In this document: positions 1-64,000 of the stretch, one piece after another
Layout of the letters: each line of letters begins with the position of its first letter
Position numbering within the stretch: the first letter of the stretch is position 1
DNA from: Myroides phaeus
GTDB lineage: Bacteria > Bacteroidota > Bacteroidia > Flavobacteriales > Flavobacteriaceae
NCBI RefSeq assembly: GCF_900099675.1
Contig: NZ_FNDQ01000001.1
Location: 124,001 to 188,000, forward strand
Direction: 5' to 3'
DNA length: 64,000 nucleotides
Made by a program: the position numbers and the translations under genes
The notes under the pieces: generated by a model
What the model saw: the letters and a program-made list of their open reading frames with translations, nothing else
The model's database searches: none
Told to the model about the DNA's origin: nothing

Positions 1-93
1 AAGTACTATCAACACATCACAACCTAACTTCCCTCCTGTTTTACTTAATAAACAGAAAATACACTTTAAGTTATTTTCTTTTTTAAATAAGTT

Positions 94-108
94 TGGCACA
101 ATATCTGT
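94..108 (+). promoter_or_regulatory. sigma-54-like promoter candidate
   Basis: TGGCAC, five bases, then CTGT. This resembles the -24/-12 sigma-54 consensus (TGGCAC-N5-TTGC), with a good -24 half and a poor -12 half. A hairpin with a T-rich tail follows about 50 bases downstream with no ORF between. A very similar box lies at 41622-41636. Confidence 0.35.
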
Positions 109-153
109 AAATAGAAAATGTAACAACAAAATAACAAAATTTCTTTTTCATCA

Positions 154-187
154 AAAGTCCAATTACTCCAATAATTGGGCTTTTCTT
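154..187 (+). terminator. intrinsic terminator, plus strand
   Basis: The arms AGTCCAATTA and TAATTGGGCT pair with one G-U and are followed by TTTCTTTT. It ends either a short RNA starting near 120 or a gene left of the window. Confidence 0.6.
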
Positions 188-245
188 TTACATCTCAAAA
201 TAACTTAAACATATAGATTTCATTCTTAACCCAACTAACACAACA

Positions 246-279
246 AAAAAGGGATTACTCAATTGAGTAATCCCTTTTT
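246..279. terminator. terminator of the suf operon
   Basis: A perfect inverted repeat with arms beginning AAAAAGGGATTACTC and no unpaired loop beyond the central AATT. It is flanked by A and T runs, so it can work on both strands. It lies 26 bases past the sufD stop, so the suf transcript ends here and sufS/sufE are not cotranscribed in this window. Confidence 0.85.
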
Positions 280-304
280 ACTGTATAATAATTCTAAAAT
301 TCTA

Positions 305-1621
305 TTAGATATCAAACCCCATAGAAACACCAAGTTTACTTGCAATAACCTTAGCAACTTTAGATTTTAATTCTGGAATTTTTACAGACTCCATTACTTC
401 ATCTGTAAACGCATACATCAATAAAGCCTTAGCTTCTTTTTTCGGAATACCACGTTGACGCATATAGAACATAGCATCCTCGTTTAACTGTCCGATTGTA
501 CACCCGTGAGAACACTTAACATCATCAGCAAAAATCTCTAACTGAGGTTTAGCATAAATATTAGCTTTCTCACTTAACAAGATGTTATTACTCTTTTGGA
601 AACCATCTGTCTTTTGAGCAATTTTATCAACGTAAATTTTACCGTTAAACACCCCTACAGAGTTACCATCATAAATACCTTTATAATTTTGGTGACTCTC
701 ACAGTTTGGTTGATTGTGAGAAACTAATGTATAATGGTCAACGTGTTGTTTACCATCAATCAATGTAATTCCTTTTAACGTACTATCAATACGCTCACCA
801 TCTTGGTAAAAATTAAGGTTGTTTCTTGTCAATTTACCTCCAAAAGAGAATGTATGAACAGAAACTCTACTTTCTTGCTTTTGTTTAACGAAAGTATTGT
901 CAATTAACGTACCTGTTTCTAAGTCATTTTGCAACTTATAGAAATCAACAATAGCACGTTTATGCGCTACAATTTCAGTTACAGAGTTAGTAAACACGTT
1001 AGATTCAACGATACTTTGGTGTCTTTCTAAAATTTGTACGTGAGCATTTTCACCTACAACAACCAAGTTACGAGGTTGCACTAAAAGCGCTTGATCTTCA
1101 ACTGTAGATAAGTAAATAATCTCAATCGGTTTAGCAACCACAGTACTTTTAGGAATATTAATAAAAGCCCCTTCACTTGCAAAAGCAGTGTTCAAAGCAG
1201 TTAAACTATCCTCTTTATCAGCACAAGTATTGTAGAAAGAGTCGATAATCATTTTGTACTTCGGCTTAGTAAAAGCAGAAGACATTAAACAAACATCAAG
1301 TCCATCGTGTGTAGTTGACGATAAATGAGAACTAAAGATTCCATTGATAAATACCAATTTGTATGTATCAGAATCACTTAAGAAATACTTCTTAACGTCT
1401 TTATATTCAACCGCTACTTCATTTTTAGGAAAAACACTAAAATCATTCTTTAAAATAGAATTTAATGATGTGTACTTCCAAGCCTCCACTTTTTTAGTAG
1501 GGAAACCTTTATTTTCAAATGTCTTAAGACCTTCTAAACGGATATTGTGTAAACTTTCGTGTTCACTAAGTCCTTGTTCAAAAGCAACAAAAGACGATAA
1601 TAATTTATCTTTAAGCTCCAT
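305..1621 (-). CDS. sufD: Fe-S cluster assembly protein SufD
   Basis: SufD (438 aa) is a scaffold partner in the SufBC2D complex that builds Fe-S clusters in the cytoplasm. The C-terminal half (about residues 170-420) is the SufB/SufD beta-helix core, with the family-typical stretch CSHGCTIGQL followed by FYMRQRGIP, very like the equivalent [19 protein letters not shown] region of SufB in this operon. The N-terminal 150 residues are variable helices, as usual for SufD. It is the last gene of sufA-B-C-D, 54 bases after sufC, and ends just before a strong palindromic terminator. Length and context fit the family, and the assignment is secure. Confidence 0.96.
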   Translation of the reverse strand: MELKDKLLSSFVAFEQGLSEHESLHNIRLEGLKTFENKGFPTKKVEAWKYTSLNSILKNDFSVFPKNEVAVEYKDVKKYFLSDSDTYKLVFINGIFSSHLSSTTHDGLDVCLMSSAFTKPKYKMIIDSFYNTCADKEDSLTALNTAFASEGAFINIPKSTVVAKPIEIIYLSTVEDQALLVQPRNLVVVGENAHVQILERHQSIVESNVFTNSVTEIVAHKRAIVDFYKLQNDLETGTLIDNTFVKQKQESRVSVHTFSFGGKLTRNNLNFYQDGERIDSTLKGITLIDGKQHVDHYTLVSHNQPNCESHQNYKGIYDGNSVGVFNGKIYVDKIAQKTDGFQKSNNILLSEKANIYAKPQLEIFADDVKCSHGCTIGQLNEDAMFYMRQRGIPKKEAKALLMYAFTDEVMESVKIPELKSKVAKVIASKLGVSMGFDI

Positions 1622-1675
1622 AATTATTTCTTTGCAATTAGATTAAAATGATTGATTTATAAGATTCTATTGAGA

Positions 1676-2428
1676 CTATTTCCCTAAAGATTCTTTAATC
1701 CAATCGTATCCTTTTTCTTCTAATTCCAATGCTAATTCTTTTCCTCCTGTTTTCACAATTTTACCATCGTATAAAACGTGTACATAATCAGGAACGATAT
1801 AATCTAATAAACGTTGGTAGTGCGTAATTAAAACAACAGCGTTGTCTTCGCTTTTTAACTTGTTAACTCCATTAGCAACGATACGTAAAGCATCAATATC
1901 CAATCCAGAGTCTGTCTCATCAAGGATAGCTAATTTAGGCTCTAACATAGCCATTTGGAAAATCTCATTACGTTTTTTCTCACCACCAGAGAAACCTTCA
2001 TTAAGAGAACGCGACAAGAATTTTCTGTCGATTTCTAATAACTCAGCTTTTTCTTTGATTTTTTTCAACATTTCACTTGCAGGCATCTCTTCAAGACCTT
2101 GAGCCTTTCTTGATTCGTTGATAGCCGTTTTCATAAAGTTTGTCACAGAAACTCCAGGAATTTCAACTGGGTATTGGAAAGACAAGAAAACACCTTTATG
2201 AGCTCTTTCTTCTGGCCCTAATTCGTTTAACTCTTCTCCTTCTAAAATAATTTCACCTTCCGTTACTTCGAAAGCTTCATTACCAGTAATTACAGAAGAT
2301 AAAGTACTCTTACCAGCACCATTAGGTCCCATAATAGCGTGTACTTCACCAGCTTTAACTTCTAAATTAATTCCTTTTAATATTTCTTTATCTTCAACAC
2401 TTGCGTGTAAATTTTTTATCTGTAACAT
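1676..2428 (-). CDS. sufC: Fe-S assembly ATPase SufC
   Basis: SufC (250 aa) is the ABC-type ATPase of the SufBCD scaffold. It drives conformational change of SufB-SufD and is soluble, not a transporter subunit. Visible motifs are Walker A GPNGAGKST (34-42), the Q-loop region LSFQYP, the ABC signature FSGGE (146-150) and Walker B LAILDE followed by TDSGLD, the SufC-typical form. It sits between sufB (61 bases upstream) and sufD in one minus-strand operon. Confidence 0.97.
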   Translation of the reverse strand: MLQIKNLHASVEDKEILKGINLEVKAGEVHAIMGPNGAGKSTLSSVITGNEAFEVTEGEIILEGEELNELGPEERAHKGVFLSFQYPVEIPGVSVTNFMKTAINESRKAQGLEEMPASEMLKKIKEKAELLEIDRKFLSRSLNEGFSGGEKKRNEIFQMAMLEPKLAILDETDSGLDIDALRIVANGVNKLKSEDNAVVLITHYQRLLDYIVPDYVHVLYDGKIVKTGGKELALELEEKGYDWIKESLGK

Positions 2429-2489
2429 AAAATTGTCTTTTTAAATTTTTGAGGGTTTGTAAACTAAGTTGAACTAAGAATCTAACATC

Positions 2490-3938
2490 TTAACCAACAC
2501 TTCCTTCTAATGAAATTTCCAATAATTTTTGTGCTTCAACAGCAAACTCCATTGGCAATTTATTTAAAACTTCTTTAGAGAAACCATTAACGATTAAAGC
2601 GATAGCCTTCTCTGTAGGAATACCACGTTGGTTACAGTAGAAAATTTGATCTTCACCAATTTTACTTGTTGTAGCCTCGTGCTCAATTTGAGCTGTAGTA
2701 TTCTTAGCTTCAATGTAAGGGAAAGTATGAGCACCACATTCGTTACCCATTAACAATGAATCACATTGAGAGAAGTTTCTTGCGTTCTCAGCTCTTGGTC
2801 CCATATGAACCAATCCTCTATAACTATTTTGTGATTTACCAGCAGAAATACCTTTAGAAATAATCGTTGATTTTGTATTCTTACCTAAGTGAATCATTTT
2901 AGTACCTGTATCCGCTTGTTGGAAGTTATTTGTTACCGCAATTGAGTAGAACTCACCAACAGAATTATCTCCTTTTAAAACACAAGAAGGATATTTCCAA
3001 GTAACAGCAGAACCAGTTTCAACCTGAGTCCAAGAAATTTTTGCATTCTTCTCACAAAGACCTCTTTTCGTTACAAAGTTGAATACCCCTCCTTTACCTT
3101 CACTATCACCAGGGAACCAGTTTTGAACAGTAGAATACTTAATTTCAGCATCGTCCATTGCGATTAACTCAACAACAGCAGCGTGTAATTGGTTTTCATC
3201 ACGAGATGGAGCAGTACATCCCTCTAAATAAGAAACATAACTTCCTTCATCAGCGATAACTAACGTTCTTTCGAACTGACCAGTACCCGCTTGGTTAATA
3301 CGGAAATACGTAGATAATTCCATCGGACAACGAACACCCTTAGGAATATAACAGAAAGAACCATCTGAGAATACAGCAGAGTTTAATGCTGCATAGAAGT
3401 TATCTGTTTGAGGCACTACAGACCCTAAATATTTTTTAACTAACTCAGGGTGGTTTCTAATCGCTTCAGAAATTGAACAGAAAATAATACCACGCTCAGC
3501 CAAAGTTTCTTTAAAAGTAGTTGCTACGGAAACAGAGTCCATAACAATATCCATTGCAACACCAGACAATCTTTTTTGTTCATCTAAAGAGATACCCAGT
3601 TTTGCAAACGTTGCTAATAACTCAGGATCTACTTCGTCTAAACTCTTATATTGATCTTTTTTCTTTGGTGCAGAATAGTAAGAAATAGCCTGAAAATCAG
3701 GTTTAGTATATCTTACATTCGCCCATTCTGGTTCAACCATTTCCTTCCAAATACGGAAAGCCTCTAAACGCCATTCAGTCATCCATTCAGGCTCTTCTTT
3801 CTTTGCAGAAATAGCTCTAACAATATCTTCATTTAAACCAATAGGAAATGTCTCTGATTCTATATCAGTATAAAAACCATACTCATACTCCTTGGTTTCT
3901 AATTCTTTCTTTAAATCTTCTTCTGTATACTTACTCAT
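2490..3938 (-). CDS. sufB: Fe-S cluster scaffold SufB
   Basis: SufB (482 aa) is the main scaffold of the Suf pathway, assembling clusters with SufC and SufD. The N-terminal part carries the usual helical region, including [13 protein letters not shown]. The beta-helix core has the conserved [19 protein letters not shown] segment and the C-terminal stretch with [13 protein letters not shown] and FYCNQRGIP. The length matches bacterial SufB (about 480). It lies 104 bases downstream of the A-type carrier gene and directly before sufC. Confidence 0.97.
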
Positions 3939-4042
3939 ATATTTTACTTAAAAGCAAATACGGTGTCGTACGCTTCTTTAATTTTAACTAATTATCAAAA
4001 AGGAAGAAAAACGAAATAAATCCCGCTTTTCTACCATGAGTC

Positions 4043-4372
4043 TTATAATGAAAAACTTTCACCACAACCACAAGTTCTACTTGCGTTAGGATTGTTGAAA
4101 TAGAATCCTTTTCCATTCAATCCTCCTGAATATTCTAAAGTAGTTCCTACAAGATATAAAAAGCTCTTTTTGTCAACAGCGATTTTTACACCATTGTCTT
4201 CAAAAACTTTATCATCTTCACCAACTTCGCGATCAAAATTTAATTGATAAGAAAGTCCGGAACATCCTCCACTTGTCACCCCTACGCGAACATAATCCAC
4301 TGTAGAATCAAACCCTTCATCTTCCATCAGAAGGGCGACGCGTTTACTCGCTATATCTGAAACCTTTATCAT
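4043..4372 (-). CDS. sufA: A-type Fe-S carrier (SufA/IscA/HesB family)
   Basis: This 109-aa protein carries or inserts Fe-S clusters. The three cluster-binding cysteines of the A-type family are present: Cys37 in SGGCSGLSY, and Cys101 and Cys103 in the C-terminal CGCGESF motif. It is the promoter-proximal gene of the suf operon, with a -7 box 38 bases upstream. The symbol follows from operon context, since sequence alone cannot separate SufA from IscA or ErpA. Confidence 0.92.
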   Translation of the reverse strand: MIKVSDIASKRVALLMEDEGFDSTVDYVRVGVTSGGCSGLSYQLNFDREVGEDDKVFEDNGVKIAVDKKSFLYLVGTTLEYSGGLNGKGFYFNNPNASRTCGCGESFSL

Positions 4373-4409
4373 ACCTTTTTTAAAATAGATTAGTTCTAAA
4401 TGTAAGATG

Positions 4410-4417
4410 CAAAGGTA
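4410..4417 (-). promoter_or_regulatory. -7 element of the suf operon promoter
   Basis: TACCTTTG on the minus strand matches the Bacteroidota TAnnTTTG element and gives a short 5' UTR before sufA. No clear -33 TTG is seen. Confidence 0.65.
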
Positions 4418-4420
4418 TTA

Positions 4421-5177
4421 TAAAAAAACGGTTTCTAATAGTAACTAACATATTTATAACGATTAGAAGTTTAAATACTAATATCAATAAAAACTATGGT
4501 TTGAACCCTGTTTTAATTATTTATTCCTAAGTGCTTTAGTAAAAAAACTACTAAAAATGGAACGCCAAAAACAACCGCAAAAAGCTACTTTCACTCCCTT
4601 TTAGTCTTAAAACTACTAAAAACCATATTTCATACGAATTCAAATTAATGAAAATATGGCCCTATTAAAATCAACTTACTATAAAACAATATTTTACATC
4701 TTTTTAAGGCAACTAATCCAACTATAAAATTCGGACTTTATTCCTTTAAAGACAAATGAAATGCTGAAAAAACATTTAACTCTTAGCTTTCGTTTATCAT
4801 CCTGACCCGTCCTGAAATAACTGTACAGTACAAAACAGGATTATCAACTATAACTGTACAGCTATAGTAGGACGAGACAAGGACGAGACAGCGTTTTCAA
4901 AAGAATGCTTGTATAGTGTATGTATAGTACTTGTATAGTGGTTGTATAAAATCTATGTAAAACTATACAACCAATATACATAAGCTTTACAAAAAGTATA
5001 CATACTCCATTTATAACATTAATCTAAAACGTTGCTATGATTGCCAAATCCTCAATTGGACTCGATTGTTAGATAAATAGTTATGAATTACTTAGCTAAA
5101 CTGAAAGCTAATTTTACCGTTGGTGTATCTTGTAAAAATGTGTATTTTGCACCTTACAACCAATAAACTAAATCATT
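4421..5177. other. gene-free spacer with several dyads
   Basis: About 750 bases with no convincing ORF. It holds CTGTACAG twice (4821-4828 and 4853-4860; the first lies inside the palindrome ACTGTACAGT), the tandem motif GGACGAGACA twice (4870-4891), several GTATAGT copies at 4910-4940, and a perfect 10-bp stem TGGTTGTATA/TATACAACCA at 4939-4948 and 4964-4973 with a 15-base loop. A possible promoter for the next gene is TTG at 5120 with TATTTTG at 5143. The role is unknown. Confidence 0.5.
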
Positions 5178-6038
5178 ATGAAATTATATGCTATCGAAAG
5201 TGGCAACTTTAAATTAGACGGAGGGGCTATGTTTGGCGTTGTTCCTAAAGTCATTTGGAACAAAACCAATCCTGCTGATAACAACAACCTGATTGAATTA
5301 GGTGCGCGACTTCTTCTAATTGAAGATGGCAATAAACTTATTCTGATTGACACTGGAATGGGTAATAAACAGTCTGAAAAATTCTTTGGATACTACAATC
5401 TTTGGGGAGAACACTCAATTGACAAATCTTTGGCAAAAGTAGGTTTTCACAGAGATGATATAACCGATGTGTTTTTAACTCACTTGCATTTTGACCACGT
5501 GGGTGGGGCTGTTAATTGGAATTCTGATAGAACAGGATACGTTAATGCCTTTAAAAATGCTAAATATTGGACTAATGATAGTCATTGGGATTGGGCAACA
5601 AAACCTAATCCAAGAGAAAAAGCATCTTTCTTGTCCGAAAATATACTTCCAATTCAAGAAAGTGGTGCTTTAAACTTTATACAACGTCCTGAAGGAGACT
5701 TACTGCACAATTCTGAATTAGGGTTTGATATTTTCTTTGCTGATGGGCATACGGAAAAACAGATGATTCCGATTATTAATTACAACGGACAAAAAATAGC
5801 TTATACAGCAGATTTATTGCCCACAGCAGGACATATTCCTCTTCCGTATGTAATGGGATATGACACGCGACCATTGCTAACAATGCAAGAAAAAGAAAAA
5901 TTTTTAAAAATAGCAACTGACGAAAATTGGCTTTTATTTTTAGAACATGATGCTCATAATGAAATCATAACCCTCCAACATACTGAAAAGGGAGTTCGTT
6001 TAAAAGACATACACAAAGCTAACAATATCTTAATTTAA
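5178..6038 (+). CDS. MBL-fold metallohydrolase
   Basis: A 286-aa metallo-beta-lactamase-fold hydrolase. It has the zinc motif THLHFDH (His102, His104, Asp106, His107), an upstream LILIDTGMG strand, a later GHTEKQM segment carrying the next zinc His, and an Asp in IAYTADLLP. No signal peptide is seen, so it is probably cytoplasmic. The substrate cannot be read from sequence; the fold and size fit the broad group that includes lactonase-like enzymes. It stands alone after a long spacer. A 14-bp palindrome ACGCTTTAAAGCGT (6049-6062) separates it from the next gene. Confidence 0.85.
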   Translation: MKLYAIESGNFKLDGGAMFGVVPKVIWNKTNPADNNNLIELGARLLLIEDGNKLILIDTGMGNKQSEKFFGYYNLWGEHSIDKSLAKVGFHRDDITDVFLTHLHFDHVGGAVNWNSDRTGYVNAFKNAKYWTNDSHWDWATKPNPREKASFLSENILPIQESGALNFIQRPEGDLLHNSELGFDIFFADGHTEKQMIPIINYNGQKIAYTADLLPTAGHIPLPYVMGYDTRPLLTMQEKEKFLKIATDENWLLFLEHDAHNEIITLQHTEKGVRLKDIHKANNILI

Positions 6039-6116
6039 TGTTAATACCACGCTTTAAAGCGTACAATTTGATACTTTTAAGGCGATGAAAATAAAATTTA
6101 CAATAAAATAAATATA

Positions 6117-7730
6117 ATGCGATTAATTAAACCTATTTACCTTTCTGCTGCTTTAGCGCTTGCTTTGACAAGTTGTGGTGGTGCAAAAATTGTATCTAAC
6201 ACACCAATCCAAGGTGTTGACAATTTACCTAAAAGAACATCAGAATTATCTGAAGAACAATTACAAAGATGGAGTCACTTAGACATTTTAAGAGACACAG
6301 TACCTGGAATGTCTGTTGATAGAGCTTATGAAGAAATCTTAAAAGGAAAAGCACTTCCTAAAAAAGTAATTGTAGGTGTAGTAGATTCAGGAATTGAAAT
6401 TGACCACGATGATTTAAAATCACACGTGTGGACAAATCCGAAAGAAATCGCTGGAAACAATATAGATGACGACAACAACGGATATGTTGATGATATTCAC
6501 GGATGGAACTTTTTAGGAGAGTCTGTTCACGAAAATATGGAATTAGTTCGTGTTGTTAGAAGAGGTGATGACGGTTCTGACCAATATAAAAGAGCTGTAA
6601 AACAACTTGACGAAGAAAGAAAAGAAGCGCTTGAAAGCAAAGTACGTTTAGATATGTTATTACGTGCGAACGAAAGAGTAGCTAAATTCTTAGATAAAAA
6701 AGATTATACGAAAGAAGATTTAGAGGCTATTCCTGATACAGCATCAGAGGAGGTAATTCACTCTAAAAATGTTATGTACGGAATTCTTGCTGGAGGTAGA
6801 GAATTATCTTGGTTAGATAGCTTTAAAGGTTATGTAGATAGCAAATTAAACTACCACTTAAACGTTGATTTTGATGGTCGTAAAATCGTTGGAGATAATC
6901 CTGCTGACATCAATGACAGAATATACGGTAATAACAATGTATTAGGCCCTGTTAGAGAAGAGGCTAAACACGGAACTCACGTTGCTGGTATTATTGCACA
7001 ATCTCGCCACAATAACTTAGGTGGAGACGGTGTTGCTTCTGACGTTGTAGAAATTATGGCTGTTAGAGCAGTGCCTGATGGAGATGAGTACGATAAAGAT
7101 ATTGCATTAGGTATTCGCTATGCAGTTGACAACGGAGCTAAAGTAATCAACGGAAGTTTTGGTAAATATTACGAAGAAAATAGCCAATGGGTTAGAGACG
7201 CAATTAAATACGCTGAAGAAAAAGACGTATTAATCGTTGTAGCTGCTGGAAATGATGCTATGGACTTAAACATTGAAGGTGGTGTGGAGCGTTACCCTAA
7301 TGACAATGTGAATATGGGACCAGAAATTTCAAATAACTTCTTAGTTGTTGGAGCTCTTAACCCTCAGTTTGGTAAAAATATGGTAGCTCGTTTTTCTAAC
7401 TACGGACACTATGATGTTGACGTATTTGCACCTGGTGTAAAAATCTATGCTACTGTTCCAAACAATACCTATGAGTACTTACAAGGAACATCAATGGCGT
7501 CTCCAAACGTAGCTGGTGTAGCTGCTTTAATTAGAGCTTACTACCCACAGTTTACTGCTGGTGAAGTTAAAAAAATCATTATGGATTCAGGTGTTGCTGT
7601 AAACTTTGATGTTGTAGTTGGAGAGAAAAAAGAAGTTAGAAACTTCCAATCTATTTCTACTTCAGGAAAATTTGTAAATGCATACAATGCTTTGTTATTA
7701 GCTGAAAAATTAGCTAATAACAAAAAATAA
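6117..7730 (+). CDS. subtilisin-like (S8) serine protease, lipoprotein
   Basis: A 537-aa S8 peptidase. The N-terminus is a lipoprotein signal ending in LTSC (Cys20), so the enzyme is probably anchored in an envelope membrane. The catalytic triad is Asp90 (VVDSGIEIDHDD), His285 (HGTHVAGI) and Ser459 (GTSMASPNVAG), with the oxyanion Asn379 in AAGND. About 190 residues lie between Asp and His, much longer than in classical subtilisins; the insertion is charged and helical. The start is supported by the signal peptide. Substrates are unknown. Confidence 0.93.
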   Translation: MRLIKPIYLSAALALALTSCGGAKIVSNTPIQGVDNLPKRTSELSEEQLQRWSHLDILRDTVPGMSVDRAYEEILKGKALPKKVIVGVVDSGIEIDHDDLKSHVWTNPKEIAGNNIDDDNNGYVDDIHGWNFLGESVHENMELVRVVRRGDDGSDQYKRAVKQLDEERKEALESKVRLDMLLRANERVAKFLDKKDYTKEDLEAIPDTASEEVIHSKNVMYGILAGGRELSWLDSFKGYVDSKLNYHLNVDFDGRKIVGDNPADINDRIYGNNNVLGPVREEAKHGTHVAGIIAQSRHNNLGGDGVASDVVEIMAVRAVPDGDEYDKDIALGIRYAVDNGAKVINGSFGKYYEENSQWVRDAIKYAEEKDVLIVVAAGNDAMDLNIEGGVERYPNDNVNMGPEISNNFLVVGALNPQFGKNMVARFSNYGHYDVDVFAPGVKIYATVPNNTYEYLQGTSMASPNVAGVAALIRAYYPQFTAGEVKKIIMDSGVAVNFDVVVGEKKEVRNFQSISTSGKFVNAYNALLLAEKLANNKK

Positions 7731-7750
7731 GAATACACAAAATTCACTTA

Positions 7751-7788
7751 AAAACTCCACACTATTCAAAAATAGCTGTGGAGTTTTA
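7751..7788 (+). terminator. terminator after the S8 protease
   Basis: ACTCCACA and TGTGGAGT pair across an inner CTATT/AATAG, followed by TTTTAATTT. It lies 14 bases before the next start codon. Confidence 0.75.
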
Positions 7789-7802
7789 ATTTCAAACACG
7801 AT

Positions 7803-9698
7803 ATGAAAAAACTATTACTATCACTTACAATTTGCGCCATATCTCTTTTTGAAGTTCAAGCTCAAAACAATCCAAATCCAGGATATTGGCAACAACACGT
7901 TGATTATACGATGGACGTTAAAATGGACGTTAAAAAGTTTAAATACAACGGTACACAAAAGCTTACTTATACTAACAACTCTACAGATACACTAAAAAAG
8001 GTTTTCTTTCATTTGTATTACAATGCATTTCAACCAAATAGTGATATGGATGCTTTATTAAAAAATATTGCTGATCCAGACTCGAGAATGGTTGATACTA
8101 AAACTGTTAGAGGTAGAAAAATACAAGAGAGTAGAATTTCAAAACTTACACAAGATGAAATAGGTTACTTAAAAGTATTAAATCTAAAACAAGATGGTGC
8201 TTCTGTTGACACGAAAGAAGTAGGAACTATATTAGAGGTAACATTAAAGTCTCCTATTGCTCCTAAATCTTCTACTGTTTTCACAATGAACTTTGAAGGA
8301 CAAGCGCCTAAAATGATTCGTAGAGCAGGTAGAGAGTCTAAAGAAGGTGTTGCCTTATCAATGTCTCAATGGTTCCCTAAAATAGCTGAATACGACTTTG
8401 AAGGTTGGCACGCAGAACAGTATTTAGGAAGAGAATTTCACAGTGTTTGGGGAGATTTTGACGTAAAAATTACGTTAGATAAAAGCTACATTGTAGGTGG
8501 TACTGGTGTTTTAGTTAACAACAATGAAATTGGATACGGTTATCAAGATAATGGCGTAACTGATATTCCTGCTAAAAAAGGAAAAGATTTAACTTGGCAT
8601 TTTAATGCTAAAAACGTGTTAGACTTTACTTGGGGAGCAGATCCTAACTTCATTCACGATACGTATGAAGGACCAAATGGTGTAAAACTACATTTCCTTT
8701 ATAAAGATAATCCTGCTATTAAAGAGAATTGGACAAAGTTACAGCCAGTTACAGCTGAACTTATGAAATTCTTTAATGAGAATGTAGGTCCTTATCCTTA
8801 TCCTCAATATTCAATTATTCAAGGTGGTGACGGAGGTATGGAATACTCTATGTGTACTTTAATCACAGGAGAAAGATCATTTCCAAGTTTGGTTGGAGTA
8901 ACTGCTCACGAATTAGCACATAGTTGGTTCCAACACGCATTAGCAACAAATGAAACTAAGCACGAATGGATGGACGAAGGATTTACTTCTTTTATCTCTG
9001 ACCTTGCGATGTTAAAAGTGATGCCAAAAGACCAACAAGAAGATGCAAATCCTTTTGGTTCTACATACAAAAGTTACTATAATTTAGTAGCTAAAAATAT
9101 GCAAGAGCCTTTAAGTACTCACGCAGATCACTACTTAACAAACAGAGCATATTCTATCTCAGCTTATAGTAGAGGTTCAATTTTCTTAACACAATTATCT
9201 TATTTAATTGGTTGGGATAATATGATGAAAACTCTTCAAACATATTATCAAGACTACAAGTTTACGCATCCAACGCCAAATGACTTTAAACGTACGGCAG
9301 AGCGTGTTACAGGAGCTAATTTAGATTGGTATATGACTGATTGGACACAAACGAATAATACGATTGATTATAGTGTTCAATTTGTAGAAGAAGTACAAAA
9401 AGACCAAACTTTAGTTACTTTAAAAAGAATTGGAAGAATGGGAATGCCTTTAGATATTCTTGTAGAATATGAAGATGGTACTATTGAAACATACTACGTT
9501 CCTTTTACTTCAATGCATTGGATTAAACCAAATCCTTACTTAGAATATGAAAGAACTGTATTATCAGGATGGGGATGGGCTCAACCAGAATACAAGTTTA
9601 TTATCAACAAACCTAAGAATACAATTAAAACTATTTTAATTGATCCAAGCCAATTTATGGCTGATGTGAATCAAGAAAATGGTATCTACAAAAAATAA
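7803..9698 (+). CDS. M1 family metallopeptidase (aminopeptidase)
   Basis: A 631-aa secreted M1 zinc aminopeptidase. The signal peptide runs from MKKLLL to about QAQ (20). The zinc site is HELAH (369-373) with the third ligand Glu392, exactly the HEXXH-x18-E spacing, and the exopeptidase motif GGMEYS is at 344-349. The N-terminal beta domain and the helical C-terminal part fit the family. It probably trims peptides in the periplasm or outside the cell. A terminator lies just upstream, so expression may come from its own promoter or from read-through. Confidence 0.94.
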   Translation: MKKLLLSLTICAISLFEVQAQNNPNPGYWQQHVDYTMDVKMDVKKFKYNGTQKLTYTNNSTDTLKKVFFHLYYNAFQPNSDMDALLKNIADPDSRMVDTKTVRGRKIQESRISKLTQDEIGYLKVLNLKQDGASVDTKEVGTILEVTLKSPIAPKSSTVFTMNFEGQAPKMIRRAGRESKEGVALSMSQWFPKIAEYDFEGWHAEQYLGREFHSVWGDFDVKITLDKSYIVGGTGVLVNNNEIGYGYQDNGVTDIPAKKGKDLTWHFNAKNVLDFTWGADPNFIHDTYEGPNGVKLHFLYKDNPAIKENWTKLQPVTAELMKFFNENVGPYPYPQYSIIQGGDGGMEYSMCTLITGERSFPSLVGVTAHELAHSWFQHALATNETKHEWMDEGFTSFISDLAMLKVMPKDQQEDANPFGSTYKSYYNLVAKNMQEPLSTHADHYLTNRAYSISAYSRGSIFLTQLSYLIGWDNMMKTLQTYYQDYKFTHPTPNDFKRTAERVTGANLDWYMTDWTQTNNTIDYSVQFVEEVQKDQTLVTLKRIGRMGMPLDILVEYEDGTIETYYVPFTSMHWIKPNPYLEYERTVLSGWGWAQPEYKFIINKPKNTIKTILIDPSQFMADVNQENGIYKK

Positions 9699-9706
9699 TT
9701 ATTTAA

Positions 9707-9733
9707 AAAAGCCACTTATGTGGCTTTTTTTTT
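9707..9733 (+). terminator. terminator after the M1 peptidase
   Basis: AAAGCCAC and GTGGCTTT with a TTAT loop, then a run of nine or more T. Confidence 0.9.
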
Positions 9734-9757
9734 GTCCTATTATTACGTTTGCTTTTC

Positions 9758-9765
9758 TACCTTTG
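9758..9765 (+). promoter_or_regulatory. rnpA promoter -7 element
   Basis: TACCTTTG, with TTG at 9732-9734 spaced 23 bases upstream. The predicted transcript starts only a few bases before the ATG at 9774, so it is leaderless or nearly so. Confidence 0.65.
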
Positions 9766-9773
9766 CAATCTCT

Positions 9774-10190
9774 ATGGAACAACAAAATTTAAAATATCCT
9801 AAAAAGGAAAAGCTAAAGAGCAAGATAGTAATAGACGAACTGTTTACTACTGGAAAATCTGTTAGTAAATATCCGCTTCGCATGGTTTATGTACCAAGTG
9901 AAAATAGCGATAATGTGCCTTTAAAAACAGGTGTATCTGTGTCTAAACGTTACTTTAAAAAAGCGGTAGATAGAAACTACTTTAAAAGACTTCTACGAGA
10001 AGCTTATAGACATAACAAACAAATGTTGTTAGACAACATCGAACAGCCTTATGCCATTATGTTGTTTTACCAGTCTAAAAACAGGCTAACTTATCAAGAG
10101 ATTAATGAAAAAATGATTAAACTATTTGAAAAGTTTATCGAAGTAAATAAAGCAGAGAAAGCAGTTGTGGTTAATACTGAGGAAGAATAA
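9774..10190 (+). CDS. rnpA: ribonuclease P protein component
   Basis: RnpA (138 aa) is the protein subunit of RNase P, which matures tRNA 5' ends. The family hallmark is the basic helix: KTGVSVSKRYFKKAVDRN followed by YFKRLLREAYR. The ATG at 9774 was chosen because the family begins with a segment like YPKKEKLKSK; an upstream start at 9720 would put the terminator and promoter inside the gene. The usual neighbour rpmH is not adjacent. The P RNA gene is not in the window. Confidence 0.94.
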   Translation: MEQQNLKYPKKEKLKSKIVIDELFTTGKSVSKYPLRMVYVPSENSDNVPLKTGVSVSKRYFKKAVDRNYFKRLLREAYRHNKQMLLDNIEQPYAIMLFYQSKNRLTYQEINEKMIKLFEKFIEVNKAEKAVVVNTEEE

Positions 10191-10318
10191 TATTTAAACA
10201 TATAAATTTGTTTATATCCTTAAAAAACAATAACTTAATTTTATTCTATTCTTTTCTATAGAAACTGAGAATACAGAATGATAATTATTGTTTAAACTAA
10301 ATTATAGTCTCACTTTTG

Positions 10319-11308
10319 ATGCTTATGGGTACCAAAGGATCTAATCAAACTATTGATTTAAAAACGGATAAAAAGAACAACAAAACGATAGCTATTATCA
10401 AGGCAACTCAGCCTTGGAAATTATATAAAGCGAATTCTTCTTTTGTAATTAATGCTAATCAAGAAATAGCAAGTGGAAATTCTAATGATTTCATCTCGTT
10501 AGAAACAATTCCCTCTTTTCAATTATTTGCACTTGGAAATAATAAAAATTTCGATTTTACAGGACTTAGATGTTTACCCTTAGAAGGACAAAATAACTTT
10601 AGAGATCTTGGTGGATATAAAACAATAGAGGGAAAAACAGTTAAATGGGGACTCCTTTTTAGATCAGGACAATTAAGTGAGTTAACGGATAATGACCTAT
10701 GCTACCTCTCTTCTATTCCATTGCGTACTATTGTTGACTTTAGAACAAATGAAGAAAGAGATAGTCAAATAACAAGACTTCCTTCATCTACATTAAATGA
10801 TATTTCGTTGCCCATTTCTCCAGGAAACTTGAGTCGGGAGATCGTTGAAAATATGATTTATAAAGGCAACGTTGAAAAAACTATTCAGTTTTTAACTGAC
10901 ATTAATGAACAACTCATTCTTACTAATCAAGAGCAATACAAAGCTTTCTTTACCATTCTACAAAAGAATACTACCCCACTTATGTACAATTGCACTGCGG
11001 GAAAAGATAGAACTGGTTTAGCAACAGCTTTACTTTTAAGTGCATTAGGAGTTGATAATGATACTATTTTAGCAGATTACTTATTGACAAATACGTTTGT
11101 AAACTTGTCTATTGATTTGGTAAAAGACAAATACTTATTTATCAACGATAAGCAAGCAGAAGCTTTGATGACTCTGCAAACAGTAAAAAAAGAATACTTA
11201 TTAAAAGCACTTGAAACAATCAATCAACATTATAATTCTGTTGAAAGTTACTTGACAAATCAATTAGCAGTTGATATTCCTTTAATGAAAGAATTATATT
11301 TATATTAA
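10319..11308 (+). CDS. tyrosine/serine phosphatase-like protein (IphP type)
   Basis: About 329 aa. The C-terminal two-thirds is an IphP-type protein phosphatase: NNFRDLGGY, then LFRSGQLSELT, then the P-loop NCTAGKDRTG with catalytic Cys near 225 and Arg near 231. The N-terminal 80 residues look like a beta-rich domain but begin abruptly, with no signal peptide. The start is uncertain: TTG 10316, ATG 10319 and ATG 10325 are all possible, and an in-frame stop at 10298 bars any extension. The family is often exported, so the 5' end may have been lost. The substrate is unknown. Confidence 0.75.
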   Translation: MLMGTKGSNQTIDLKTDKKNNKTIAIIKATQPWKLYKANSSFVINANQEIASGNSNDFISLETIPSFQLFALGNNKNFDFTGLRCLPLEGQNNFRDLGGYKTIEGKTVKWGLLFRSGQLSELTDNDLCYLSSIPLRTIVDFRTNEERDSQITRLPSSTLNDISLPISPGNLSREIVENMIYKGNVEKTIQFLTDINEQLILTNQEQYKAFFTILQKNTTPLMYNCTAGKDRTGLATALLLSALGVDNDTILADYLLTNTFVNLSIDLVKDKYLFINDKQAEALMTLQTVKKEYLLKALETINQHYNSVESYLTNQLAVDIPLMKELYLY

Positions 11309-11481
11309 ACACCTTAGTTCTTAAATAAAAGACAGTAGCATTTACTGTATTAAACCTTTTATAAGCATAATAAATACTATTTAAGCTATTATCTCCTTTT
11401 CTACAACTATGGAGTAGTTACTTAGTAGATAGCTATTAAAAGCGTCTTAAATTTAATTTAAGATGCTATACGTATAAACGA

Positions 11482-11510
11482 AAAAGCGAATGATATAATC
11501 ATTCGCTTTT
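11482..11510. terminator. bidirectional terminator overlapping the DUF4837 stop
   Basis: The arms AAAAGCGAATGA and TCATTCGCTTTT have a TATAA loop. The dyad overlaps the last codons of the minus-strand gene ending at 11499 and can also end the plus-strand phosphatase transcript. Confidence 0.8.
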
Positions 11511-12491
11511 CTTTATTTTAAAACGCATTGTTTGAATTATTGCTTCCAGTTCAAGAAGTACATTGCGTTTCCCCATTGAAGGGTTATACACGAGGCCTTC
11601 TATAAACAAATATCTTTTTTCTGTAGAATCTCTAAATACATAACTTAGATATGGTCCACTCATAAAGCTATTTTGCATATCCCAAGTTCCTTTTAACTCA
11701 ATAGCCTTTCTATTGTCAAAAGATATTTCCTTGTTAAATGGTATAAAACCTTCATTCAATTTCATAAACGAATTATCTTCTATTGAATGAATATATCGTC
11801 CATTTACAGAATCTTTTACGGCTAAAATATTGTGTAATTCTGTATTCTTGTCATTTAATATTCTACTTATTGGAACATCATAAATTAGAATATTACTATT
11901 CCCAGAAGCGACATCCTTTTTAAACCAAACAAAATGTTCATTACTACTAATTTCTTTATAGTCAGAAGGAACATTTATCGTAATTTTAAATCTATCTTCA
12001 AACTTCTCGCGATCAATTAATTTACTTGCATTAAGAAATTCAGTAATTGTAGCAACCTCAAGGTGATGCATCGTTTTTATAATAGAATCAACATTCTTTT
12101 TAAAAGTCTTAACAACAGCTAATTTAGAACCTCCATTAACAACAAAATAGTTTTGTGGTGAAGCGAACTTATTCTTCTCAAGGGCAAAAAGCTCTTCATT
12201 ATGATTGTCTGAAAAGACTATAATATTACGGCGATTCTTAGTTTTAGACGAGAATAAATTAGGAGATATTTGTTCGATAGTAAACAAAGGTTCTGACGGA
12301 CTAATTCCATCCACAGAAGCAGCTAAATACTCTCGAATACTGTCTCCTACATTACCATACCACAATCTATCATTTACAACTACTAATACACTGTTATACT
12401 CCCCCACAGATTTAGTTGACAATTCTGTAGTTGGTGCATCTTTACAATTAGCGAAGCATAATAAAACGATAAAGAAATAGAGATATCTCAC
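11499..12491 (-). CDS. DUF4837 family lipoprotein
   Basis: A 330-aa lipoprotein. The signal peptide MRYLYFFIVLLCFANC has a lipobox at Cys16. The sequence (early VVVNDRLWYGNVGDSIREYL, late RYLFIEGLVYNPSMGKRN) matches my memory of DUF4837, a Bacteroidota-specific family of unknown function. It follows the MltD-like transglycosylase by 24 bases on the same strand, so the two are probably cotranscribed and may both act in the envelope. No catalytic motif is evident. Confidence 0.85.
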   Translation of the reverse strand: MRYLYFFIVLLCFANCKDAPTTELSTKSVGEYNSVLVVVNDRLWYGNVGDSIREYLAASVDGISPSEPLFTIEQISPNLFSSKTKNRRNIIVFSDNHNEELFALEKNKFASPQNYFVVNGGSKLAVVKTFKKNVDSIIKTMHHLEVATITEFLNASKLIDREKFEDRFKITINVPSDYKEISSNEHFVWFKKDVASGNSNILIYDVPISRILNDKNTELHNILAVKDSVNGRYIHSIEDNSFMKLNEGFIPFNKEISFDNRKAIELKGTWDMQNSFMSGPYLSYVFRDSTEKRYLFIEGLVYNPSMGKRNVLLELEAIIQTMRFKIKKSE

Positions 12492-12515
12492 AAAATCTAA
12501 AATTAAGTAACTAAT

Positions 12516-14018
12516 TTAATTGATGCGTAATTTCATTCCAGGTTGAATTGCATCATTATCTTTCATATTATTCATATTCTTCAATTGAGCTAATGACACT
12601 CCAGGTAATTTTTGACTGATAGAATATAGCGAATCACCTTTTTTAACTGTGTAAAAAGAATTTTTAGCACTTGATTGAGCCACAGTGGCTTTACCAACAA
12701 CTAATTTCTTTCCAGGGTATATAATGTTACTTTTCATATTGTTCAACTTTTTCAATTGAGCAACACTAATACCATATTTATTAGCAATAACACCAATACT
12801 TTCTCCTTTCTTAATCGTGTGATAACGCGACTTCACGCTCTTTGTTTCAGCAACAGAAACCTCTAACAAACTTGGTAATGGCTTTTCTCTTCTCTCCTCT
12901 TCAAACGCAACATAATCATAGATTTTATCTTCATTGGAAGCCATCAAACCAATCTTAGAAACAGGCAATCTTAAGAAACTTTGTTTTCCACTTACATAAG
13001 GAATAACTTGTAACTTATACGTTGGATTTAAAAACTCTATTTCAGCTTTTGAAACATCTAATAACTTAGCAACCTGATCAAAACTAATAGTCTTTTTTAC
13101 AGCGATTGTATCTGTTTCTACCAATTTAAAAGGAGAGTTATTTGCTGTAATTCCGTGCTCTTTAGCATATTCAAAAATATACATTGTAGCATAGAATGCA
13201 GGTAAATAATTTTGTGTTTCACGAGGAAGATTTGGTCTAATATTCCAATAGTTTGTATACCCATTAGAACGACGAATAGCCTTAGTAACGTTACCAGGAC
13301 CAGCATTATAAGATGCTAATACCAAATCCCAATCACCAAACATTCCGTACAAATCTGATAAAAATTTCGCAGCAGCCTCTGATGATTTAAGAGGATCAAT
13401 ACGATCATCTACATAAGAGTTTACTTCTAAATTATACTGCTTACCAGTAGGATACATAAACTGCCATAAACCAGTTGCCCCTACTCTTGAACGAGCAACA
13501 GGATTTAATGCAGACTCAACAATAGCAAGATACTTTACTTCTAATGGAACATCGTGTTTAGCTAATTGCTCTTCAAACATTGGAAAGTAGTATTCAGACA
13601 AACCTAATAATCTTTCAAAAGAGCGCTTTCTATTTTTAAGAAAAGACTTTATTACACGTTCTAAAGTTTCGTTGTATTCAACATTAAAAGGTGTTTTCTC
13701 ATTTAAACGTTGCAAACGTTCTTTTAAAAGTTTCGTTGGTAACTCATCTAAAACAATAGTTCCCTCGTCAAAATTTGCATCAGCTAATTCGTTCTCAATT
13801 TCATTAAATAAATCTTGATTTAATAGCTCATTTAACCATCGCTTTTCTATTGAAGCACCGGTAGCATGATTTACGAATGTATTCTTAATAGAGTCTAAAT
13901 ACACAATAGGATCAATCTCCTTTTTGATTTCAACACTTGTGTTTATAGGCTCGCTCTGTCCCCATACAGAATATGAAAACAAACTACATACAACAAAAGT
14001 TAATGCTTTATAGTTCAT
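12516..14018 (-). CDS. mltD: MltD-type lytic transglycosylase with two LysM domains
   Basis: A 500-aa exported peptidoglycan lytic transglycosylase. The signal peptide ends near WGQ (21). The SLT domain spans about 145-300, with catalytic Glu168 in VESALNP, then GATGLWQFM and the AYNAGPGNV motif. Two LysM peptidoglycan-binding domains sit at the C-terminus (about 397-441 and 456-499). It cleaves glycan strands to 1,6-anhydro products during wall turnover. It forms an operon with the downstream DUF4837 gene. Confidence 0.93.
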   Translation of the reverse strand: MNYKALTFVVCSLFSYSVWGQSEPINTSVEIKKEIDPIVYLDSIKNTFVNHATGASIEKRWLNELLNQDLFNEIENELADANFDEGTIVLDELPTKLLKERLQRLNEKTPFNVEYNETLERVIKSFLKNRKRSFERLLGLSEYYFPMFEEQLAKHDVPLEVKYLAIVESALNPVARSRVGATGLWQFMYPTGKQYNLEVNSYVDDRIDPLKSSEAAAKFLSDLYGMFGDWDLVLASYNAGPGNVTKAIRRSNGYTNYWNIRPNLPRETQNYLPAFYATMYIFEYAKEHGITANNSPFKLVETDTIAVKKTISFDQVAKLLDVSKAEIEFLNPTYKLQVIPYVSGKQSFLRLPVSKIGLMASNEDKIYDYVAFEEERREKPLPSLLEVSVAETKSVKSRYHTIKKGESIGVIANKYGISVAQLKKLNNMKSNIIYPGKKLVVGKATVAQSSAKNSFYTVKKGDSLYSISQKLPGVSLAQLKNMNNMKDNDAIQPGMKLRIN

Positions 14019-14032
14019 TGATTTTATATTTG

Positions 14033-14066
14033 AAAAGTACCCTCCTTTTACAAGAGGGTACTTTTT
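14033..14066 (-). terminator. terminator after pgk
   Basis: AAAGTACCCTC pairs with GAGGGTACTTT across an 8-9-base loop, with T runs on both sides. It lies between the pgk stop and the mltD start, separating the two minus-strand units. Confidence 0.85.
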
Positions 14067-14069
14067 ATT

Positions 14070-15260
14070 TTATTCTTGAATTGCTTTAATACCAGGTAAA
14101 GCCTTTCCTTCTAACATTTCTAACATTGCACCACCTCCAGTTGACACATAGCTCATTTTTGGAGCTAAACCAAACTGTTTTACTGCAGCAACAGAGTCAC
14201 CACCTCCTACTAAAGAGAAAGTTCCATTCTTAGTTGCCTCAGCAATAAAGTTTCCTAATTCAATTGTACCATTAGCAAATTTCTCCATTTCGAATACTCC
14301 TAACGGACCATTCCATAAAATAATTTTAGATTCAGCTACAACAGGTTTTAAGCTCTCTAATGTTTTTGGTCCAACGTCAAGTCCTTGCCATCCGTCAGGA
14401 ATCTCATTAGCAGGAACAATTTGTACATTTGCATCAGCTGCGAAAGCATCAGCAGCCACAATATCAATCGGTAAGTGAATTTGTACATTTTTCTCTTTAG
14501 CCTTTTCTAAGATCTCTAAAGCTAATTCGATTTTATCATCTTCACAGATAGAGTTTCCAATCTTTCCACCTAATGCTTTGATGAATGTAAAAGTCATACC
14601 ACCACCAATGATCATATGATCAATTTTATCTAAGATATTCTCAATAATAGTAATTTTAGAAGAAACTTTTGAACCTCCTAAAACAGCAGTTACAGGTTTA
14701 TCTGTACTGTTTAATACTTTATCTAAACTCTCAATTTCTTTAGCTAATAAATAACCAAAACACTTATTTTCACCAAAATACTTCGCTACAATTGTAGTTG
14801 AAGCGTGCGCTCTATGTGCTGTTCCAAATGCATCGTTAATATAAAAATCAGCTAAAGAAGCTAAAGCTTTAGAGAACTCTTCATCACCTTTTTCTTCTTG
14901 AGCATAAAAACGTAAATTCTCTAATAATATTACATCACCAGATTTACTGTTATCAATAACAGCTTTTACTTTATCACCAATACAATCGTCTACAAATGTT
15001 ACTTCTCTTCCTAAAACTTCTGCTGTCTTAGCAACAATATGTTTTAAAGAATATTTATCATTAACCTCTCCTTTTGGTCTTCCTAAGTGAGACATTAAGA
15101 TAGCAACTCCACCATCATTTACTACTTTATCAATAGTAGCTTTAGCAGCTTCTATTCTATTAGTATCTGTAACATTAAAGTTATCATCTAATGGTACATT
15201 AAAGTCAACGCGAATTAAGACTTTCTTATCTTTAAAATTTAAGTTTCCGATAGAACTCAT
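14070..15260 (-). CDS. pgk: phosphoglycerate kinase
   Basis: PGK (396 aa) interconverts 1,3-bisphosphoglycerate + ADP and 3-phosphoglycerate + ATP in glycolysis. Conserved segments are RVDFNVPL near the N-terminus, the substrate loop [16 protein letters not shown], the nucleotide-site region [10 protein letters not shown] and GGGDSVAA near the C-terminus. The length is standard. It is transcribed alone from a TATATTTG promoter. Confidence 0.97.
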
Positions 15261-15587
15261 ATCAAATATTTTTATATTCTAATTTAACATATACAAATAT
15301 AATTCTTTTCTTACACCAGAATATCTGATATTTGTTAGGTATAAAAACAAATTTAACACTTATTATGATTATATACTAATCAAAAAAATAGTTAATAATG
15401 TAATATCTATTACATTATATTTAATTATTAGAATAAATATATTATTCATCTGGTATTACAAATATATTTTTACTAATTCTATTAATACTTACATAAATTA
15501 GACCAACAAATATTATTTTCAAATATTTAGTAATGCAATTATAACAATAATATGCTTTACATTATTTCAATCGCATAGGATTTAATA
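15261..15587. other. AT-rich divergent spacer between pgk and holB
   Basis: No ORF. It contains the pgk -7 element TATATTTG (minus, 15294-15301) and a near-perfect palindrome at 15395-15418 whose arms include AATGTAATA/TATTACATT around a two-base centre. The palindrome is long enough for a dimeric regulator. Confidence 0.5.
15294..15301 (-). promoter_or_regulatory. pgk promoter -7 element
   Basis: TATATTTG on the minus strand, about 34 bases before the pgk start codon. Confidence 0.6.
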
Positions 15588-15595
15588 TATCTTTG
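15588..15595 (+). promoter_or_regulatory. holB promoter -7 element
   Basis: TATCTTTG ends four bases before the ATG at 15600. Transcription would begin at or beside the start codon, suggesting a leaderless mRNA. Confidence 0.6.
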
Positions 15596-15599
15596 TATT

Positions 15600-16748
15600 A
15601 TGCAATTCTCAGATATTATAGGCCAAGCCTACCTTAAAAATCATTTAATTCAAACTGCATCTACAGGTAGAATACCTCATGCACAGTTATTTATAGGTCC
15701 TGAAGGTTCAGGTACATTACCTATGGCAATAGCATATGCTCAGTATTTACTTTGTCAAAATGTTGGAAATGAAAATACTGGAGGAAATAATTCTTGTAAT
15801 ATTAAATTCACTAATTTATCACATCCAGACTTACATTTTGTATATCCTGTGGCAACAACAGATGCGGTAAAAAGAAACGCAACAAGTGATTTGTTTGCTT
15901 CACAATGGCGCTCTTTCATCAAAGACAATGTATATGGAAATCTTTTTGATTGGTATTCACATATTGAAATACAAAATAAACAAGGACAAATAGGTGTAGA
16001 TGAAGCAAGTGAAGTTCTTAAAAAACTGGCTTTGAAATCATTTGAGGGTGGATACAAAATTATGATTATCTGGATGGCAGATAAGATGAATACAGAAGCA
16101 TCGAATAAACTATTAAAGCTTTTAGAAGAACCACCTGCAAAAACTATATTCTTATTGATAGCAGAGAATGAAAAGAACATTATTCAAACGATTTTATCAA
16201 GATGTCAAGTTCTTAACTTTCCTCCTATTAACAACCGAGAGATTGAAGAAGCTTTAATTGTAAAACAACAATGTGATAGACAAGAGGCTGCTTTAATTGC
16301 TGGTCAAGCACAAGGAAGTTATAATAAGGCATTAAAATTATTACTCAATAAAAATAGTACACAACCATACGAAAAATGGTTTGTTCAATGGGTACGTGCG
16401 GCTTTTAGAGCCAAAGGAAATGCTGCTGTAATTCAAGAGTTAATTGAATGGAGTGAAGAATTAGCTGCTTTAGGTAGAGAACAACAAAAACAATTTATTG
16501 AGTTTTGTATAGAACTATTTAGACAAGCCCTTTTAATTAATTATCAAACGCCAAACTTAGTTTATTATAAAACAACAGTTGACAATTTTAAACTTGAAAA
16601 GTTTGCACTCTTTGTCAATGGTGCTAATATTAATGACATTTATAAAGAATTATCTGATGCAATTTATCATATTGAACGCAATGGAAATGCAAAAATGATA
16701 TTCACTGATTTATCAATTAAATTGACAAGACTAATTCACCGTAAATAA
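15600..16748 (+). CDS. holB: DNA polymerase III delta' subunit
   Basis: A 382-aa clamp-loader subunit. The AAA+ fold shows a degenerate P-loop GPEGSGTLPM (33-42) without the Walker lysine, as expected for delta', which does not hydrolyse ATP. It also has LLKLLEEPP and the SRC motif in TILSRCQVLNFPP. Delta' acts in the cytoplasm to help load the beta clamp. It ends tail-to-tail with the helicase gene across a shared terminator. Confidence 0.9.
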   Translation: MQFSDIIGQAYLKNHLIQTASTGRIPHAQLFIGPEGSGTLPMAIAYAQYLLCQNVGNENTGGNNSCNIKFTNLSHPDLHFVYPVATTDAVKRNATSDLFASQWRSFIKDNVYGNLFDWYSHIEIQNKQGQIGVDEASEVLKKLALKSFEGGYKIMIIWMADKMNTEASNKLLKLLEEPPAKTIFLLIAENEKNIIQTILSRCQVLNFPPINNREIEEALIVKQQCDRQEAALIAGQAQGSYNKALKLLLNKNSTQPYEKWFVQWVRAAFRAKGNAAVIQELIEWSEELAALGREQQKQFIEFCIELFRQALLINYQTPNLVYYKTTVDNFKLEKFALFVNGANINDIYKELSDAIYHIERNGNAKMIFTDLSIKLTRLIHRK

Positions 16749-16795
16749 ACTAAAAGAGGCCTTATGCATTAATACATAAGGCCTCTTTTAGTTTA
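16746..16795. terminator. strong bidirectional terminator
   Basis: A perfect 21-bp stem (arms 16746-16766 and 16775-16795) with an 8-base loop, containing GAGGCCTTATG. Its A/T-rich outer ends serve both converging genes, holB and the helicase. Confidence 0.9.
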
Positions 16796-16832
16796 TTTTA
16801 CTTTGATAGTCTTAGTTATTCAAATTGTGCTA

Positions 16833-19124
16833 TTATTCCTCACTATCTTTCAAAGCTTCTTTTGCACGTTGAAATAACTTTAATTCTTCCCAAGAATACA
16901 AGTCTTCTACTGTCGCTTTAATTTCTGATAAAGGTTTGTCCTTAAAAGTAATAAATAGTTGTTCTAACTCATTTATTTTGTCTTTAGGAAGTATCTCATC
17001 AAGTTGAATCAAACCATCTCCTACCAGTTTACCTAAATGAGAATAGATAGTCGTGGGAACCAATTTTCTGATTTCAGCAATCTCTTCTATACTTTTCTTT
17101 TGCTTCCAGTACTCTAAAGTAATTGCAGTGGTAGATTTCTTTTTTTCCTTCTTCTCTCCTTTTTTTGTTGAGGAATATTTACTCACATCATCGTCTTCAT
17201 CTAAATCTAATTGAGTATCTTTAAGTATATTAGCAATATTAACTAAGTGATTAATTTTGTATTCACTTATTTCTAATGAACGTAAATTTTCTTTAGAAAT
17301 CTTCTTACCTTCTTCTAAGAGTTGTAACATTTTTTCAGCCTTTTTCATCTGAATAACTTGCTTTAATAAAGCGTCTTCTAAAACAACTAATTCTTCATAA
17401 AAACCTTTTAATTGTCTTTTTCCCTTAACTTGAGCAATATTAAAAAGTAACTCAAAAACAAGATGATCCATCATTGGAAAAAAGTACTGATAAGCTTTAT
17501 TAACTCTTTCTTTTACATGGGCAAACCTAAAATTCTCTTCATTAAATAGACATCTTAATTGATGAACAAACTTCTCTGAATGAATAAGCATCTCATTTAA
17601 ACTTTTGGTAGTTTTAATTGCCCACGGCTTAAAAGAATTCTTTTTACTACGGTCTGTTTCTGCATCATAAGTATGTATATGAGCATGCCAAAGCGTACCA
17701 AGATTAAACCAAGAATAGGTATCAATTAAAAAGTTTCTAAGGAAATCTTTGGTTGCTAATTGCAATTCTTGTGTCAATCTATCTACAGTGGCTTTATTAT
17801 TTGCATAGCTCATTACTTCTTCATCATTAACTAAACCATTCATTTGAATGGGAGAGAGTAAAACTAAGCCATCTAACGACCTTAATCTTGATAAAGCAAC
17901 GTATGCTTGTCCGGGTAAGAAAACGCTTGATACATCAAGCACAGCTTTGTCAAAAGTAAGTCCTTGACTTTTATGTACTGTTATTGCCCAAGCCAACTTT
18001 AATGGATAATGTGTAAACGTACCTAATACCTCTTCAACAATTTCTTTTGTATTAGGATCTACAGTATATTTTATATTCTCCCACTCGTATTTTTCAACTT
18101 CTATTGTTTCATTTTCTTCTGGAAAATGAACAAAAATTTCATTGTTTGATAGTGATTTGACAATCCCCATTTTTCCATTGTAAAATCGCTTTTCAGGAGA
18201 AATATCATTCTTTATAAATATAACTTGTGCCCCCACTTTTAAGCTCATATTAGCTTCTAATGGAAATAGTTTTTCAGGAAAATCACCAACAACATCTGGC
18301 TTAAATACAAACTCTTTTTTGTCAATGCCATCTAAAGCATCTTTATTAATTTTGTCTGCTTTAGTATTATGAGTAGTTAAAGTAATATATCCAGGATTAT
18401 TCTTAATATCAAAATCAGTTTTGATAAACTTGTTTAGCAATTGAACATCTTGAGTTGTTACTTGATTATTTCTTAAGTTATTTAATATCTGAATAAACTC
18501 TTGATCAGATTGTCTAAAGACTTTATCAAGTTCAATGTACAAGGGAGGAAATTGTCGCACTACTTCTGAATGGAAAAAAAATACTCCTCCATAATAACGT
18601 TGTAAAACATCCCATTCAGCTTGCTTGACAACTGGTGGTAATTGTAGTAAATCGCCAATAAAAAGGACTTGTACACCACCAAAAGGTTGTGGATTCTTTC
18701 TTATGCTTTGTAGCATAAAATTCATTGCGTCTAAAACATCAGCACGAAGCATACTAACTTCATCAATAACTAATAAATCCATGTTCAAAAACAACGCTTT
18801 ACGGACTCTACTCATACGCATATGGCGCTTTAGAGAAAGCTTATTTTCAAACTTTATATTGTCTGTAAAAATGGGTGGATTCTTCGTATCTGGAACAAAA
18901 GCTGCGAATGGTAAATGAAAAAAGGAATGTATCGTTACACCCCCTGCATTTAATGCTGCAATTCCAGTAGGAGCAACAATAACAGCGTTTTTATGGGTGG
19001 TTTGTATGATTTCTTTTAATAAAGTAGTCTTCCCTGTACCCGCTTTTCCTGTTAAGAAAATAGATCTATTTGTCTCATTAATGAACTGTAAAACAAATTT
19101 TGCTTCTTCTGAAAAGTTATTCAT
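16833..19124 (-). CDS. Pif1/RecD-like SF1B DNA helicase with C-terminal HTH domain
   Basis: 763 aa. Walker A is GKAGTGKTT (26-34) and Walker B is VIDEVSML (Asp121, Glu122). Motif III is GDLLQLPPVV, and the C-terminal RecA-like domain has the superfamily-1 segment AITVHKSQGLTFDKA and YVALSRLRSLDG. This layout fits Pif1-like 5'-3' helicases. The last 200 residues hold a charged coiled region with a lysine-rich linker and a helix-turn-helix segment (IEEIAEIRKLVPTTIYSHL), as in helicases with an HTH_40 tail. It probably unwinds DNA in replication or repair; the exact role is unknown. Confidence 0.9.
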   Translation of the reverse strand: MNNFSEEAKFVLQFINETNRSIFLTGKAGTGKTTLLKEIIQTTHKNAVIVAPTGIAALNAGGVTIHSFFHLPFAAFVPDTKNPPIFTDNIKFENKLSLKRHMRMSRVRKALFLNMDLLVIDEVSMLRADVLDAMNFMLQSIRKNPQPFGGVQVLFIGDLLQLPPVVKQAEWDVLQRYYGGVFFFHSEVVRQFPPLYIELDKVFRQSDQEFIQILNNLRNNQVTTQDVQLLNKFIKTDFDIKNNPGYITLTTHNTKADKINKDALDGIDKKEFVFKPDVVGDFPEKLFPLEANMSLKVGAQVIFIKNDISPEKRFYNGKMGIVKSLSNNEIFVHFPEENETIEVEKYEWENIKYTVDPNTKEIVEEVLGTFTHYPLKLAWAITVHKSQGLTFDKAVLDVSSVFLPGQAYVALSRLRSLDGLVLLSPIQMNGLVNDEEVMSYANNKATVDRLTQELQLATKDFLRNFLIDTYSWFNLGTLWHAHIHTYDAETDRSKKNSFKPWAIKTTKSLNEMLIHSEKFVHQLRCLFNEENFRFAHVKERVNKAYQYFFPMMDHLVFELLFNIAQVKGKRQLKGFYEELVVLEDALLKQVIQMKKAEKMLQLLEEGKKISKENLRSLEISEYKINHLVNIANILKDTQLDLDEDDDVSKYSSTKKGEKKEKKKSTTAITLEYWKQKKSIEEIAEIRKLVPTTIYSHLGKLVGDGLIQLDEILPKDKINELEQLFITFKDKPLSEIKATVEDLYSWEELKLFQRAKEALKDSEE

Positions 19125-19171
19125 TTCTGATATTTTTTTACAAAATACAACAAATAAATAATTCTAAAACA

Positions 19172-19204
19172 AAAAAATCCCATGCAATTGCATAGGATTT
19201 TTTT
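19172..19204 (-). terminator. terminator after the OmpH-like gene
   Basis: AAATCC-ATGCAA and TTGCAT-GGATTT pair with one mismatch, flanked by A and T runs. It lies 16 bases past the minus-strand stop at 19220. Confidence 0.85.
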
Positions 19205-19219
19205 AATTATATAAAACTG

Positions 19220-19816
19220 CTATTTAGTTTCTTCTTTTTTCTCCGTAGCAGGAGTTGCAGGTTCATCAATCTTAGTTGCTGCTGATGTACCCTTATATTT
19301 AGCGTTAAGCTCTTTTAAGATAGATTCAGTAATATCATACTGCTCTTTTCCATAAATAACTGTAGAAGCTTCTTCTGTGTTGAATACATAATCTAAATTG
19401 TTCTTTTTAGCGTATTCAGCAATATATTCTTTTACTTTCTTTACAACAGAATCAATTTCTTGTCCACTCTCCATTTGTAGAGATTGAACCATTGCTTGTT
19501 GTTGATATTGTAATTGTTGTTCTTTCTTTTGTAATTCAGCTGCTTTTTGTTCTGCCCACGCCTGACCTTTTTGACGAGCATTAGCTTGGAAGCTTTGAAC
19601 TTCTTGTTGGAACTTAGCGATATCTGCTTCTAAACTTTTACCTTTTTCTTCAGATTGAATTTTATATTTAGATTCTACGTCTTTTACTTCTTCGTATTCT
19701 TTCATCAGTTTAGACGAATCTACATAAGCCGTTTTAAATTCAACAGCAGCATTTGAATTATTGTTGCAAGAAAATAATAATCCTGCGAACCCTAACATTA
19801 AAATTGTTTTTTTCAT
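19220..19816 (-). CDS. OmpH/Skp-family lipoprotein
   Basis: 198 aa. The Skp-like core (residues about 25-160) is a long charged and glutamine-rich coiled coil (AFVDSSKLMKEYEEV-like start, then QKEQQLQYQQQAM-type heptads) and ends with NLDYVFNTEEASTVIYG, typical of OmpH. Skp proteins are periplasmic chaperones for outer-membrane proteins. Unlike classical Skp, this one has a lipoprotein signal, MKKTILMLGFAGLLFSC with Cys17 as anchor, so it is probably membrane-tethered. The C-terminal 25 residues are low-complexity. Confidence 0.88.
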   Translation of the reverse strand: MKKTILMLGFAGLLFSCNNNSNAAVEFKTAYVDSSKLMKEYEEVKDVESKYKIQSEEKGKSLEADIAKFQQEVQSFQANARQKGQAWAEQKAAELQKKEQQLQYQQQAMVQSLQMESGQEIDSVVKKVKEYIAEYAKKNNLDYVFNTEEASTVIYGKEQYDITESILKELNAKYKGTSAATKIDEPATPATEKKEETK

Positions 19817-20068
19817 TTTCGATTTTTTAAACCTCTTGTAAAAGTAATAAAACTTTTAAAGTATTATATAATTATTTTAACTATAAACAAATCCTATAGA
19901 TATATATTTTTTAATCAATGTTCTATATCTAAAACAATCTATTTTAAAGCGATTTAAGACAGTAATAAAAAAACAGACTCATATTCTATACAAACAGATA
20001 CATTGTAGTCTTAAAATCACTCTAATTAGTAATTTACTCTTTTTAAACTCTAAATTAACTTGCAAAAA

Positions 20069-20920
20069 CTAAATTGTTTTCTTTAAGGAATAAATTAAAG
20101 AAGAATATTCTAAATTACGTCTTGCTTCAATATTTGACTTCAATCCAACTGAAAAAGCTTTTAACCAATTCTTTTTTCCGTGTTTAATTTCTTCAGATAA
20201 AAGAGAAACATAAAAACTATCAAATAGCATTGGATAAGTATCCTGTAAAATAAATCCGAAAGGATTAAATAATAAAGGAATTGATTGTTGAGAAAAATGC
20301 CATAGATGTCGTGGAACATCATAAGCTGCCCAATGCTTTCCATAATATTGAGCATCGTAAGATTTATAATTAGGAACAGCTATTATTAAAATACCGTTCG
20401 GCTTTAATAATCTATAAAGTTCTTTTATTTGATTTTCTAAATCGGGTACATGTTCAAAAACATGCCATAAAGTAATAATATCTAATGTCCCCTCTTCAAT
20501 ACTTTTTGTATCTTCTACAATTGATACTCCCTTCTCTTCAGCTAATTTTCTTGCACCCAAATTTGGTTCATAACCTAGTACATTCCAATTTCTATTTTTA
20601 GCTGCTGCTAAAAAATCACCAGTTCCACATCCTATATCTAAAAGGTTTCCTTTAGACTCTTTTATAGATTCTAATAAATTCAATTTATTTTGAATAGCCT
20701 TTCTTTTGATAGTTTGATATACTTTTTCAAAAAGGGTAGTCTTCTTATCTGTATGTGAAATATAATTTTCACTCTCATAATATTTTCCTAACTCTTCAGA
20801 TTTAGGTTGAGGAATTGTTTTTAATAGATGATAAGATGGATCTAAATACAGTTCAAATTTTTCATTAGAGACGGAATAATCTTCTACTTCTAAAAATTTA
20901 ATATTGGATTCTATCTGCAT
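20069..20920 (-). CDS. class I SAM-dependent methyltransferase
   Basis: 283 aa. The SAM-binding motif I is LLDIGCGTGDFL (about 91-102), with the acidic residue of motif II in LGYEPN, ITLWHVFEHVPD as motif IV and LKPNGILIIAVPN as motif V. It resembles the Methyltransf_23 group, often found with polysaccharide or lipid-modifying genes, but no such neighbours lie here. The N-terminal 60 residues (HLLKTIPQP, YYESENYISH) match methyltransferases of that group. The substrate is unknown. Confidence 0.85.
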   Translation of the reverse strand: MQIESNIKFLEVEDYSVSNEKFELYLDPSYHLLKTIPQPKSEELGKYYESENYISHTDKKTTLFEKVYQTIKRKAIQNKLNLLESIKESKGNLLDIGCGTGDFLAAAKNRNWNVLGYEPNLGARKLAEEKGVSIVEDTKSIEEGTLDIITLWHVFEHVPDLENQIKELYRLLKPNGILIIAVPNYKSYDAQYYGKHWAAYDVPRHLWHFSQQSIPLLFNPFGFILQDTYPMLFDSFYVSLLSEEIKHGKKNWLKAFSVGLKSNIEARRNLEYSSLIYSLKKTI

Positions 20921-21228
20921 TTTTCAAGTTTTAAAACATCAACAAATATAATCAAGATAATGCCATATTTAAGTTTTAATATTATTATTCTCTATTTAGA
21001 TAAGAATATTACTTCATCAAACTTTCTGTTTTTAAATCAAATATTAAAAGACAGTCTATATATAAAAAGGTAAAATGAAGTATAGAAAAGATATCCTATA
21101 GAATATAAAAAACTACCTTTAATTCTATAAAAGATTGCTACCATAATTACAGCATTTATATTGGATAACTACAATTACAATTTATAGAAAACGAAGTAAA
21201 GATAGTTTTCTTTTGAAACGAATAGAAA
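20921..21228. other. gene-free spacer
   Basis: About 300 AT-rich bases between the methyltransferase start and the mnmG terminator. I see no ORF, RNA gene or clear promoter. Confidence 0.4.
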
Positions 21229-21262
21229 TAAAAAAAGGGTGTTCCACGTGGAACACCCTTTA
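21229..21262 (-). terminator. mnmG terminator containing a parS site
   Basis: A perfect palindrome with arms AAAGGGTGTTCCAC and GTGGAACACCCTTT. On the minus strand it is followed by a run of seven or more T, the form of an intrinsic terminator, 15 bases past the mnmG stop. The central 16 bases are a ParB-binding sequence. Confidence 0.85.
21240..21255. promoter_or_regulatory. parS: parS site 1
   Basis: TGTTCCACGTGGAACA is the fully palindromic form of the bacterial parS consensus TGTTnCACGTGnAACA. Chromosomal ParB spreads from such sites, which cluster near oriC. Confidence 0.85.
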
Positions 21263-21277
21263 CTATATAATAAGATT

Positions 21278-23155
21278 TTATCTTCCCATATGTATTAATA
21301 AAATAGAAATATCGGTTGGTGTTACACCACTAATACGTGAAGCCTGAGAAATTGTAATAGGTTTAATCTTTTTCAATTTTTCTCTTGATTCAAAGGATAA
21401 TGATACTATTTTATCGTAATCAAAATTGTTTGGAATCTTAACATCTTCTAACCTAGTTAACTTATCTGCATTAGATTTTTCCTTCTCAATATAGCCAGAA
21501 TATTTAACTTGAATCTCTGCTTGTTCTAAAATCTCTTGATCTAAATCATGCTCTTCAATATATTCTTTTACTTTTTTAAACTTCAATATATCGCCTAATT
21601 CTATTTGAGGACGAGAGAAAACTTTAAACATCTTATCAGGTTGACTCATTAAAGAAGACCCTTTCTCCTCTAAAATAGGATTTGCCTCTTCAGTTTTCAC
21701 ACTCGTTTCTTTAAAGAATTGAACGAAGTTCTCTGATTCTTCCCGTTTAAATTCCATTCTTCTTAGACGCTCTTCAGTGGCTAAACCAAGTTCAAAACTC
21801 TTAGGTGTTAATCTAAAGTCAGCGTTATCTTGACGAAGTAAAGTTCTATACTCAGCTCTTGAAGTAAACATTCTATACGGTTCTTCAGTTCCTTTAGTAA
21901 TTAAGTCGTCAATTAAAACTCCAATATAAGCTTCATCTCTTCTTAAGATAAAAGGTTCCTTACCATTAACTTTCAAATGGGCATTCATACCCGCCATTAA
22001 TCCTTGCGCAGCTGCCTCTTCATATCCAGTTGTACCATTGATCTGTCCAGCAAAAAATAATCCATCTACAAGCTTAGTTTCTAAAGTATGTTTCAACTGT
22101 GTGGGTGGAAAATAATCATACTCTATGGCATACCCAGGTCTAAATATCTTTGCGTTTTCAAATCCTGCTACTGAACGTAATGCTTTTATCTGAACCTCTT
22201 CTGGTAAAGAAGTAGAGAAACCATTTACATATATTTCACATGTATTCCATCCTTCTGGTTCTACGAAAATTTGATGTCTATCTTTATCAGCAAAACGATT
22301 AATCTTATCTTCAATAGAAGGACAATAACGTGGTCCTATACTTTTTATTCTACCTGTAAACATTGGAGAACGATCAAACCCTTCTCTTAATAACTCGTGA
22401 ACCAAAGGAGAAGTATAAGTCATATGACAATCTCTCTGTTCAACTAATGGTTTTGTAACATCTAAATAAGAAAACTTCGCAGGATTCTCATCTCCAGGTT
22501 GCGCTTCCATTTTAGTATAATCTAAAGAACGACCATCTACTCTTGGAGGAGTTCCAGTCTTCATTCTACCAGAAACAAAACCTGCTTTAACAAGATCTTC
22601 TGTAATTCCATATGCAGCACTCTCTCCTGCTCTTCCACCACCAAATTGTTTTTCTCCAATGTGAATCAAACCATTTAAGAAAGTACCATTAGTTAGAATA
22701 ACTGTTTTAGCTTTTATCTCAATACCAAGATTCGTAACTACTCCTTCAATACGTTCGTTTTTTATAATCAATGAACGAACCATATCTTGATAAAAATCTA
22801 AATTTGGTGTTCCTTCTAACATTAATCGCCATAACTCAGCAAATCTCATACGATCAGACTGAACCCTTGGCGACCACATAGCAGGACCTTTAGATTTATT
22901 CAGCATTTTAAATTGTATTGCAGTCTTGTCAGAAACAATACCTGAGTAACCACCCAAAGCATCAATCTCACGAACAATTTGTCCTTTTGCAATTCCTCCC
23001 ATAGCAGGATTACAAGACATTTGTGCAATATTTTGTAAACTCATTGTAATCAATAGAGTCTTTGATCCCATATTTGCAGCAGCAGCAGCAGCTTCTGAAC
23101 CAGCATGCCCTCCTCCTACAACTATAACATCATATGTATCTTGAAATATACTCAT
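21278..23155 (-). CDS. mnmG: tRNA U34 carboxymethylaminomethyl-modification enzyme MnmG (GidA)
   Basis: MnmG (625 aa) is the FAD enzyme that, with MnmE, modifies the wobble uridine of several tRNAs. The FAD-binding motif is VVGGGHAGSEAA (12-23). Conserved GidA segments SCNPAMGGIAKGQIVREIDALGG, MKTGTPPR, INGTTGYEEAAAQG and RAEYRTLLRQDNAD are all present. Its start codon directly abuts parS site 2 and its terminator is parS site 1. It follows ybeY by 37 bases in the same operon. Adjacency of gidA to oriC is also seen in other bacteria. Confidence 0.97.
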   Translation of the reverse strand: MSIFQDTYDVIVVGGGHAGSEAAAAAANMGSKTLLITMSLQNIAQMSCNPAMGGIAKGQIVREIDALGGYSGIVSDKTAIQFKMLNKSKGPAMWSPRVQSDRMRFAELWRLMLEGTPNLDFYQDMVRSLIIKNERIEGVVTNLGIEIKAKTVILTNGTFLNGLIHIGEKQFGGGRAGESAAYGITEDLVKAGFVSGRMKTGTPPRVDGRSLDYTKMEAQPGDENPAKFSYLDVTKPLVEQRDCHMTYTSPLVHELLREGFDRSPMFTGRIKSIGPRYCPSIEDKINRFADKDRHQIFVEPEGWNTCEIYVNGFSTSLPEEVQIKALRSVAGFENAKIFRPGYAIEYDYFPPTQLKHTLETKLVDGLFFAGQINGTTGYEEAAAQGLMAGMNAHLKVNGKEPFILRRDEAYIGVLIDDLITKGTEEPYRMFTSRAEYRTLLRQDNADFRLTPKSFELGLATEERLRRMEFKREESENFVQFFKETSVKTEEANPILEEKGSSLMSQPDKMFKVFSRPQIELGDILKFKKVKEYIEEHDLDQEILEQAEIQVKYSGYIEKEKSNADKLTRLEDVKIPNNFDYDKIVSLSFESREKLKKIKPITISQASRISGVTPTDISILLIHMGR

Positions 23156-23171
23156 TGTTCCACGTGAAACA
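23156..23171. promoter_or_regulatory. parS: parS site 2, abutting the mnmG start codon
   Basis: TGTTCCACGTGAAACA matches the parS consensus at every conserved position. It lies immediately upstream of the mnmG start codon (minus strand), occupying the place of a ribosome-binding site. Confidence 0.88.
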
Positions 23172-23192
23172 TTAAATTAATAAATATAAATA

Positions 23193-23612
23193 CTATTGTT
23201 CCACGTGGAACATAGCCATTTTTTCTTCTTCTTTTGAACGCATAAGTTTAGAATCCTCATCCGTCTTATCCTTATAACCACAGTAATGCAATATACCATG
23301 ACACATCACTCTTAAAAGCTCTGTGCTAAACTCAACGTTAAAATCTTTTGCATTATCTCGCACCCTTTCCACTGATAAGAATATATCACCAGAAATAATT
23401 TTACCCTCAGTATAATCAAAACTAATAATATCAGTAAGAGTGTCATGATCTAAATATTCTACATTAATATTATGTAAATACTCATCATCACAGAAAATAT
23501 AACTAATCTCTCCCAGATAAAAACCTTCTGAAGTAATAATGGATTCAATCCATTCTTCATACAGATTTTCGTTATCTAATTGAAAATCAGACTCGTAGTT
23601 AAATGAAATCAT
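23193..23612 (-). CDS. ybeY: endoribonuclease YbeY
   Basis: YbeY (139 aa) is a zinc endoribonuclease for rRNA maturation and ribosome quality control. The metal motif is HGILHYCGYKD (His105, His109, Asp115), with Asp in place of the third His of proteobacterial YbeY; I recall this as normal in Bacteroidota. The last six residues, MFHVEQ, are encoded by parS site 3, so the coding sequence and a ParB site share DNA. It is the first gene of the ybeY-mnmG operon. Confidence 0.93.
   Translation of the reverse strand: MISFNYESDFQLDNENLYEEWIESIITSEGFYLGEISYIFCDDEYLHNINVEYLDHDTLTDIISFDYTEGKIISGDIFLSVERVRDNAKDFNVEFSTELLRVMCHGILHYCGYKDKTDEDSKLMRSKEEEKMAMFHVEQ
23197..23212. promoter_or_regulatory. parS: parS site 3, inside the 3' end of ybeY
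   Basis: TGTTCCACGTGGAACA, a perfect palindrome. Read on the minus strand it encodes the tail MFHVEQ of YbeY. Its centre is 41 bp from that of site 2. Confidence 0.88.
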
Positions 23613-23639
23613 GTTTTTCTATCTAAAATATAATACGAG

Positions 23640-23647
23640 CAAAGGTA
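23640..23647 (-). promoter_or_regulatory. ybeY-mnmG promoter -7 element
   Basis: TACCTTTG on the minus strand, 27 bases upstream of the ybeY start. Confidence 0.65.
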
Positions 23648-24094
23648 CAATGAAAAATAAAAAGTAAACTTAATTTGCTCACAAAAAATAATATTTTTAA
23701 AAATATAAATTAGTGAGATTCAAAGTTTAATCTCACACTTTAAAACTAATGATCAGATTTTATCATATTTAAAATCAAACTTTAAAATATTTTAAATATT
23801 CAATTGTGAAGGCTACTATATAAATAAAAAGGAGCTCAAATATTGGATAATTACTAAAAAAATAAAATTATTTTAGAATATCCAAAAATTTGAAATTCCA
23901 AAAAATCAACTGTCACAAAAATACAATTAAAAATTAAGATATTATAATTTTAAAAAAACTATCCCATTACTACTACTACTGCATTAATAGATAATAACAC
24001 TCACCTACTCTTATATACAATCAAAATAACTTCACTATGTTTTACTCAACACTTTCTATTCTAAAAATAAAAAGCACTTAAAAACAGTTTAAAG
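23648..24094. other. AT-rich spacer left of the repeat array
   Basis: No ORF. One hairpin is visible (GTGAGATT/AATCTCAC, 23713-23736, 8-base loop). Composition is strongly skewed to A and C: in 23881-24000 I count 5 G and 20 C. Confidence 0.5.
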
Positions 24095-24893
24095 TAAACA
24101 GTATAATTTTCATATCTAAACATCTAATAAGAAAAAATAAATATCAGAAATATGGAGAGTACTATAAAAAGTACAACGAAAACATAACTCTATATAATTT
24201 TCATATCTGAACGACTGATCAGAAAAAATTAGAATATTCAAATTATGGAGAACACTTAAAAAATTGCTACGAAAAAATAAGTCTATATAATTTTCATATC
24301 AGAACGACTGATCAGAAAAAAACAAAATATCAAAAATATCGAGAGTCCTAAAAAAGTACTATGAAAAAATAAGTCTATATAATTTTCATATCTGAACGAC
24401 TGATCAGAAAAAATTAGAATATTCAAATTATGGAGAACACTTAAAAAATTGCTACGAAAAAATAAGTCTATATAATTTTCATATCTGAACATCTGATCAG
24501 AAAAAATTAAAATATTCAAATTACGGAGCATTGCTAAAAAATTGCTACGAAAAAATAAGTCTATATAATTTTCATATCAGAACGACTGATCAGAAAAAAA
24601 CAAAATATCAAAAATATCGAGAGTCCTAAAAAAGTACTATGAAAAAATAAGTCTATATAATTTTCATATCTGAACGACTGATCAGAAAAAATTAAAATAC
24701 TCAAATTATGGAATATCGCAAAAATAATGCTTCAAAAAAAATACTCTATGTAATTTTCATATCTGACCAGATATATTAAACAAAATGAAATATCGAAAAT
24801 ATAGAGAGTCCTAAAAAAGTACTACGAAAAAATAGCTCCATATAAATTTCATATCTGACCAGATATATTAAACAAACTTAAATATCGAAAATA
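24095..24893. repeat. 92-93 bp tandem repeat array, nine units
   Basis: The motif TATAATTTTCATATC (or one to two mismatches) starts at 24102, 24193, 24286, 24378, 24471, 24564, 24656, 24749 and 24841, spacings of 91-93. Inner units continue with GAACGACTGATCAG and an A-rich tract. Two unit types occur: A (with AATATTCAAATTA) at 24193, 24378, 24471 and 24656, and B (with ATATCAAAAATATCGAGAG) at 24286 and 24564, related to the last two units. The stretch from 24286 recurs 278 bp later almost exactly. The outer units have drifted most. There are no unique spacers, so it is not CRISPR. Confidence 0.9.
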
Positions 24894-24916
24894 TCTCGTC
24901 TTTCTAAAATAAAAAA

Positions 24917-24932
24917 TGTTCGTCGTGGAACA
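24917..24932. promoter_or_regulatory. degenerate parS-like site
   Basis: TGTTCGTCGTGGAACA differs from the palindromic parS at two central bases. It sits between the repeat array and the DnaA boxes and may be a decayed or weak ParB site. Confidence 0.45.
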
Positions 24933-24974
24933 TTACAAACAATACTTACTTCAATCAAAAAACAACATTTAAAA

Positions 24975-25400
24975 AAATTGAGTTATCAACGTTATTAACA
25001 TCATTATAGATTAATAAAAGAAAATTAATAATTTAAAAAAAATCTTTTTCTATTATATTGTCTGTTAATATGTACAATAACTTTTCTCAATAAATTCTTT
25101 AATTTCAATTATTAATACTTATCAACATCTTATCATTTTGTAACTACTTAGAAATAAATAGTCTAAATAGGTTATCAACAATCAGTTTTTTCATTATCAA
25201 CAGTGTTTTTTCGATAAGTGAGGGTGTGTAAAACTGTTGATAACCCTATTTTTGAGTATTGATATGTCAACAATAGAATTTAGAAAATAAATTTGGAAAT
25301 ATGGTTATCAACATAGTATTGTAAATTATCTTGAATATGCAAAAAATAGTTATTGAATTCTTTCCATAGTTATCAACAGAATCGGTGAATTATTATCTAC
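24975..25400. other. oriC: probable chromosomal replication origin (oriC)
   Basis: Exact TTATCAACA boxes at 25119-25127, 25172-25180, 25194-25202, 25305-25313 and 25370-25378, and one inverted at 25235-25243, plus near matches at 24983-24991 (TTATCAACG) and 24992-25000. This is one substitution from the DnaA box TTATCCACA. A very AT-rich stretch (25001-25110) could be the unwinding element. GC skew changes sign across the region, genes to the left are mostly minus and genes to the right mostly plus, and parS sites and mnmG lie nearby. dnaA itself is not in the window. Confidence 0.85.
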
Positions 25401-26073
25401 TTGAATTACAGGATTTTAACTTTCTTTATTAACAATGGGCTCTATTGTTGTTATGATATTGATTATCAATTGAATATGATTTTATAGTCAGTAGCCTTTT
25501 ATTTTTCAAGTTTCTGTAAATTGATTCTTTTGTGATTAGCATTAAGAATTTTGGTTTAGCGCATTCTTAGGTGCTTATTAAAAGAATGCTTTGTAGTTGT
25601 CATATTTTATTTTTACAATAGTTAGATAGTATATATAGTAGTTATCTTAATAATACTGAATATGATTCTATGGGATTAAATCATTTTTTTACCTGTAGTG
25701 TTTCGTACGATAAAATTTATGTAAAATAAAGATTGTCATAACTTATTGAAATACAGTGATTAAGGTAGATGTTTTGTTAGTAAATATTTTGTTGACTTAA
25801 ATGTGGTTTAATAATTTAATTGCATTGAATTACAATATATTAACTCATAACAAAAAGTTATAACCATTGATATATAGTATTTTAGAAATAAGTAACGATT
25901 ATTTTGACTCTTATATATAGAGTATTTTTTCTATGAGCTTGTTATTGAGTGAATAGTTTTATTAGGCTAATTATTAAGTGTTATTTGGTACTTAAAGTAA
26001 GTTTGTCAGGAAGTATGTAATTGAAGGAGGTACTTTTATTACTAAAACATATAAGGAAAAATATAGTTAGTAT
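25401..26073. other. gene-free, G/T-rich spacer right of oriC
   Basis: About 670 bases with no convincing ORF. Composition is the mirror of the left flank: in 25921-26040 I count 26 G and 6 C. A near DnaA-box match TTATCAATT lies at 25463-25471. No clear RNA gene is seen. Confidence 0.5.
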
Positions 26074-26081
26074 TATCTTTG
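26074..26081 (+). promoter_or_regulatory. gltX promoter -7 element
   Basis: TATCTTTG, 19 bases before the gltX ATG. Confidence 0.65.
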
Positions 26082-26100
26082 TAAAAAATTTTATTATAAA

Positions 26101-27615
26101 ATGGCTAATCAAGTTCGCGTGCGTTTTGCACCAAGTCCTACAGGACCATTACATATTGGTGGAGTAAGAACTGCATTGTTTAATTATTTATTTGCTAAAA
26201 AAAACAATGGAGTTTTTTATATCAGAATTGAGGATACAGATCAAAATAGATTTGTTCCAGGAGCTGAAGCATATATCCTTGAAGCATTAGAATGGCTTGG
26301 GATTTCTCCAGATGAAACTATAGGGAAAAATGAAAAATTTGGACCATATAGACAAAGTGAGCGTAAAGAATTATATGAGCAATATGCAAACCAATTAATT
26401 GCTAATGGATGGGCATACTATGCGTTTGATTCAGCAGAAGATTTAGATGCTTTACGTAAACAAGCAGAAAGTGAAGGAAAGACTTTTATCTATAATCATA
26501 GTAATCGTGAGCAATTAAAAACTTCTTTAAACTTAAGTAAAGAAGAAGTAGATAATTTAATTGCAAATGGCGAACCTTTTGTTATTCGTTTTAAAACTCC
26601 TGTAGGTGAGACTTTAGAATTAAAGGATTTAATCCGTGGGGATATCAAGTTTGAAACAAGTTTATTAGATGATAAAGTTTTATATAAAAGTGATGGAATG
26701 CCTACATATCACTTAGCAAATATTGTGGATGACCATTTAATGGAAACATCTCATGTTATTCGCGGTGAAGAATGGTTACCTTCTCTTCCACTTCACGAGT
26801 TATTATACAAAGCGTTTGGTTGGGAAGCTCCTAAATTTGCGCACTTACCATTGATTTTAAAACCAGTTGGTAATGGAAAATTGTCTAAACGTGATGGTGA
26901 TAAATTAGGTTTCCCTGTATTCCCTCTTGATTGGGTTGATCCTTTGTCAGGAGAAAAATCATCTGGGTATAGAGAAAAAGGTTTTTATCCAGAAACGGTT
27001 ATCAACTTCCTTGCTTTATTAGGATGGAATGATGGAACAGACCAAGAGATTTTTTCTTTAGCTGAATTAGTTGAGAAATTCGACTTAAATAGAGTTCATA
27101 AAGCAGGAGCAAAATTTGATCCTGAAAAGAATAAATGGTTTAACCAACACTATTTAAAATTACAAGAGGATACTGATTTAGCTGATGCTTATTCTGTAAT
27201 TTTGAATGAAAAAGGAATTCAGGCTGAGAAAGAATATGTTACTAAAGTAGTTGCTACGATTAAAGAGCGAGCTACTTTTGTTACTGACTTTTACGAGTTA
27301 AGTGATTTCTTCTTCGTTGCTCCAACAGAATACGATGCTAAAGCACTAAAAAACTGGAAAGAAGATACTTCATCTATAATGATGAATGTAGCAGAAGTAC
27401 TAGAAGGAATTAATGATTTTGATGCCAAGTCAATCGAAACAGAAGTAAAAGATTGGATTACAAAACAAGAAATTGGAATGGGGAAAGTTATGCAACCGTT
27501 GCGATTAAGTCTTGTAGGAGCTGTTAAAGGACCAGATCTTTTTGAGATTATTGAAATGATTGGTAAAGCAGAGACTATCAAACGAATTCAAACAGCAGTA
27601 CAGAAAAATGCTTAA
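26101..27615 (+). CDS. gltX: glutamyl-tRNA synthetase
   Basis: GluRS (504 aa) charges tRNA-Glu. It is a class I synthetase with the HIGH-type motif PSPTGPLHIGG (11-21) and the KMSKS-type motif KLSKR (about 260-264). FRIEDTDQNR-like IRIEDTDQNRF and GWEAPKFAHLPLIL are conserved. The C-terminal anticodon-binding domain ends normally. It is the first gene right of the predicted origin and is followed by a strong terminator. Confidence 0.97.
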   Translation: MANQVRVRFAPSPTGPLHIGGVRTALFNYLFAKKNNGVFYIRIEDTDQNRFVPGAEAYILEALEWLGISPDETIGKNEKFGPYRQSERKELYEQYANQLIANGWAYYAFDSAEDLDALRKQAESEGKTFIYNHSNREQLKTSLNLSKEEVDNLIANGEPFVIRFKTPVGETLELKDLIRGDIKFETSLLDDKVLYKSDGMPTYHLANIVDDHLMETSHVIRGEEWLPSLPLHELLYKAFGWEAPKFAHLPLILKPVGNGKLSKRDGDKLGFPVFPLDWVDPLSGEKSSGYREKGFYPETVINFLALLGWNDGTDQEIFSLAELVEKFDLNRVHKAGAKFDPEKNKWFNQHYLKLQEDTDLADAYSVILNEKGIQAEKEYVTKVVATIKERATFVTDFYELSDFFFVAPTEYDAKALKNWKEDTSSIMMNVAEVLEGINDFDAKSIETEVKDWITKQEIGMGKVMQPLRLSLVGAVKGPDLFEIIEMIGKAETIKRIQTAVQKNA

Positions 27616-27618
27616 TAT

Positions 27619-27650
27619 AAAAGGTCTGAGTAAAACTCAGACCTTTTTTT
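27619..27650 (+). terminator. gltX terminator
   Basis: AAAGGTCTGAGT and ACTCAGACCTTT pair, then a T run. Confidence 0.9.
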
Positions 27651-27745
27651 CATTCAAAATACAATCTTCAAATAATATATCATTTTGGAATTATAATTGT
27701 TGAGGAATAAATTAGTAATTTTATTCAAAAGTTAATTATAAAGAA

Positions 27746-28261
27746 ATGAGACGATTAAGTGTATTGCTATTAATATGTGTTTTTTCACTATTTTATTCAT
27801 GTTCTAATGATGATAATAGCACAGAAGGAAAAATTGAAAAAGAATGGATTGCTTTTGTTCAAAAACATTTAATTGGAGATTGGACTCCAAAATCAATTGA
27901 GGTAAAACCTTTAGTTGGTGCACCTGTTTTTTCTACTCCCTATCCTAATCAACCAAATTGTAAATCGGATATTCTGCGTTTTGAAAAGAACTTTACAGGT
28001 ACTTTTAATCAAAACAGTTCAGATTGTCAGCTTAAAATAAATAAGTTTAAGTGGAATCATCGCTTAGGAGAATTAATTTTTACTTTAGAAAACGGTTTAG
28101 AAGTAAAGGCCGTTTTATTAAAAAAATCAGCTAATAACCTTGTTTTTGCAATTCCTGTTATTGAGATTATGCCTATTATTGAAAAGCTATATCCTCAGAT
28201 AGTAAATGTAGATCCTATTACTTTAAAGTTATTACATTTAAAAATAAGCTTAGAAAAATAA
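27746..28261 (+). CDS. small lipoprotein, lipocalin-like
   Basis: A 171-aa lipoprotein whose signal MRRLSVLLLICVFSLFYSC gives anchor Cys19, followed by the SNDDN linker common in Bacteroidota surface lipoproteins. The body has a predicted small beta-barrel pattern (LIGDWTPKSIEV, CKSDILRFEKNFTGTF, ELIFTLENGLEV), which resembles lipocalin-like domains. No catalytic motif is seen and the function is unknown. Confidence 0.8.
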   Translation: MRRLSVLLLICVFSLFYSCSNDDNSTEGKIEKEWIAFVQKHLIGDWTPKSIEVKPLVGAPVFSTPYPNQPNCKSDILRFEKNFTGTFNQNSSDCQLKINKFKWNHRLGELIFTLENGLEVKAVLLKKSANNLVFAIPVIEIMPIIEKLYPQIVNVDPITLKLLHLKISLEK

Positions 28262-28335
28262 ATAATAAAAATATTATTATTTTTTTCTGTTCTTAGAAAA
28301 GTGTATTTTAACAAAAATATTTTAAAAATATACTT

Positions 28336-29316
28336 ATGACTCCAACTTTAATTATTGTTGTTGTAGCTGTTGCTCTTTTGTTTTTAGGTTTCTTTACCGT
28401 AAAACAGCAATCAGCTGTAATTATTGAGCGTTTTGGTAAATTTAATAGCATTAGGCATTCAGGCCTACAATTAAAAATACCTTTAGTTGATAGAATTTCG
28501 GGTGTTGTTAATTTAAGAATACAACAGTTAGATGTATTGATTGAAACTAAGACAAAGGACAACGTATTTGTCAAATTAAAGGTTTCTGTACAATTTAAAG
28601 TAATCCCTGATCGAGTATACGATGCTTTTTATAAGCTTGAATATCCACATGATCAGATTACGTCTTATGTTTTTGATGTTGTACGTGCAGAAGTTCCTAA
28701 ATTAATTTTAGACGATGTTTTTGAAAGAAAGGACAATATTGCCGTAGCTGTTAAAGCTGAATTAAATGAAGCAATGACTACCTACGGATATGATATTATC
28801 AATACTTTAATAACTGATATTGATCCAGATATTCAAGTTAAAAATGCGATGAACCGTATTAATGCTGCAGATAGAGAAAAAGTTGCTGCAGAATATGAAG
28901 CGGAAGCAAGTAGAATTAGAATTGTTGCAAAGGCTAAAGCGGAAGCAGAATCTAAACGTTTACAAGGTCAAGGTATTGCAGATCAAAGAAGAGAGATTGC
29001 TCAAGGACTTGTTGAAAGTGTTGATATTTTGAACAAAGTTGGTATCAACTCACAAGAAGCTTCAGCACTTATTGTAGTAACTCAACACTATGATACTTTA
29101 CAATCAGTAGGTTCTGATTCTAAATCGAATTTAATCTTACTACCTAATGCTCCAACAGTTGCAACAGATATGCTTACTAATATGGTTGCTTCTTTTGCTG
29201 CAAGCAGTAAAATAAATGAAATGACTGGCTCAAACGTAAAAACAAGCGATTTAAGCAATAAAAAATACGAATCTAAGGATTTGTCTAATGAAACAGATTA
29301 CGACGAAATAGACTAA
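28336..29316 (+). CDS. SPFH/band-7 (stomatin-like) membrane protein
   Basis: 326 aa. One N-terminal membrane segment (about 4-21, LIIVVVAVALLFLGFFTV) is followed by VKQQSAVIIERFGKF, the typical start of a band-7 domain. A long helical region rich in Ala/Glu/Lys (AADREKVAAEYEAEASRIR) follows, then a hydrophilic tail. It resembles Qmc/paraslipin-type proteins, thought to organise membrane microdomains. No NfeD partner is adjacent. It ends at a bidirectional terminator. Confidence 0.92.
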   Translation: MTPTLIIVVVAVALLFLGFFTVKQQSAVIIERFGKFNSIRHSGLQLKIPLVDRISGVVNLRIQQLDVLIETKTKDNVFVKLKVSVQFKVIPDRVYDAFYKLEYPHDQITSYVFDVVRAEVPKLILDDVFERKDNIAVAVKAELNEAMTTYGYDIINTLITDIDPDIQVKNAMNRINAADREKVAAEYEAEASRIRIVAKAKAEAESKRLQGQGIADQRREIAQGLVESVDILNKVGINSQEASALIVVTQHYDTLQSVGSDSKSNLILLPNAPTVATDMLTNMVASFAASSKINEMTGSNVKTSDLSNKKYESKDLSNETDYDEID

Positions 29317-29330
29317 TCTAAAACCAATAA

Positions 29331-29365
29331 AAAAAGCTCTCAAATACTATTTGAGAGCTTTTTTG
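29331..29365. terminator. bidirectional terminator
   Basis: AAAAGCTCTCAAATA and TATTTGAGAGCTTTT with A and T runs, between the convergent SPFH and DUF6327-type genes. Confidence 0.9.
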
Positions 29366-29374
29366 TTTTATTTT

Positions 29375-29620
29375 TTACTTTCTCTTTCTGTTGAAAAAGA
29401 ATTTTAATGCTGCAGTAATAAGGAAAGCTTGAATATTTCCAGAACTTTTAATATAGTTTGCTACAGAACCAAAAGTATTTCTAACTAATCTATCCGGAGT
29501 TAATTCATCTTTAATATTGTCAACAGATTGAAACACCTTTTGGTAATGTAAATTTCTCTTGACGCGTAAAATGCGTAAGTCTTGATTTATTTCCTCAAAA
29601 GAAGTATATGCTTTTCTCAT
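29375..29620 (-). CDS. small basic protein, DUF6327-like
   Basis: 81 aa. The sequence starts MRKAYTSFEEINQDLRILRVKR and has a weakly hydrophobic segment (IQAFLITAALKFFF) near a basic C-terminus (NRKRK). It resembles what I recall as DUF6327, a family of unknown function that accompanies YtxH and holin-like proteins in flavobacteria. It is the last gene of that trio here, 11 bases after the holin-like gene. Confidence 0.75.
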   Translation of the reverse strand: MRKAYTSFEEINQDLRILRVKRNLHYQKVFQSVDNIKDELTPDRLVRNTFGSVANYIKSSGNIQAFLITAALKFFFNRKRK

Positions 29621-29631
29621 TAGACAATGAT

Positions 29632-29982
29632 TTAATCATTAAATATTATTTCCGACAATTTTTTAATTAGAGGCTTTTCTACCAATTGTTTTCTAAATAA
29701 ATAGGCAAGTAATGTAATTAATAAATACACAACTCCAACAATTAAAAACCCAATTGGTCTGCTATCTAAGCATTCCCCAATAGCAAAAGCAGCAGACAAG
29801 GAGAAGAATAATACTGCGATCATTATAAATAGGCCTACTAAAAGTAAGGTCATAAAAATGCTCCCTGCTTTTGCAGTTACCTTAAATCCCCATAGGCGAT
29901 AATAGTTCATACTTGAACGTAAAAACTCTTCAGAATCAACTTTTATATCATCTATGTTATCTTTAATTTCCTCGAATGCCAT
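29632..29982 (-). CDS. phage-holin-family / YqjE-like membrane protein
   Basis: 116 aa with two membrane segments: about 42-66 (FMTLLLVGLFIMIAVLFFSLSAAFA) and 76-94 (IGFLIVGVVYLLITLLAYLF), preceded by a 35-residue cytoplasmic part. This two-helix layout is the putative Actinobacterial-holin-X/YqjE type, common in stress-linked operons with YtxH proteins. Despite the family name there is no sign of a phage. It is the middle gene of the trio. Confidence 0.8.
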   Translation of the reverse strand: MAFEEIKDNIDDIKVDSEEFLRSSMNYYRLWGFKVTAKAGSIFMTLLLVGLFIMIAVLFFSLSAAFAIGECLDSRPIGFLIVGVVYLLITLLAYLFRKQLVEKPLIKKLSEIIFND

Positions 29983-29997
29983 TATAATTAAATAAGA

Positions 29998-30339
29998 TTA
30001 TTTTTTTGCGTTTTCTACAGCCTCATTAGCTTGAGTTTTTAATTCAGCTAACTTCTTTTCTAAAGTTGAAATAACTTCATCTCTTTTCTTTCCTGTAGTA
30101 GACATAAAGCCTTCTAATCCTTCTTCAAGATCATGTTTTTTCTTAGAAACTGTATCGCGAACTTGTTTTTTTAATTCATCAATTTTTTCATTTAAATCAT
30201 CTTTAGAATCATCAAATGTTTTTTTGATTTTTTTACGTGTTTTTTTTCCTTCTGCTGGAGCAAATAAAATTCCTAAACCTGCTCCTACTACTGCACCTGC
30301 AAGTAGTGCTACTACTGTATTTCCTAAACGATCTGACAT
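29998..30339 (-). CDS. YtxH domain-containing protein
   Basis: 113 aa. It has one N-terminal glycine/alanine-rich membrane segment (VVALLAGAVVGAGLGILFAPAEGKKTR) followed by a charged amphipathic helix region to the end, the YtxH family layout. YtxH proteins are often general-stress proteins. It is the first gene of the YtxH/holin-like/DUF6327 operon, downstream of the glnS terminator. Confidence 0.88.
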   Translation of the reverse strand: MSDRLGNTVVALLAGAVVGAGLGILFAPAEGKKTRKKIKKTFDDSKDDLNEKIDELKKQVRDTVSKKKHDLEEGLEGFMSTTGKKRDEVISTLEKKLAELKTQANEAVENAKK

Positions 30340-30376
30340 AACAATTATTTTTTATATGATTAATACTATAAATTTA

Positions 30377-30422
30377 TAAAAAAAAGACGCTTTAACTGTT
30401 AATATTAAGTTAAAGCGTCTTG
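30377..30422 (-). terminator. glnS terminator
   Basis: AAGACGCTTTAACT and AGTTAAAGCGTCTT with a 10-base loop. On the minus strand it is followed by eight T. Confidence 0.9.
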
Positions 30423-30447
30423 CTTATTTATCTTTAAGTACTAAAAA

Positions 30448-32130
30448 TTACTTCTGTTCTATCTTGTTCCAAGTATCTCTTAATCCTACTGTTTTATTGA
30501 AAACTAAGGCATTTTCTTTACTTTCTTTATCTACACAGAAATAACCAAGTCTTTGGAATTGGAATTTATCACCATCTTTTGCTGTGCTTAAGCTTGGCTC
30601 TAAATAACCTTTTACTATTTCTAAAGAATTTGGATTTACAAAGTCTAAGAAATCTACATCTTTATTCCCATCAGGATTTTCATCTGTAAATAAACGATCA
30701 TAGATTCTAACTTCTGCTTCTATTGCATGTGGTACAGATACCCAGTGAATAGTTCCTTTTACTTTTCTTTTACTTGCTTCTGTTCCACTTCCACTTCTAC
30801 TCTCTGGATCGTATGTTGCATGAATTTCTAAGATGTTTCCTTCTTCGTCTTTCACTACACTTTCTCCTTTAATGATATAAGCATTTTTTAAGCGAACTTC
30901 TTTACCAAGAGTTAATCTAAAGAATTTGCTATTTGCTTCTTCTTTGAAATCTTCTCTTTCGATGTAAATTTCTCTTGAGAAAGGAACTTTTCTATAAGTC
31001 ATTACTTCCTCTTCTGGATTATTTTCAGCTTCTAACCATTCTTCTTGTCCTTCAGCATAGTTAGTAATAACTAATTTAACAGGATCAAGAACAGCCATTA
31101 CACGTGGTGCAATTTTATTTAAATCTTCTCTAACACAGAATTCTAGCAGAGAAACATCGATTAAGTTATCACGCTTAGCAATTCCGATTGTATCAGCATA
31201 ATTTCTAATTGAAGTAGGAGTATAACCTCTTCTTCTCAATCCAGAAATTGTTGACATACGTGGATCATCCCATCCTGTTACGTGTCCTTCCGCTACAAGT
31301 CTTGCTAATTTACGTTTACTAACTACGGTATGCGATAAGTTTCTACGAGCAAATTCTCTCTGTTTAGGTCTAATATTCTCTGGAACTACTACTTGGTCTA
31401 AGAACCAGTCGTAAAGCTCTCTATGAGGTAAGAATTCTAACGTACAGAAAGAATGTGAGATACTTTCAATGTAATCACTCTCTCCGTGTGCCCAATCATA
31501 CATCGGATAGATACACCAATCATTTTTAGTACGGTGATGTGATTTCTTGATGATTCTATACATAATAGGATCACGCATCAACATATTTTTATGAGCCATA
31601 TCAATTTTAGCTCTTAAAATGTGCTCTCCTTCTTCGAATTCACCATTTTTCATTCTTTCGAATAAATCAAGGTTTTCTTCTACAGAACGATTTCTATATG
31701 GACTATCTACACCTGCTGTAGTTGGAGTACCTTTTTGTTGTGCCATTACTTCAGAAGTTTGGCTATCAACATAGGCTTTTCCGTCCTTAATCATTTGTAT
31801 AGTCCAATCATATAACTGTTGGAAATAATCTGATGCATATACTTCATTTGCCCATTCAAATCCAAGCCATTCTACGTCATGTTTGATTGCGTCAACAAAT
31901 TCCTGTTCTTCTTTTGAAGGGTTAGTATCGTCAAAACGCAAGTTTACTGGCGCATTGTACTTTAACCCTAATCCAAAGTTTAAACAAATAGAACTCGCGT
32001 GTCCAATGTGTAAGTACCCATTAGGTTCTGGCGGAAAACGGAAATGAAGTTTTTCTGTTGGCAAACCATTTTTAAGATCTTCTTCAATGATCTGCTCAAT
32101 AAAGTTTAATGATTTCTCTTTTGTTGACAT
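30448..32130 (-). CDS. glnS: glutaminyl-tRNA synthetase
   Basis: GlnRS (560 aa) charges tRNA-Gln. The class I HIGH motif is PPEPNGYLHIGHA (HIGH at 41-44) and the KMSKS-type motif is VVSKRKL. The C-terminal half is the all-beta anticodon-binding domain. Its presence shows direct Gln charging rather than the GatCAB route. It is transcribed alone, with TACCTTTG upstream and a terminator downstream. Confidence 0.97.
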   Translation of the reverse strand: MSTKEKSLNFIEQIIEEDLKNGLPTEKLHFRFPPEPNGYLHIGHASSICLNFGLGLKYNAPVNLRFDDTNPSKEEQEFVDAIKHDVEWLGFEWANEVYASDYFQQLYDWTIQMIKDGKAYVDSQTSEVMAQQKGTPTTAGVDSPYRNRSVEENLDLFERMKNGEFEEGEHILRAKIDMAHKNMLMRDPIMYRIIKKSHHRTKNDWCIYPMYDWAHGESDYIESISHSFCTLEFLPHRELYDWFLDQVVVPENIRPKQREFARRNLSHTVVSKRKLARLVAEGHVTGWDDPRMSTISGLRRRGYTPTSIRNYADTIGIAKRDNLIDVSLLEFCVREDLNKIAPRVMAVLDPVKLVITNYAEGQEEWLEAENNPEEEVMTYRKVPFSREIYIEREDFKEEANSKFFRLTLGKEVRLKNAYIIKGESVVKDEEGNILEIHATYDPESRSGSGTEASKRKVKGTIHWVSVPHAIEAEVRIYDRLFTDENPDGNKDVDFLDFVNPNSLEIVKGYLEPSLSTAKDGDKFQFQRLGYFCVDKESKENALVFNKTVGLRDTWNKIEQK

Positions 32131-32150
32131 GGAAATATTTATTATAACTA

Positions 32151-32158
32151 CAAAGGTA
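32151..32158 (-). promoter_or_regulatory. glnS promoter -7 element
   Basis: TACCTTTG on the minus strand, 20 bases before the glnS start. Confidence 0.65.
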
Positions 32159-32258
32159 TCAAAAAAGTAGTCAATTCTTGAGTCTTTTAGCGTATTATAA
32201 ATATAAAACAGTCAAATTATTTGTACTTTTAGCGTTCTTAAAACAGAAAGAATTAATT

Positions 32259-32615
32259 ATGGGAATTATTAAATTAAATAATATTAGAACTTTTTCTTTT
32301 CACGGATGCATGGATGAAGAGGCTAAAATTGGTTCTGACTATCGCATAGATGTTGTTGCTAAAGGTGATTTTACTAAAGCAGCGGCAACAGATGAATTAG
32401 AATATGCAATTGATTATGTTCATTTAAACAAGATTGTGAAAGAAGAAATGGACAAGAGAGCTAAATTGTTAGAAACAGTTTGTCAAAGAATAATAGACAG
32501 AGTATTTGTTGAAATTAGGATGGTTAATGAAGTTAAGGTCTCTGTATCTAAAATTAACCCACCAATTGGTGGAGATGTGGAATACGTAACTGTTGAAATG
32601 CAAGGAGTTAGATAA
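32259..32615 (+). CDS. folB: dihydroneopterin aldolase
   Basis: FolB (118 aa) cleaves 7,8-dihydroneopterin in folate synthesis. The family start is like IKLNNIRTFSFHGCMDEEAKIGSDYRI, and the C-terminal segment VKVSVSKINPPIGGDVEYVTV is conserved. The ATG at 32259 was preferred over one at 32178 because it gives the family's usual length and removes an unrelated hydrophobic N-terminus. Confidence 0.93.
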   Translation: MGIIKLNNIRTFSFHGCMDEEAKIGSDYRIDVVAKGDFTKAAATDELEYAIDYVHLNKIVKEEMDKRAKLLETVCQRIIDRVFVEIRMVNEVKVSVSKINPPIGGDVEYVTVEMQGVR

Positions 32616-32675
32616 TAAATGTTTTTTTAGGTGCAAAAAAACACTAAATAGATTTTTAATTCTAAAAATAATTAG

Positions 32676-32683
32676 TAAGTTTG
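32676..32683 (+). promoter_or_regulatory. tRNA-Cys promoter -7 element
   Basis: TAAGTTTG, 19 bases before the mature tRNA 5' end. Confidence 0.6.
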
Positions 32684-32702
32684 CAATCCAAATAAAGGAC
32701 AT

Positions 32703-32773
32703 GGCTTCGTGTCCGAGTGGCTAGGAAGCGGTCTGCAAAACCGTCTACAGCGGTTCGAATCCGCTCGAAGCCT
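32703..32773 (+). tRNA. tRNA-Cys (GCA)
   Basis: 71 bases. The acceptor stem is GGCTTCG/CGAAGCC with discriminator T. The anticodon loop CTGCAAA gives anticodon GCA, and the T arm contains GGTTCGAATCC. CCA is not encoded. Confidence 0.96.
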
Positions 32774-32777
32774 CAAC

Positions 32778-32809
32778 AAAAAGGATAGCTAAATAGCTAT
32801 CCTTTTTTT
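32778..32809 (+). terminator. tRNA-Cys terminator
   Basis: AAAGGATAGCTA and TAGCTATCCTTT, followed by a T run. Confidence 0.9.
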
Positions 32810-32812
32810 ATA

Positions 32813-32858
32813 CCCATAAAAAAACGGCTAAGTAATTTCAAATTACTTAGCCGTTTTT
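32813..32858 (-). terminator. terminator after the LysE-type gene
   Basis: ACGGCTAAGTAATTT and AAATTACTTAGCCGT. On the minus strand seven T follow. It lies 20 bases past the stop at 32878. Confidence 0.9.
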
Positions 32859-32877
32859 AGTTTATCTTGAATTGTAC

Positions 32878-33570
32878 TTATTCTTTATGCTCTAAAGCTT
32901 TTAGAGGAATGTTTAAGCTATTATTTTCAGATTTAGGTAAAATACCTTTAATCATTATTACTAAGCCAAAAACGATCAAGATTATACTACTGATTTTTTT
33001 TACTTTTAAAATATTCTCTGGAGTAAGTTTCTTTCTCAATTGCTTAGCCAGTGTAATTTTAAATAAATCGGTAATGAAGTAAGCAGTAATTGTAAAACCA
33101 AAGAAAGTAAACATTCTTCCTGTATCCATGTCCATGTTTGGACCTAATGTAATGATAATAGCTAACCAAAAACCTAAAACCCCAACATTGATAAAGTTAA
33201 GTAAGAATCCTTTTGCAAAAAGATTCAAATAATCTCTTCTAAGATTAGGAGCTGCAATTTGCAAAGTATCTACTTGTACTTTTTTTAGCCTTACAAAAGA
33301 AATAATTCCGTAAGTAAGCATAATTATACCTCCGAAAATAAATAAAGCAGGATCGTCTTTGATAGCATTGATTAAACGGAAACTACTAAAAAAAGCAACA
33401 GCAAAAAATAGAGCATCTGCTAAGATAACTCCTATATCAAATGCAATAGCAGCTTTAAAACCTCTTGTAATACTTGTTTCAATAAGAATAAAAAAAACAG
33501 GGCCAATCATAAAGCTCAAGAAAAAACCAAGCGATATTCCTGTAATTAAGTCGTCTATCATTTTAATCAA
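32878..33570 (-). CDS. LysE-family exporter
   Basis: 230 aa with about six membrane helices and the family's N-terminal pattern (ISLGFFLSFMIGPVFFILIETSITRGFKAA), where GP in helix 1 is typical of LysE/RhtB proteins. These export amino acids or related metabolites; the substrate here is unknown. A start two to three codons later (MIDDL) is equally possible. Confidence 0.88.
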   Translation of the reverse strand: MIKMIDDLITGISLGFFLSFMIGPVFFILIETSITRGFKAAIAFDIGVILADALFFAVAFFSSFRLINAIKDDPALFIFGGIIMLTYGIISFVRLKKVQVDTLQIAAPNLRRDYLNLFAKGFLLNFINVGVLGFWLAIIITLGPNMDMDTGRMFTFFGFTITAYFITDLFKITLAKQLRKKLTPENILKVKKISSIILIVFGLVIMIKGILPKSENNSLNIPLKALEHKE

Positions 33571-33601
33571 TTAAAAAATGCCAATTGTACAATTGGCATT
33601 T
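33571..33601 (-). terminator. terminator after the GIN-domain gene
   Basis: AAATGCCAATTG and CAATTGGCATTT around TA, with a T run on the minus strand. It ends the rnr-GIN transcript just before the LysE start. Confidence 0.85.
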
Positions 33602-33645
33602 GAATATATCTTTTGCAAGATACGGCTTTTTGACTTAAAAGTAAA

Positions 33646-34320
33646 TTATTCGTTCGTTACTTTTTTAACAGTTCCTCCTAAAACATTCTTTTCAGTTACG
33701 TTTTTTGGATTACCATAAATAGTAATGCTCCCTCCTGCTCTGGTTTTTGCATCCACTAATTCAGAAGCATACACATCTGCTTGTCCTCCTGCATTAACAG
33801 TTACAGTTGTCTGGTTAGTTATAAGCTTTTTATTTTTGATTTCTGCCCCAGAATTTGAAACAATATCTTGAACAGCAGCTTTACCAGATAATTTTACAAC
33901 AGAACCAGAACCTGCTTTTACATCTACTCTTTCTGTGTCAATTTCTGCTACAATAGTAGCTCCATTTTTTGCAGTTACATCTAATTTTGTAGCTTTAATC
34001 GGAGCAGTCGTTTTAATTGAAGCTCCTTCATCAGCTAAAATATCTGTTAAGTTTTTATAGAAAAGAGTTACTTTAATCCCCTCCCCTTGTAAAGACTTCA
34101 CAAAGTTCATTTTGATTTTTAAATTACCGTTCTTGTTTACAACATTTACATTGTCTGCATTCGTACCTTCAATTTCAATTTTTTGAGTATCTGAAGGAAC
34201 CAAAGTAAGTTGAATCTGATCAAATACTCCCATTGTATTAAAATCACCTAAAACACTGCTCTTTTGAGCAAAAATAAAAGGTGAAACAATAAGAGCAAGT
34301 AATAATGCTAACTTTTTCAT
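33646..34320 (-). CDS. head-GIN domain (DUF2807) exported protein
   Basis: 224 aa. The signal peptide ends near FAQ (19). The rest is a run of short beta strands with repeated V-x-N/A-x-G turns (KNGNLKIKMN, AKNGATIVAEI, AGSGSVVKLSG, SNSGAEIKN, NAGGQADVYA, RAGGSITIYG), the right-handed beta-helix of DUF2807. These putative auto-transporter-adhesin-like proteins are common in Bacteroidota and have no firm function. It starts two bases after rnr, so it is cotranscribed. Confidence 0.9.
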   Translation of the reverse strand: MKKLALLLALIVSPFIFAQKSSVLGDFNTMGVFDQIQLTLVPSDTQKIEIEGTNADNVNVVNKNGNLKIKMNFVKSLQGEGIKVTLFYKNLTDILADEGASIKTTAPIKATKLDVTAKNGATIVAEIDTERVDVKAGSGSVVKLSGKAAVQDIVSNSGAEIKNKKLITNQTTVTVNAGGQADVYASELVDAKTRAGGSITIYGNPKNVTEKNVLGGTVKKVTNE

Positions 34321-34322
34321 AA

Positions 34323-36509
34323 TTAAGAATTTTTTCTAATGTAGTTAAAATCAAGTTGTTTTTTGACTAAATCTGCATTTTTAACAGTAACTATAACTTC
34401 ATCTCCAAGCTGTAACATTGTTTTATTAGCCTGGCCAATTAAAGCATATTGTTTTTCTTCAAATACGTAGTAATCATCTTTTATCTCGCGAATACGAACC
34501 ATTCCTTCACATTTGTTTTCAACGATTTCTACATAAATACCCCATTCAGTAACACCAGAAATAACTCCCAAGAACTCTTGTCCTTTTTGGTCTTCCATGT
34601 ATTTTACTTGCATGTATTTAATACTATCTCTTTCTGCATTGGCAGCAAGACTTTCTCTTGAAGAACAGTGATTACATTTTTTCTCAAAATCATCAACGCT
34701 TACAGAAGCACCTTTATCTAAATAATGTTGCAATAAACGGTGAGCCATAACGTCTGGATAACGACGAATTGGCGATGTAAAGTGAGAATAATAATCAAAA
34801 GCTAATCCGTAGTGACCAATATTATTGGTAGAGTAACTTGCTTTACTCATACATCTAATAGTTAAAGTATCTACTAAGTTTTGCTCTTTTTTACCATGTA
34901 CATCCTTCAATAATTTATTCAATGACTTAGATATACTTGCTTTTGTATTAAAGTTGATCTTATGTCCAAATCGTGCAATAACAGACTGTAAACCAAATAA
35001 TTTTTCTTGATCTGGTTCGTCGTGAACACGATAAACAAAGGTTTTCTTTTGTTTACCAATGAATTCAGAAACTTTTCTGTTAGCCAATAACATGAATTCT
35101 TCAATCAAGTGATTTGCTTCTTTTGCTTCTTTAAAGAACACACCTACAGGTACATCATTTTCATCTAAGTTGAATTTTACTTCTACTTTATCAAAAGAAA
35201 TAGCTCCCTCACCCATACGTTTTTTACGCATGATTTTAGCTAAGTCATTTAACTTTAGAACAGCTTCAGCAACTTCTTCTGTTACCTCTTGATCAGCTCC
35301 AGTTAATGAAATTCCTTCTGGAATAGTTCTATCACTCGTTTCAATAATATATTGTGCTTCTTCATAAGCCATTCGTTGGTTAGAATGTGTTACTGTTCTA
35401 CCAAACCACTTATCTACTACTTCTGCTTTTTCGTTAATTTCAAAAACAGCTGAGAAAGTAAACTTATCTTCGTTTGGTCTTAATGAACAAGCAAAGTTTG
35501 ATAAAACTTCTGGTAACATAGGTATTGTTCTATCTACTAAGTAAACAGAAGTACCTCTATTAAAAGCCTCTTCATCAAGGATAGTACCTTCTTGTACGTA
35601 GTGAGAAACGTCTGCAATGTGAATACCCACACTGTAATTCCCATTTTCTAATTTTTCAAAAGATAAAGCATCATCAAAGTCTTTTGCATCTTTAGGGTCA
35701 ATTGTAAAGGTTAAAACCTCGCGCATGTCTCTACGTCTTGCAATCTCTTCTTCATTGATAGAAGTATCAATTTTATTAGCAAAAGCATCTACTTCTTTAG
35801 GGAAGTCAGAAGGCAATCCATATTCCGCTAAAATTGCGTGAATTTCAGTGTCGTGTTCACCTTGTTTACCTAATACTTTTAGTACTCTACCAAAAGGACT
35901 ATCTGCTTTTTCTGGCCAATCTTCAATTTCTACAACAACTACTTCTCCATCTAAAGCATCTCCAATCTTCTCTTTTGGAACAAAGATATCTGTGTACATT
36001 TTTGGATCTGCTGTTGAAACAAAAGCAAAGTTCTTTTGAATTTCAATAACCCCAACGAATTGTGTCTTGTGTCTTTCAAGAATTTCAACAACTTCCCCTT
36101 CTGGTTTTTTGCCATTTCTTTTGTTGTAGATATAAGCTTTAACAAAATCTCCATCAAGAGCTTTACGCAAGTTGTTTGTAGGGATAAATACATCTTCTTC
36201 AAGATCTTCACATACCAAGTAAGCTGTTTTACGAGTAGTCATATCAATATAACCCTCAATGTAATTAGCTTTAGGGATAAAGCGGTACTTACCAGTTTCT
36301 ATTTCTTCGATTTTCTCTTTAGAAACTAAATATTTAAGTTCTTTTATAATTTCATTTCTTCCCTGTGTATCGTTAACGCTTAATTGTCCTGCAATTTGCT
36401 TATAGTTATACGACTTGGTTGTATTCTTAGATAAAAACTTTAAGATTTTACCTGCGAAGTCGAACTCTTTATTCTTCTTCTTTTTTATTTTTTTTGCCAT
36501 TTTTTTCAT
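34323..36509 (-). CDS. rnr: ribonuclease R
   Basis: RNase R (728 aa) is a 3'-5' exoribonuclease for structured RNA. A lysine-rich N-terminus and a winged-helix segment precede cold-shock domains. The RNB catalytic domain has TIDPKDAKDFDDALS, where the acidic cluster binds magnesium, and HYGLAFDYYSHFTSPIRRYPD. A C-terminal S1 domain follows (GVISGVTEWGIYVEIVE). A start three codons in (MAKK) is possible. Confidence 0.96.
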   Translation of the reverse strand: MKKMAKKIKKKKNKEFDFAGKILKFLSKNTTKSYNYKQIAGQLSVNDTQGRNEIIKELKYLVSKEKIEEIETGKYRFIPKANYIEGYIDMTTRKTAYLVCEDLEEDVFIPTNNLRKALDGDFVKAYIYNKRNGKKPEGEVVEILERHKTQFVGVIEIQKNFAFVSTADPKMYTDIFVPKEKIGDALDGEVVVVEIEDWPEKADSPFGRVLKVLGKQGEHDTEIHAILAEYGLPSDFPKEVDAFANKIDTSINEEEIARRRDMREVLTFTIDPKDAKDFDDALSFEKLENGNYSVGIHIADVSHYVQEGTILDEEAFNRGTSVYLVDRTIPMLPEVLSNFACSLRPNEDKFTFSAVFEINEKAEVVDKWFGRTVTHSNQRMAYEEAQYIIETSDRTIPEGISLTGADQEVTEEVAEAVLKLNDLAKIMRKKRMGEGAISFDKVEVKFNLDENDVPVGVFFKEAKEANHLIEEFMLLANRKVSEFIGKQKKTFVYRVHDEPDQEKLFGLQSVIARFGHKINFNTKASISKSLNKLLKDVHGKKEQNLVDTLTIRCMSKASYSTNNIGHYGLAFDYYSHFTSPIRRYPDVMAHRLLQHYLDKGASVSVDDFEKKCNHCSSRESLAANAERDSIKYMQVKYMEDQKGQEFLGVISGVTEWGIYVEIVENKCEGMVRIREIKDDYYVFEEKQYALIGQANKTMLQLGDEVIVTVKNADLVKKQLDFNYIRKNS

Positions 36510-36814
36510 GTTTTAATTCTATGAACCTATCCAGAGGTAAATAGTTGCTTAAATGTACAAAATACTATACTCTTTTTATCATAAAATGAAGTGAAATATT
36601 GAAAAGGGATATTTTAGAAGTCGCTTAATTTTAGGACTTCCCTCCTATTTTCGCAATCTATCTGCCTGTGTAAACATTGTATTCTATGTAATAATATAAA
36701 GTAAGTATTGCGTATTTATATGCAAAGAAAACAATATCTTTTCTAAAATCGCATAAAATGTTGTTTGTGTTTAAAATTTTGTATTTTAGAGTTAACCAAA
36801 AAACCAACATTATT
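36510..36814. other. divergent spacer between rnr and the acyl-CoA synthetase gene
   Basis: About 300 bases without a gene. It has a weak dyad GAAGTC/GACTTC near 36617-36645. No good TAnnTTTG match is seen for either gene. Confidence 0.4.
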
Positions 36815-38428
36815 ATGAATACAATTTCTTACGTACACGGCGCTTCACAAATGCCGTTGTTAGGAGAAACAATTGGGCAGAATTTAAAAAAAATCACCGA
36901 TAAGTACCCTAATCAAGAGGCAATAGTTAGCGTTCATCAGAATTTCAGAGCTACATATCAAGAGTTTTATGATTTAACTACTAAGGTTGCTAAAGCATTA
37001 TTAGCGAATAATGTACAGAAAGGAGATCGTGTAGGAATTTGGGCTCCTAACTGCTATGAATGGGTTTTAATGCAATATGCTACAGCAAGAATTGGCGTTA
37101 TTTTAGTGAATATAAATCCTGCTTATCGCGCACACGAAATAGAATTCGCTATCAATCAATCAGAAATTTCTTTAATTGTTTCTGCAAGTAGTTTTAAAAC
37201 CAGTGATTATAGAAAAATAATTTCTATGGTTTTTGAAGACTGCCCTTCTCTTCGTGAGGTTGTTTTCTTAGGAGAAGAATGGGAACAGTTTTTAACTACA
37301 GCTGATCAGATTACAGATGGAGAATTAGATATTATTGAAGATTCTGTACAATTTGGCGAGGCAGTTAATATTCAATATACATCAGGAACAACTGGTTTTC
37401 CTAAAGGAGTAACCCTAACACATCACAATATTTTAAATAATGGCTACTTTATTGGTGTGCGTTTAAAGTATACGACAAAAGACCGTGTTTGTATTCCAGT
37501 TCCTTTTTATCATTGTTTTGGAATGGTCATCGGAAATCTTTGTTGTACTTCTCATGGAGCAACGATTGTTATTCCAAATGATAGTTTTGATCCTGCCAAA
37601 ACATTACAAGTGGTTCAAGATGAAAAGTGTACTTCACTTTATGGAGTACCTACAATGTTTATTGCTGAATTGCAATTGCCAAACTTTACAGATTATGATT
37701 TAACTTCACTTAGAACAGGAGTAATGGCGGGGTCATTGTGTCCTGAGTACGTTATGAAACGCGTTAAAAGTGAAATGCATATGGAAGAAGTCAGTATTTG
37801 TTACGGTATGACCGAGACATCTCCTGTTTCTACACAGACACACATTGGCATTGACATCAAAAAACAAACAACAACCGTAGGTACAGTTCAAGATCACATT
37901 GAAATAAAGATTATAGACCCTGAAACGGGTTATATTTTACCACGTGGTGAGGCAGGGGAATTGTGTACAAGAGGGTATTCAGTAATGCTAAAATATTGGA
38001 ATAATAGAACCCTTACATCTGAAGTATTAGATGAAAATAGATGGATGCATTCGGGCGATTTAGCTACAATGGATGAGGATGGCTTTATTTCTATTACAGG
38101 TCGTATTAAAGATCTTATTATTCGCGGAGGAGAAAATATTTCTCCAAAATGGATTGAAGATTTCTTATACACTCATCCCGATATTGCAGATGTACAAGTT
38201 ATAGGTGTACCTTCTGAAAAGTATGGAGAAGAAATAATGGCTTGGATTATAATGAAACCAGGTAAAGTTGCAACGGCAGAGGCAATGCGAGCATTCTGTG
38301 ATCAAAAGATTGCTCACTACCGCATTCCAAAATATTGGAAGTTTGTTACGGAGTTTCCAATGACAATCTCAGGAAAAGTTAGAAAGGTAGAAATGCGTCA
38401 GATAGCTGTAGAAGAATTAGGGCTATAA
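36815..38428 (+). CDS. AMP-binding acyl-CoA synthetase
   Basis: 537 aa from the ATG at 36815; an earlier ATG (36758) adds 19 unrelated hydrophobic residues and was rejected. The adenylation motifs are YTSGTTGFPKG (about 188-198), YGMTETSP and the hinge GRIKDLIIRGGENISP, with a C-terminal lysine in SGKVRKVEM. It resembles medium/long-chain fatty-acyl-CoA ligases, activating carboxylic acids to CoA thioesters through an acyl-AMP. The exact substrate is unclear. Confidence 0.93.
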   Translation: MNTISYVHGASQMPLLGETIGQNLKKITDKYPNQEAIVSVHQNFRATYQEFYDLTTKVAKALLANNVQKGDRVGIWAPNCYEWVLMQYATARIGVILVNINPAYRAHEIEFAINQSEISLIVSASSFKTSDYRKIISMVFEDCPSLREVVFLGEEWEQFLTTADQITDGELDIIEDSVQFGEAVNIQYTSGTTGFPKGVTLTHHNILNNGYFIGVRLKYTTKDRVCIPVPFYHCFGMVIGNLCCTSHGATIVIPNDSFDPAKTLQVVQDEKCTSLYGVPTMFIAELQLPNFTDYDLTSLRTGVMAGSLCPEYVMKRVKSEMHMEEVSICYGMTETSPVSTQTHIGIDIKKQTTTVGTVQDHIEIKIIDPETGYILPRGEAGELCTRGYSVMLKYWNNRTLTSEVLDENRWMHSGDLATMDEDGFISITGRIKDLIIRGGENISPKWIEDFLYTHPDIADVQVIGVPSEKYGEEIMAWIIMKPGKVATAEAMRAFCDQKIAHYRIPKYWKFVTEFPMTISGKVRKVEMRQIAVEELGL

Positions 38429-38441
38429 ATAATAAAAATAC

Positions 38442-38449
38442 TAACTTTG
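38442..38449 (+). promoter_or_regulatory. rpiB promoter -7 element
   Basis: TAACTTTG, 27 bases before the rpiB ATG. Confidence 0.55.
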
Positions 38450-38476
38450 TAGAAGTATAATACAACACAACAGAAA

Positions 38477-38908
38477 ATGAATATTTCAATAGGAAATGAC
38501 CACGCAGGTCCAGCGTACAAACAAGCAATTATCAAATTACTTGAATCAAGAGGATATAAGGTAACTAACTACGGTACAGATGATTTTAGTTCTGTAGATT
38601 ATCCAGATTTCGGACATAAAGTTGCTTTTGATGTAGAAGAAGGGAAAGCAGATTTTGGAATTGTAATCTGTGGTAGTGGAAATGGAATTGCAATGACTGC
38701 AAACAAACATCAAGGTGTGAGATGTGCATTGTGTTGGACAAAGGAGATTGCTGAATTAGCAAGATTGCACAATGATGCAAACGTAATTAGTATTCCTGCA
38801 AGATATACTTCAATTGAACAAGCTGTGGCTATGGTTGAAGCTTTTTTAGACACTAAATTTGAAGGTGGTCGCCATTTAACGAGAGTAAACAAAATTGCTT
38901 GTTCTTAA
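38477..38908 (+). CDS. rpiB: ribose-5-phosphate isomerase B
   Basis: RpiB (143 aa) interconverts ribose 5-phosphate and ribulose 5-phosphate. Conserved: GNDHAG with His9, YPDFG, and catalytic Cys65 in ICGSGNGIAM, the feature separating RpiB from galactose-6-phosphate isomerases. The length is standard. A terminator follows. Confidence 0.95.
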   Translation: MNISIGNDHAGPAYKQAIIKLLESRGYKVTNYGTDDFSSVDYPDFGHKVAFDVEEGKADFGIVICGSGNGIAMTANKHQGVRCALCWTKEIAELARLHNDANVISIPARYTSIEQAVAMVEAFLDTKFEGGRHLTRVNKIACS

Positions 38909-38928
38909 ATAGAGCAGTTATTTAAATA

Positions 38929-38966
38929 CAAGAGGTATAGTCTTAGGATTATGCCTCTTTTTTTTG
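38929..38966 (+). terminator. rpiB terminator
   Basis: AGAGGTATA pairs with TTATGCCTCT (one G-U), then at least eight T. Confidence 0.8.
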
Positions 38967-39013
38967 GAATAAAACCTAAATTCATTAAGTATTAGTGTAA
39001 GCTCACTCGTAAT

Positions 39014-39078
39014 TTGTTCGGGACTTGTTTGAGAGATGTTCGGAAAGTAGAGTGTTTTTCCGAAGGAGTCCCGAACAA
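39014..39078. repeat. nested inverted repeat element
   Basis: The outer arms TTGTTCGGGACT (39014-39025) and AGTCCCGAACAA (39067-39078) pair perfectly over 12 bp. The inner arms TTCGGAAA (39039-39046) and TTTCCGAA (39057-39064) pair over 8 bp. It lies in the spacer between the rpiB terminator and the DUF1294 stop, with no T run next to it, so it does not look like a terminator. Confidence 0.75.
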
Positions 39079-39144
39079 GTTATAGAGTTGTATGCTTTAA
39101 TATAGATTTAAAAGTAATATAAATTACAGAGTAGCGCAGTTTTG

Positions 39145-39408
39145 TTATCGTTTGAAAAGCGCAAATAAAAGAATTACTTGGACAATTAAAATTGCGTAGA
39201 ACTTAAATTTAAAAGAGTCTTTTGAGGTTTTGTGTCTCAACTTTTTCATAGCTAACCAGCCACCTAAACTTCCGCCAAAGAAACAAAGTGTAAGCAAATT
39301 CTTTTCAGAAATACGGTTTTTGTGCTTTATCGCTCGCTCTTTATCTACAGCAAACATAGAGAAGGCTATGTAGTTAATTATGAATAAGTAAAGGAATAAA
39401 AACTTCAT
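39145..39408 (-). CDS. DUF1294 family membrane protein
   Basis: An 87-aa protein with two membrane segments: N-terminal (about 3-21) and C-terminal (about 67-85). The central motif FSMFAVDKERAIKHKNRISEKNLLTLCFFGGSLGGWLAMKKLRHKT is typical of DUF1294 (function unknown); quoted pieces to note are DKERAIKHK and GGSLGGWLAM. It has its own promoter, divergent from tex. Confidence 0.88.
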   Translation of the reverse strand: MKFLFLYLFIINYIAFSMFAVDKERAIKHKNRISEKNLLTLCFFGGSLGGWLAMKKLRHKTSKDSFKFKFYAILIVQVILLFALFKR

Positions 39409-39426
39409 GTGATTTATTTATTGTTA

Positions 39427-39434
39427 CAAAGGTA
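39427..39434 (-). promoter_or_regulatory. DUF1294 gene promoter -7 element
   Basis: TACCTTTG on the minus strand, 18 bases before the start. Confidence 0.6.
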
Positions 39435-39464
39435 GTATTTTAGCTATTCTTAAAATAATTAATT

Positions 39465-41591
39465 ATGACGTTGATTGAGTTTATTCAGCAGGCAGTAAAT
39501 GCTTCAGTACGCAGTATTGAAAATACATTAGCCTTGCTTGACGAAGCGTGTACAATACCATTTATAGCTCGATATAGAAAAGATAATACAGGTAACTTAG
39601 ATGAAGTAGTTATCGAGAAAATAGCAAAATATAGAGAGCTTTATGAAGGCATAGTAAAGCGCAAGGAATCTATTTTAAACGCAATTGAAGAACAAGGTAA
39701 ACTAACCGAGGAGTTAAAAAATAAGATTAGTACTAGTTTTGATTTAACAGAGATTGAGGATTTATATTTACCATTCAAAAAATCTCGTAAGACAAAAGCT
39801 GATACAGCAAGAGAGAACGGATTAGAGCCATTAGCAAAGGTTATTATGGCACAAAATGCTACTGATGTAGAATCTATTGCTCAAAAGTATGTAACAGGTA
39901 AGGTAGCAGATGAAGAACAGGCAATTCAAGGTGCTTCTGATATTATTGTAGAATGGATTAATGAGAATATGTTTGTTAGAAAAGCGTTGAGAAGAAAATT
40001 TCAACGAGAAGCAACAATTACAACAAAGGTTGTAAAGGCTAAAAAAGAAGAGGAGGGTGCACAGAAATTTGAACAGTATTTTGAATGGAACGAACCTGTG
40101 TATCGCATTCCAGCCCATCGTTTATTGGCTATTTTGAGAGCTGAAAAAGAGGGGTATATCAAATTTTCTGTTGCTGTAGATAAAAAAGAGGCTGTAACAT
40201 TTATTGAAAATACAGTTATTAAAAGCAATAATGAATGTGCGTCTATTATTAAAAATGCTATTTCTGATAGTTATAAGCGATTGTTAGAGCCGGCTTTATC
40301 AAATGAAGCTTTAAGTGAGGCAAAAGAAAAAGCAGATATTAATTCTATCAATGTTTTTGCAGATAATCTAACACAGCTATTATTAGGTTCACCATTGGGC
40401 GAGAAGAGAATTCTTGCTATAGATCCTGGCTATAAATCAGGGTGTAAAATAGTTTGTTTAGATGAACAAGGTGATTTGCTTTACAATGAAACAATCTATC
40501 CTCATGCACCTCAAAAAGAAAGTGCCATGGCGATGAAGAAAATTCGCTCTATGGTAAATTCATACCAAGTGGAGGCTATTGCAATTGGAAATGGAACAGC
40601 TTCTCGTGAAACAGAGTTCTTCATCAAGAAGATTGCTTTTGATAAGCCTGTACAAGTATTTATAGTAAACGAAGCAGGAGCATCTGTCTATTCAGCATCA
40701 AAGATAGCCAGAGAAGAATTTCCTTCGTATGACGTAACTGTAAGGGGGGCAGTTTCTATTGGTAGAAGATTATCAGATCCATTGGCTGAGTTGGTTAAGA
40801 TTGACCCTAAGTCAATAGGGGTTGGACAATACCAACACGATGTAGACCAGACGCTTTTGAAAAAAGAATTGGATAATGTGGTGATGAAATGCGTTAACTC
40901 AGTTGGAATTAATTTGAATACTGCAAGTAAGTCTTTGTTGAGTTATGTTTCTGGTATTGGTGAAAAGATGGCAGAGAATATTATTCAATATAGAACAGAA
41001 AATGGTCCTTTTGAAAGTAGAAAAGAGTTGAAAAAAGTACCAAGACTTGGCGAAAAAGCATTTCAACAAGCAGCAGCATTCGTGCGTATTAAAAATGCAG
41101 CAAACCCTTTAGATGATTCGGCAGTGCATCCTGAAGCTTATAGTGTAGTAGAAAAGATTGCAAAAGACTTGAAAGTATCTGTAAACGATATGATTTCTAA
41201 TAAAGAAGTAATTGCTAAGGTAGATGTAAAGAAATATAAAACAAGAGAAGTAGGAGAGTTTGCTCTTCAAGATATCTTAAAAGAACTTGAAAAACCAGGG
41301 TTAGACCCTCGAAAAGCAGCTAAAGTATTTGAATTTGACCCGAGTATTAAACAGATTACTGATTTAAAGATAGGATTGGTTCTACCTGGAATTGTAAATA
41401 ATATTACCAATTTTGGATGCTTTGTAGATGTAGGTATCAAAGAAAGTGGGTTAGTTCACATCTCTCAATTGAAAGAAGGATTTGTTTCTGATGTAAATGA
41501 AGTAGTTAAATTACACCAACATGTTCAGGTGAAAGTAGTGGATGTTGATGTTGCTAAAAAGCGAATTCAACTTTCAATGATTCTGGATTAA
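39465..41591 (+). CDS. tex: Tex-family S1 RNA-binding protein
   Basis: 708 aa. The family order is visible: N-terminal helical domain with CTIPFIARYRKD, YqgF-like nuclease-fold domain (ILAIDPGYKSGCKI, AIGNGTASRE), helix-hairpin-helix region (LNTASKSLLSYVSGIGEKMAENII, KKVPRLGEKAFQQ) and C-terminal S1 domain (GIVNNITNFGCFVDVGIKESGLVHIS). Tex proteins bind RNA and act on transcription. Confidence 0.95.
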   Translation: MTLIEFIQQAVNASVRSIENTLALLDEACTIPFIARYRKDNTGNLDEVVIEKIAKYRELYEGIVKRKESILNAIEEQGKLTEELKNKISTSFDLTEIEDLYLPFKKSRKTKADTARENGLEPLAKVIMAQNATDVESIAQKYVTGKVADEEQAIQGASDIIVEWINENMFVRKALRRKFQREATITTKVVKAKKEEEGAQKFEQYFEWNEPVYRIPAHRLLAILRAEKEGYIKFSVAVDKKEAVTFIENTVIKSNNECASIIKNAISDSYKRLLEPALSNEALSEAKEKADINSINVFADNLTQLLLGSPLGEKRILAIDPGYKSGCKIVCLDEQGDLLYNETIYPHAPQKESAMAMKKIRSMVNSYQVEAIAIGNGTASRETEFFIKKIAFDKPVQVFIVNEAGASVYSASKIAREEFPSYDVTVRGAVSIGRRLSDPLAELVKIDPKSIGVGQYQHDVDQTLLKKELDNVVMKCVNSVGINLNTASKSLLSYVSGIGEKMAENIIQYRTENGPFESRKELKKVPRLGEKAFQQAAAFVRIKNAANPLDDSAVHPEAYSVVEKIAKDLKVSVNDMISNKEVIAKVDVKKYKTREVGEFALQDILKELEKPGLDPRKAAKVFEFDPSIKQITDLKIGLVLPGIVNNITNFGCFVDVGIKESGLVHISQLKEGFVSDVNEVVKLHQHVQVKVVDVDVAKKRIQLSMILD

Positions 41592-41621
41592 AAAAAAGTA
41601 TAAAAACACGCTTTTGGCACA

Positions 41622-41636
41622 ATAGTTGTTTTAAAG
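41622..41636 (+). promoter_or_regulatory. sigma-54-like promoter candidate
   Basis: TGGCAC, AATAG, TTGT: a close match to TGGCAC-N5-TTGC. It lies 30 bases past the tex stop and points into a gene-free stretch ending in a terminator. Confidence 0.5.
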
Positions 41637-41645
41637 TAAATATCT

Positions 41646-41760
41646 AAGGCTTTTAATTTTAATGCTAAATTGGAATTAGAGCTATAAAGGTAAGTAGTGT
41701 TTTTATTATGTTTTATAAGTGAAGTGCCTATTCATTATTGTCTGAATAGGTACTTTTTTT
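41646..41760 (+). ncRNA. candidate small RNA
   Basis: About 115 bases between the sigma-54-like box and an intrinsic terminator. It has no ORF longer than five codons. It could instead be the 3' UTR of tex. Direct evidence is limited to the promoter-like box and the terminator. Confidence 0.4.
41722..41760 (+). terminator. terminator, plus strand
   Basis: AAGTGCCTATTCA pairs with TGAATAGGTACTT over 13 bp with one G-U, then a T run. Confidence 0.9.
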
Positions 41761-41784
41761 GTGCTTTTTTGAAATATTGAAGCA

Positions 41785-41823
41785 TAAAAAAGCGCTAAAT
41801 AGATGATTAAATCTATTTAGCGC
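41785..41823 (-). terminator. tatA terminator
   Basis: GCGCTAAATAGAT and ATCTATTTAGCGC, with six T on the minus strand. It lies 29 bases past the tatA stop. Confidence 0.9.
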
Positions 41824-41851
41824 ATATAAATATTTTGATTTCAGAATTTGC

Positions 41852-42067
41852 TTATTCTGATTTTTTCTCTTCTTGAGTGTTTTCTTTTTTAGAAACTTGT
41901 TGAGCATTCTCGTCTTTAGTAGCGTCTTTGAATTCTTTAATTCCACTACCTAAACCTCTCATTAATTCAGGGATCTTTTTACCTCCGAATAACAATAAGA
42001 CTAATGCTACGACGATTGCGATCTGCCATGGTCCAACTACTCCTAAAAATATGTGCAATGAGTTCAT
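41852..42067 (-). CDS. tatA: Sec-independent translocase TatA
   Basis: TatA (71 aa) is the pore-forming component of the twin-arginine translocase. It has one short N-terminal membrane helix ([18 protein letters not shown]), the [20 protein letters not shown] hinge and amphipathic helix, and a charged tail. tatC is not adjacent. It is divergent from the M23 gene. Confidence 0.94.
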
Positions 42068-42231
42068 AATAATCTGTTTGAAACATTATATAGCGACAAA
42101 TATAATAAGAAATTTACAATCCCTTTCTTAAAGATAAGTTTTATTTAACTTTTAACGTTTTTAGTTTTGCGAAAAATCGCTTATTTTCGGTATATTAAGT
42201 AAAAGGAGGCAATGCTGAGATTTATAATTAT

Positions 42232-42239
42232 TATATTTG
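42232..42239 (+). promoter_or_regulatory. -7 element of the M23-to-polysaccharide operon
   Basis: TATATTTG, 19 bases before the M23 gene. No other clear promoter or terminator is seen until 57736, so this may drive a transcript of about 15 kb. Confidence 0.6.
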
Positions 42240-42258
42240 TGTAGAAAAATGTGTACCA

Positions 42259-43140
42259 ATGTCAGGAAAGGGGCTAAATCAAAAAAAGTGGAAAAAGAGA
42301 CTTCTTAGTAAATACCGAATTGTTATCGTTAATGACAAGACTTTTGAAGATGTTCGCTCTTTTAAGCTAAATCTTTTGAACGTTTTTGGTGCGAGTACAA
42401 CATTAGTTTTTCTATTTATTCTTTCTACAGTTTTACTTCTGGTTTTAACACCATTGAAAGAGTATATTCCAGGCTATTCTTCTTCTGGATTAAAGCAAAA
42501 AGCAGTAGAGCTTGCTTTAAAAGTTGATTCGTTAGAAAATGAGTCAAGGCAAAATCAATTATACTTAGCGGCAATTAAAAAAGCACTTTTAGGAGAGGTA
42601 GATATTACGAGAGAAAGTATTGACTCTTTAAGAAAAGCTCAGACACCTATTAATCAGATTGAGCATAAAGAACCAGGAGCAAGGGATTTGGAGTTAAGAG
42701 AGATGGTTCGCTTAGAGGATAAGTATAATATTTTTACTGAAGCTAAACCTAAAGTTAGTCAGATACTTTTTAGTCCAATTAATGGTGAGGTAATTAAGAA
42801 ATATGATCCTGGTGCTTATCATTTTGGAGTTGATTTTAGAGCACCAAAGAATACACCGGTTAAGGCAATTGCTAAGGGATCTGTACTATTTGTAGATTGG
42901 ACAATTAAAGATGGTTATACAATTATCGTTTTACACGAGGAAGGGTTGATATCAGTGTATAAACACCTAACAACTTTGACTAAATCAGAATATGAGTATG
43001 TTAGTTCTGGTGAGGTACTCGGACTATATGATGGTAATTATGATGATAATAGCCAAAATACAACGGTTAAATATTTTCACTTTGAATTGTGGAAGGATTC
43101 TTATCCTTTAGACAGTTCAATTTTTATAGATTTTGAATAA
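42259..43140 (+). CDS. M23 family peptidase-like membrane protein
   Basis: 293 aa. A basic cytoplasmic N-terminus (about 45 residues), one membrane helix (about 46-64), a helical linker and a C-terminal LytM/M23 domain. Zinc ligands His188 and Asp192 (HFGVD) and His274 are kept, and His236 is present in VYKHL. The first His of the usual HxH motif is Tyr272 (YFHFEL), so catalysis may be weak or lost, as in activator-type LytM proteins. It starts the long operon, with GH3 seven bases behind. Confidence 0.88.
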   Translation: MSGKGLNQKKWKKRLLSKYRIVIVNDKTFEDVRSFKLNLLNVFGASTTLVFLFILSTVLLLVLTPLKEYIPGYSSSGLKQKAVELALKVDSLENESRQNQLYLAAIKKALLGEVDITRESIDSLRKAQTPINQIEHKEPGARDLELREMVRLEDKYNIFTEAKPKVSQILFSPINGEVIKKYDPGAYHFGVDFRAPKNTPVKAIAKGSVLFVDWTIKDGYTIIVLHEEGLISVYKHLTTLTKSEYEYVSSGEVLGLYDGNYDDNSQNTTVKYFHFELWKDSYPLDSSIFIDFE

Positions 43141-43146
43141 AAGAGT

Positions 43147-44634
43147 ATGTCATTAAAGTCATTTGCAGCAAAGTTATTTGCTTCAATCATACATAAAAAA
43201 ACACAAAAATGGGCGAGTAACCCAGTTGAAACTCAACAAAGAGTGTTTAAATCTTTAATCGCTCAAGCTAAAGATACAGCTTTTGGGAAAGATCATAAGT
43301 TTAATCAAATTAAAGATTTTAGAGATTTTGCTAAGCAAGTTCCTGTTCGCGATTACGAGGCATTAAGAAATTATATTGACCGTGTTGTAGCAGGAGAGAG
43401 TAATGTGCTTTGGAAAGGATTACCAATCTATTTTGCTAAAACTTCGGGTACTACTTCAGGAGCAAAGTATATACCGCTTACAAAAGAGTCAATGCCTTAT
43501 CATATTGAGGCCGCAAGAAATGCAATTTTAGCTTATATACACGAAACAGGTAAAGCGGATTTTGTAGATGGAAAGATGATTTTCTTACAAGGGAGTCCTA
43601 TCTTAGACGAGAAAAACGGTATTAAACTAGGTAGATTGTCAGGTATTGTAGCTCACTATGTACCGGCTTATTTACAGAAAAACAGATTGCCAAGTTGGGA
43701 AACAAACTGTATTGAAGATTGGGAAACTAAGGTAGATGCTGTTGTCAAAGAAACAATGGATGAAGATATGTCTGTTATTTCTGGAATTCCGAGTTGGGTT
43801 CAGATGTACTTTGAAAAATTGAAGGAGAAAAAGAATAAACCAGTTGGGGAAATTTTTAAAAACTTCAATTTGTTTATTTATGGAGGAGTAAATTTTGAGC
43901 CTTATAGAGCAAAGTTTGAACAGTTAATCGGTAGAAGGGTGCCTTCTATTGAGTTATTTCCTGCCTCAGAAGGTTTCTTTGCATATCAAGATTCTCAGAA
44001 AGAAGAGGGATTGTTGTTATTACTAAATGCAGGGATTTTTTACGAGTTTATCAAAGCAGATGAGTTTTATACTGAAAATCCGAAAAGATACACAATTGGA
44101 GAGGTAGAGTTAGGCGTAAATTACGTTTTAATACTTTCAACAAATGCGGGTCTTTGGGGGTATAATATTGGTGATACGGTGCGATTTGTTAACTTAAATC
44201 CTTACAGAATAGTTGTATCAGGTAGAATCAAGCACTATACTTCTGCCTTTGGAGAGCACGTCATTGGGAAGGAAGTTGAAACAGCAATTCAAGAAGCAAT
44301 GGAAGGAACAGATGTTGAAGTAAATGAATTTACAGTTGCACCTCAAACAACACCATCTGAAGGCTTGCCTTACCACGAATGGCTTATTGAATTTGGTAAT
44401 AAACCAAAAGATATGGAGGCTTTTAGTTTGAAAATTGACCAAGCATTGAGAAAACAGAATGTTTATTACGATGATTTGATTGTAGGAAAGGTACTTCGAA
44501 CATTAGTGATAAGTCCTGTTAAAACAGGAGGTTTTCAAGATTATATGAAGAGTATTGGAAAACTCGGAGGGCAAAATAAGTTGCCAAGATTAAGCAATGA
44601 TAGAAACATTGCTGATAAATTAGATTTAGAATAG
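43147..44634 (+). CDS. GH3 family protein (acyl-adenylate/amide synthetase-like)
   Basis: 495 aa. It matches the GH3 auxin-responsive promoter family: FAKTSGTTSGAKYIPLT is the nucleotide-binding loop, and ELFPASEGFFAYQ and IVVSGRIKHYTSAFGEH are family-typical. Plant GH3 proteins adenylate carboxylic acids and join them to amino acids; the bacterial substrate is unknown. It sits between the M23 and phosphorylase-like genes in the operon. Confidence 0.88.
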   Translation: MSLKSFAAKLFASIIHKKTQKWASNPVETQQRVFKSLIAQAKDTAFGKDHKFNQIKDFRDFAKQVPVRDYEALRNYIDRVVAGESNVLWKGLPIYFAKTSGTTSGAKYIPLTKESMPYHIEAARNAILAYIHETGKADFVDGKMIFLQGSPILDEKNGIKLGRLSGIVAHYVPAYLQKNRLPSWETNCIEDWETKVDAVVKETMDEDMSVISGIPSWVQMYFEKLKEKKNKPVGEIFKNFNLFIYGGVNFEPYRAKFEQLIGRRVPSIELFPASEGFFAYQDSQKEEGLLLLLNAGIFYEFIKADEFYTENPKRYTIGEVELGVNYVLILSTNAGLWGYNIGDTVRFVNLNPYRIVVSGRIKHYTSAFGEHVIGKEVETAIQEAMEGTDVEVNEFTVAPQTTPSEGLPYHEWLIEFGNKPKDMEAFSLKIDQALRKQNVYYDDLIVGKVLRTLVISPVKTGGFQDYMKSIGKLGGQNKLPRLSNDRNIADKLDLE

Positions 44635-44669
44635 AGAGTAAATTAATAGACGTAAAAAGGAGAAAGTTT

Positions 44670-46346
44670 ATGAAAGAGATTAAGAATATTTCGAGAACGA
44701 GAGCACAAGTATCGTCAGCGGCGGTAGAGCGTATGTATATTACAATGCGTCACTTGTTTAATAGAGGATTTTATAAACCAATGGGAGTTTCGGGAGATAC
44801 GTTAAGAGAAGCTTTATTAGAGCTACGCCCTGAAATTTATGGAACAATTGCAGAGGAAAAAGTTGAGTTAAATGGACTTTTATATGTTATTGAGCGTTTG
44901 CCAATTGGAATAGAAGAATGTAGATATATTAATTTAACGTCTGATGAGGGATATTCATTCTCTCACTTCACTGCTTTGGTTCCTCCAAAGAGAAGAAGAA
45001 ATTGTTATAGAATTGACGCTGAACAAATGAATATTGAGATAACAAGAGGTAGATCTGATATTTATGATGTTTTAACGCACTTGACTTTTATTTTTATTGA
45101 GTCACATAAAATTAAAAACCGCGTTTTAATCGGTGAAGAAGGAAAAGTTACACGTGATTGGAAGAAGATTGAAATTGCAGCTAAGAAAACAGAAACACTT
45201 GAGTTAGAAGAGAAAGAGATCATTATGTCTCACTTGTCTAATGTTTTAGGACGTTCTTTTTCAGAGGTACTTGATATTTATGAAAAATTTGCAATTCCTG
45301 AAAACCCAGATCGATTCTTAGATGTTATTTATTGGTTAGGAAAATTAGCTATTGAAGAGGAAATTGATAACGATAAACGTACAATTACTTTTAGCCCATT
45401 GTTGAGAGAAAGATTAGGGCACCATATTTATGGTGAAATGTGGTCTGATCGTATTAAGAATGTTTTAGAGAAAAAAGGATTATTAGGAAGACCAATTCAC
45501 ATTATTAGTGCTAATATGCACAGTGTGATGAACTCAATTTTTGCTCCTTCAGTAATGAAAGGACAAGTAGAAGTAGGATCTGAATTAGAGATTTACGAAG
45601 AGTTGAGTAAACCTGAAAATAAAGAGTTGAGAAACTTAGTAGGAGAAAGAGCTGAACGCGAAGGAATGACTTTCTTAAGAGATGAGTCTGGAACTAATAT
45701 CGATGTTCAGATTTTTGATACGGCAAAAATAAACTTGAAAAACACGAATTTTTCAACGGCAAAAATTGAAGGAGAATATCCTGTAATTATTGTAATGGAT
45801 TATGCTTTTGGAGAGCAAGCTTACGAAACAATTGATGAGCTTTTAAAACCTTACCAAAAGACTACATTAATCAATGTAGAGTCTGTTTCTATTATGGGAA
45901 AAGCAGGTATTTTAGTGGGAGGAAAAGGAGATATTATGATTCCATTTGCTCATATTAATGAAGGAACTGGAGATAACTATCCTTTTGATAATGAATTGAC
46001 AGTAGATATGTTTAAAAACAACGATATCCCTGTATTTGGAGGTACAATGGTAACTGTTTTAGGTACTTCACTTCAAAATAAAGACTTATTGAAGTTTTTC
46101 CACGATTCTACTTGGGGGGTTATTGGTCTTGAAATGGAAGGAGCACACTACCAAAAAGCGATTCAATCTGCTTCTAAAATTAGAAAAAGTATTAATCCAA
46201 ATGTAAAAGTTCGTTATGCTTATTATGCTTCTGATAATCCATTAGAAACAGGAAGTACATTAGCTTCAGGAGGGTTAGGAACAACAGGTGTAAAACCAAC
46301 ATATTTAATTACAATTAAGATTTTAGAACAGATTTTTAATTCATAA
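44670..46346 (+). CDS. conserved Bacteroidota protein with a phosphorylase-like C-terminus (DUF6909-like)
   Basis: 558 aa. I recall this as a conserved flavobacterial family (probably DUF6909) of unknown function. The N-terminal half is helical and charged. The C-terminal half has alternating strands and helices and the segment GVIGLEMEGAHYQKAI, which resembles the Glu-Met-Glu signature of the nucleoside phosphorylase/nucleosidase superfamily, preceded by GGTMVTVLGTS. No signal peptide or membrane segment. A nucleoside-related role is an inference. Confidence 0.75.
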   Translation: MKEIKNISRTRAQVSSAAVERMYITMRHLFNRGFYKPMGVSGDTLREALLELRPEIYGTIAEEKVELNGLLYVIERLPIGIEECRYINLTSDEGYSFSHFTALVPPKRRRNCYRIDAEQMNIEITRGRSDIYDVLTHLTFIFIESHKIKNRVLIGEEGKVTRDWKKIEIAAKKTETLELEEKEIIMSHLSNVLGRSFSEVLDIYEKFAIPENPDRFLDVIYWLGKLAIEEEIDNDKRTITFSPLLRERLGHHIYGEMWSDRIKNVLEKKGLLGRPIHIISANMHSVMNSIFAPSVMKGQVEVGSELEIYEELSKPENKELRNLVGERAEREGMTFLRDESGTNIDVQIFDTAKINLKNTNFSTAKIEGEYPVIIVMDYAFGEQAYETIDELLKPYQKTTLINVESVSIMGKAGILVGGKGDIMIPFAHINEGTGDNYPFDNELTVDMFKNNDIPVFGGTMVTVLGTSLQNKDLLKFFHDSTWGVIGLEMEGAHYQKAIQSASKIRKSINPNVKVRYAYYASDNPLETGSTLASGGLGTTGVKPTYLITIKILEQIFNS

Positions 46347-46354
46347 ATTTAAAA

Positions 46355-47326
46355 ATGAGTAATCATAAGAACGATAATTTTGACGAGATTGATTTGAATG
46401 ATCTGTCTACTTTTTTTAACTCTATAGGGGATTCAATAGGAAAACTATTGTATCATTTAGTTCAGTACTTAAAGAAGAATACACTATTTCTGCTTCTTGC
46501 TTTTATTGTAGGTGGTGGTATTGGGTATCTATATACATATAAGACTAAAAGTGAAGAAAGTTTAGCATTAGTAAGTAATCTAAACGGAAATGAGAAGTTA
46601 ATACAGTCAGAAACAGTTGTTGTCTTAAATTATGGTTCTTATGATTTTATTAAAAATGCAATAAAAGACTATAATAGAGATACGTTGCTTTTAAAGAAAG
46701 GTTTAGTACAAGTAGACTTAAAAGGTATCGTAAATCTTTCTGATTTGAGAAAAAACGCGTCACTATTGTCAATTTTAAGTTCAAAATCAGATAACATTGA
46801 AGAGCTTCTTACTCAAGAAGTGGTAGATAGAAATTATCATTATCACGCATTGACAATTGTAGCTATTGAAGGTTTTGAATTTGAAATGTTTTTTAAGGAC
46901 TTACAAAAAGAAGTTGAGGGCGTTAATTTTATAAAAAATCGCAAGCAAATTGCTTTAAAAAACCTTGAATTAAGACAAATAGAGCTTGAAAAGTCTATAG
47001 AACAAAGTAACAATCGCTTTTCAAAAGGGATGAAGGTCGAAGAAGAAACTACTGCTGTAGAAATACTTCTTGGAAAAGATGAGTTAATAAAAGAGTTAGC
47101 TAAAGTTGAGCGAAGTATTTTAGAAGGACAAGAAACTCTTTTTGACGTTTATAGTTCAAAACAAGAAGTAGATAACAATACATATAATACAGCTTTAAAG
47201 CAGAAATCTTCTACTAAAACAGGTATTGTAAAAGGTGGAGTTTTATTTGTGTTTATTTTTGTAATCGTGAATGGACTTTTTGGGCTATATCGTCGTTATA
47301 GTAAACAAGTTAATGAATTGAAATAG
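46355..47326 (+). CDS. Wzz-like chain-length/polysaccharide co-polymerase
   Basis: 323 aa. Two membrane helices, about 45-65 (NTLFLLLAFIVGGGIGYLYTY) and near the C-terminus (GVLFVFIFVIVNGLFGLY), enclose a periplasmic part with a coiled-coil stretch around 190-230. This is the Wzz/FepE layout, though the sequence is divergent. It opens the polysaccharide section and probably sets chain length. No Wzc-type kinase domain is attached. Confidence 0.78.
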   Translation: MSNHKNDNFDEIDLNDLSTFFNSIGDSIGKLLYHLVQYLKKNTLFLLLAFIVGGGIGYLYTYKTKSEESLALVSNLNGNEKLIQSETVVVLNYGSYDFIKNAIKDYNRDTLLLKKGLVQVDLKGIVNLSDLRKNASLLSILSSKSDNIEELLTQEVVDRNYHYHALTIVAIEGFEFEMFFKDLQKEVEGVNFIKNRKQIALKNLELRQIELEKSIEQSNNRFSKGMKVEEETTAVEILLGKDELIKELAKVERSILEGQETLFDVYSSKQEVDNNTYNTALKQKSSTKTGIVKGGVLFVFIFVIVNGLFGLYRRYSKQVNELK

Positions 47327-47332
47327 GTAGAG

Positions 47333-47890
47333 ATGAAAGTTGTTGAAACAGAATTAAAAGGTTGTTTTTTAATTGAACCAGCGGTTTTTAAAGATGAGCG
47401 CGGTTATTTTTTTGAGTCTTTTAATCAAGAGAAATTTAATCAAGCAACTGGTTTATCTGTTCAGTTTGTTCAAGATAATCAGTCTTTTTCTTCAAAGAAT
47501 GTCTTAAGAGGACTGCATTATCAAAGGGGAGAGTATCAACAAGCAAAGTTAGTTCACGTAATTCAAGGAACTATTTTGGATGTTGTTGTTGATCTAAGAC
47601 CCAATTCGTCAACATTTAGACAATCATTTAAAACAAAACTGACAAGTGAGAATCACCAACAATTGTTTGTTCCTCGTGGTTTTGCACATGGTTTTGTTGT
47701 TTTAAGTGAGACAGCCATTTTTACATATAAATGTGATAATTATTATAAGAAAGAAGCCGAAGGAGGAATTATTTATAATGATACAGATTTAGCGATTGAT
47801 TGGGAAGTACAATCAGAGCGACTTATTTTGTCTAAAAAAGACATTGAATTACCTACTTTAAAAGAGTCACTATCAATATGCGAATATTAG
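47333..47890 (+). CDS. rfbC: dTDP-4-dehydrorhamnose 3,5-epimerase
   Basis: RfbC (185 aa) epimerises dTDP-4-keto-6-deoxyglucose for dTDP-L-rhamnose. Conserved: FKDERGYFFESFNQ, VLRGLHYQ with the catalytic His region, VVDLRPNS and VPRGFAHGF. It overlaps rfbD by 13 bases. rfbA and rfbB are not in the window. Confidence 0.94.
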   Translation: MKVVETELKGCFLIEPAVFKDERGYFFESFNQEKFNQATGLSVQFVQDNQSFSSKNVLRGLHYQRGEYQQAKLVHVIQGTILDVVVDLRPNSSTFRQSFKTKLTSENHQQLFVPRGFAHGFVVLSETAIFTYKCDNYYKKEAEGGIIYNDTDLAIDWEVQSERLILSKKDIELPTLKESLSICEY

Positions 47891-48645
47891 TAACAGGATC
47901 AAATGGTCAAGTTGGACAAGCTTTAAAATCAATTTCAAATGAATATTTTGAGATTGATTTTCTTTTTTATGACTCTTCTATGCTTGATATTACGAGTTTA
48001 TCTAAGTGTCAGGAGGTTTTCAGTAAAGTGAAGCCTGATTATTGTATTAATTTAGCAGCTTATACTGCTGTTGATAAGGCAGAAGAAGAAAAAGAAACAG
48101 CTTATTTAGTTAATGCAGAAGGAGTAAAATATTTAGCTCAAGTATGTAAAGAGAACAAGGTTGTACTAATTCAAATTTCAACAGATTTTGTGTTTGATGG
48201 AAATAAAAACACACCTTATACAATAGAAGATAAGCCAAATCCTATAAATGTATATGGAGCCTCTAAATTAAAGGGAGAAGAATATATAAGAACTATGTTG
48301 CAACAATATTATATTGTACGTACTTCTTGGGTTTATTCTGATTTTGGAAATAACTTTAAGAAGACAATGTTGCGTTTAGCAAAAACAAGAAATGAATTAA
48401 GTGTAGTAAACGATCAGGTAGGGTGTCCTACAGATGCAGTTGAATTAAGCCGTTTTTTAATGTATTTAATACAAGATAAAGTAACTTTTGGAGTTTATCA
48501 TTATAGCGGTATAAAAGTTTGTTCTTGGTATGATTTTGCCGTTTCTATATTTGAAGAAGCAGGAGTGAAAGTTGAAGTTAGGCCTATTGGATCCGATGAG
48601 TTTGCTGCTAAGGCAAAGAGGCCAAAGTATAGTGTGTTGAAATAG
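47878..48645 (+). CDS. rfbD: dTDP-4-dehydrorhamnose reductase, C-terminally short
   Basis: 255 aa. The NAD(P) motif is VTGSNGQVGQAL, with CINLAAYTAVDKAEEEKE, STDFVFDG and YGASKLKGE (Tyr-x3-Lys) as in RfbD, the last step of dTDP-rhamnose synthesis. The family usually continues about 30 residues past RPKYSVL; here a stop follows one residue later, and wzx starts within nine bases. I found no frame continuing the missing tail. It may still fold, because the lost part is the outer C-terminal helix region. Confidence 0.9.
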   Translation: MRILVTGSNGQVGQALKSISNEYFEIDFLFYDSSMLDITSLSKCQEVFSKVKPDYCINLAAYTAVDKAEEEKETAYLVNAEGVKYLAQVCKENKVVLIQISTDFVFDGNKNTPYTIEDKPNPINVYGASKLKGEEYIRTMLQQYYIVRTSWVYSDFGNNFKKTMLRLAKTRNELSVVNDQVGCPTDAVELSRFLMYLIQDKVTFGVYHYSGIKVCSWYDFAVSIFEEAGVKVEVRPIGSDEFAAKAKRPKYSVLK

Positions 48646-48653
48646 AAAATTAG

Positions 48654-49925
48654 ATGATTTTTTTGAATTTATATAAAAAAATATTTGGAAGTGATTTAGG
48701 TAAAAATTTAACATCGCTAACATTGATTCAAATAGCAAATTATGCTATTCCATTATTGTTAATTCCATATGTAAGTCGAATTGTAGGTCTTGATAATTAT
48801 GGTAAGTTAGAGTATGCAAGAACTTTTGTGTTTTACTTCACAATTTTGGTTGACTTTGGATTTAATTACACAGCAACGAGAGATATAGCTGTAGTAAAGA
48901 ATGATAATAAAGAGTTGAATAAAATATTTAGTCAAGTGATCATTTGTAAAGTTTTACTATTATTAATGTCTTCGATTATTTTTTATTATTTAGTGTTTAG
49001 TGATCCGTATTTAAGCCAAATGAAAGGAGTTCTGTTTTCTACATATTTGATTAATTTAGGATTTGTTTTTTTTCCTATTTGGTTTTATCAAGGAATAGAA
49101 AAAATAGCATTTATATCAATTTTAAACTTTATAATAAAAATTATTGTATTAGCAAGTATAGTACTTTTCTTGAAAGAAAAAAGTGACTATTGGTTGTATA
49201 ATTTATTTCAGTCTATATCTCAAATAATAGCAAGTTTTTTAGCCTTTACTTTAGTATTTACAAAGTATAATATCAAATTTGTAACTGTTTCTTTTCAAGA
49301 AGTTTTTACTCGCTATAAAGAAGGATTTGCAGTTTTTGTATCTACGTTATTAGTTGCAGTTTTTGCTTCATTTTCTTTTATGATAATGAAAGATTATGTG
49401 AGTGATGAAGATTTAGGAATTTATTCAACAGCATTTAAATTAGTAATTACTATTCAAACACTATTATTAGTGCCTTTCAGTCAAGCTTTTTTTCCGTATA
49501 TGGCAAAAATAATTAATCAAGACACTAATGCCTTTAAACTTAAAATTAAACAAGCAAGTAAGTTTATATTGATATTAAATGTTATTGTTATTTTAATATC
49601 AATAATCTTTGCTAAACTAATAATAAGGATTCTTTTCGGAGAAGACTATTTATCTGCTGTAACTCCATTTAGGATTTTTGCAATTCTTCCTTTGTTTGCT
49701 TGTTTGAATAATCTATACTCATATCAAGGATTATTAAATATGAAAAAAGATAAAATATTTCTATATATTCATTTTTTATTTGCTTTAATAACAATTGGTT
49801 GTAGTTATATTATTGTTCCGAAGTTCGGATTATATGGTACAATTTTCCTTAGAGTATTTCTTGAGGTAGGGTTATTTTTAGTTTCTTATTATAATTATAA
49901 AAAACACGTAAAACTTTTAGTATGA
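48654..49925 (+). CDS. wzx: Wzx-type polysaccharide flippase
   Basis: 423 aa with about 12 membrane helices and the family's N-terminal motif QIANYAIPLLLIPYVSRIVGLDNYGKLEYA. It moves undecaprenyl-linked repeat units across the inner membrane. It overlaps the next gene by four bases (ATGA-type), showing tight coupling. Confidence 0.9.
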   Translation: MIFLNLYKKIFGSDLGKNLTSLTLIQIANYAIPLLLIPYVSRIVGLDNYGKLEYARTFVFYFTILVDFGFNYTATRDIAVVKNDNKELNKIFSQVIICKVLLLLMSSIIFYYLVFSDPYLSQMKGVLFSTYLINLGFVFFPIWFYQGIEKIAFISILNFIIKIIVLASIVLFLKEKSDYWLYNLFQSISQIIASFLAFTLVFTKYNIKFVTVSFQEVFTRYKEGFAVFVSTLLVAVFASFSFMIMKDYVSDEDLGIYSTAFKLVITIQTLLLVPFSQAFFPYMAKIINQDTNAFKLKIKQASKFILILNVIVILISIIFAKLIIRILFGEDYLSAVTPFRIFAILPLFACLNNLYSYQGLLNMKKDKIFLYIHFLFALITIGCSYIIVPKFGLYGTIFLRVFLEVGLFLVSYYNYKKHVKLLV

Positions 49926-50878
49926 GTATTGATTTATCTATAATAATTCCAGTTTTTAATGGAGAAAATTATTTAAATAAATGCATTGAGTCAATTTTTT
50001 TACAAGAAAATATTTCAATAGAAATTATTATAATTGATGATTTTTCAACGGATGGTACAGTATTGTTACTTAACAATTCTTATGAAGAAAATAGAGTTAC
50101 TCTTTTATTAAATGATAAAAATAGAGGACAAGGGCCCTGTCGAAATGATGGAATAAAAGTAGCTTGTGGTAAGTACATATTATTTATTGATGTTGATGAT
50201 TATTTAACTGATGAAAATGTACAAGTGCTTTCTAAAATTGTGAAAAGAATGGATTCTGAAACCTTAGATGTTATAAATTGTCCATATTATGTACATGAGA
50301 AACATAAGAAAAAAAAGGGAATACAAGACAATAATGTATATTTAAGCGGCAAGGAGTATTTAAATTCAGTTGATGTTTTAGAAGTTGTTGTTTGGAATAA
50401 GATTTACAGAAGAGAGTTTCTTATTCAAAACGAACTTTTTTTTAAAAGTAGAAAATATGAGGATGTTTCTTTTGTAATAGAATCTTATTTAAAAGCTGGA
50501 AAAGTTGCAAATGATACATCATTTTTTTATAATTATATAATTCGAGAAAATTCAACAATGACCGCTCCTCCTAAGGTTCAAAATGTAATAGACGTATTAG
50601 GACTTGTTAATGATTTGGAAGTTTTTTATATAGATAATAAAAGAATCTTTCAAGTAGAAAAAACTTTTTTCTATAGTTTTATTGGAGCTGCTAGAATAAT
50701 AAAAGGATATGGCGTAAATAATAAAAATATCAATAAAGAAGTATGTAAATTTAGAATGCTACATAGAGAGTATAGACGTTCAATATTTAATTCAAAATCA
50801 TTAAATTTAATATTAAGAATTTTCTTGTTTATTTCTCCTTTTTATGCAAATCGAGTCTTGGAAATTTTAAAGAAGTAA
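49922..50878 (+). CDS. family 2 glycosyltransferase
   Basis: 318 aa. The GT-A start LSIIIPVFNGENYLNKCIESI, IIIDDFSTDGT, and the metal-binding DxD-type DVDDYL (about residues 91-96) place it in GT2. It probably adds a sugar to the repeat unit on the inner face. Donor and acceptor are unknown. The last 15 residues are hydrophobic and may associate with the membrane. Confidence 0.9.
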   Translation: MSIDLSIIIPVFNGENYLNKCIESIFLQENISIEIIIIDDFSTDGTVLLLNNSYEENRVTLLLNDKNRGQGPCRNDGIKVACGKYILFIDVDDYLTDENVQVLSKIVKRMDSETLDVINCPYYVHEKHKKKKGIQDNNVYLSGKEYLNSVDVLEVVVWNKIYRREFLIQNELFFKSRKYEDVSFVIESYLKAGKVANDTSFFYNYIIRENSTMTAPPKVQNVIDVLGLVNDLEVFYIDNKRIFQVEKTFFYSFIGAARIIKGYGVNNKNINKEVCKFRMLHREYRRSIFNSKSLNLILRIFLFISPFYANRVLEILKK

Positions 50879-50977
50879 TGGGAATTTTAGTTGCCATTTT
50901 GTTTTATGTACGATAGATACAAATGATATTTTTTCTTTAGTTGTTATATAATAATAGCTGAAATACGCAAATCATAA

Positions 50978-52147
50978 ATGAAAAAAATAATTCAATTATT
51001 AAGAGTTAGAATGAATTTAGCTATTATTACTTCAAGATATCCCAAAGGAAATCAGCCTTATAATCATATGTTTGTGCACGTTAGAGCATTGTATTTTGTT
51101 TCTAAAGGAATTAATGTAACTGTATTTGTTCCTTCAAATAAAACATTTAATTATGAATATCAAGGAGTTAATGTTGTTGAAGATGTTTCAAAAAATATTA
51201 TTCCTTATTTAGATAAATTTGATGTACTCTATTTACATTTATTAAATCAATATCCTACAAAATCAGGAGGGTTTAGTATTTATAATGAAATAAGGAAGAA
51301 AAAATATCCAACAGCTTTGTATTTTCATGGCTCAGATGGGCTTATTTATCCAAAATATTTTTATGATTTCAAATTTACTTTTAAAGGAGTCTTTAAGTAT
51401 TTATACACAAATACGTGGAAGAGATATTTTGTATGGAGATTTTTGAAAAGTATGCAAAGTAGCCAGAGAGATATTGTAATGGCTCCTTCAGTTTGGTTAT
51501 CAGAGCAATTAGAAAAAATATATAAACTAAAGGCGGATAGGATTAAAGTTGTTCCAAATGGCATTGATACCAGTATGTTTAATACAAATGAAGCTTATAT
51601 GAATAGGTTTAAAATTCTGTGTATTAGGCCGCTAAATGATAGTTACCCTGTGGATGATTGCATTAGATTAATGACTTATTTACCAGATATTTTTACTTTA
51701 GACATTTATGGGCAAGGTTATCTAAAAGATAAATTAAATAAATTAATTATTGATCTAAGATTAAGTTCTCGTGTTCGAATTATTAATGAATTTATTCCTC
51801 GTGAAAAAATGAATAGTGTATTTAGGAATTATGGTATTTATAATGCGTTATCAAAATTAGATACGCAAGGGGTAAGTATGTGTGAGGCTTTGGCTGCTAA
51901 ACTACTTGTTATAAGTACTAATAAGACTTGTATTCCTGAGTTTATATCTGATAATCATACAGGATTATTAGATAATGATTTAGAAAGACTCGCAAAAAGA
52001 ATTTGTGAAGTCTGTGAAGATGAGTTATATTTTAATGAAATAATTAGTAATGCTCGTCTTAGTATGGAATCTATAGCAGTTGAAAAGGTTGGAAGTAGAG
52101 AGTTAAACCTATTAAAATTAGTGGGAGGAATAGGGAATGACAATTAA
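50978..52147 (+). CDS. family 4 glycosyltransferase
   Basis: 389 aa (or 378 from ATG 51011, where RMNLAIITSRYPKG begins the family-like strand; the start is uncertain). GT-B features are VVPNGIDTSMF in the middle and the nucleotide-sugar region SKLDTQGVSMCEALAAKLLVISTN, a variant of the usual E-x7-E motif. A 100-base gap precedes it. It probably extends the repeat unit; the sugar is unknown. Confidence 0.88.
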   Translation: MKKIIQLLRVRMNLAIITSRYPKGNQPYNHMFVHVRALYFVSKGINVTVFVPSNKTFNYEYQGVNVVEDVSKNIIPYLDKFDVLYLHLLNQYPTKSGGFSIYNEIRKKKYPTALYFHGSDGLIYPKYFYDFKFTFKGVFKYLYTNTWKRYFVWRFLKSMQSSQRDIVMAPSVWLSEQLEKIYKLKADRIKVVPNGIDTSMFNTNEAYMNRFKILCIRPLNDSYPVDDCIRLMTYLPDIFTLDIYGQGYLKDKLNKLIIDLRLSSRVRIINEFIPREKMNSVFRNYGIYNALSKLDTQGVSMCEALAAKLLVISTNKTCIPEFISDNHTGLLDNDLERLAKRICEVCEDELYFNEIISNARLSMESIAVEKVGSRELNLLKLVGGIGNDN

Positions 52148-53363
52148 AGTAAAAAATATAGATCAGTTGGTTTTTATACTGTTAGTACCTATTTTGCTAA
52201 CAGATATGTTAAATGGATTTATGTTTGAAAATAATATTTCTACTTTTTTCTCTATTGGCCAATTCTATAAAATTATTATAATTTGTTTATGTAGCTTGAG
52301 AATCATTTCGTATCCCCAATATTTTAGAGTAATCTTTTGGGCTTTTTGTGTATTAATGGTTCCCTCAATTATCAAAATTATCCAAGGACTTATTTCAATA
52401 GATAGGATAGTTTATGATATGATTAAAACTATTAAATTTTTAATTCTTCCGATAACTTTTTTTTATTTCAGAATAGTGTTTACAACCACTAATAATAAAG
52501 TTCTACCTTATTTTGTTTTTTGGATAAAAATATCTTTTTTTATTTTAGCTTTTAATCTTATTTCAAAATTAGTAGGATTTGGATATCCAATGTATAGGGT
52601 TGAAAATATAGGATCACGTGGCTATTTTATAGCAGGAAATGAAATATCTGCCTTGCTTTTAGTACTTTCAGGCTTTTTAGGATATTACAGTTTAATTATA
52701 AAAAGAAGTTTAAGAGGATTTTTAATATATGCGATTGTTAGTTTTTGTTTAGGGTTATTGATTAGTTCTAAAACAGGAATCGCAGGTGTAATATTAGTCT
52801 TTTTAATGATTTTTTTAACTTCTGATTTTTTTTCCATTAAAGAAAAAAAACAGAGGAAAGTCTTGTTTCTGTTTACATCTATTTTCACCATATTAGTATC
52901 AATAGCTATTTATTTCATTCAAAAATCTTCTATAATTGAACGGTATTCTTATTATTGGAAGAAATTAGATGTGTACACATTTATTTTATCAAGTCGTAAT
53001 ACTTATTTCAAAGAAATGTTAGTCATTTACAATGAAAATTATGATTTAATAGACTGTTTATTTGGAGTAGGAGCTTCAAGATATGAAACTTTAGGAGGAA
53101 GATACGTTGAAATAGATTTTCTGGATGTTTTTTTTATATATGGGATATCAGGAATAGTTTTATTGAGTCTATATGTTGGTTATATGTTGGTTAACCTTGC
53201 TAAGATTAGAAATGAAGTGAGCCACCCTTTTTCAAAATTATCTATGATTATGATTTTTCTATTGCTAATTTTGTCCTGTTTATCAGGACATATATTGAAT
53301 TCAGGGATTGCAGGAATTTTTATAGGTTTTGTTTTCTCACTTATGTATGTAGAAGTAAAATGA
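52137..53363 (+). CDS. Wzy-like polysaccharide polymerase
   Basis: A 408-aa protein of about ten to eleven membrane helices. The large periplasmic loop and the C-terminal pattern FGVGASRYETLGGRYVEIDFLD followed by FFIYGISGIVLL resemble O-antigen polymerases. It overlaps both neighbours by 4-11 bases. Wzy sequences diverge greatly, so the role rests on topology and context. Confidence 0.75.
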   Translation: MTIKVKNIDQLVFILLVPILLTDMLNGFMFENNISTFFSIGQFYKIIIICLCSLRIISYPQYFRVIFWAFCVLMVPSIIKIIQGLISIDRIVYDMIKTIKFLILPITFFYFRIVFTTTNNKVLPYFVFWIKISFFILAFNLISKLVGFGYPMYRVENIGSRGYFIAGNEISALLLVLSGFLGYYSLIIKRSLRGFLIYAIVSFCLGLLISSKTGIAGVILVFLMIFLTSDFFSIKEKKQRKVLFLFTSIFTILVSIAIYFIQKSSIIERYSYYWKKLDVYTFILSSRNTYFKEMLVIYNENYDLIDCLFGVGASRYETLGGRYVEIDFLDVFFIYGISGIVLLSLYVGYMLVNLAKIRNEVSHPFSKLSMIMIFLLLILSCLSGHILNSGIAGIFIGFVFSLMYVEVK

Positions 53364-54637
53364 TAGAGAAGAAAATAGTTTTAATCGCAACGGCTTTTTT
53401 TTGTTTTTTAATGCCAATTAGTACAAAATTAGCTAACATAGGAATAATACTTTTTATTATTTCGATGGTATGGTATATAATTAAATTAAAATTATATAAA
53501 GAAGTATCAGTACATAAAATAAGAAGCCTTTTCTTAAATACAACAGCAGTTATAGTATTATTGTTAGCTATTGGATTATTTTATACAATAGATTTTAGTA
53601 GAGGGATTAAATATTTTGAAAACTATTCTTCTTACTTAATACTTCCTTTATTGTTGAGCTTTGTCAATATAGATTTATTGACTAAAATAAAAAAAGTAGC
53701 TTTTCGTTTTTTTGTTTTTGGCAGTGTTGTAAGTAGTTTAATCTTATTGGGAAATAATTTTATAAAATACTATCTATACAAAGGAAGGTTTGTTATAGAA
53801 ACAGATTTATTGGGATATTTTTTCACATACCACGAGTTTGCTCACCTTTTAAAATTTCACCCTACACTATTAGGATTATATTTAGTATTCAGCATTATTA
53901 TAATTAATGAGTTTCTTGATTTTATTTTACATAAGTTTAAATATATTTTCTTTCTTATTTTCTTTCTTTGTTTAGTGTTTTTGAATTCAAGAACACCATT
54001 TTTGGTTTTTGCTTTGTATCTTTTATTTTGTTTCTGTAGATTAATCAAAAATAATTTAAATAATAGAAAAGGTAGGTTACGTATTTTATTCGCGATTGTT
54101 GGATTGATGATATTAAGTGTAGGCTTATTTTTTACTATTAGAAAGACTTATATCTATGAAAGATTTTCCTCTCATTTAGTTTGGGAATTAACTGAAAATA
54201 AAGGGACGTCATATGATGGAATTTATTCAAATGATAGCCGCTTCTCAAGATGGAAAGCTCTTTTTAATAAGGGGTTAGAAAGACCCATTTTAGGGTTTGG
54301 CTCAGGGAGTGAAGATACTATTGTATTACAAGCTTATGCAGAGAATGATTTAGTTTATGCATTTAAGTCTAAATATGGGTCACATAATCAATATTTAGTA
54401 TTCTTTTTAGAGTATGGTATTTTTGGGTTACTATTATTTCTGCACTTTATTTTTGTTCAATTTAAATATTCTTTTAGAGCTAAAAATACAATATCTTTTT
54501 TACTAAATGGTATTGTTCTGATTGCTTGTATTTTTGATTCAATATTATATTTAAATACCTATATAATATTTGTAGCGCTCTTTTTGAATTTATTTTATTT
54601 TGAAAATAAACTCAAAATAAAAGAGTATAAAGTTTGA
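53360..54637 (+). CDS. O-antigen ligase (WaaL)-family protein
   Basis: A 425-aa protein with many membrane helices and the Wzy_C signature region LGFGSGSEDTIVL followed by SHNQYLVFFLEYGIFGLL, where the HNQYL element is shared by ligases and polymerases. Two such proteins in a row suggest one polymerase and one ligase; which is which is uncertain. Confidence 0.78.
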   Translation: MIEKKIVLIATAFFCFLMPISTKLANIGIILFIISMVWYIIKLKLYKEVSVHKIRSLFLNTTAVIVLLLAIGLFYTIDFSRGIKYFENYSSYLILPLLLSFVNIDLLTKIKKVAFRFFVFGSVVSSLILLGNNFIKYYLYKGRFVIETDLLGYFFTYHEFAHLLKFHPTLLGLYLVFSIIIINEFLDFILHKFKYIFFLIFFLCLVFLNSRTPFLVFALYLLFCFCRLIKNNLNNRKGRLRILFAIVGLMILSVGLFFTIRKTYIYERFSSHLVWELTENKGTSYDGIYSNDSRFSRWKALFNKGLERPILGFGSGSEDTIVLQAYAENDLVYAFKSKYGSHNQYLVFFLEYGIFGLLLFLHFIFVQFKYSFRAKNTISFLLNGIVLIACIFDSILYLNTYIIFVALFLNLFYFENKLKIKEYKV

Positions 54638-54654
54638 TTATATATAAAAAATTG

Positions 54655-55395
54655 ATGAAAAATAAACAAAAAATATTTAATATAGAGATTGATAATCTTT
54701 CAATGAGTGAAACGCTTGAGGTAATTAATAATTCAATTGATAATGAAACACCTTTATTACATATTGTTGTAAATGCGGCAAAACTTGTTAATATGCAAAA
54801 AGACTCTGCTCTTTATGAAAGTATAAAAAGTGCAGATATTGTTAATGCAGATGGAATGGCTGTTGTATGGGCGGCTAAGTTTGTTGGAAAAGAACTGAAA
54901 GAACGGGTTTCTGGAATTGATTTATTTGTTAAGTTAGTTGAGAATGCACATTTAAGAAAAGAGAAAGTGTTTTTGTTAGGAGCAAGAGAAGAAGTTGTAA
55001 AAATAGTAGCAGAAAAATTTCAAATGCAATATGGCAAGGATATCATTGGAGGGTATAGAAATGGTTATTTTAAAAAAGGAAATGAAAAAGAAATTATAGA
55101 GCAGATTAGAGATAGTGGGGCTAAATATTTGTTTGTTGCAATAAGCTCTCCTTTTAAAGAAATTTTTCTCTCTACATACAAGAAGGAATTGAGTGAATTA
55201 GGATTTATTATGGGAGTTGGGGGAAGTTTTGATGTTGTATCAGGTAAAGTTAAGAGAGCTCCTTTGTGGATGCAAAAAATTGGAATGGAGTGGTTTTATC
55301 GCTTTTTGCAAGAACCCCGAAGAATGTGGAAAAGAAGTTTTATAGATAATGGAAAGTTTATAGGACTTGTAATTAAAGAAAAGTTTAAAAAATAA
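54655..55395 (+). CDS. WecG/TagA/CpsF-family glycosyltransferase
   Basis: 246 aa from ATG 54655 (a TTG at 54634 would overlap the previous stop). Conserved: [36 protein letters not shown], which contains the DG-type site, [11 protein letters not shown] and [17 protein letters not shown]. This GT26 family adds N-acetyl-mannosamine-type or other sugars to lipid-linked intermediates. Its stop shares a base with the next start. Confidence 0.9.
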
Positions 55396-56378
55396 TGAAA
55401 CGTATACTTATTACAGGAGCAGCAGGATTTTTAGGGTCACATTTATGTGATCGTTTTATCGAAGAAGGTTTTCATGTAATTGGAATGGATAATTTGATTA
55501 CAGGAGATCTTAAAAATATAGAACATCTTTTTAAGTTAGAGAATTTTGAATTCTATCATCATGATGTGACTAAGTTTGTTCATGTTCCTGGAGAGTTAGA
55601 CTATATATTACACTTTGCATCACCAGCGAGTCCAATAGATTATTTAAAGATACCTATTCAAACTTTAAAGGTAGGGTCTTTAGGAACACATAATTTATTA
55701 GGATTAGCAAGAGTTAAAGGTGCAAGAATTTTGATTGCATCTACATCTGAGGTATATGGAGATCCTTTAGTTCATCCCCAGACAGAAGAATATTATGGTA
55801 ATGTTAATACGATTGGACCAAGAGGAGTTTATGATGAAGCAAAGAGGTTCCAGGAGTCTATTACGATGGCATATCACACTTTTCACGGGGTAGAAACAAG
55901 AATTGTTCGTATCTTTAATACTTATGGACCTCGAATGAGGTTAAATGATGGAAGGGTAATTCCTGCATTTATAGGACAAGCGCTAAGAGGAGAAGATTTA
56001 ACGGTTTTCGGTGATGGTAAACAAACCAGATCTTTTTGTTATGTAGATGATCAAGTAGAGGGAATCTATAGATTGCTTTTTTCTGATTATAACTTGCCAA
56101 TTAATATTGGAAATCCAGATGAAATATCAATATTAGACTTTGCAAAAGAAATAATTAACCTTACGAATAGTACGCAAAAAATTATTTTTAAAGATTTGCC
56201 AATAAATGATCCAATGCAACGTTGTCCTAATATTGAAAAAGCTATAAATTTATTGGATTGGAGACCAAAAGTTTCAAGATCTCAGGGAATGTTAGCAACA
56301 TATAATTATTTTAAGAATTTTTCTGATTCTGATTTACTAAAAGAAGAACATAAAGATTTTTCTAAATTTATATATTAA
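55395..56378 (+). CDS. UDP-glucuronate decarboxylase-like SDR epimerase
   Basis: 327 aa. The NAD motif is [10 protein letters not shown] (8-17). [13 protein letters not shown] is characteristic of UDP-xylose synthase (UXS), and the catalytic Tyr146-x3-Lys150 lies in [22 protein letters not shown] is typical of extended SDRs. It probably makes UDP-xylose or a related 4-keto pentose donor for the polysaccharide. It overlaps both neighbours by one base. Confidence 0.9.
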
Positions 56379-57733
56379 TGCAAAAGAAAAAAATAGGACG
56401 TTATTCTTATCTTATTCGTCCAGCTATGATATTAGTTGATTTATTAATAATAAATTTTTTAGCTAATTATTGGTTTTCATTTTTAGACAATAAAGGGGTA
56501 GGGTATTATAATATATTACTTTCTATCTCTTGGATAGCTGTATCTTGGGGATCTGGGTTTTACGATGTATATCGACATACAAGAGTAGTTCGTGTTTTAG
56601 AAAAAATATTTAAGCAATTTGTTCTACAGTTTATCTTAGTTAGTGCCTTAAATGGCTTTGTGGAGCGATTTGCAGAACCTAAAGAGTTAATAGCATTTGG
56701 TTTTTCTTCATTATTAGTTGTCAGTTCTTTTAAATTTTTAGTATTATTTGTTTTAAAGTATATACGAAGGGTTTTAGGAGGTAATTTTAGAAATATTGTC
56801 CTTGTAGGAAATGGAAAGGAAATAGATTCTTTAAAGAAAGTATTAGTAAAAAGAGAAGATTTAGGGTATCGTATTAGTAGAGTTTTTGATAATGTAGAAG
56901 AAGAAAATTTAGAAGAAATAGAAAAATTTGTTTCATCAAATAAAATAGACGAAATCTATATACAATTCTCAATTGTTCAAAAAGATGATTACCACGAATT
57001 ATTAGAATTTGCTGATAATAATTTTATAACGGTTAAATATGTACCTTCTCAAAAACAACTTTTAAGTCATAATTTTTCTTTAGAATATTATGATGTTGTT
57101 GCGGTCGTTCCAAGAAGAATTATACCTCTTGATAAGTCCTATAATAAATTCTTCAAGAGAGTTTTTGATTTAGTTTTTTCAACTTTAGTTATTGTCTTTA
57201 TTCTTTCTTGGCTTGTACCATTGATAGCAATTTTAATTAAAAGTGAATCAAAAGGACCAGTCTTCTTTAAACAAATGAGAACTGGTTTAAATGACGAAGA
57301 ATTTGCTTGTTGGAAGTTTAGATCGATGCAAGTAAATTCAGATTCAGATAAAAGACAAGCAACAAAAGGAGATTGTCGTATTACGAAAATAGGAGTTTTT
57401 TTAAGAAAGACAAGTTTAGATGAGTTTCCACAGTTTCTTAATGTCTTTGTTGGAGATATGTCAATTGTTGGTCCAAGACCTCATATGATTGTTCATACGA
57501 AAATGTATTCAAAACGGGTTAATCGTTTTATGCTTAGACATTTAGTAAAGCCAGGAATTACAGGAATGGCTCAAACGCATGGTTATAGAGGAGAAATAGA
57601 AACAAATAGAGATATTGTCAATAGATTTAAGTATGATTTATTTTATTTAGAAAATTGGTCTATTTTTTTAGATTTAAAAATAATCTACTTAACTGTATAC
57701 AATGTTTTTAAGGGAGAAAAGAAAGCTTATTAA
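56378..57733 (+). CDS. polyprenyl-phosphate sugar-1-phosphate transferase (WcaJ/WbaP type)
   Basis: 451 aa. Four N-terminal membrane helices, a Rossmann-like domain (VLVGNGKEIDSL), a fifth hydrophobic segment (about 259-282) and the catalytic bac_transf domain: FKQMRTGLNDEEFACWKFRSM, DEFPQFLNVFVGDMSIVGPRPH and KPGITGMAQ. It starts repeat-unit synthesis by loading a sugar phosphate on undecaprenyl phosphate. It is the last gene of the cluster, three bases before a terminator. Confidence 0.93.
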   Translation: MQKKKIGRYSYLIRPAMILVDLLIINFLANYWFSFLDNKGVGYYNILLSISWIAVSWGSGFYDVYRHTRVVRVLEKIFKQFVLQFILVSALNGFVERFAEPKELIAFGFSSLLVVSSFKFLVLFVLKYIRRVLGGNFRNIVLVGNGKEIDSLKKVLVKREDLGYRISRVFDNVEEENLEEIEKFVSSNKIDEIYIQFSIVQKDDYHELLEFADNNFITVKYVPSQKQLLSHNFSLEYYDVVAVVPRRIIPLDKSYNKFFKRVFDLVFSTLVIVFILSWLVPLIAILIKSESKGPVFFKQMRTGLNDEEFACWKFRSMQVNSDSDKRQATKGDCRITKIGVFLRKTSLDEFPQFLNVFVGDMSIVGPRPHMIVHTKMYSKRVNRFMLRHLVKPGITGMAQTHGYRGEIETNRDIVNRFKYDLFYLENWSIFLDLKIIYLTVYNVFKGEKKAY

Positions 57734-57735
57734 AG

Positions 57736-57768
57736 AAAGTCACTAATATGTATGTTAGTGACTTTTTT
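57736..57768 (+). terminator. terminator of the polysaccharide operon
   Basis: AAAGTCACTAA and TTAGTGACTTT, then T run. Confidence 0.9.
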
Positions 57769-57805
57769 ATTATTCCGTACTCTTCGTTATTCCTTAATTT
57801 ATATT

Positions 57806-57813
57806 TATTTTTG
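57806..57813 (+). promoter_or_regulatory. purD promoter -7 element
   Basis: TATTTTTG, 28 bases before the chosen purD ATG. Confidence 0.6.
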
Positions 57814-57840
57814 AAACGTAATTACAAACAACACACACAA

Positions 57841-59112
57841 ATGAAAATTTTATTACTTGGTTCTGGAGGACGTGAACATGCTTTAGCATGGAAAATGTTA
57901 CAGAGCAAAAAATGTGAAGCACTATTTGTAGCTCCAGGAAATGCTGGTACAAGAGATATTGCTACAAATATTGATGTTAATCTGAATGATTTTGAAGCTG
58001 TTAAAAAGACAGTTTTAGAAAAACAGATTGATATTGTTATTGTTGGACCAGAAGATCCTTTGGTAAAAGGGATTGTTGATTTTTTTAAAAATGATCAAGA
58101 AATCAAAAATATACCTGTTGTTGGACCTTCACAAAAAGGAGCACAACTAGAGGGGAGTAAAGATTTTGCAAAAGAATTTTTGATCAAACACAATATACCA
58201 ACAGCAGCATATCAAAGTTTTACTAAAGATACGGTAGAAGAGGGGAAAATGTTTTTAGAGACATTAAAGGCACCTTATGTGTTAAAAGCAGATGGTTTAG
58301 CTGCAGGAAAGGGAGTTGTTATCTTAGAAAAATTAGACGAAGCAAAGTTAGAATTAGAGAATATGCTTGTTGATGCTAAGTTTGGAGATGCAAGCTCTAA
58401 GGTTGTAATTGAAGAGTTTTTATCAGGTATTGAACTTAGTTGTTTTGTATTAACAGATGGTAAGTCTTATAAAATGCTCCCAACAGCAAAAGATTATAAA
58501 CGAATCGGAGAAGGAGATACAGGCTTAAATACAGGAGGTATGGGAGCTGTTTCACCTGTTCCATTTGCAACAGATGATTTTATGCAAAAGGTAGAACAAC
58601 GTATCGTTATACCTACTGTAAAAGGATTACAAGAAGATGAACTTGATTTTAAAGGATTTGTTTTTATTGGTTTAATTAAGGTTGGTGATGATCCATTTGT
58701 AATTGAGTACAACGTGCGTATGGGAGATCCAGAAACAGAAGTTGTTATGCCAAGGATAAAGTCTGATGTAGTCGAATTATTTGTTTCATTAGCAAAGCAA
58801 GAGCTTGATCAAGTGGAGTTAGAAATAGATAGTCGCACGGCTACAACTGTTATGTTAGTCTCTGGAGGCTATCCTGAAGATTATGAAAAAGGAAAAGTAA
58901 TTACAGGTTTTGATAAAGTAGATGATTCTATTGTTTTTCATGCAGGGACAACTATGAAAAATAATGAAGTAGTAACAAATGGAGGAAGAGTTTTAGCTGT
59001 AACATCTTATGGTAATAGTTATGAAGAGGCATTAAAAAAATCTTACCAAAATATAGACAAGCTAAATTTTGATAAGATTTATTATCGTAAAGATATTGGA
59101 TTTGATCTTTAA
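57841..59112 (+). CDS. purD: phosphoribosylamine-glycine ligase
   Basis: GARS (423 aa) joins glycine to phosphoribosylamine in purine synthesis. The start at 57841 gives the family N-terminus MKILLLGSGGREHALAWK; an upstream ATG at 57748 lies in the terminator/promoter stretch. ATP-grasp elements are YVLKADGLAAGKGVV, GIELSCFVLTDG, NTGGMGAVSP and EYNVRMGDPETE. Confidence 0.96.
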   Translation: MKILLLGSGGREHALAWKMLQSKKCEALFVAPGNAGTRDIATNIDVNLNDFEAVKKTVLEKQIDIVIVGPEDPLVKGIVDFFKNDQEIKNIPVVGPSQKGAQLEGSKDFAKEFLIKHNIPTAAYQSFTKDTVEEGKMFLETLKAPYVLKADGLAAGKGVVILEKLDEAKLELENMLVDAKFGDASSKVVIEEFLSGIELSCFVLTDGKSYKMLPTAKDYKRIGEGDTGLNTGGMGAVSPVPFATDDFMQKVEQRIVIPTVKGLQEDELDFKGFVFIGLIKVGDDPFVIEYNVRMGDPETEVVMPRIKSDVVELFVSLAKQELDQVELEIDSRTATTVMLVSGGYPEDYEKGKVITGFDKVDDSIVFHAGTTMKNNEVVTNGGRVLAVTSYGNSYEEALKKSYQNIDKLNFDKIYYRKDIGFDL

Positions 59113-59119
59113 AAACCTA

Positions 59120-59350
59120 CTATTTTAAAAATGAGTGGGCTGTAGTATCTTGGTCATCTTCATTATTTGATTTAAAAATCTGAAGTTGTTTTAACCAAAA
59201 CACAAAGAAATAGCAAGTGATAAGGATAAATACCCAAGTAAGGATATTAGCAGCCCACCAATTTTCTAATTCTAATTTTGCAAAAAAGTCCATTGGTATA
59301 AAAAGAACTTTTTCAAATAGGAACCCAAGTCCGTTAAAAAATGAAGTCAT
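59120..59350 (-). CDS. small membrane protein (DUF6341-like)
   Basis: 76 aa with one strong membrane helix (about 34-54, AANILTWVFILITCYFFVFWL) and a polar, acidic C-terminus (SNNEDDQDTT). It resembles what I recall as DUF6341, a short flavobacterial family of unknown function. It is convergent with purD (7-base gap) and divergent from the DUF6427-like gene. Confidence 0.72.
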   Translation of the reverse strand: MTSFFNGLGFLFEKVLFIPMDFFAKLELENWWAANILTWVFILITCYFFVFWLKQLQIFKSNNEDDQDTTAHSFLK

Positions 59351-59463
59351 CGTACTTTATTTTTAAATTAAATAAAATTATTTTATCAATCCGTTTTTTT
59401 AAAGAAAAAACTCTCAAAGGAAAAGTTTTATCTTTATAATCTACAAAAATATAAAATATATAA

Positions 59464-60402
59464 ATGTTAGCAAGTATTTTTAGTAAAACAAAACCAATTA
59501 ATTACATCATACTTACACTTTTAATCTTGATTATTAGTGTTTTGTACTTATTTATAGATCAAGAACATCTTATTTGGACAAGATTTGAAGTAGTTAAGAG
59601 AAGTGTTTTGATAGGAATGCTGTTGTTAATGATGTATTTATCACAGTTTATTGTGACAAGGAATAGGTTGGTAAAAGATAATGCTTATGTTCCTCTGTTA
59701 TTTGTATCATTCTTGATGTTATTTCCAACTGTATTAGGACATAGTAGAGTAATAGTATCAAGTTTTTTTATAATGCTTGCTCTTAGAAGATTGTTCTCTT
59801 TACATTCTTTAAAGCAATCAAAAGAGAAAGTATTTGACGCTTCATTGTGGATATTTGTTGCAGGGTTATTTCACTTTTGGAGTGTTTTATATTTCCTACT
59901 CTTATTTTTTGCAATAACTTTTTTTGGATCAAAAGATTATAGAAATTGGTTTATACCAATAATAGCTTTTTTTACAGTTACTGTCTTTTTATTTCTTTAT
60001 CTGTTAATAAACGAAATTAGTTATATTGATTGGTTTTGGTCTAAGTGTAAAATAAGTTTTGATTTTATGTATTTTGAAAATGTATATCAAAATATTGCAT
60101 TAGCTATTTTTGTTTCAATATCACTCTTGTTCTTTGTTAGTCAGGCCACAAGTATTTCTTCTAAGCCATACAATATGCAAAGTACCTATAAGAAAATGTT
60201 GTTGTCTTTTCTTATAGGCGTTGCAATTTATGTGATTTCTGCTGATAAAAATAACGGGACATTGCTATTTACTTTTTTCCCATTATCGTTACTTGGAGCA
60301 AACTATATTGAGAATCTGCCACAAGCATGGAGAAGAGAAGCAGTTGTTTATAGCGTGTTCTTTATCGGATTATTCTTTTATATTGCGCAGATTATCTTAT
60401 AA
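59464..60402 (+). CDS. DUF6427-like multi-spanning membrane protein
   Basis: 312 aa with about nine to ten membrane helices and no soluble domain. It resembles what I recall as DUF6427, found next to upp in flavobacteria; function unknown. It overlaps the 3' end of the convergent upp gene by six bases. Confidence 0.78.
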   Translation: MLASIFSKTKPINYIILTLLILIISVLYLFIDQEHLIWTRFEVVKRSVLIGMLLLMMYLSQFIVTRNRLVKDNAYVPLLFVSFLMLFPTVLGHSRVIVSSFFIMLALRRLFSLHSLKQSKEKVFDASLWIFVAGLFHFWSVLYFLLLFFAITFFGSKDYRNWFIPIIAFFTVTVFLFLYLLINEISYIDWFWSKCKISFDFMYFENVYQNIALAIFVSISLLFFVSQATSISSKPYNMQSTYKKMLLSFLIGVAIYVISADKNNGTLLFTFFPLSLLGANYIENLPQAWRREAVVYSVFFIGLFFYIAQIIL

Positions 60403-61050
60403 CTTATGGCCATAAGCTAAATCTCCAGCATCTCCTAAACCAGGAACGATGTAATTGTGGTCGTCTAATTTTTCATCTAAAGTAGCAACCCATAAATTAA
60501 CATTATCAGGTAAGTTTTCTTCTAAGAATTGAATTCCTTCAGGAGCAGAAATTACTACAGCGATGTGTAATTCTTTTGGAGTTTCTTCTGCCATTAATTT
60601 ATTGATTACGGCAACTAAAGATTGACCTGTAGCAAGCATAGGATCAATTAAAATAAGAATTTTGTCTTGGAATGAAGGAGCAGCTTGGTATTCTACTAAG
60701 ATTTCACTTGCCTCTCCATGTTTACCATGACGTCGATAAGCAGATACAAAACCGTTTTCTGCGTTATCGAAAAAGTTCATAAATCCTGTGTGTAGAGCAA
60801 GACCTGCGCGAAGGATAGAACATAAAACGACATTGTCTTCAATACAAGTTGTGTGTTTAATTCCTAAGGGAGTTTGAACAGCAATATCCTTATAAGGAAG
60901 TTTTTTACTCAATTCATAAGCCATGATTTCTCCGATACGCTCAATGTTTTTTCTAAAACGCATACTGTCTTTTTGTACGTTTACGTCGCGTAGTTGAGCT
61001 AAGAAGTGATTTAAGATACTGTTCTCTGCTGAAATATAGTGAATTTTCAT
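60397..61050 (-). CDS. upp: uracil phosphoribosyltransferase
   Basis: UPRT (217 aa) converts uracil + PRPP to UMP in pyrimidine salvage. The PRPP-binding motif is ILIDPMLATGQSLVA, with CSILRAGLALHTG and the C-terminal PGLGDAGDLAYG. The length is normal. Confidence 0.96.
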   Translation of the reverse strand: MKIHYISAENSILNHFLAQLRDVNVQKDSMRFRKNIERIGEIMAYELSKKLPYKDIAVQTPLGIKHTTCIEDNVVLCSILRAGLALHTGFMNFFDNAENGFVSAYRRHGKHGEASEILVEYQAAPSFQDKILILIDPMLATGQSLVAVINKLMAEETPKELHIAVVISAPEGIQFLEENLPDNVNLWVATLDEKLDDHNYIVPGLGDAGDLAYGHKL

Positions 61051-61084
61051 ATGGGTATAATTAGTACCATAAAAGTATAAAAAC

Positions 61085-61092
61085 TATATTTG
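61085..61092 (+). promoter_or_regulatory. promoter -7 element of the DUF4254 gene
   Basis: TATATTTG, 17 bases before the ATG at 61110. Confidence 0.6.
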
Positions 61093-61109
61093 TAAATAAA
61101 ATTATTCAT

Positions 61110-61715
61110 ATGTTTTCAGAGTTAGCATTTCCGATATTCGAAGAGAGTATACGTGATTATCATAAATACGACAATGTAGATCAGCCAATTAGCAATCCTT
61201 ATCCTAAAGAAGATATTAAACATCTTTTATATTTAAAAAATTGGATAGATACTGTTCAATGGCATTTTGAGGATATTATTCGTGATCCTAAGATTGATCC
61301 AGTAGCAGCATTAGCTTTAAAAAGAAGAATTGACGCATCAAATCAGGAACGTACTGATATGGTAGAGTTTATAGATAGTTACTTCTTACAAAAGTATAAA
61401 GATGTTACAATTAAAGGAGATGCAAAAATTAACTCTGAGAGTCCTGCTTGGGCTATAGACCGTTTATCAATTTTAGCATTAAAAATTTATCATATGAATG
61501 AAGAGGCAACAAGAGTTGAAGCTTCACAAGATCATAGAGATAAATGTCAGGTTAAATTGGATGTTCTTTTAGAGCAAAAGAAAGATTTAACCACTGCTAT
61601 TGACGATTTATTAAACGATATTGCTAACGGTGATAAGTATATGAAAGTATACAAACAAATGAAAATGTATAATGACGAGGAATTAAACCCAGTATTATAC
61701 CAAAATAAGAAATAA
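61110..61715 (+). CDS. DUF4254 family protein
   Basis: 201 aa, largely helical and soluble. LKNWIDTVQWHFEDIIRDPKIDP and LKRRIDASNQERTDMVEFID are typical of DUF4254, a family often found beside glycosyltransferase family 9 genes in Bacteroidota, as here. Function unknown. A terminator separates it from the GT9 gene. Confidence 0.88.
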   Translation: MFSELAFPIFEESIRDYHKYDNVDQPISNPYPKEDIKHLLYLKNWIDTVQWHFEDIIRDPKIDPVAALALKRRIDASNQERTDMVEFIDSYFLQKYKDVTIKGDAKINSESPAWAIDRLSILALKIYHMNEEATRVEASQDHRDKCQVKLDVLLEQKKDLTTAIDDLLNDIANGDKYMKVYKQMKMYNDEELNPVLYQNKK

Positions 61716-61739
61716 TCATATCTTTGATATAAAATATTG

Positions 61740-61764
61740 AAAGCGTGAATTTTTCACGCTTTTC
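61740..61764 (+). terminator. terminator after the DUF4254 gene
   Basis: AAAGCGTGAA and TTCACGCTTT with a short T loop, then TTTC. Confidence 0.75.
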
Positions 61765-61790
61765 TTGTTCATAAACAAATTAAGATTGAC

Positions 61791-62837
61791 GTGGCAAATT
61801 TGAAACATATTTTAATTTTTAGGTTGTCTGCAATGGGGGATGTTGCAATGACTGTTCCTGTTGTAAGAGCTTTAATTTCACAAAATAAAGATATTCGTGT
61901 AACTGTGGTTTCAAGACCCTTTTTCAAGCCTTTTTTTAAAGGAATTGATCGCGTTGATTTTTTCCCTATTGATGTAAAGAAAAGACATAAAGGATTTGTA
62001 GGTCTAATTAGGTTATATCGTGATTTATCGAAATTAGAAGTTGATTACTTTGCAGATTTTCATAATGTATTGAGGTCTCAAATAGTCCGCAATTTGTTTA
62101 AATTAAAGGGAACAAAGGTTGCAGCACTAGACAAAGGGAGAGAAGCTAAAAAGGCATTAGTTCGCGCTGAAAACAAGGTTTATAAGCAGGTACCAACAAT
62201 GTTTTCAAATCATTTGAATACTTTAAAACAATTAGGTTTTATTGTTAATTTAGATAATCCAGAGTTTCCTTCTATTCCTGATCTATCTCCAGATTTACTA
62301 CAATATGTAAAAGAAAAAGACACTTATTGGATTGGTATTGCTCCTTTTGCACAGTATACATCTAAGGTTTACCCGTTAGATTTAATGCAGAAAGTAGTTG
62401 ATACATTAGCAGAAAGAGAGAAGTCAATTATCTTTTTATTTGGAGGGGGAGAAGAGGAAATTTCTCTTTTAAATCAATTGAAAAGAGATAATTACAATGT
62501 AATTGTAATGGCAGGGAAAGTAAAGTTTGACGTGGAATTGAACTTAATACAGCATTTAGATGTAATGCTTGCAATGGACTCAGGAAATGCTCATATTGCA
62601 GCTATGTTGGGTAAAAAAGTAATAACTTTATGGGGTGCTACACATCCATATGCTGGGTTTGCACCTTTTAATCAACCTTCTGATTATTGTTTAACAGCTG
62701 ATAGACAAAAGTATCCTCTTTTACCTACGTCTGTTTACGGAAATAAAGTTGTTGAGGGTTATGAAGATGTGATGAGAACGATTGATCCTATAAAAGTTTG
62801 TGAGAAGATTATAAAAGTAATTAAATCAGATAATTAA
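61791..62837 (+). CDS. family 9 glycosyltransferase (heptosyltransferase-like)
   Basis: 348 aa from a GTG start at 61791. The GT9 pattern is ILIFRLSAMGDVAMTVPVVRAL at the N-terminus, with a VALDKGRE-like middle and MDSGNAHIAAMLGKKVITLWGATHPY near the C-terminus. Such enzymes add heptose or related sugars to LPS core. A GTG start with no clear ribosome-binding site is unusual but is fixed by the family N-terminus. Confidence 0.9.
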   Translation: MANLKHILIFRLSAMGDVAMTVPVVRALISQNKDIRVTVVSRPFFKPFFKGIDRVDFFPIDVKKRHKGFVGLIRLYRDLSKLEVDYFADFHNVLRSQIVRNLFKLKGTKVAALDKGREAKKALVRAENKVYKQVPTMFSNHLNTLKQLGFIVNLDNPEFPSIPDLSPDLLQYVKEKDTYWIGIAPFAQYTSKVYPLDLMQKVVDTLAEREKSIIFLFGGGEEEISLLNQLKRDNYNVIVMAGKVKFDVELNLIQHLDVMLAMDSGNAHIAAMLGKKVITLWGATHPYAGFAPFNQPSDYCLTADRQKYPLLPTSVYGNKVVEGYEDVMRTIDPIKVCEKIIKVIKSDN

Positions 62838-62856
62838 AAGTATTTTTGAATTCAAA

Positions 62857-63378
62857 ATGAATGAGATGAGAATAGAAGATTATATTAGAGATATTCAAGA
62901 TTTTCCAAAAGAAGGTATTGGATTTAAGGATATTACTCCTCTTTTAAATGACCATGAAGCTATGGTTGAGACTACCAAACAGTTATTAGAACTTATTGGT
63001 GATCAAAAAATAGATAGAGTTGTGGGTATGGAGAGTAGAGGTTTCTTTTTTGCAACTTTATTAGCTGAGAAATTGGGGGCTGGTTTTGTTCCTGTACGAA
63101 AACCTAAAAAACTTCCTTTTGATACTATTTCTGAAGAATATAGTTTAGAATATGGAACCGATATTTTAGAGATGCATGCAGATGCTATAAAACCAGGTGA
63201 AAAAGTATTGATTCACGATGATGTTTTAGCTACTGGAGGAACAGCTGAAGCTGTATGTAAATTAGTAGAAAAATTGGGTGGTGAAATTGTTCAAGTTAAT
63301 TTTTTAATGGAGCTATCTTTTCTTCATGGACGCAAGAAATTAGCGAAATATGATGTAAAAAGTTTACTGACTTACTAA
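62857..63378 (+). CDS. apt: adenine phosphoribosyltransferase
   Basis: APRT (173 aa) converts adenine + PRPP to AMP. IEDYIRDIQDFPKEGIGFKDITPLL, GMESRGFFFATLLA and the PRPP motif VLIHDDVLATGGTAEA are conserved. ATG 62866 (three codons in) is an equally good start. Confidence 0.96.
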   Translation: MNEMRIEDYIRDIQDFPKEGIGFKDITPLLNDHEAMVETTKQLLELIGDQKIDRVVGMESRGFFFATLLAEKLGAGFVPVRKPKKLPFDTISEEYSLEYGTDILEMHADAIKPGEKVLIHDDVLATGGTAEAVCKLVEKLGGEIVQVNFLMELSFLHGRKKLAKYDVKSLLTY

Positions 63379-63401
63379 GATAATCTAAATTTAGATAGTT
63401 T

Positions 63402-63457
63402 AAATCCTTTTGTAAAGCCTTGTTTTATTAGGTTTTATGAGAGGATTTATTTTTTTA
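63402..63457 (+). terminator. apt terminator
   Basis: AAATCCT and AGGATTT form the outer stem and AAGCCT/AGGTTT the inner; a T run follows. Imperfect but well placed. Confidence 0.65.
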
Positions 63458-63527
63458 TAAAAAGTCTTGCATATTTGAAAAATAATTGCAAACCTTTGTT
63501 TCAGCTAATTAAGTAGCTAAATATCAA

Positions 63528-63635
63528 ATGATGAAAACCATTTCAAATATTATTTTTTCTTTGAACAACATTGCTCCTGCAACTGTTGCGGTTTTTGCTA
63601 TTCTTACTTCGCGGTCTTCGCGGTCACGGGCTTAA
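63528..63635 (+). CDS. arginine-rich leader peptide (candidate)
   Basis: 35 aa (start may be the second ATG, 63531). The body is neutral and hydrophobic; the tail is RSSRSRA, with Arg encoded three times by CGG, a codon otherwise scarce in this AT-rich DNA. The stop lies in the stem of a terminator-like hairpin. It precedes what looks like the first gene of an arginine operon by 156 bases. The layout is that of a ribosome-mediated attenuation leader: scarce Arg-tRNA would stall the ribosome at the CGG codons. Confidence 0.65.
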   Translation: MMKTISNIIFSLNNIAPATVAVFAILTSRSSRSRA

Positions 63636-63653
63636 TTTTTTTAAGTCTTTTTT
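63629..63653 (+). terminator. attenuator-like hairpin
   Basis: GGCTTAA (63629-63635) pairs with TTAAGTC (63641-63647), one G-U, 5-base T loop, then six T. It overlaps the leader stop codon, so a ribosome stalled on the Arg codons would cover its left arm. A second small dyad TGATGC/GCATCA follows at 63658-63676. Confidence 0.5.
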
Positions 63654-63668
63654 AATGTGATGCTTTTT

Positions 63669-63683
63669 TGGCATCATATCTGT
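63669..63683 (+). promoter_or_regulatory. weak sigma-54-like box
   Basis: TGGCAT, CATAT, CTGT: resembles the boxes at 94 and 41622 but is weaker and overlaps the small dyad. It may be a chance match. Confidence 0.2.
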
Positions 63684-63791
63684 ATATATATCATCGAATT
63701 TTAACATTATTCAATTACCTTAAAGGAGTTCTTGTATCCAAGAATTAACTCTTGTATTGGGCATTTTGAATACTAATTCTCTGTTTTTGAA

Positions 63792-64000
63792 ATGAATTCA
63801 AATCAGTTTTTCGTTATTCCTGCGAATGAATCTCACGTAGGATATGCTGAACAAATTTGCGAAGAAATGGCGCAGTCTGCATTAGCCAGAGGTACTGGTA
63901 TTGCACGAAGAAAGCCTGAGTATGTGTCCAATAAAATGATTGAAGGTAAGGCTGTTATAGCACTTCATGCTGATGGAACGTGGGCTGGTTTTTGTTATAT
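63792..64000 (+). CDS. GNAT-family N-acetyltransferase, partial (arginine operon start)
   Basis: The first 69 codons of a gene that runs past the window. The start MNSNQFFVIPANESHVGYAEQI and the later IEGKAVIALHADGTWAGFCYI look like a GNAT acetyltransferase. In flavobacteria such a gene commonly heads the arginine biosynthesis operon (before argG), where it may act as an N-acetylglutamate synthase. The Arg-rich leader upstream supports this. Confidence 0.7.
   Translation, partial: MNSNQFFVIPANESHVGYAEQICEEMAQSALARGTGIARRKPEYVSNKMIEGKAVIALHADGTWAGFCY

Follow-up and report, generated by a model that had tools for sequence, protein, structure and literature searches.

The segment 63528-63635 of the window (the whole 64-kb stretch of DNA analysed, which lies within one contig of a 58-contig assembly totalling 2.97 Mb) very probably encodes a cis-acting arginine leader peptide that controls the adjoining arg operon. 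The evidence comprises the unusual codon choice of this short ORF, its conservation in relatives, the nature of the genes that follow it and the recurrence of Arg-tailed ORFs upstream of the same gene in other Bacteroidota.

Leader ORF and the arg operon

Re-reading of the sequence and its ORFs confirmed the 35-residue frame with an Arg-rich tail and three CGG codons that the initial annotation had described. The peptide, MMKTISNIIFSLNNIAPATVAVFAILTSRSSRSRA, ends in SRSSRSRA, and all three of its C-terminal arginines are specified by CGG codons, starting at 63612, 63621 and 63627 and standing seven, four and two codons before the stop. CGG is otherwise rare here, accounting for only 4 of the 594 Arg codons in 41 ORFs of the window (ATG-started, free of mutual overlap and 150 codons or longer), a usage at which three CGG out of three would be expected by chance with a probability of about 3e-7. 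Upstream of the leader are genes for an apt-like phosphoribosyltransferase (62857-63378) and a family 9 glycosyltransferase.

The ORF is conserved in its frame, its length and its Arg codons in the genome studied and nine relatives, the ten leaders aligning without gaps over 35 codons. R29 and R32 are Arg in all ten and R34 in nine, the L041 leader carrying two Arg and one Trp at the last position, and the residues between the fixed Arg positions vary. The second Arg codon is CGG in five of these leaders and CGC in the other five; the first CGG is invariant in all 14 sequences of an alignment that includes 13 relatives.

The initial annotation further placed a GNAT gene of the kind that opens arginine operons behind the leader, and both parts of this reading hold. 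The product of the 63792 gene gave no match in Pfam or NCBIfam, and a profile built from 27 of its relatives matched the solved GNAT acetyltransferase PA4794 (E 3e-8). Genes of the arginine pathway follow it in the contig, in the order argG, argC, argD, argF, argB, a gene for an ArgE/DapE-family deacylase and argH, the argF product being of the N-acetylornithine-carbamoyltransferase-like type. The AlphaFold model available for the Myroides marinus GNAT protein (mean pLDDT 88.4) supports no claim made here. The nearest named matches of this first arg gene come from Myroides strains and an uncultured Flavobacterium (89-92% identity), and on these grounds the same-family (f1) genomes were taken as Flavobacteriaceae. 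Among the matches listed, the first arg gene of the Myroides-type clade (63792-64000 and L064-L075) showed 71-74% identity to Sphingobacteriaceae and only 52-60% to most own-family genomes, a distribution that hints at transfer of the operon together with its leader.

Table 1. Features of the leader region, numbered as in the window, and one example (last line) of the hairpin of same-family genomes, numbered within locus L170
Feature	Position	Strand	Basis or remarks
Candidate promoter: -33 TTG (63467-63469), 21-nt spacer, -7-type box AACCTTTG (63491-63498)	63467-63498	+	Alignment of nearest relatives
Small hairpin AGCTA/TAGCT at expected transcript 5' end	63503-63518	+	By eye in the relatives' alignment
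Arginine leader ORF	63528-63635	+	ATG 63528, TAA 63633-63635, 35 codons; 33-38 residues in L040, L042, L043 and L079
Hairpin P1, within first two thirds of leader ORF	63534-63595	+	Covariation
Small hairpin CGCG/CGCG over CGG1-CGG2	63610-63622	+	-5.5 kcal/mol
Hairpin P2, leader stop codon in 5' arm, followed by six T	63628-63653	+	Weak intrinsic-terminator candidate
Hairpin P3, arms ATGTGATGCT/GGCATCATAT, no T-run behind	63655-63679	+	-12.1 kcal/mol, z -5.7
First arg operon gene, GNAT-type acetyltransferase, 226 aa	63792-64000, runs on past the window	+	Contig neighbours and profile match
AGGUG[A/U]GUCC hairpin, example L170	1499-1566	minus	Behind Arg leader of a same-family arg operon

Arginine leaders in other Bacteroidota

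Short ORFs with Arg-rich tails were searched for upstream of arg operons in relatives, using a sample made up of the best GNAT matches and not a random draw from the phylum, in which the 139 loci gave 130 distinct upstream regions for counting. An ORF with at least three Arg in its last 10 residues occurred in 81 of the 130 regions against 3.9 expected from dinucleotide shuffles, the next excess being that of Pro (6 vs 2.0). Over the last 16 residues the corresponding counts were 87 vs 12.6 for Arg and 38 vs 8.0 for Pro, the latter fitting the RRRP-type tails. Typical tails are VPVRRRP in the own family (L007), SRRRPYMPRV in Mucilaginibacter, PTPFRVRR in Chitinophagaceae, LRRQMFFFRV in Algoriphagus, and LRFRRPILPRA and LRLRRPILPRA in Sphingobacterium and Parapedobacter, and several Flavobacterium-type loci have two or three spread Arg. 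In some same-family loci (L018, L028, L008 and L026) two Arg-rich short frames in tandem, such as MLRRRM or MRRRFPRRT, precede the first gene.

Within the genus sample the three-Arg rule selected 13 of 29 distinct regions, and no Arg leader was detected at the same-genus loci L044-L048 and L050-L052. In three of these leaderless loci (L044, L050 and L052) AGATA..TATCT-like palindromes are found upstream of the GNAT gene, those of L045 and L046 being less clear; they probably mark a DNA-binding regulator acting instead of a leader.

For further comparisons the leader criteria differed slightly, giving sets of 87 loci (terminators), 80 (start accessibility) and 83 (codon use and stop hairpin) that include some chance ORFs (for instance L049, L054 and L056); the looser rule expects 12.6 in 130 by chance. 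The Arg codon use of the 83 all-clade leaders, compared with that of the GNAT genes, is mainly marked by avoidance of AGA (5.9% vs 26.6%), with CGG moderately raised (17.3% vs 10.2%).

The arginine repressor ArgR (PF01316) was found above cut-off in none of 60 genomes, the one studied here included, with a single weak match in G008, nor in any of the 38 genomes carrying the first arg gene, with or without leaders (G032 is common to both sets). In a control search 9 of 14 genomes gave a match, eight of them above cut-off, E. coli and Bacteroides being among the nine. The failure to detect ArgR above cut-off argues against control of the own arg operon by this repressor. Leader peptides may be an answer to how arginine synthesis is controlled in Bacteroidota that have no detectable arginine repressor.

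Intrinsic-terminator candidates were sought from 30 nt before the leader stop to the first gene under a strict rule that misses one-mismatch stems of the L035 type. They were present in 14 of the 87 leader loci against 3.3 expected from shuffles, and in just three of the 14 (the own locus, L023 and L039) is the stop-codon hairpin itself the candidate. As the remaining 73 loci appeared free of intrinsic terminators, terminator control looks clade-specific. In 81 of 83 loci the leader stop is either paired or lies enclosed by a stem, compared with 67 of 83 for windows 60 nt upstream and 38 of 83 for windows 60 nt downstream. An unusually stable stop hairpin in every arg leader, also considered, is weakly supported, the mean energy z being only -0.64.

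A different RNA structure stands behind the arg leaders of same-family genomes. The hairpin GGAA-(AGGUG[A/U]GUCC)-UUCC occurs once each in 41 of 149 own-family genomes, the reversed-pattern control giving 2 matches, and a pattern search located no copy in the genome studied here. In 29 of 30 loci (L144-L173) the GNAT gene starts 30-84 nt downstream of it. An Arg-rich ORF, typically ending in ...RRRP with its stop in GCCCGUAAGGGU, terminates 19-23 nt before the hairpin in 25 of the 30; the AGGUGAGUCC hairpin accompanies leaders of the RRRP type. At the remaining locus, L165, the operon opens with a gene for another GNAT protein (PF00583), which is followed by argG; hairpin and leader are retained in spite of the different first gene, which argues that the element goes with the arg operon. 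By eye, the GGUGA of the hairpin can pair with the Arg codons UCGCC. No Rfam 15 family matched in the 15 loci scanned, five of them carrying the hairpin, and, if confirmed, it would represent a new RNA element.

RNA structures around the leader and models of control

At the candidate promoter position TTG and TTTG are kept in the nearest relatives, and TTG 63467-63469 is presumably the -33 element. A scan for sigma-70-type promoters yielded no excess (5 found vs 5.6 expected). The own -7-type box differs at its first base from the consensus TAnnTTTG quoted in PMC9723704.

Two hairpins of the transcribed leader, P1 and P2, are supported jointly by numbers of paired cells and a covariation score above those of all 500 shuffles, the number of pair types being unexceptional (299 of the 500 shuffles reach it). 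P1 has an outer stem (63534-63539/63590-63595) and an inner one (63566-63574/63579-63588), in which both partners have changed in five of nine pairs across a set of ten sequences. In P2, 63629-63635 pairs with 63641-63647, one pair being G.U, and the T-run occupies 63648-63653; sequence and folding thus agree with the initial annotation, which had set the stop codon inside a GGCTTAA/TTAAGTC stem with six T behind. The energy of P2 is -5.9 kcal/mol, where shuffled sequences average -0.53 (z -7.2); this is weak for a terminator though far from chance, and just one of its eight pairs changes on both sides in the gapless alignment. Its 8-nt tail holds 5 or 6 U in the own sequence, L035-L039, L064 and L065, 3 U in L066, and 2-5 U across L040-L043 and L079 (L040 2, L043 3, L041 and L079 4), so that it is mostly the nearest clade that retains a good U-tract. 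A rule-based search for terminators picked out 63577-63591 (1 found, 0.3 expected) and passed over P2, probably because its rule demands three G-C pairs. The small hairpin over CGG1 and CGG2 can also be seen by eye in L035-type sequences despite their CGC at the second Arg codon, and the arms of P3 co-vary by eye between relatives.

The effect of a stalled ribosome was modelled by folding with a standard ribosome footprint, taken to reach about 12 nt beyond the first base of the A site. In the own sequence the predicted probability of P2 is 0.96 for free RNA and 0.97 for a ribosome at CGG1, falling to 0 once the ribosome stands at CGG2, at CGG3 or on the stop; twelve other sequences behaved much alike, L043 retaining 0.2 at CGG2 and L079 being irregular. 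Hence, the proposal of the initial annotation that a ribosome stalled on CGG masks the terminator is only partly supported: it agrees with the model for CGG2, CGG3 and the stop, and fails for CGG1, where P2 still forms. Since a ribosome at CGG1 leaves P2 unmasked, the model could even have termination favoured under severe starvation; CGG1 may contribute an extra delay, or the bulk of the ribosome beyond the modelled footprint may hinder P2. The terminator invoked by the initial annotation is likewise only partly supported: a weak P2 with a U-tract does exist in the own clade, and 73 of the 87 leader loci have no intrinsic terminator under the strict rule. The remark that no antiterminator stem is obvious is supported, in that no structure competes with P2 in the stall model. 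For the own clade, neither this model nor the shared-helix scan revealed an antiterminator or any distant segment paired with the Arg codons, the scan being a weak negative, as its strict rule passed over P2 and P3 as well and returned only local helices. The same scan detected in the own clade no pairing of the LEU type between the Arg codons and the first-gene start. The modelled accessibility of the GNAT start changed on simulated stall in 0 of 13 own-clade loci, which argues against sequestration of the start codon there. In 9 of 14 clade sequences, though not in the own one, a shared helix covers the GNAT start (63768-63800).

From these data we infer a mode of control in which ribosomes translating the leader and awaiting charged tRNA-Arg at the CGG codons beside the stop would hold P2 open, and transcription would continue into the arg operon in the Myroides-type clade, where P2 bears a U-tract. 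When arginine is plentiful, the ribosome would clear the codons and leave the stop, or would trail RNA polymerase, and P2 could form and end transcription. By analogy, P1 might serve as a pause hairpin, giving the first ribosome time to close up on the polymerase. We give about even credence to control of the operon through P2 as a terminator.

Other leaders of the same genome bear on this question. Among the upstream regions examined (hisG, ilvD, two homoserine dehydrogenase genes and trpE), hisG (L174) is preceded by the His leader MFTNKLHHHHHLTCTHASR with a T-tailed hairpin of -14.0 kcal/mol and a candidate antiterminator read by eye, and trpE (L180) by the Trp leader MNTQFLNTNWWWLTQSDKGFSWLCCVFK with a strong T-tailed hairpin. 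One thrA-like gene (L178) follows the Thr leader MLKQGNTYNSISTPTIFVGGIAIVSTSLTTSTSSSSSTSTP, ending ...STSLTTSTSSSSSTSTP, whose end ACCCCGUAAAGGGGU forms a stop-codon hairpin with no T-run. No leader was seen upstream of the second thrA-like gene or of ilvD, where the DNA is coding. The His run stands 9-13 codons before the stop (with one further codon at 4) and the Trp run 17-19 codons before it (with one at 7), their terminators lying further on, whereas the last Thr codons (2 and 4) and the Arg codons (2, 4 and 7) abut a stop that is itself in a hairpin. This arrangement supports two leader designs within one genome, a distal terminator for his and trp and a stop-codon hairpin for arg and thr, in line with the absence of an obvious antiterminator in the arg leader.

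The arginine leader could also function without terminator attenuation, the stalled ribosome affecting, for example, Rho loading, decay of the RNA or first-gene translation, with a T-run that is incidental or auxiliary, a reading that we find possible but rather doubtful. The scarcity of terminator candidates across leader loci, with only three at the stop-codon hairpin, and the T-run-less stop-codon hairpin of the own thr leader point in this direction, as do the helix over the GNAT start in most clade sequences, though not the own one, and the complementarity, in Sphingobacterium and Parapedobacter, between the Arg codons CGACGACC and a GGUCG that closely precedes the first gene. Against it, simulated stall left start accessibility unaltered in the own clade, and the strong T-tailed hairpins of the own his and trp leaders show terminator attenuation to be at home in this genome. 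The CGACGACC/GGUCG complementarity was noticed by eye at most of the loci examined in L068-L075 (L068 has only GGUC), within 25 nt of the start of the first arg gene, and LEU-like translational control is possible in these genera. As start accessibility changed on simulated stall in just 1 of 8 loci of the Sphingobacterium group, this pairing is a lead only.

The reading in which the stalled ribosome masks P2 is itself weighed down by the weakness of P2, its single covarying pair, the unmasked state at CGG1 and the 73 loci without terminator; our confidence in it is evenly divided. For ArgR-less Bacteroidota at large we tentatively put forward, with somewhat less than even confidence, a widespread family of arginine leaders mostly without intrinsic terminators, in which hungry Arg codons would reach up to a hairpin-held stop and clade-specific RNA parts, such as the AGGUG[A/U]GUCC hairpin, would sense the parked ribosome; the Myroides-type clade would have made its stop hairpin a terminator, and the own thr leader would follow the terminator-free design.

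A classical attenuator of the trp/his type with an overlooked antiterminator is very unlikely. The own his leader does look classical, with its strong terminator and by-eye antiterminator, and P1 resembles a pause hairpin, but the P2 stem has a probability of 0.75-0.97 with the ribosome at CGG1 across the nine nearest sequences, no competitor appeared in the model, the strict helix scan gave only local helices, and the Arg codons stand much closer to the stop than the His and Trp runs. Scarcely credible is a chance ORF over the stem, with the operon under a DNA-binding regulator as the palindromes at some of the leaderless same-genus loci could suggest, and we reject it on the rarity of CGG, the conserved frame and Arg positions and the recurrence of Arg leaders upstream of the same gene.

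Relation to known leader systems

In the trp, his and pyrBI attenuators of E. coli, as in the fungal arginine attenuator peptide, the position of the ribosome on a leader ORF decides expression. The trp and his attenuators rely on an antiterminator; in pyrBI the ribosome blocks the terminator directly and the signal sensed is UTP; the fungal peptide stalls ribosomes at high arginine. Leader-peptide attenuation has long been known. Our searches of the open-access literature, partly with narrow queries, returned among the matches listed no report of a leader with Arg codons at an arginine biosynthesis operon.

Several published systems come close in one respect or another. In Flavobacterium psychrophilum, a member of the same family Flavobacteriaceae, 'strong clues' of leader-peptide attenuation upstream of amino-acid operons have been described (PMC9723704), arginine operons being unnamed in the text consulted, and for Bacteroides there are similar hints concerning sORFs located in 5' UTRs (PMC7366714). 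In actinobacterial ilvB leaders the cognate codons overlap a T-tailed terminator, as in the arg leader described here; these leaders differ in serving branched-chain amino acids in Actinobacteria, and the authors report having seen no conserved RNA structures at the arginine operons of that group (PMC1262725, 2005). Also treated there is the LEU element, in which a run of cognate codons pairs with the translation start. The rbfL leader peptide of S. aureus likewise senses arginine via rare Arg codons, but it governs translation of the biofilm regulator rbf, not biosynthesis, and expression drops when arginine is short (PMC13009471). The choice of attenuator codons that favour the most starvation-sensitive tRNA has also been discussed (PMC1183508).

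No known RNA family matched the arg leaders scanned against Rfam, and in the own leader region the sole match up to E 1 was a snoRNA (E 0.99) outside the leader. The distal-terminator design of his and trp and the stop-hairpin design of arg and thr can be compared within one strain. The own trp leader scored 39.7 bits, under the cut-off of 49, against the Bacteroid-trp leader RNA (RF01692, PMC2864571, 2010), which Rfam labels as the Bacteroidete tryptophan peptide leader RNA; that family differs from the arg leader in serving tryptophan, and the trp leader of this genome has a strong, separate terminator.
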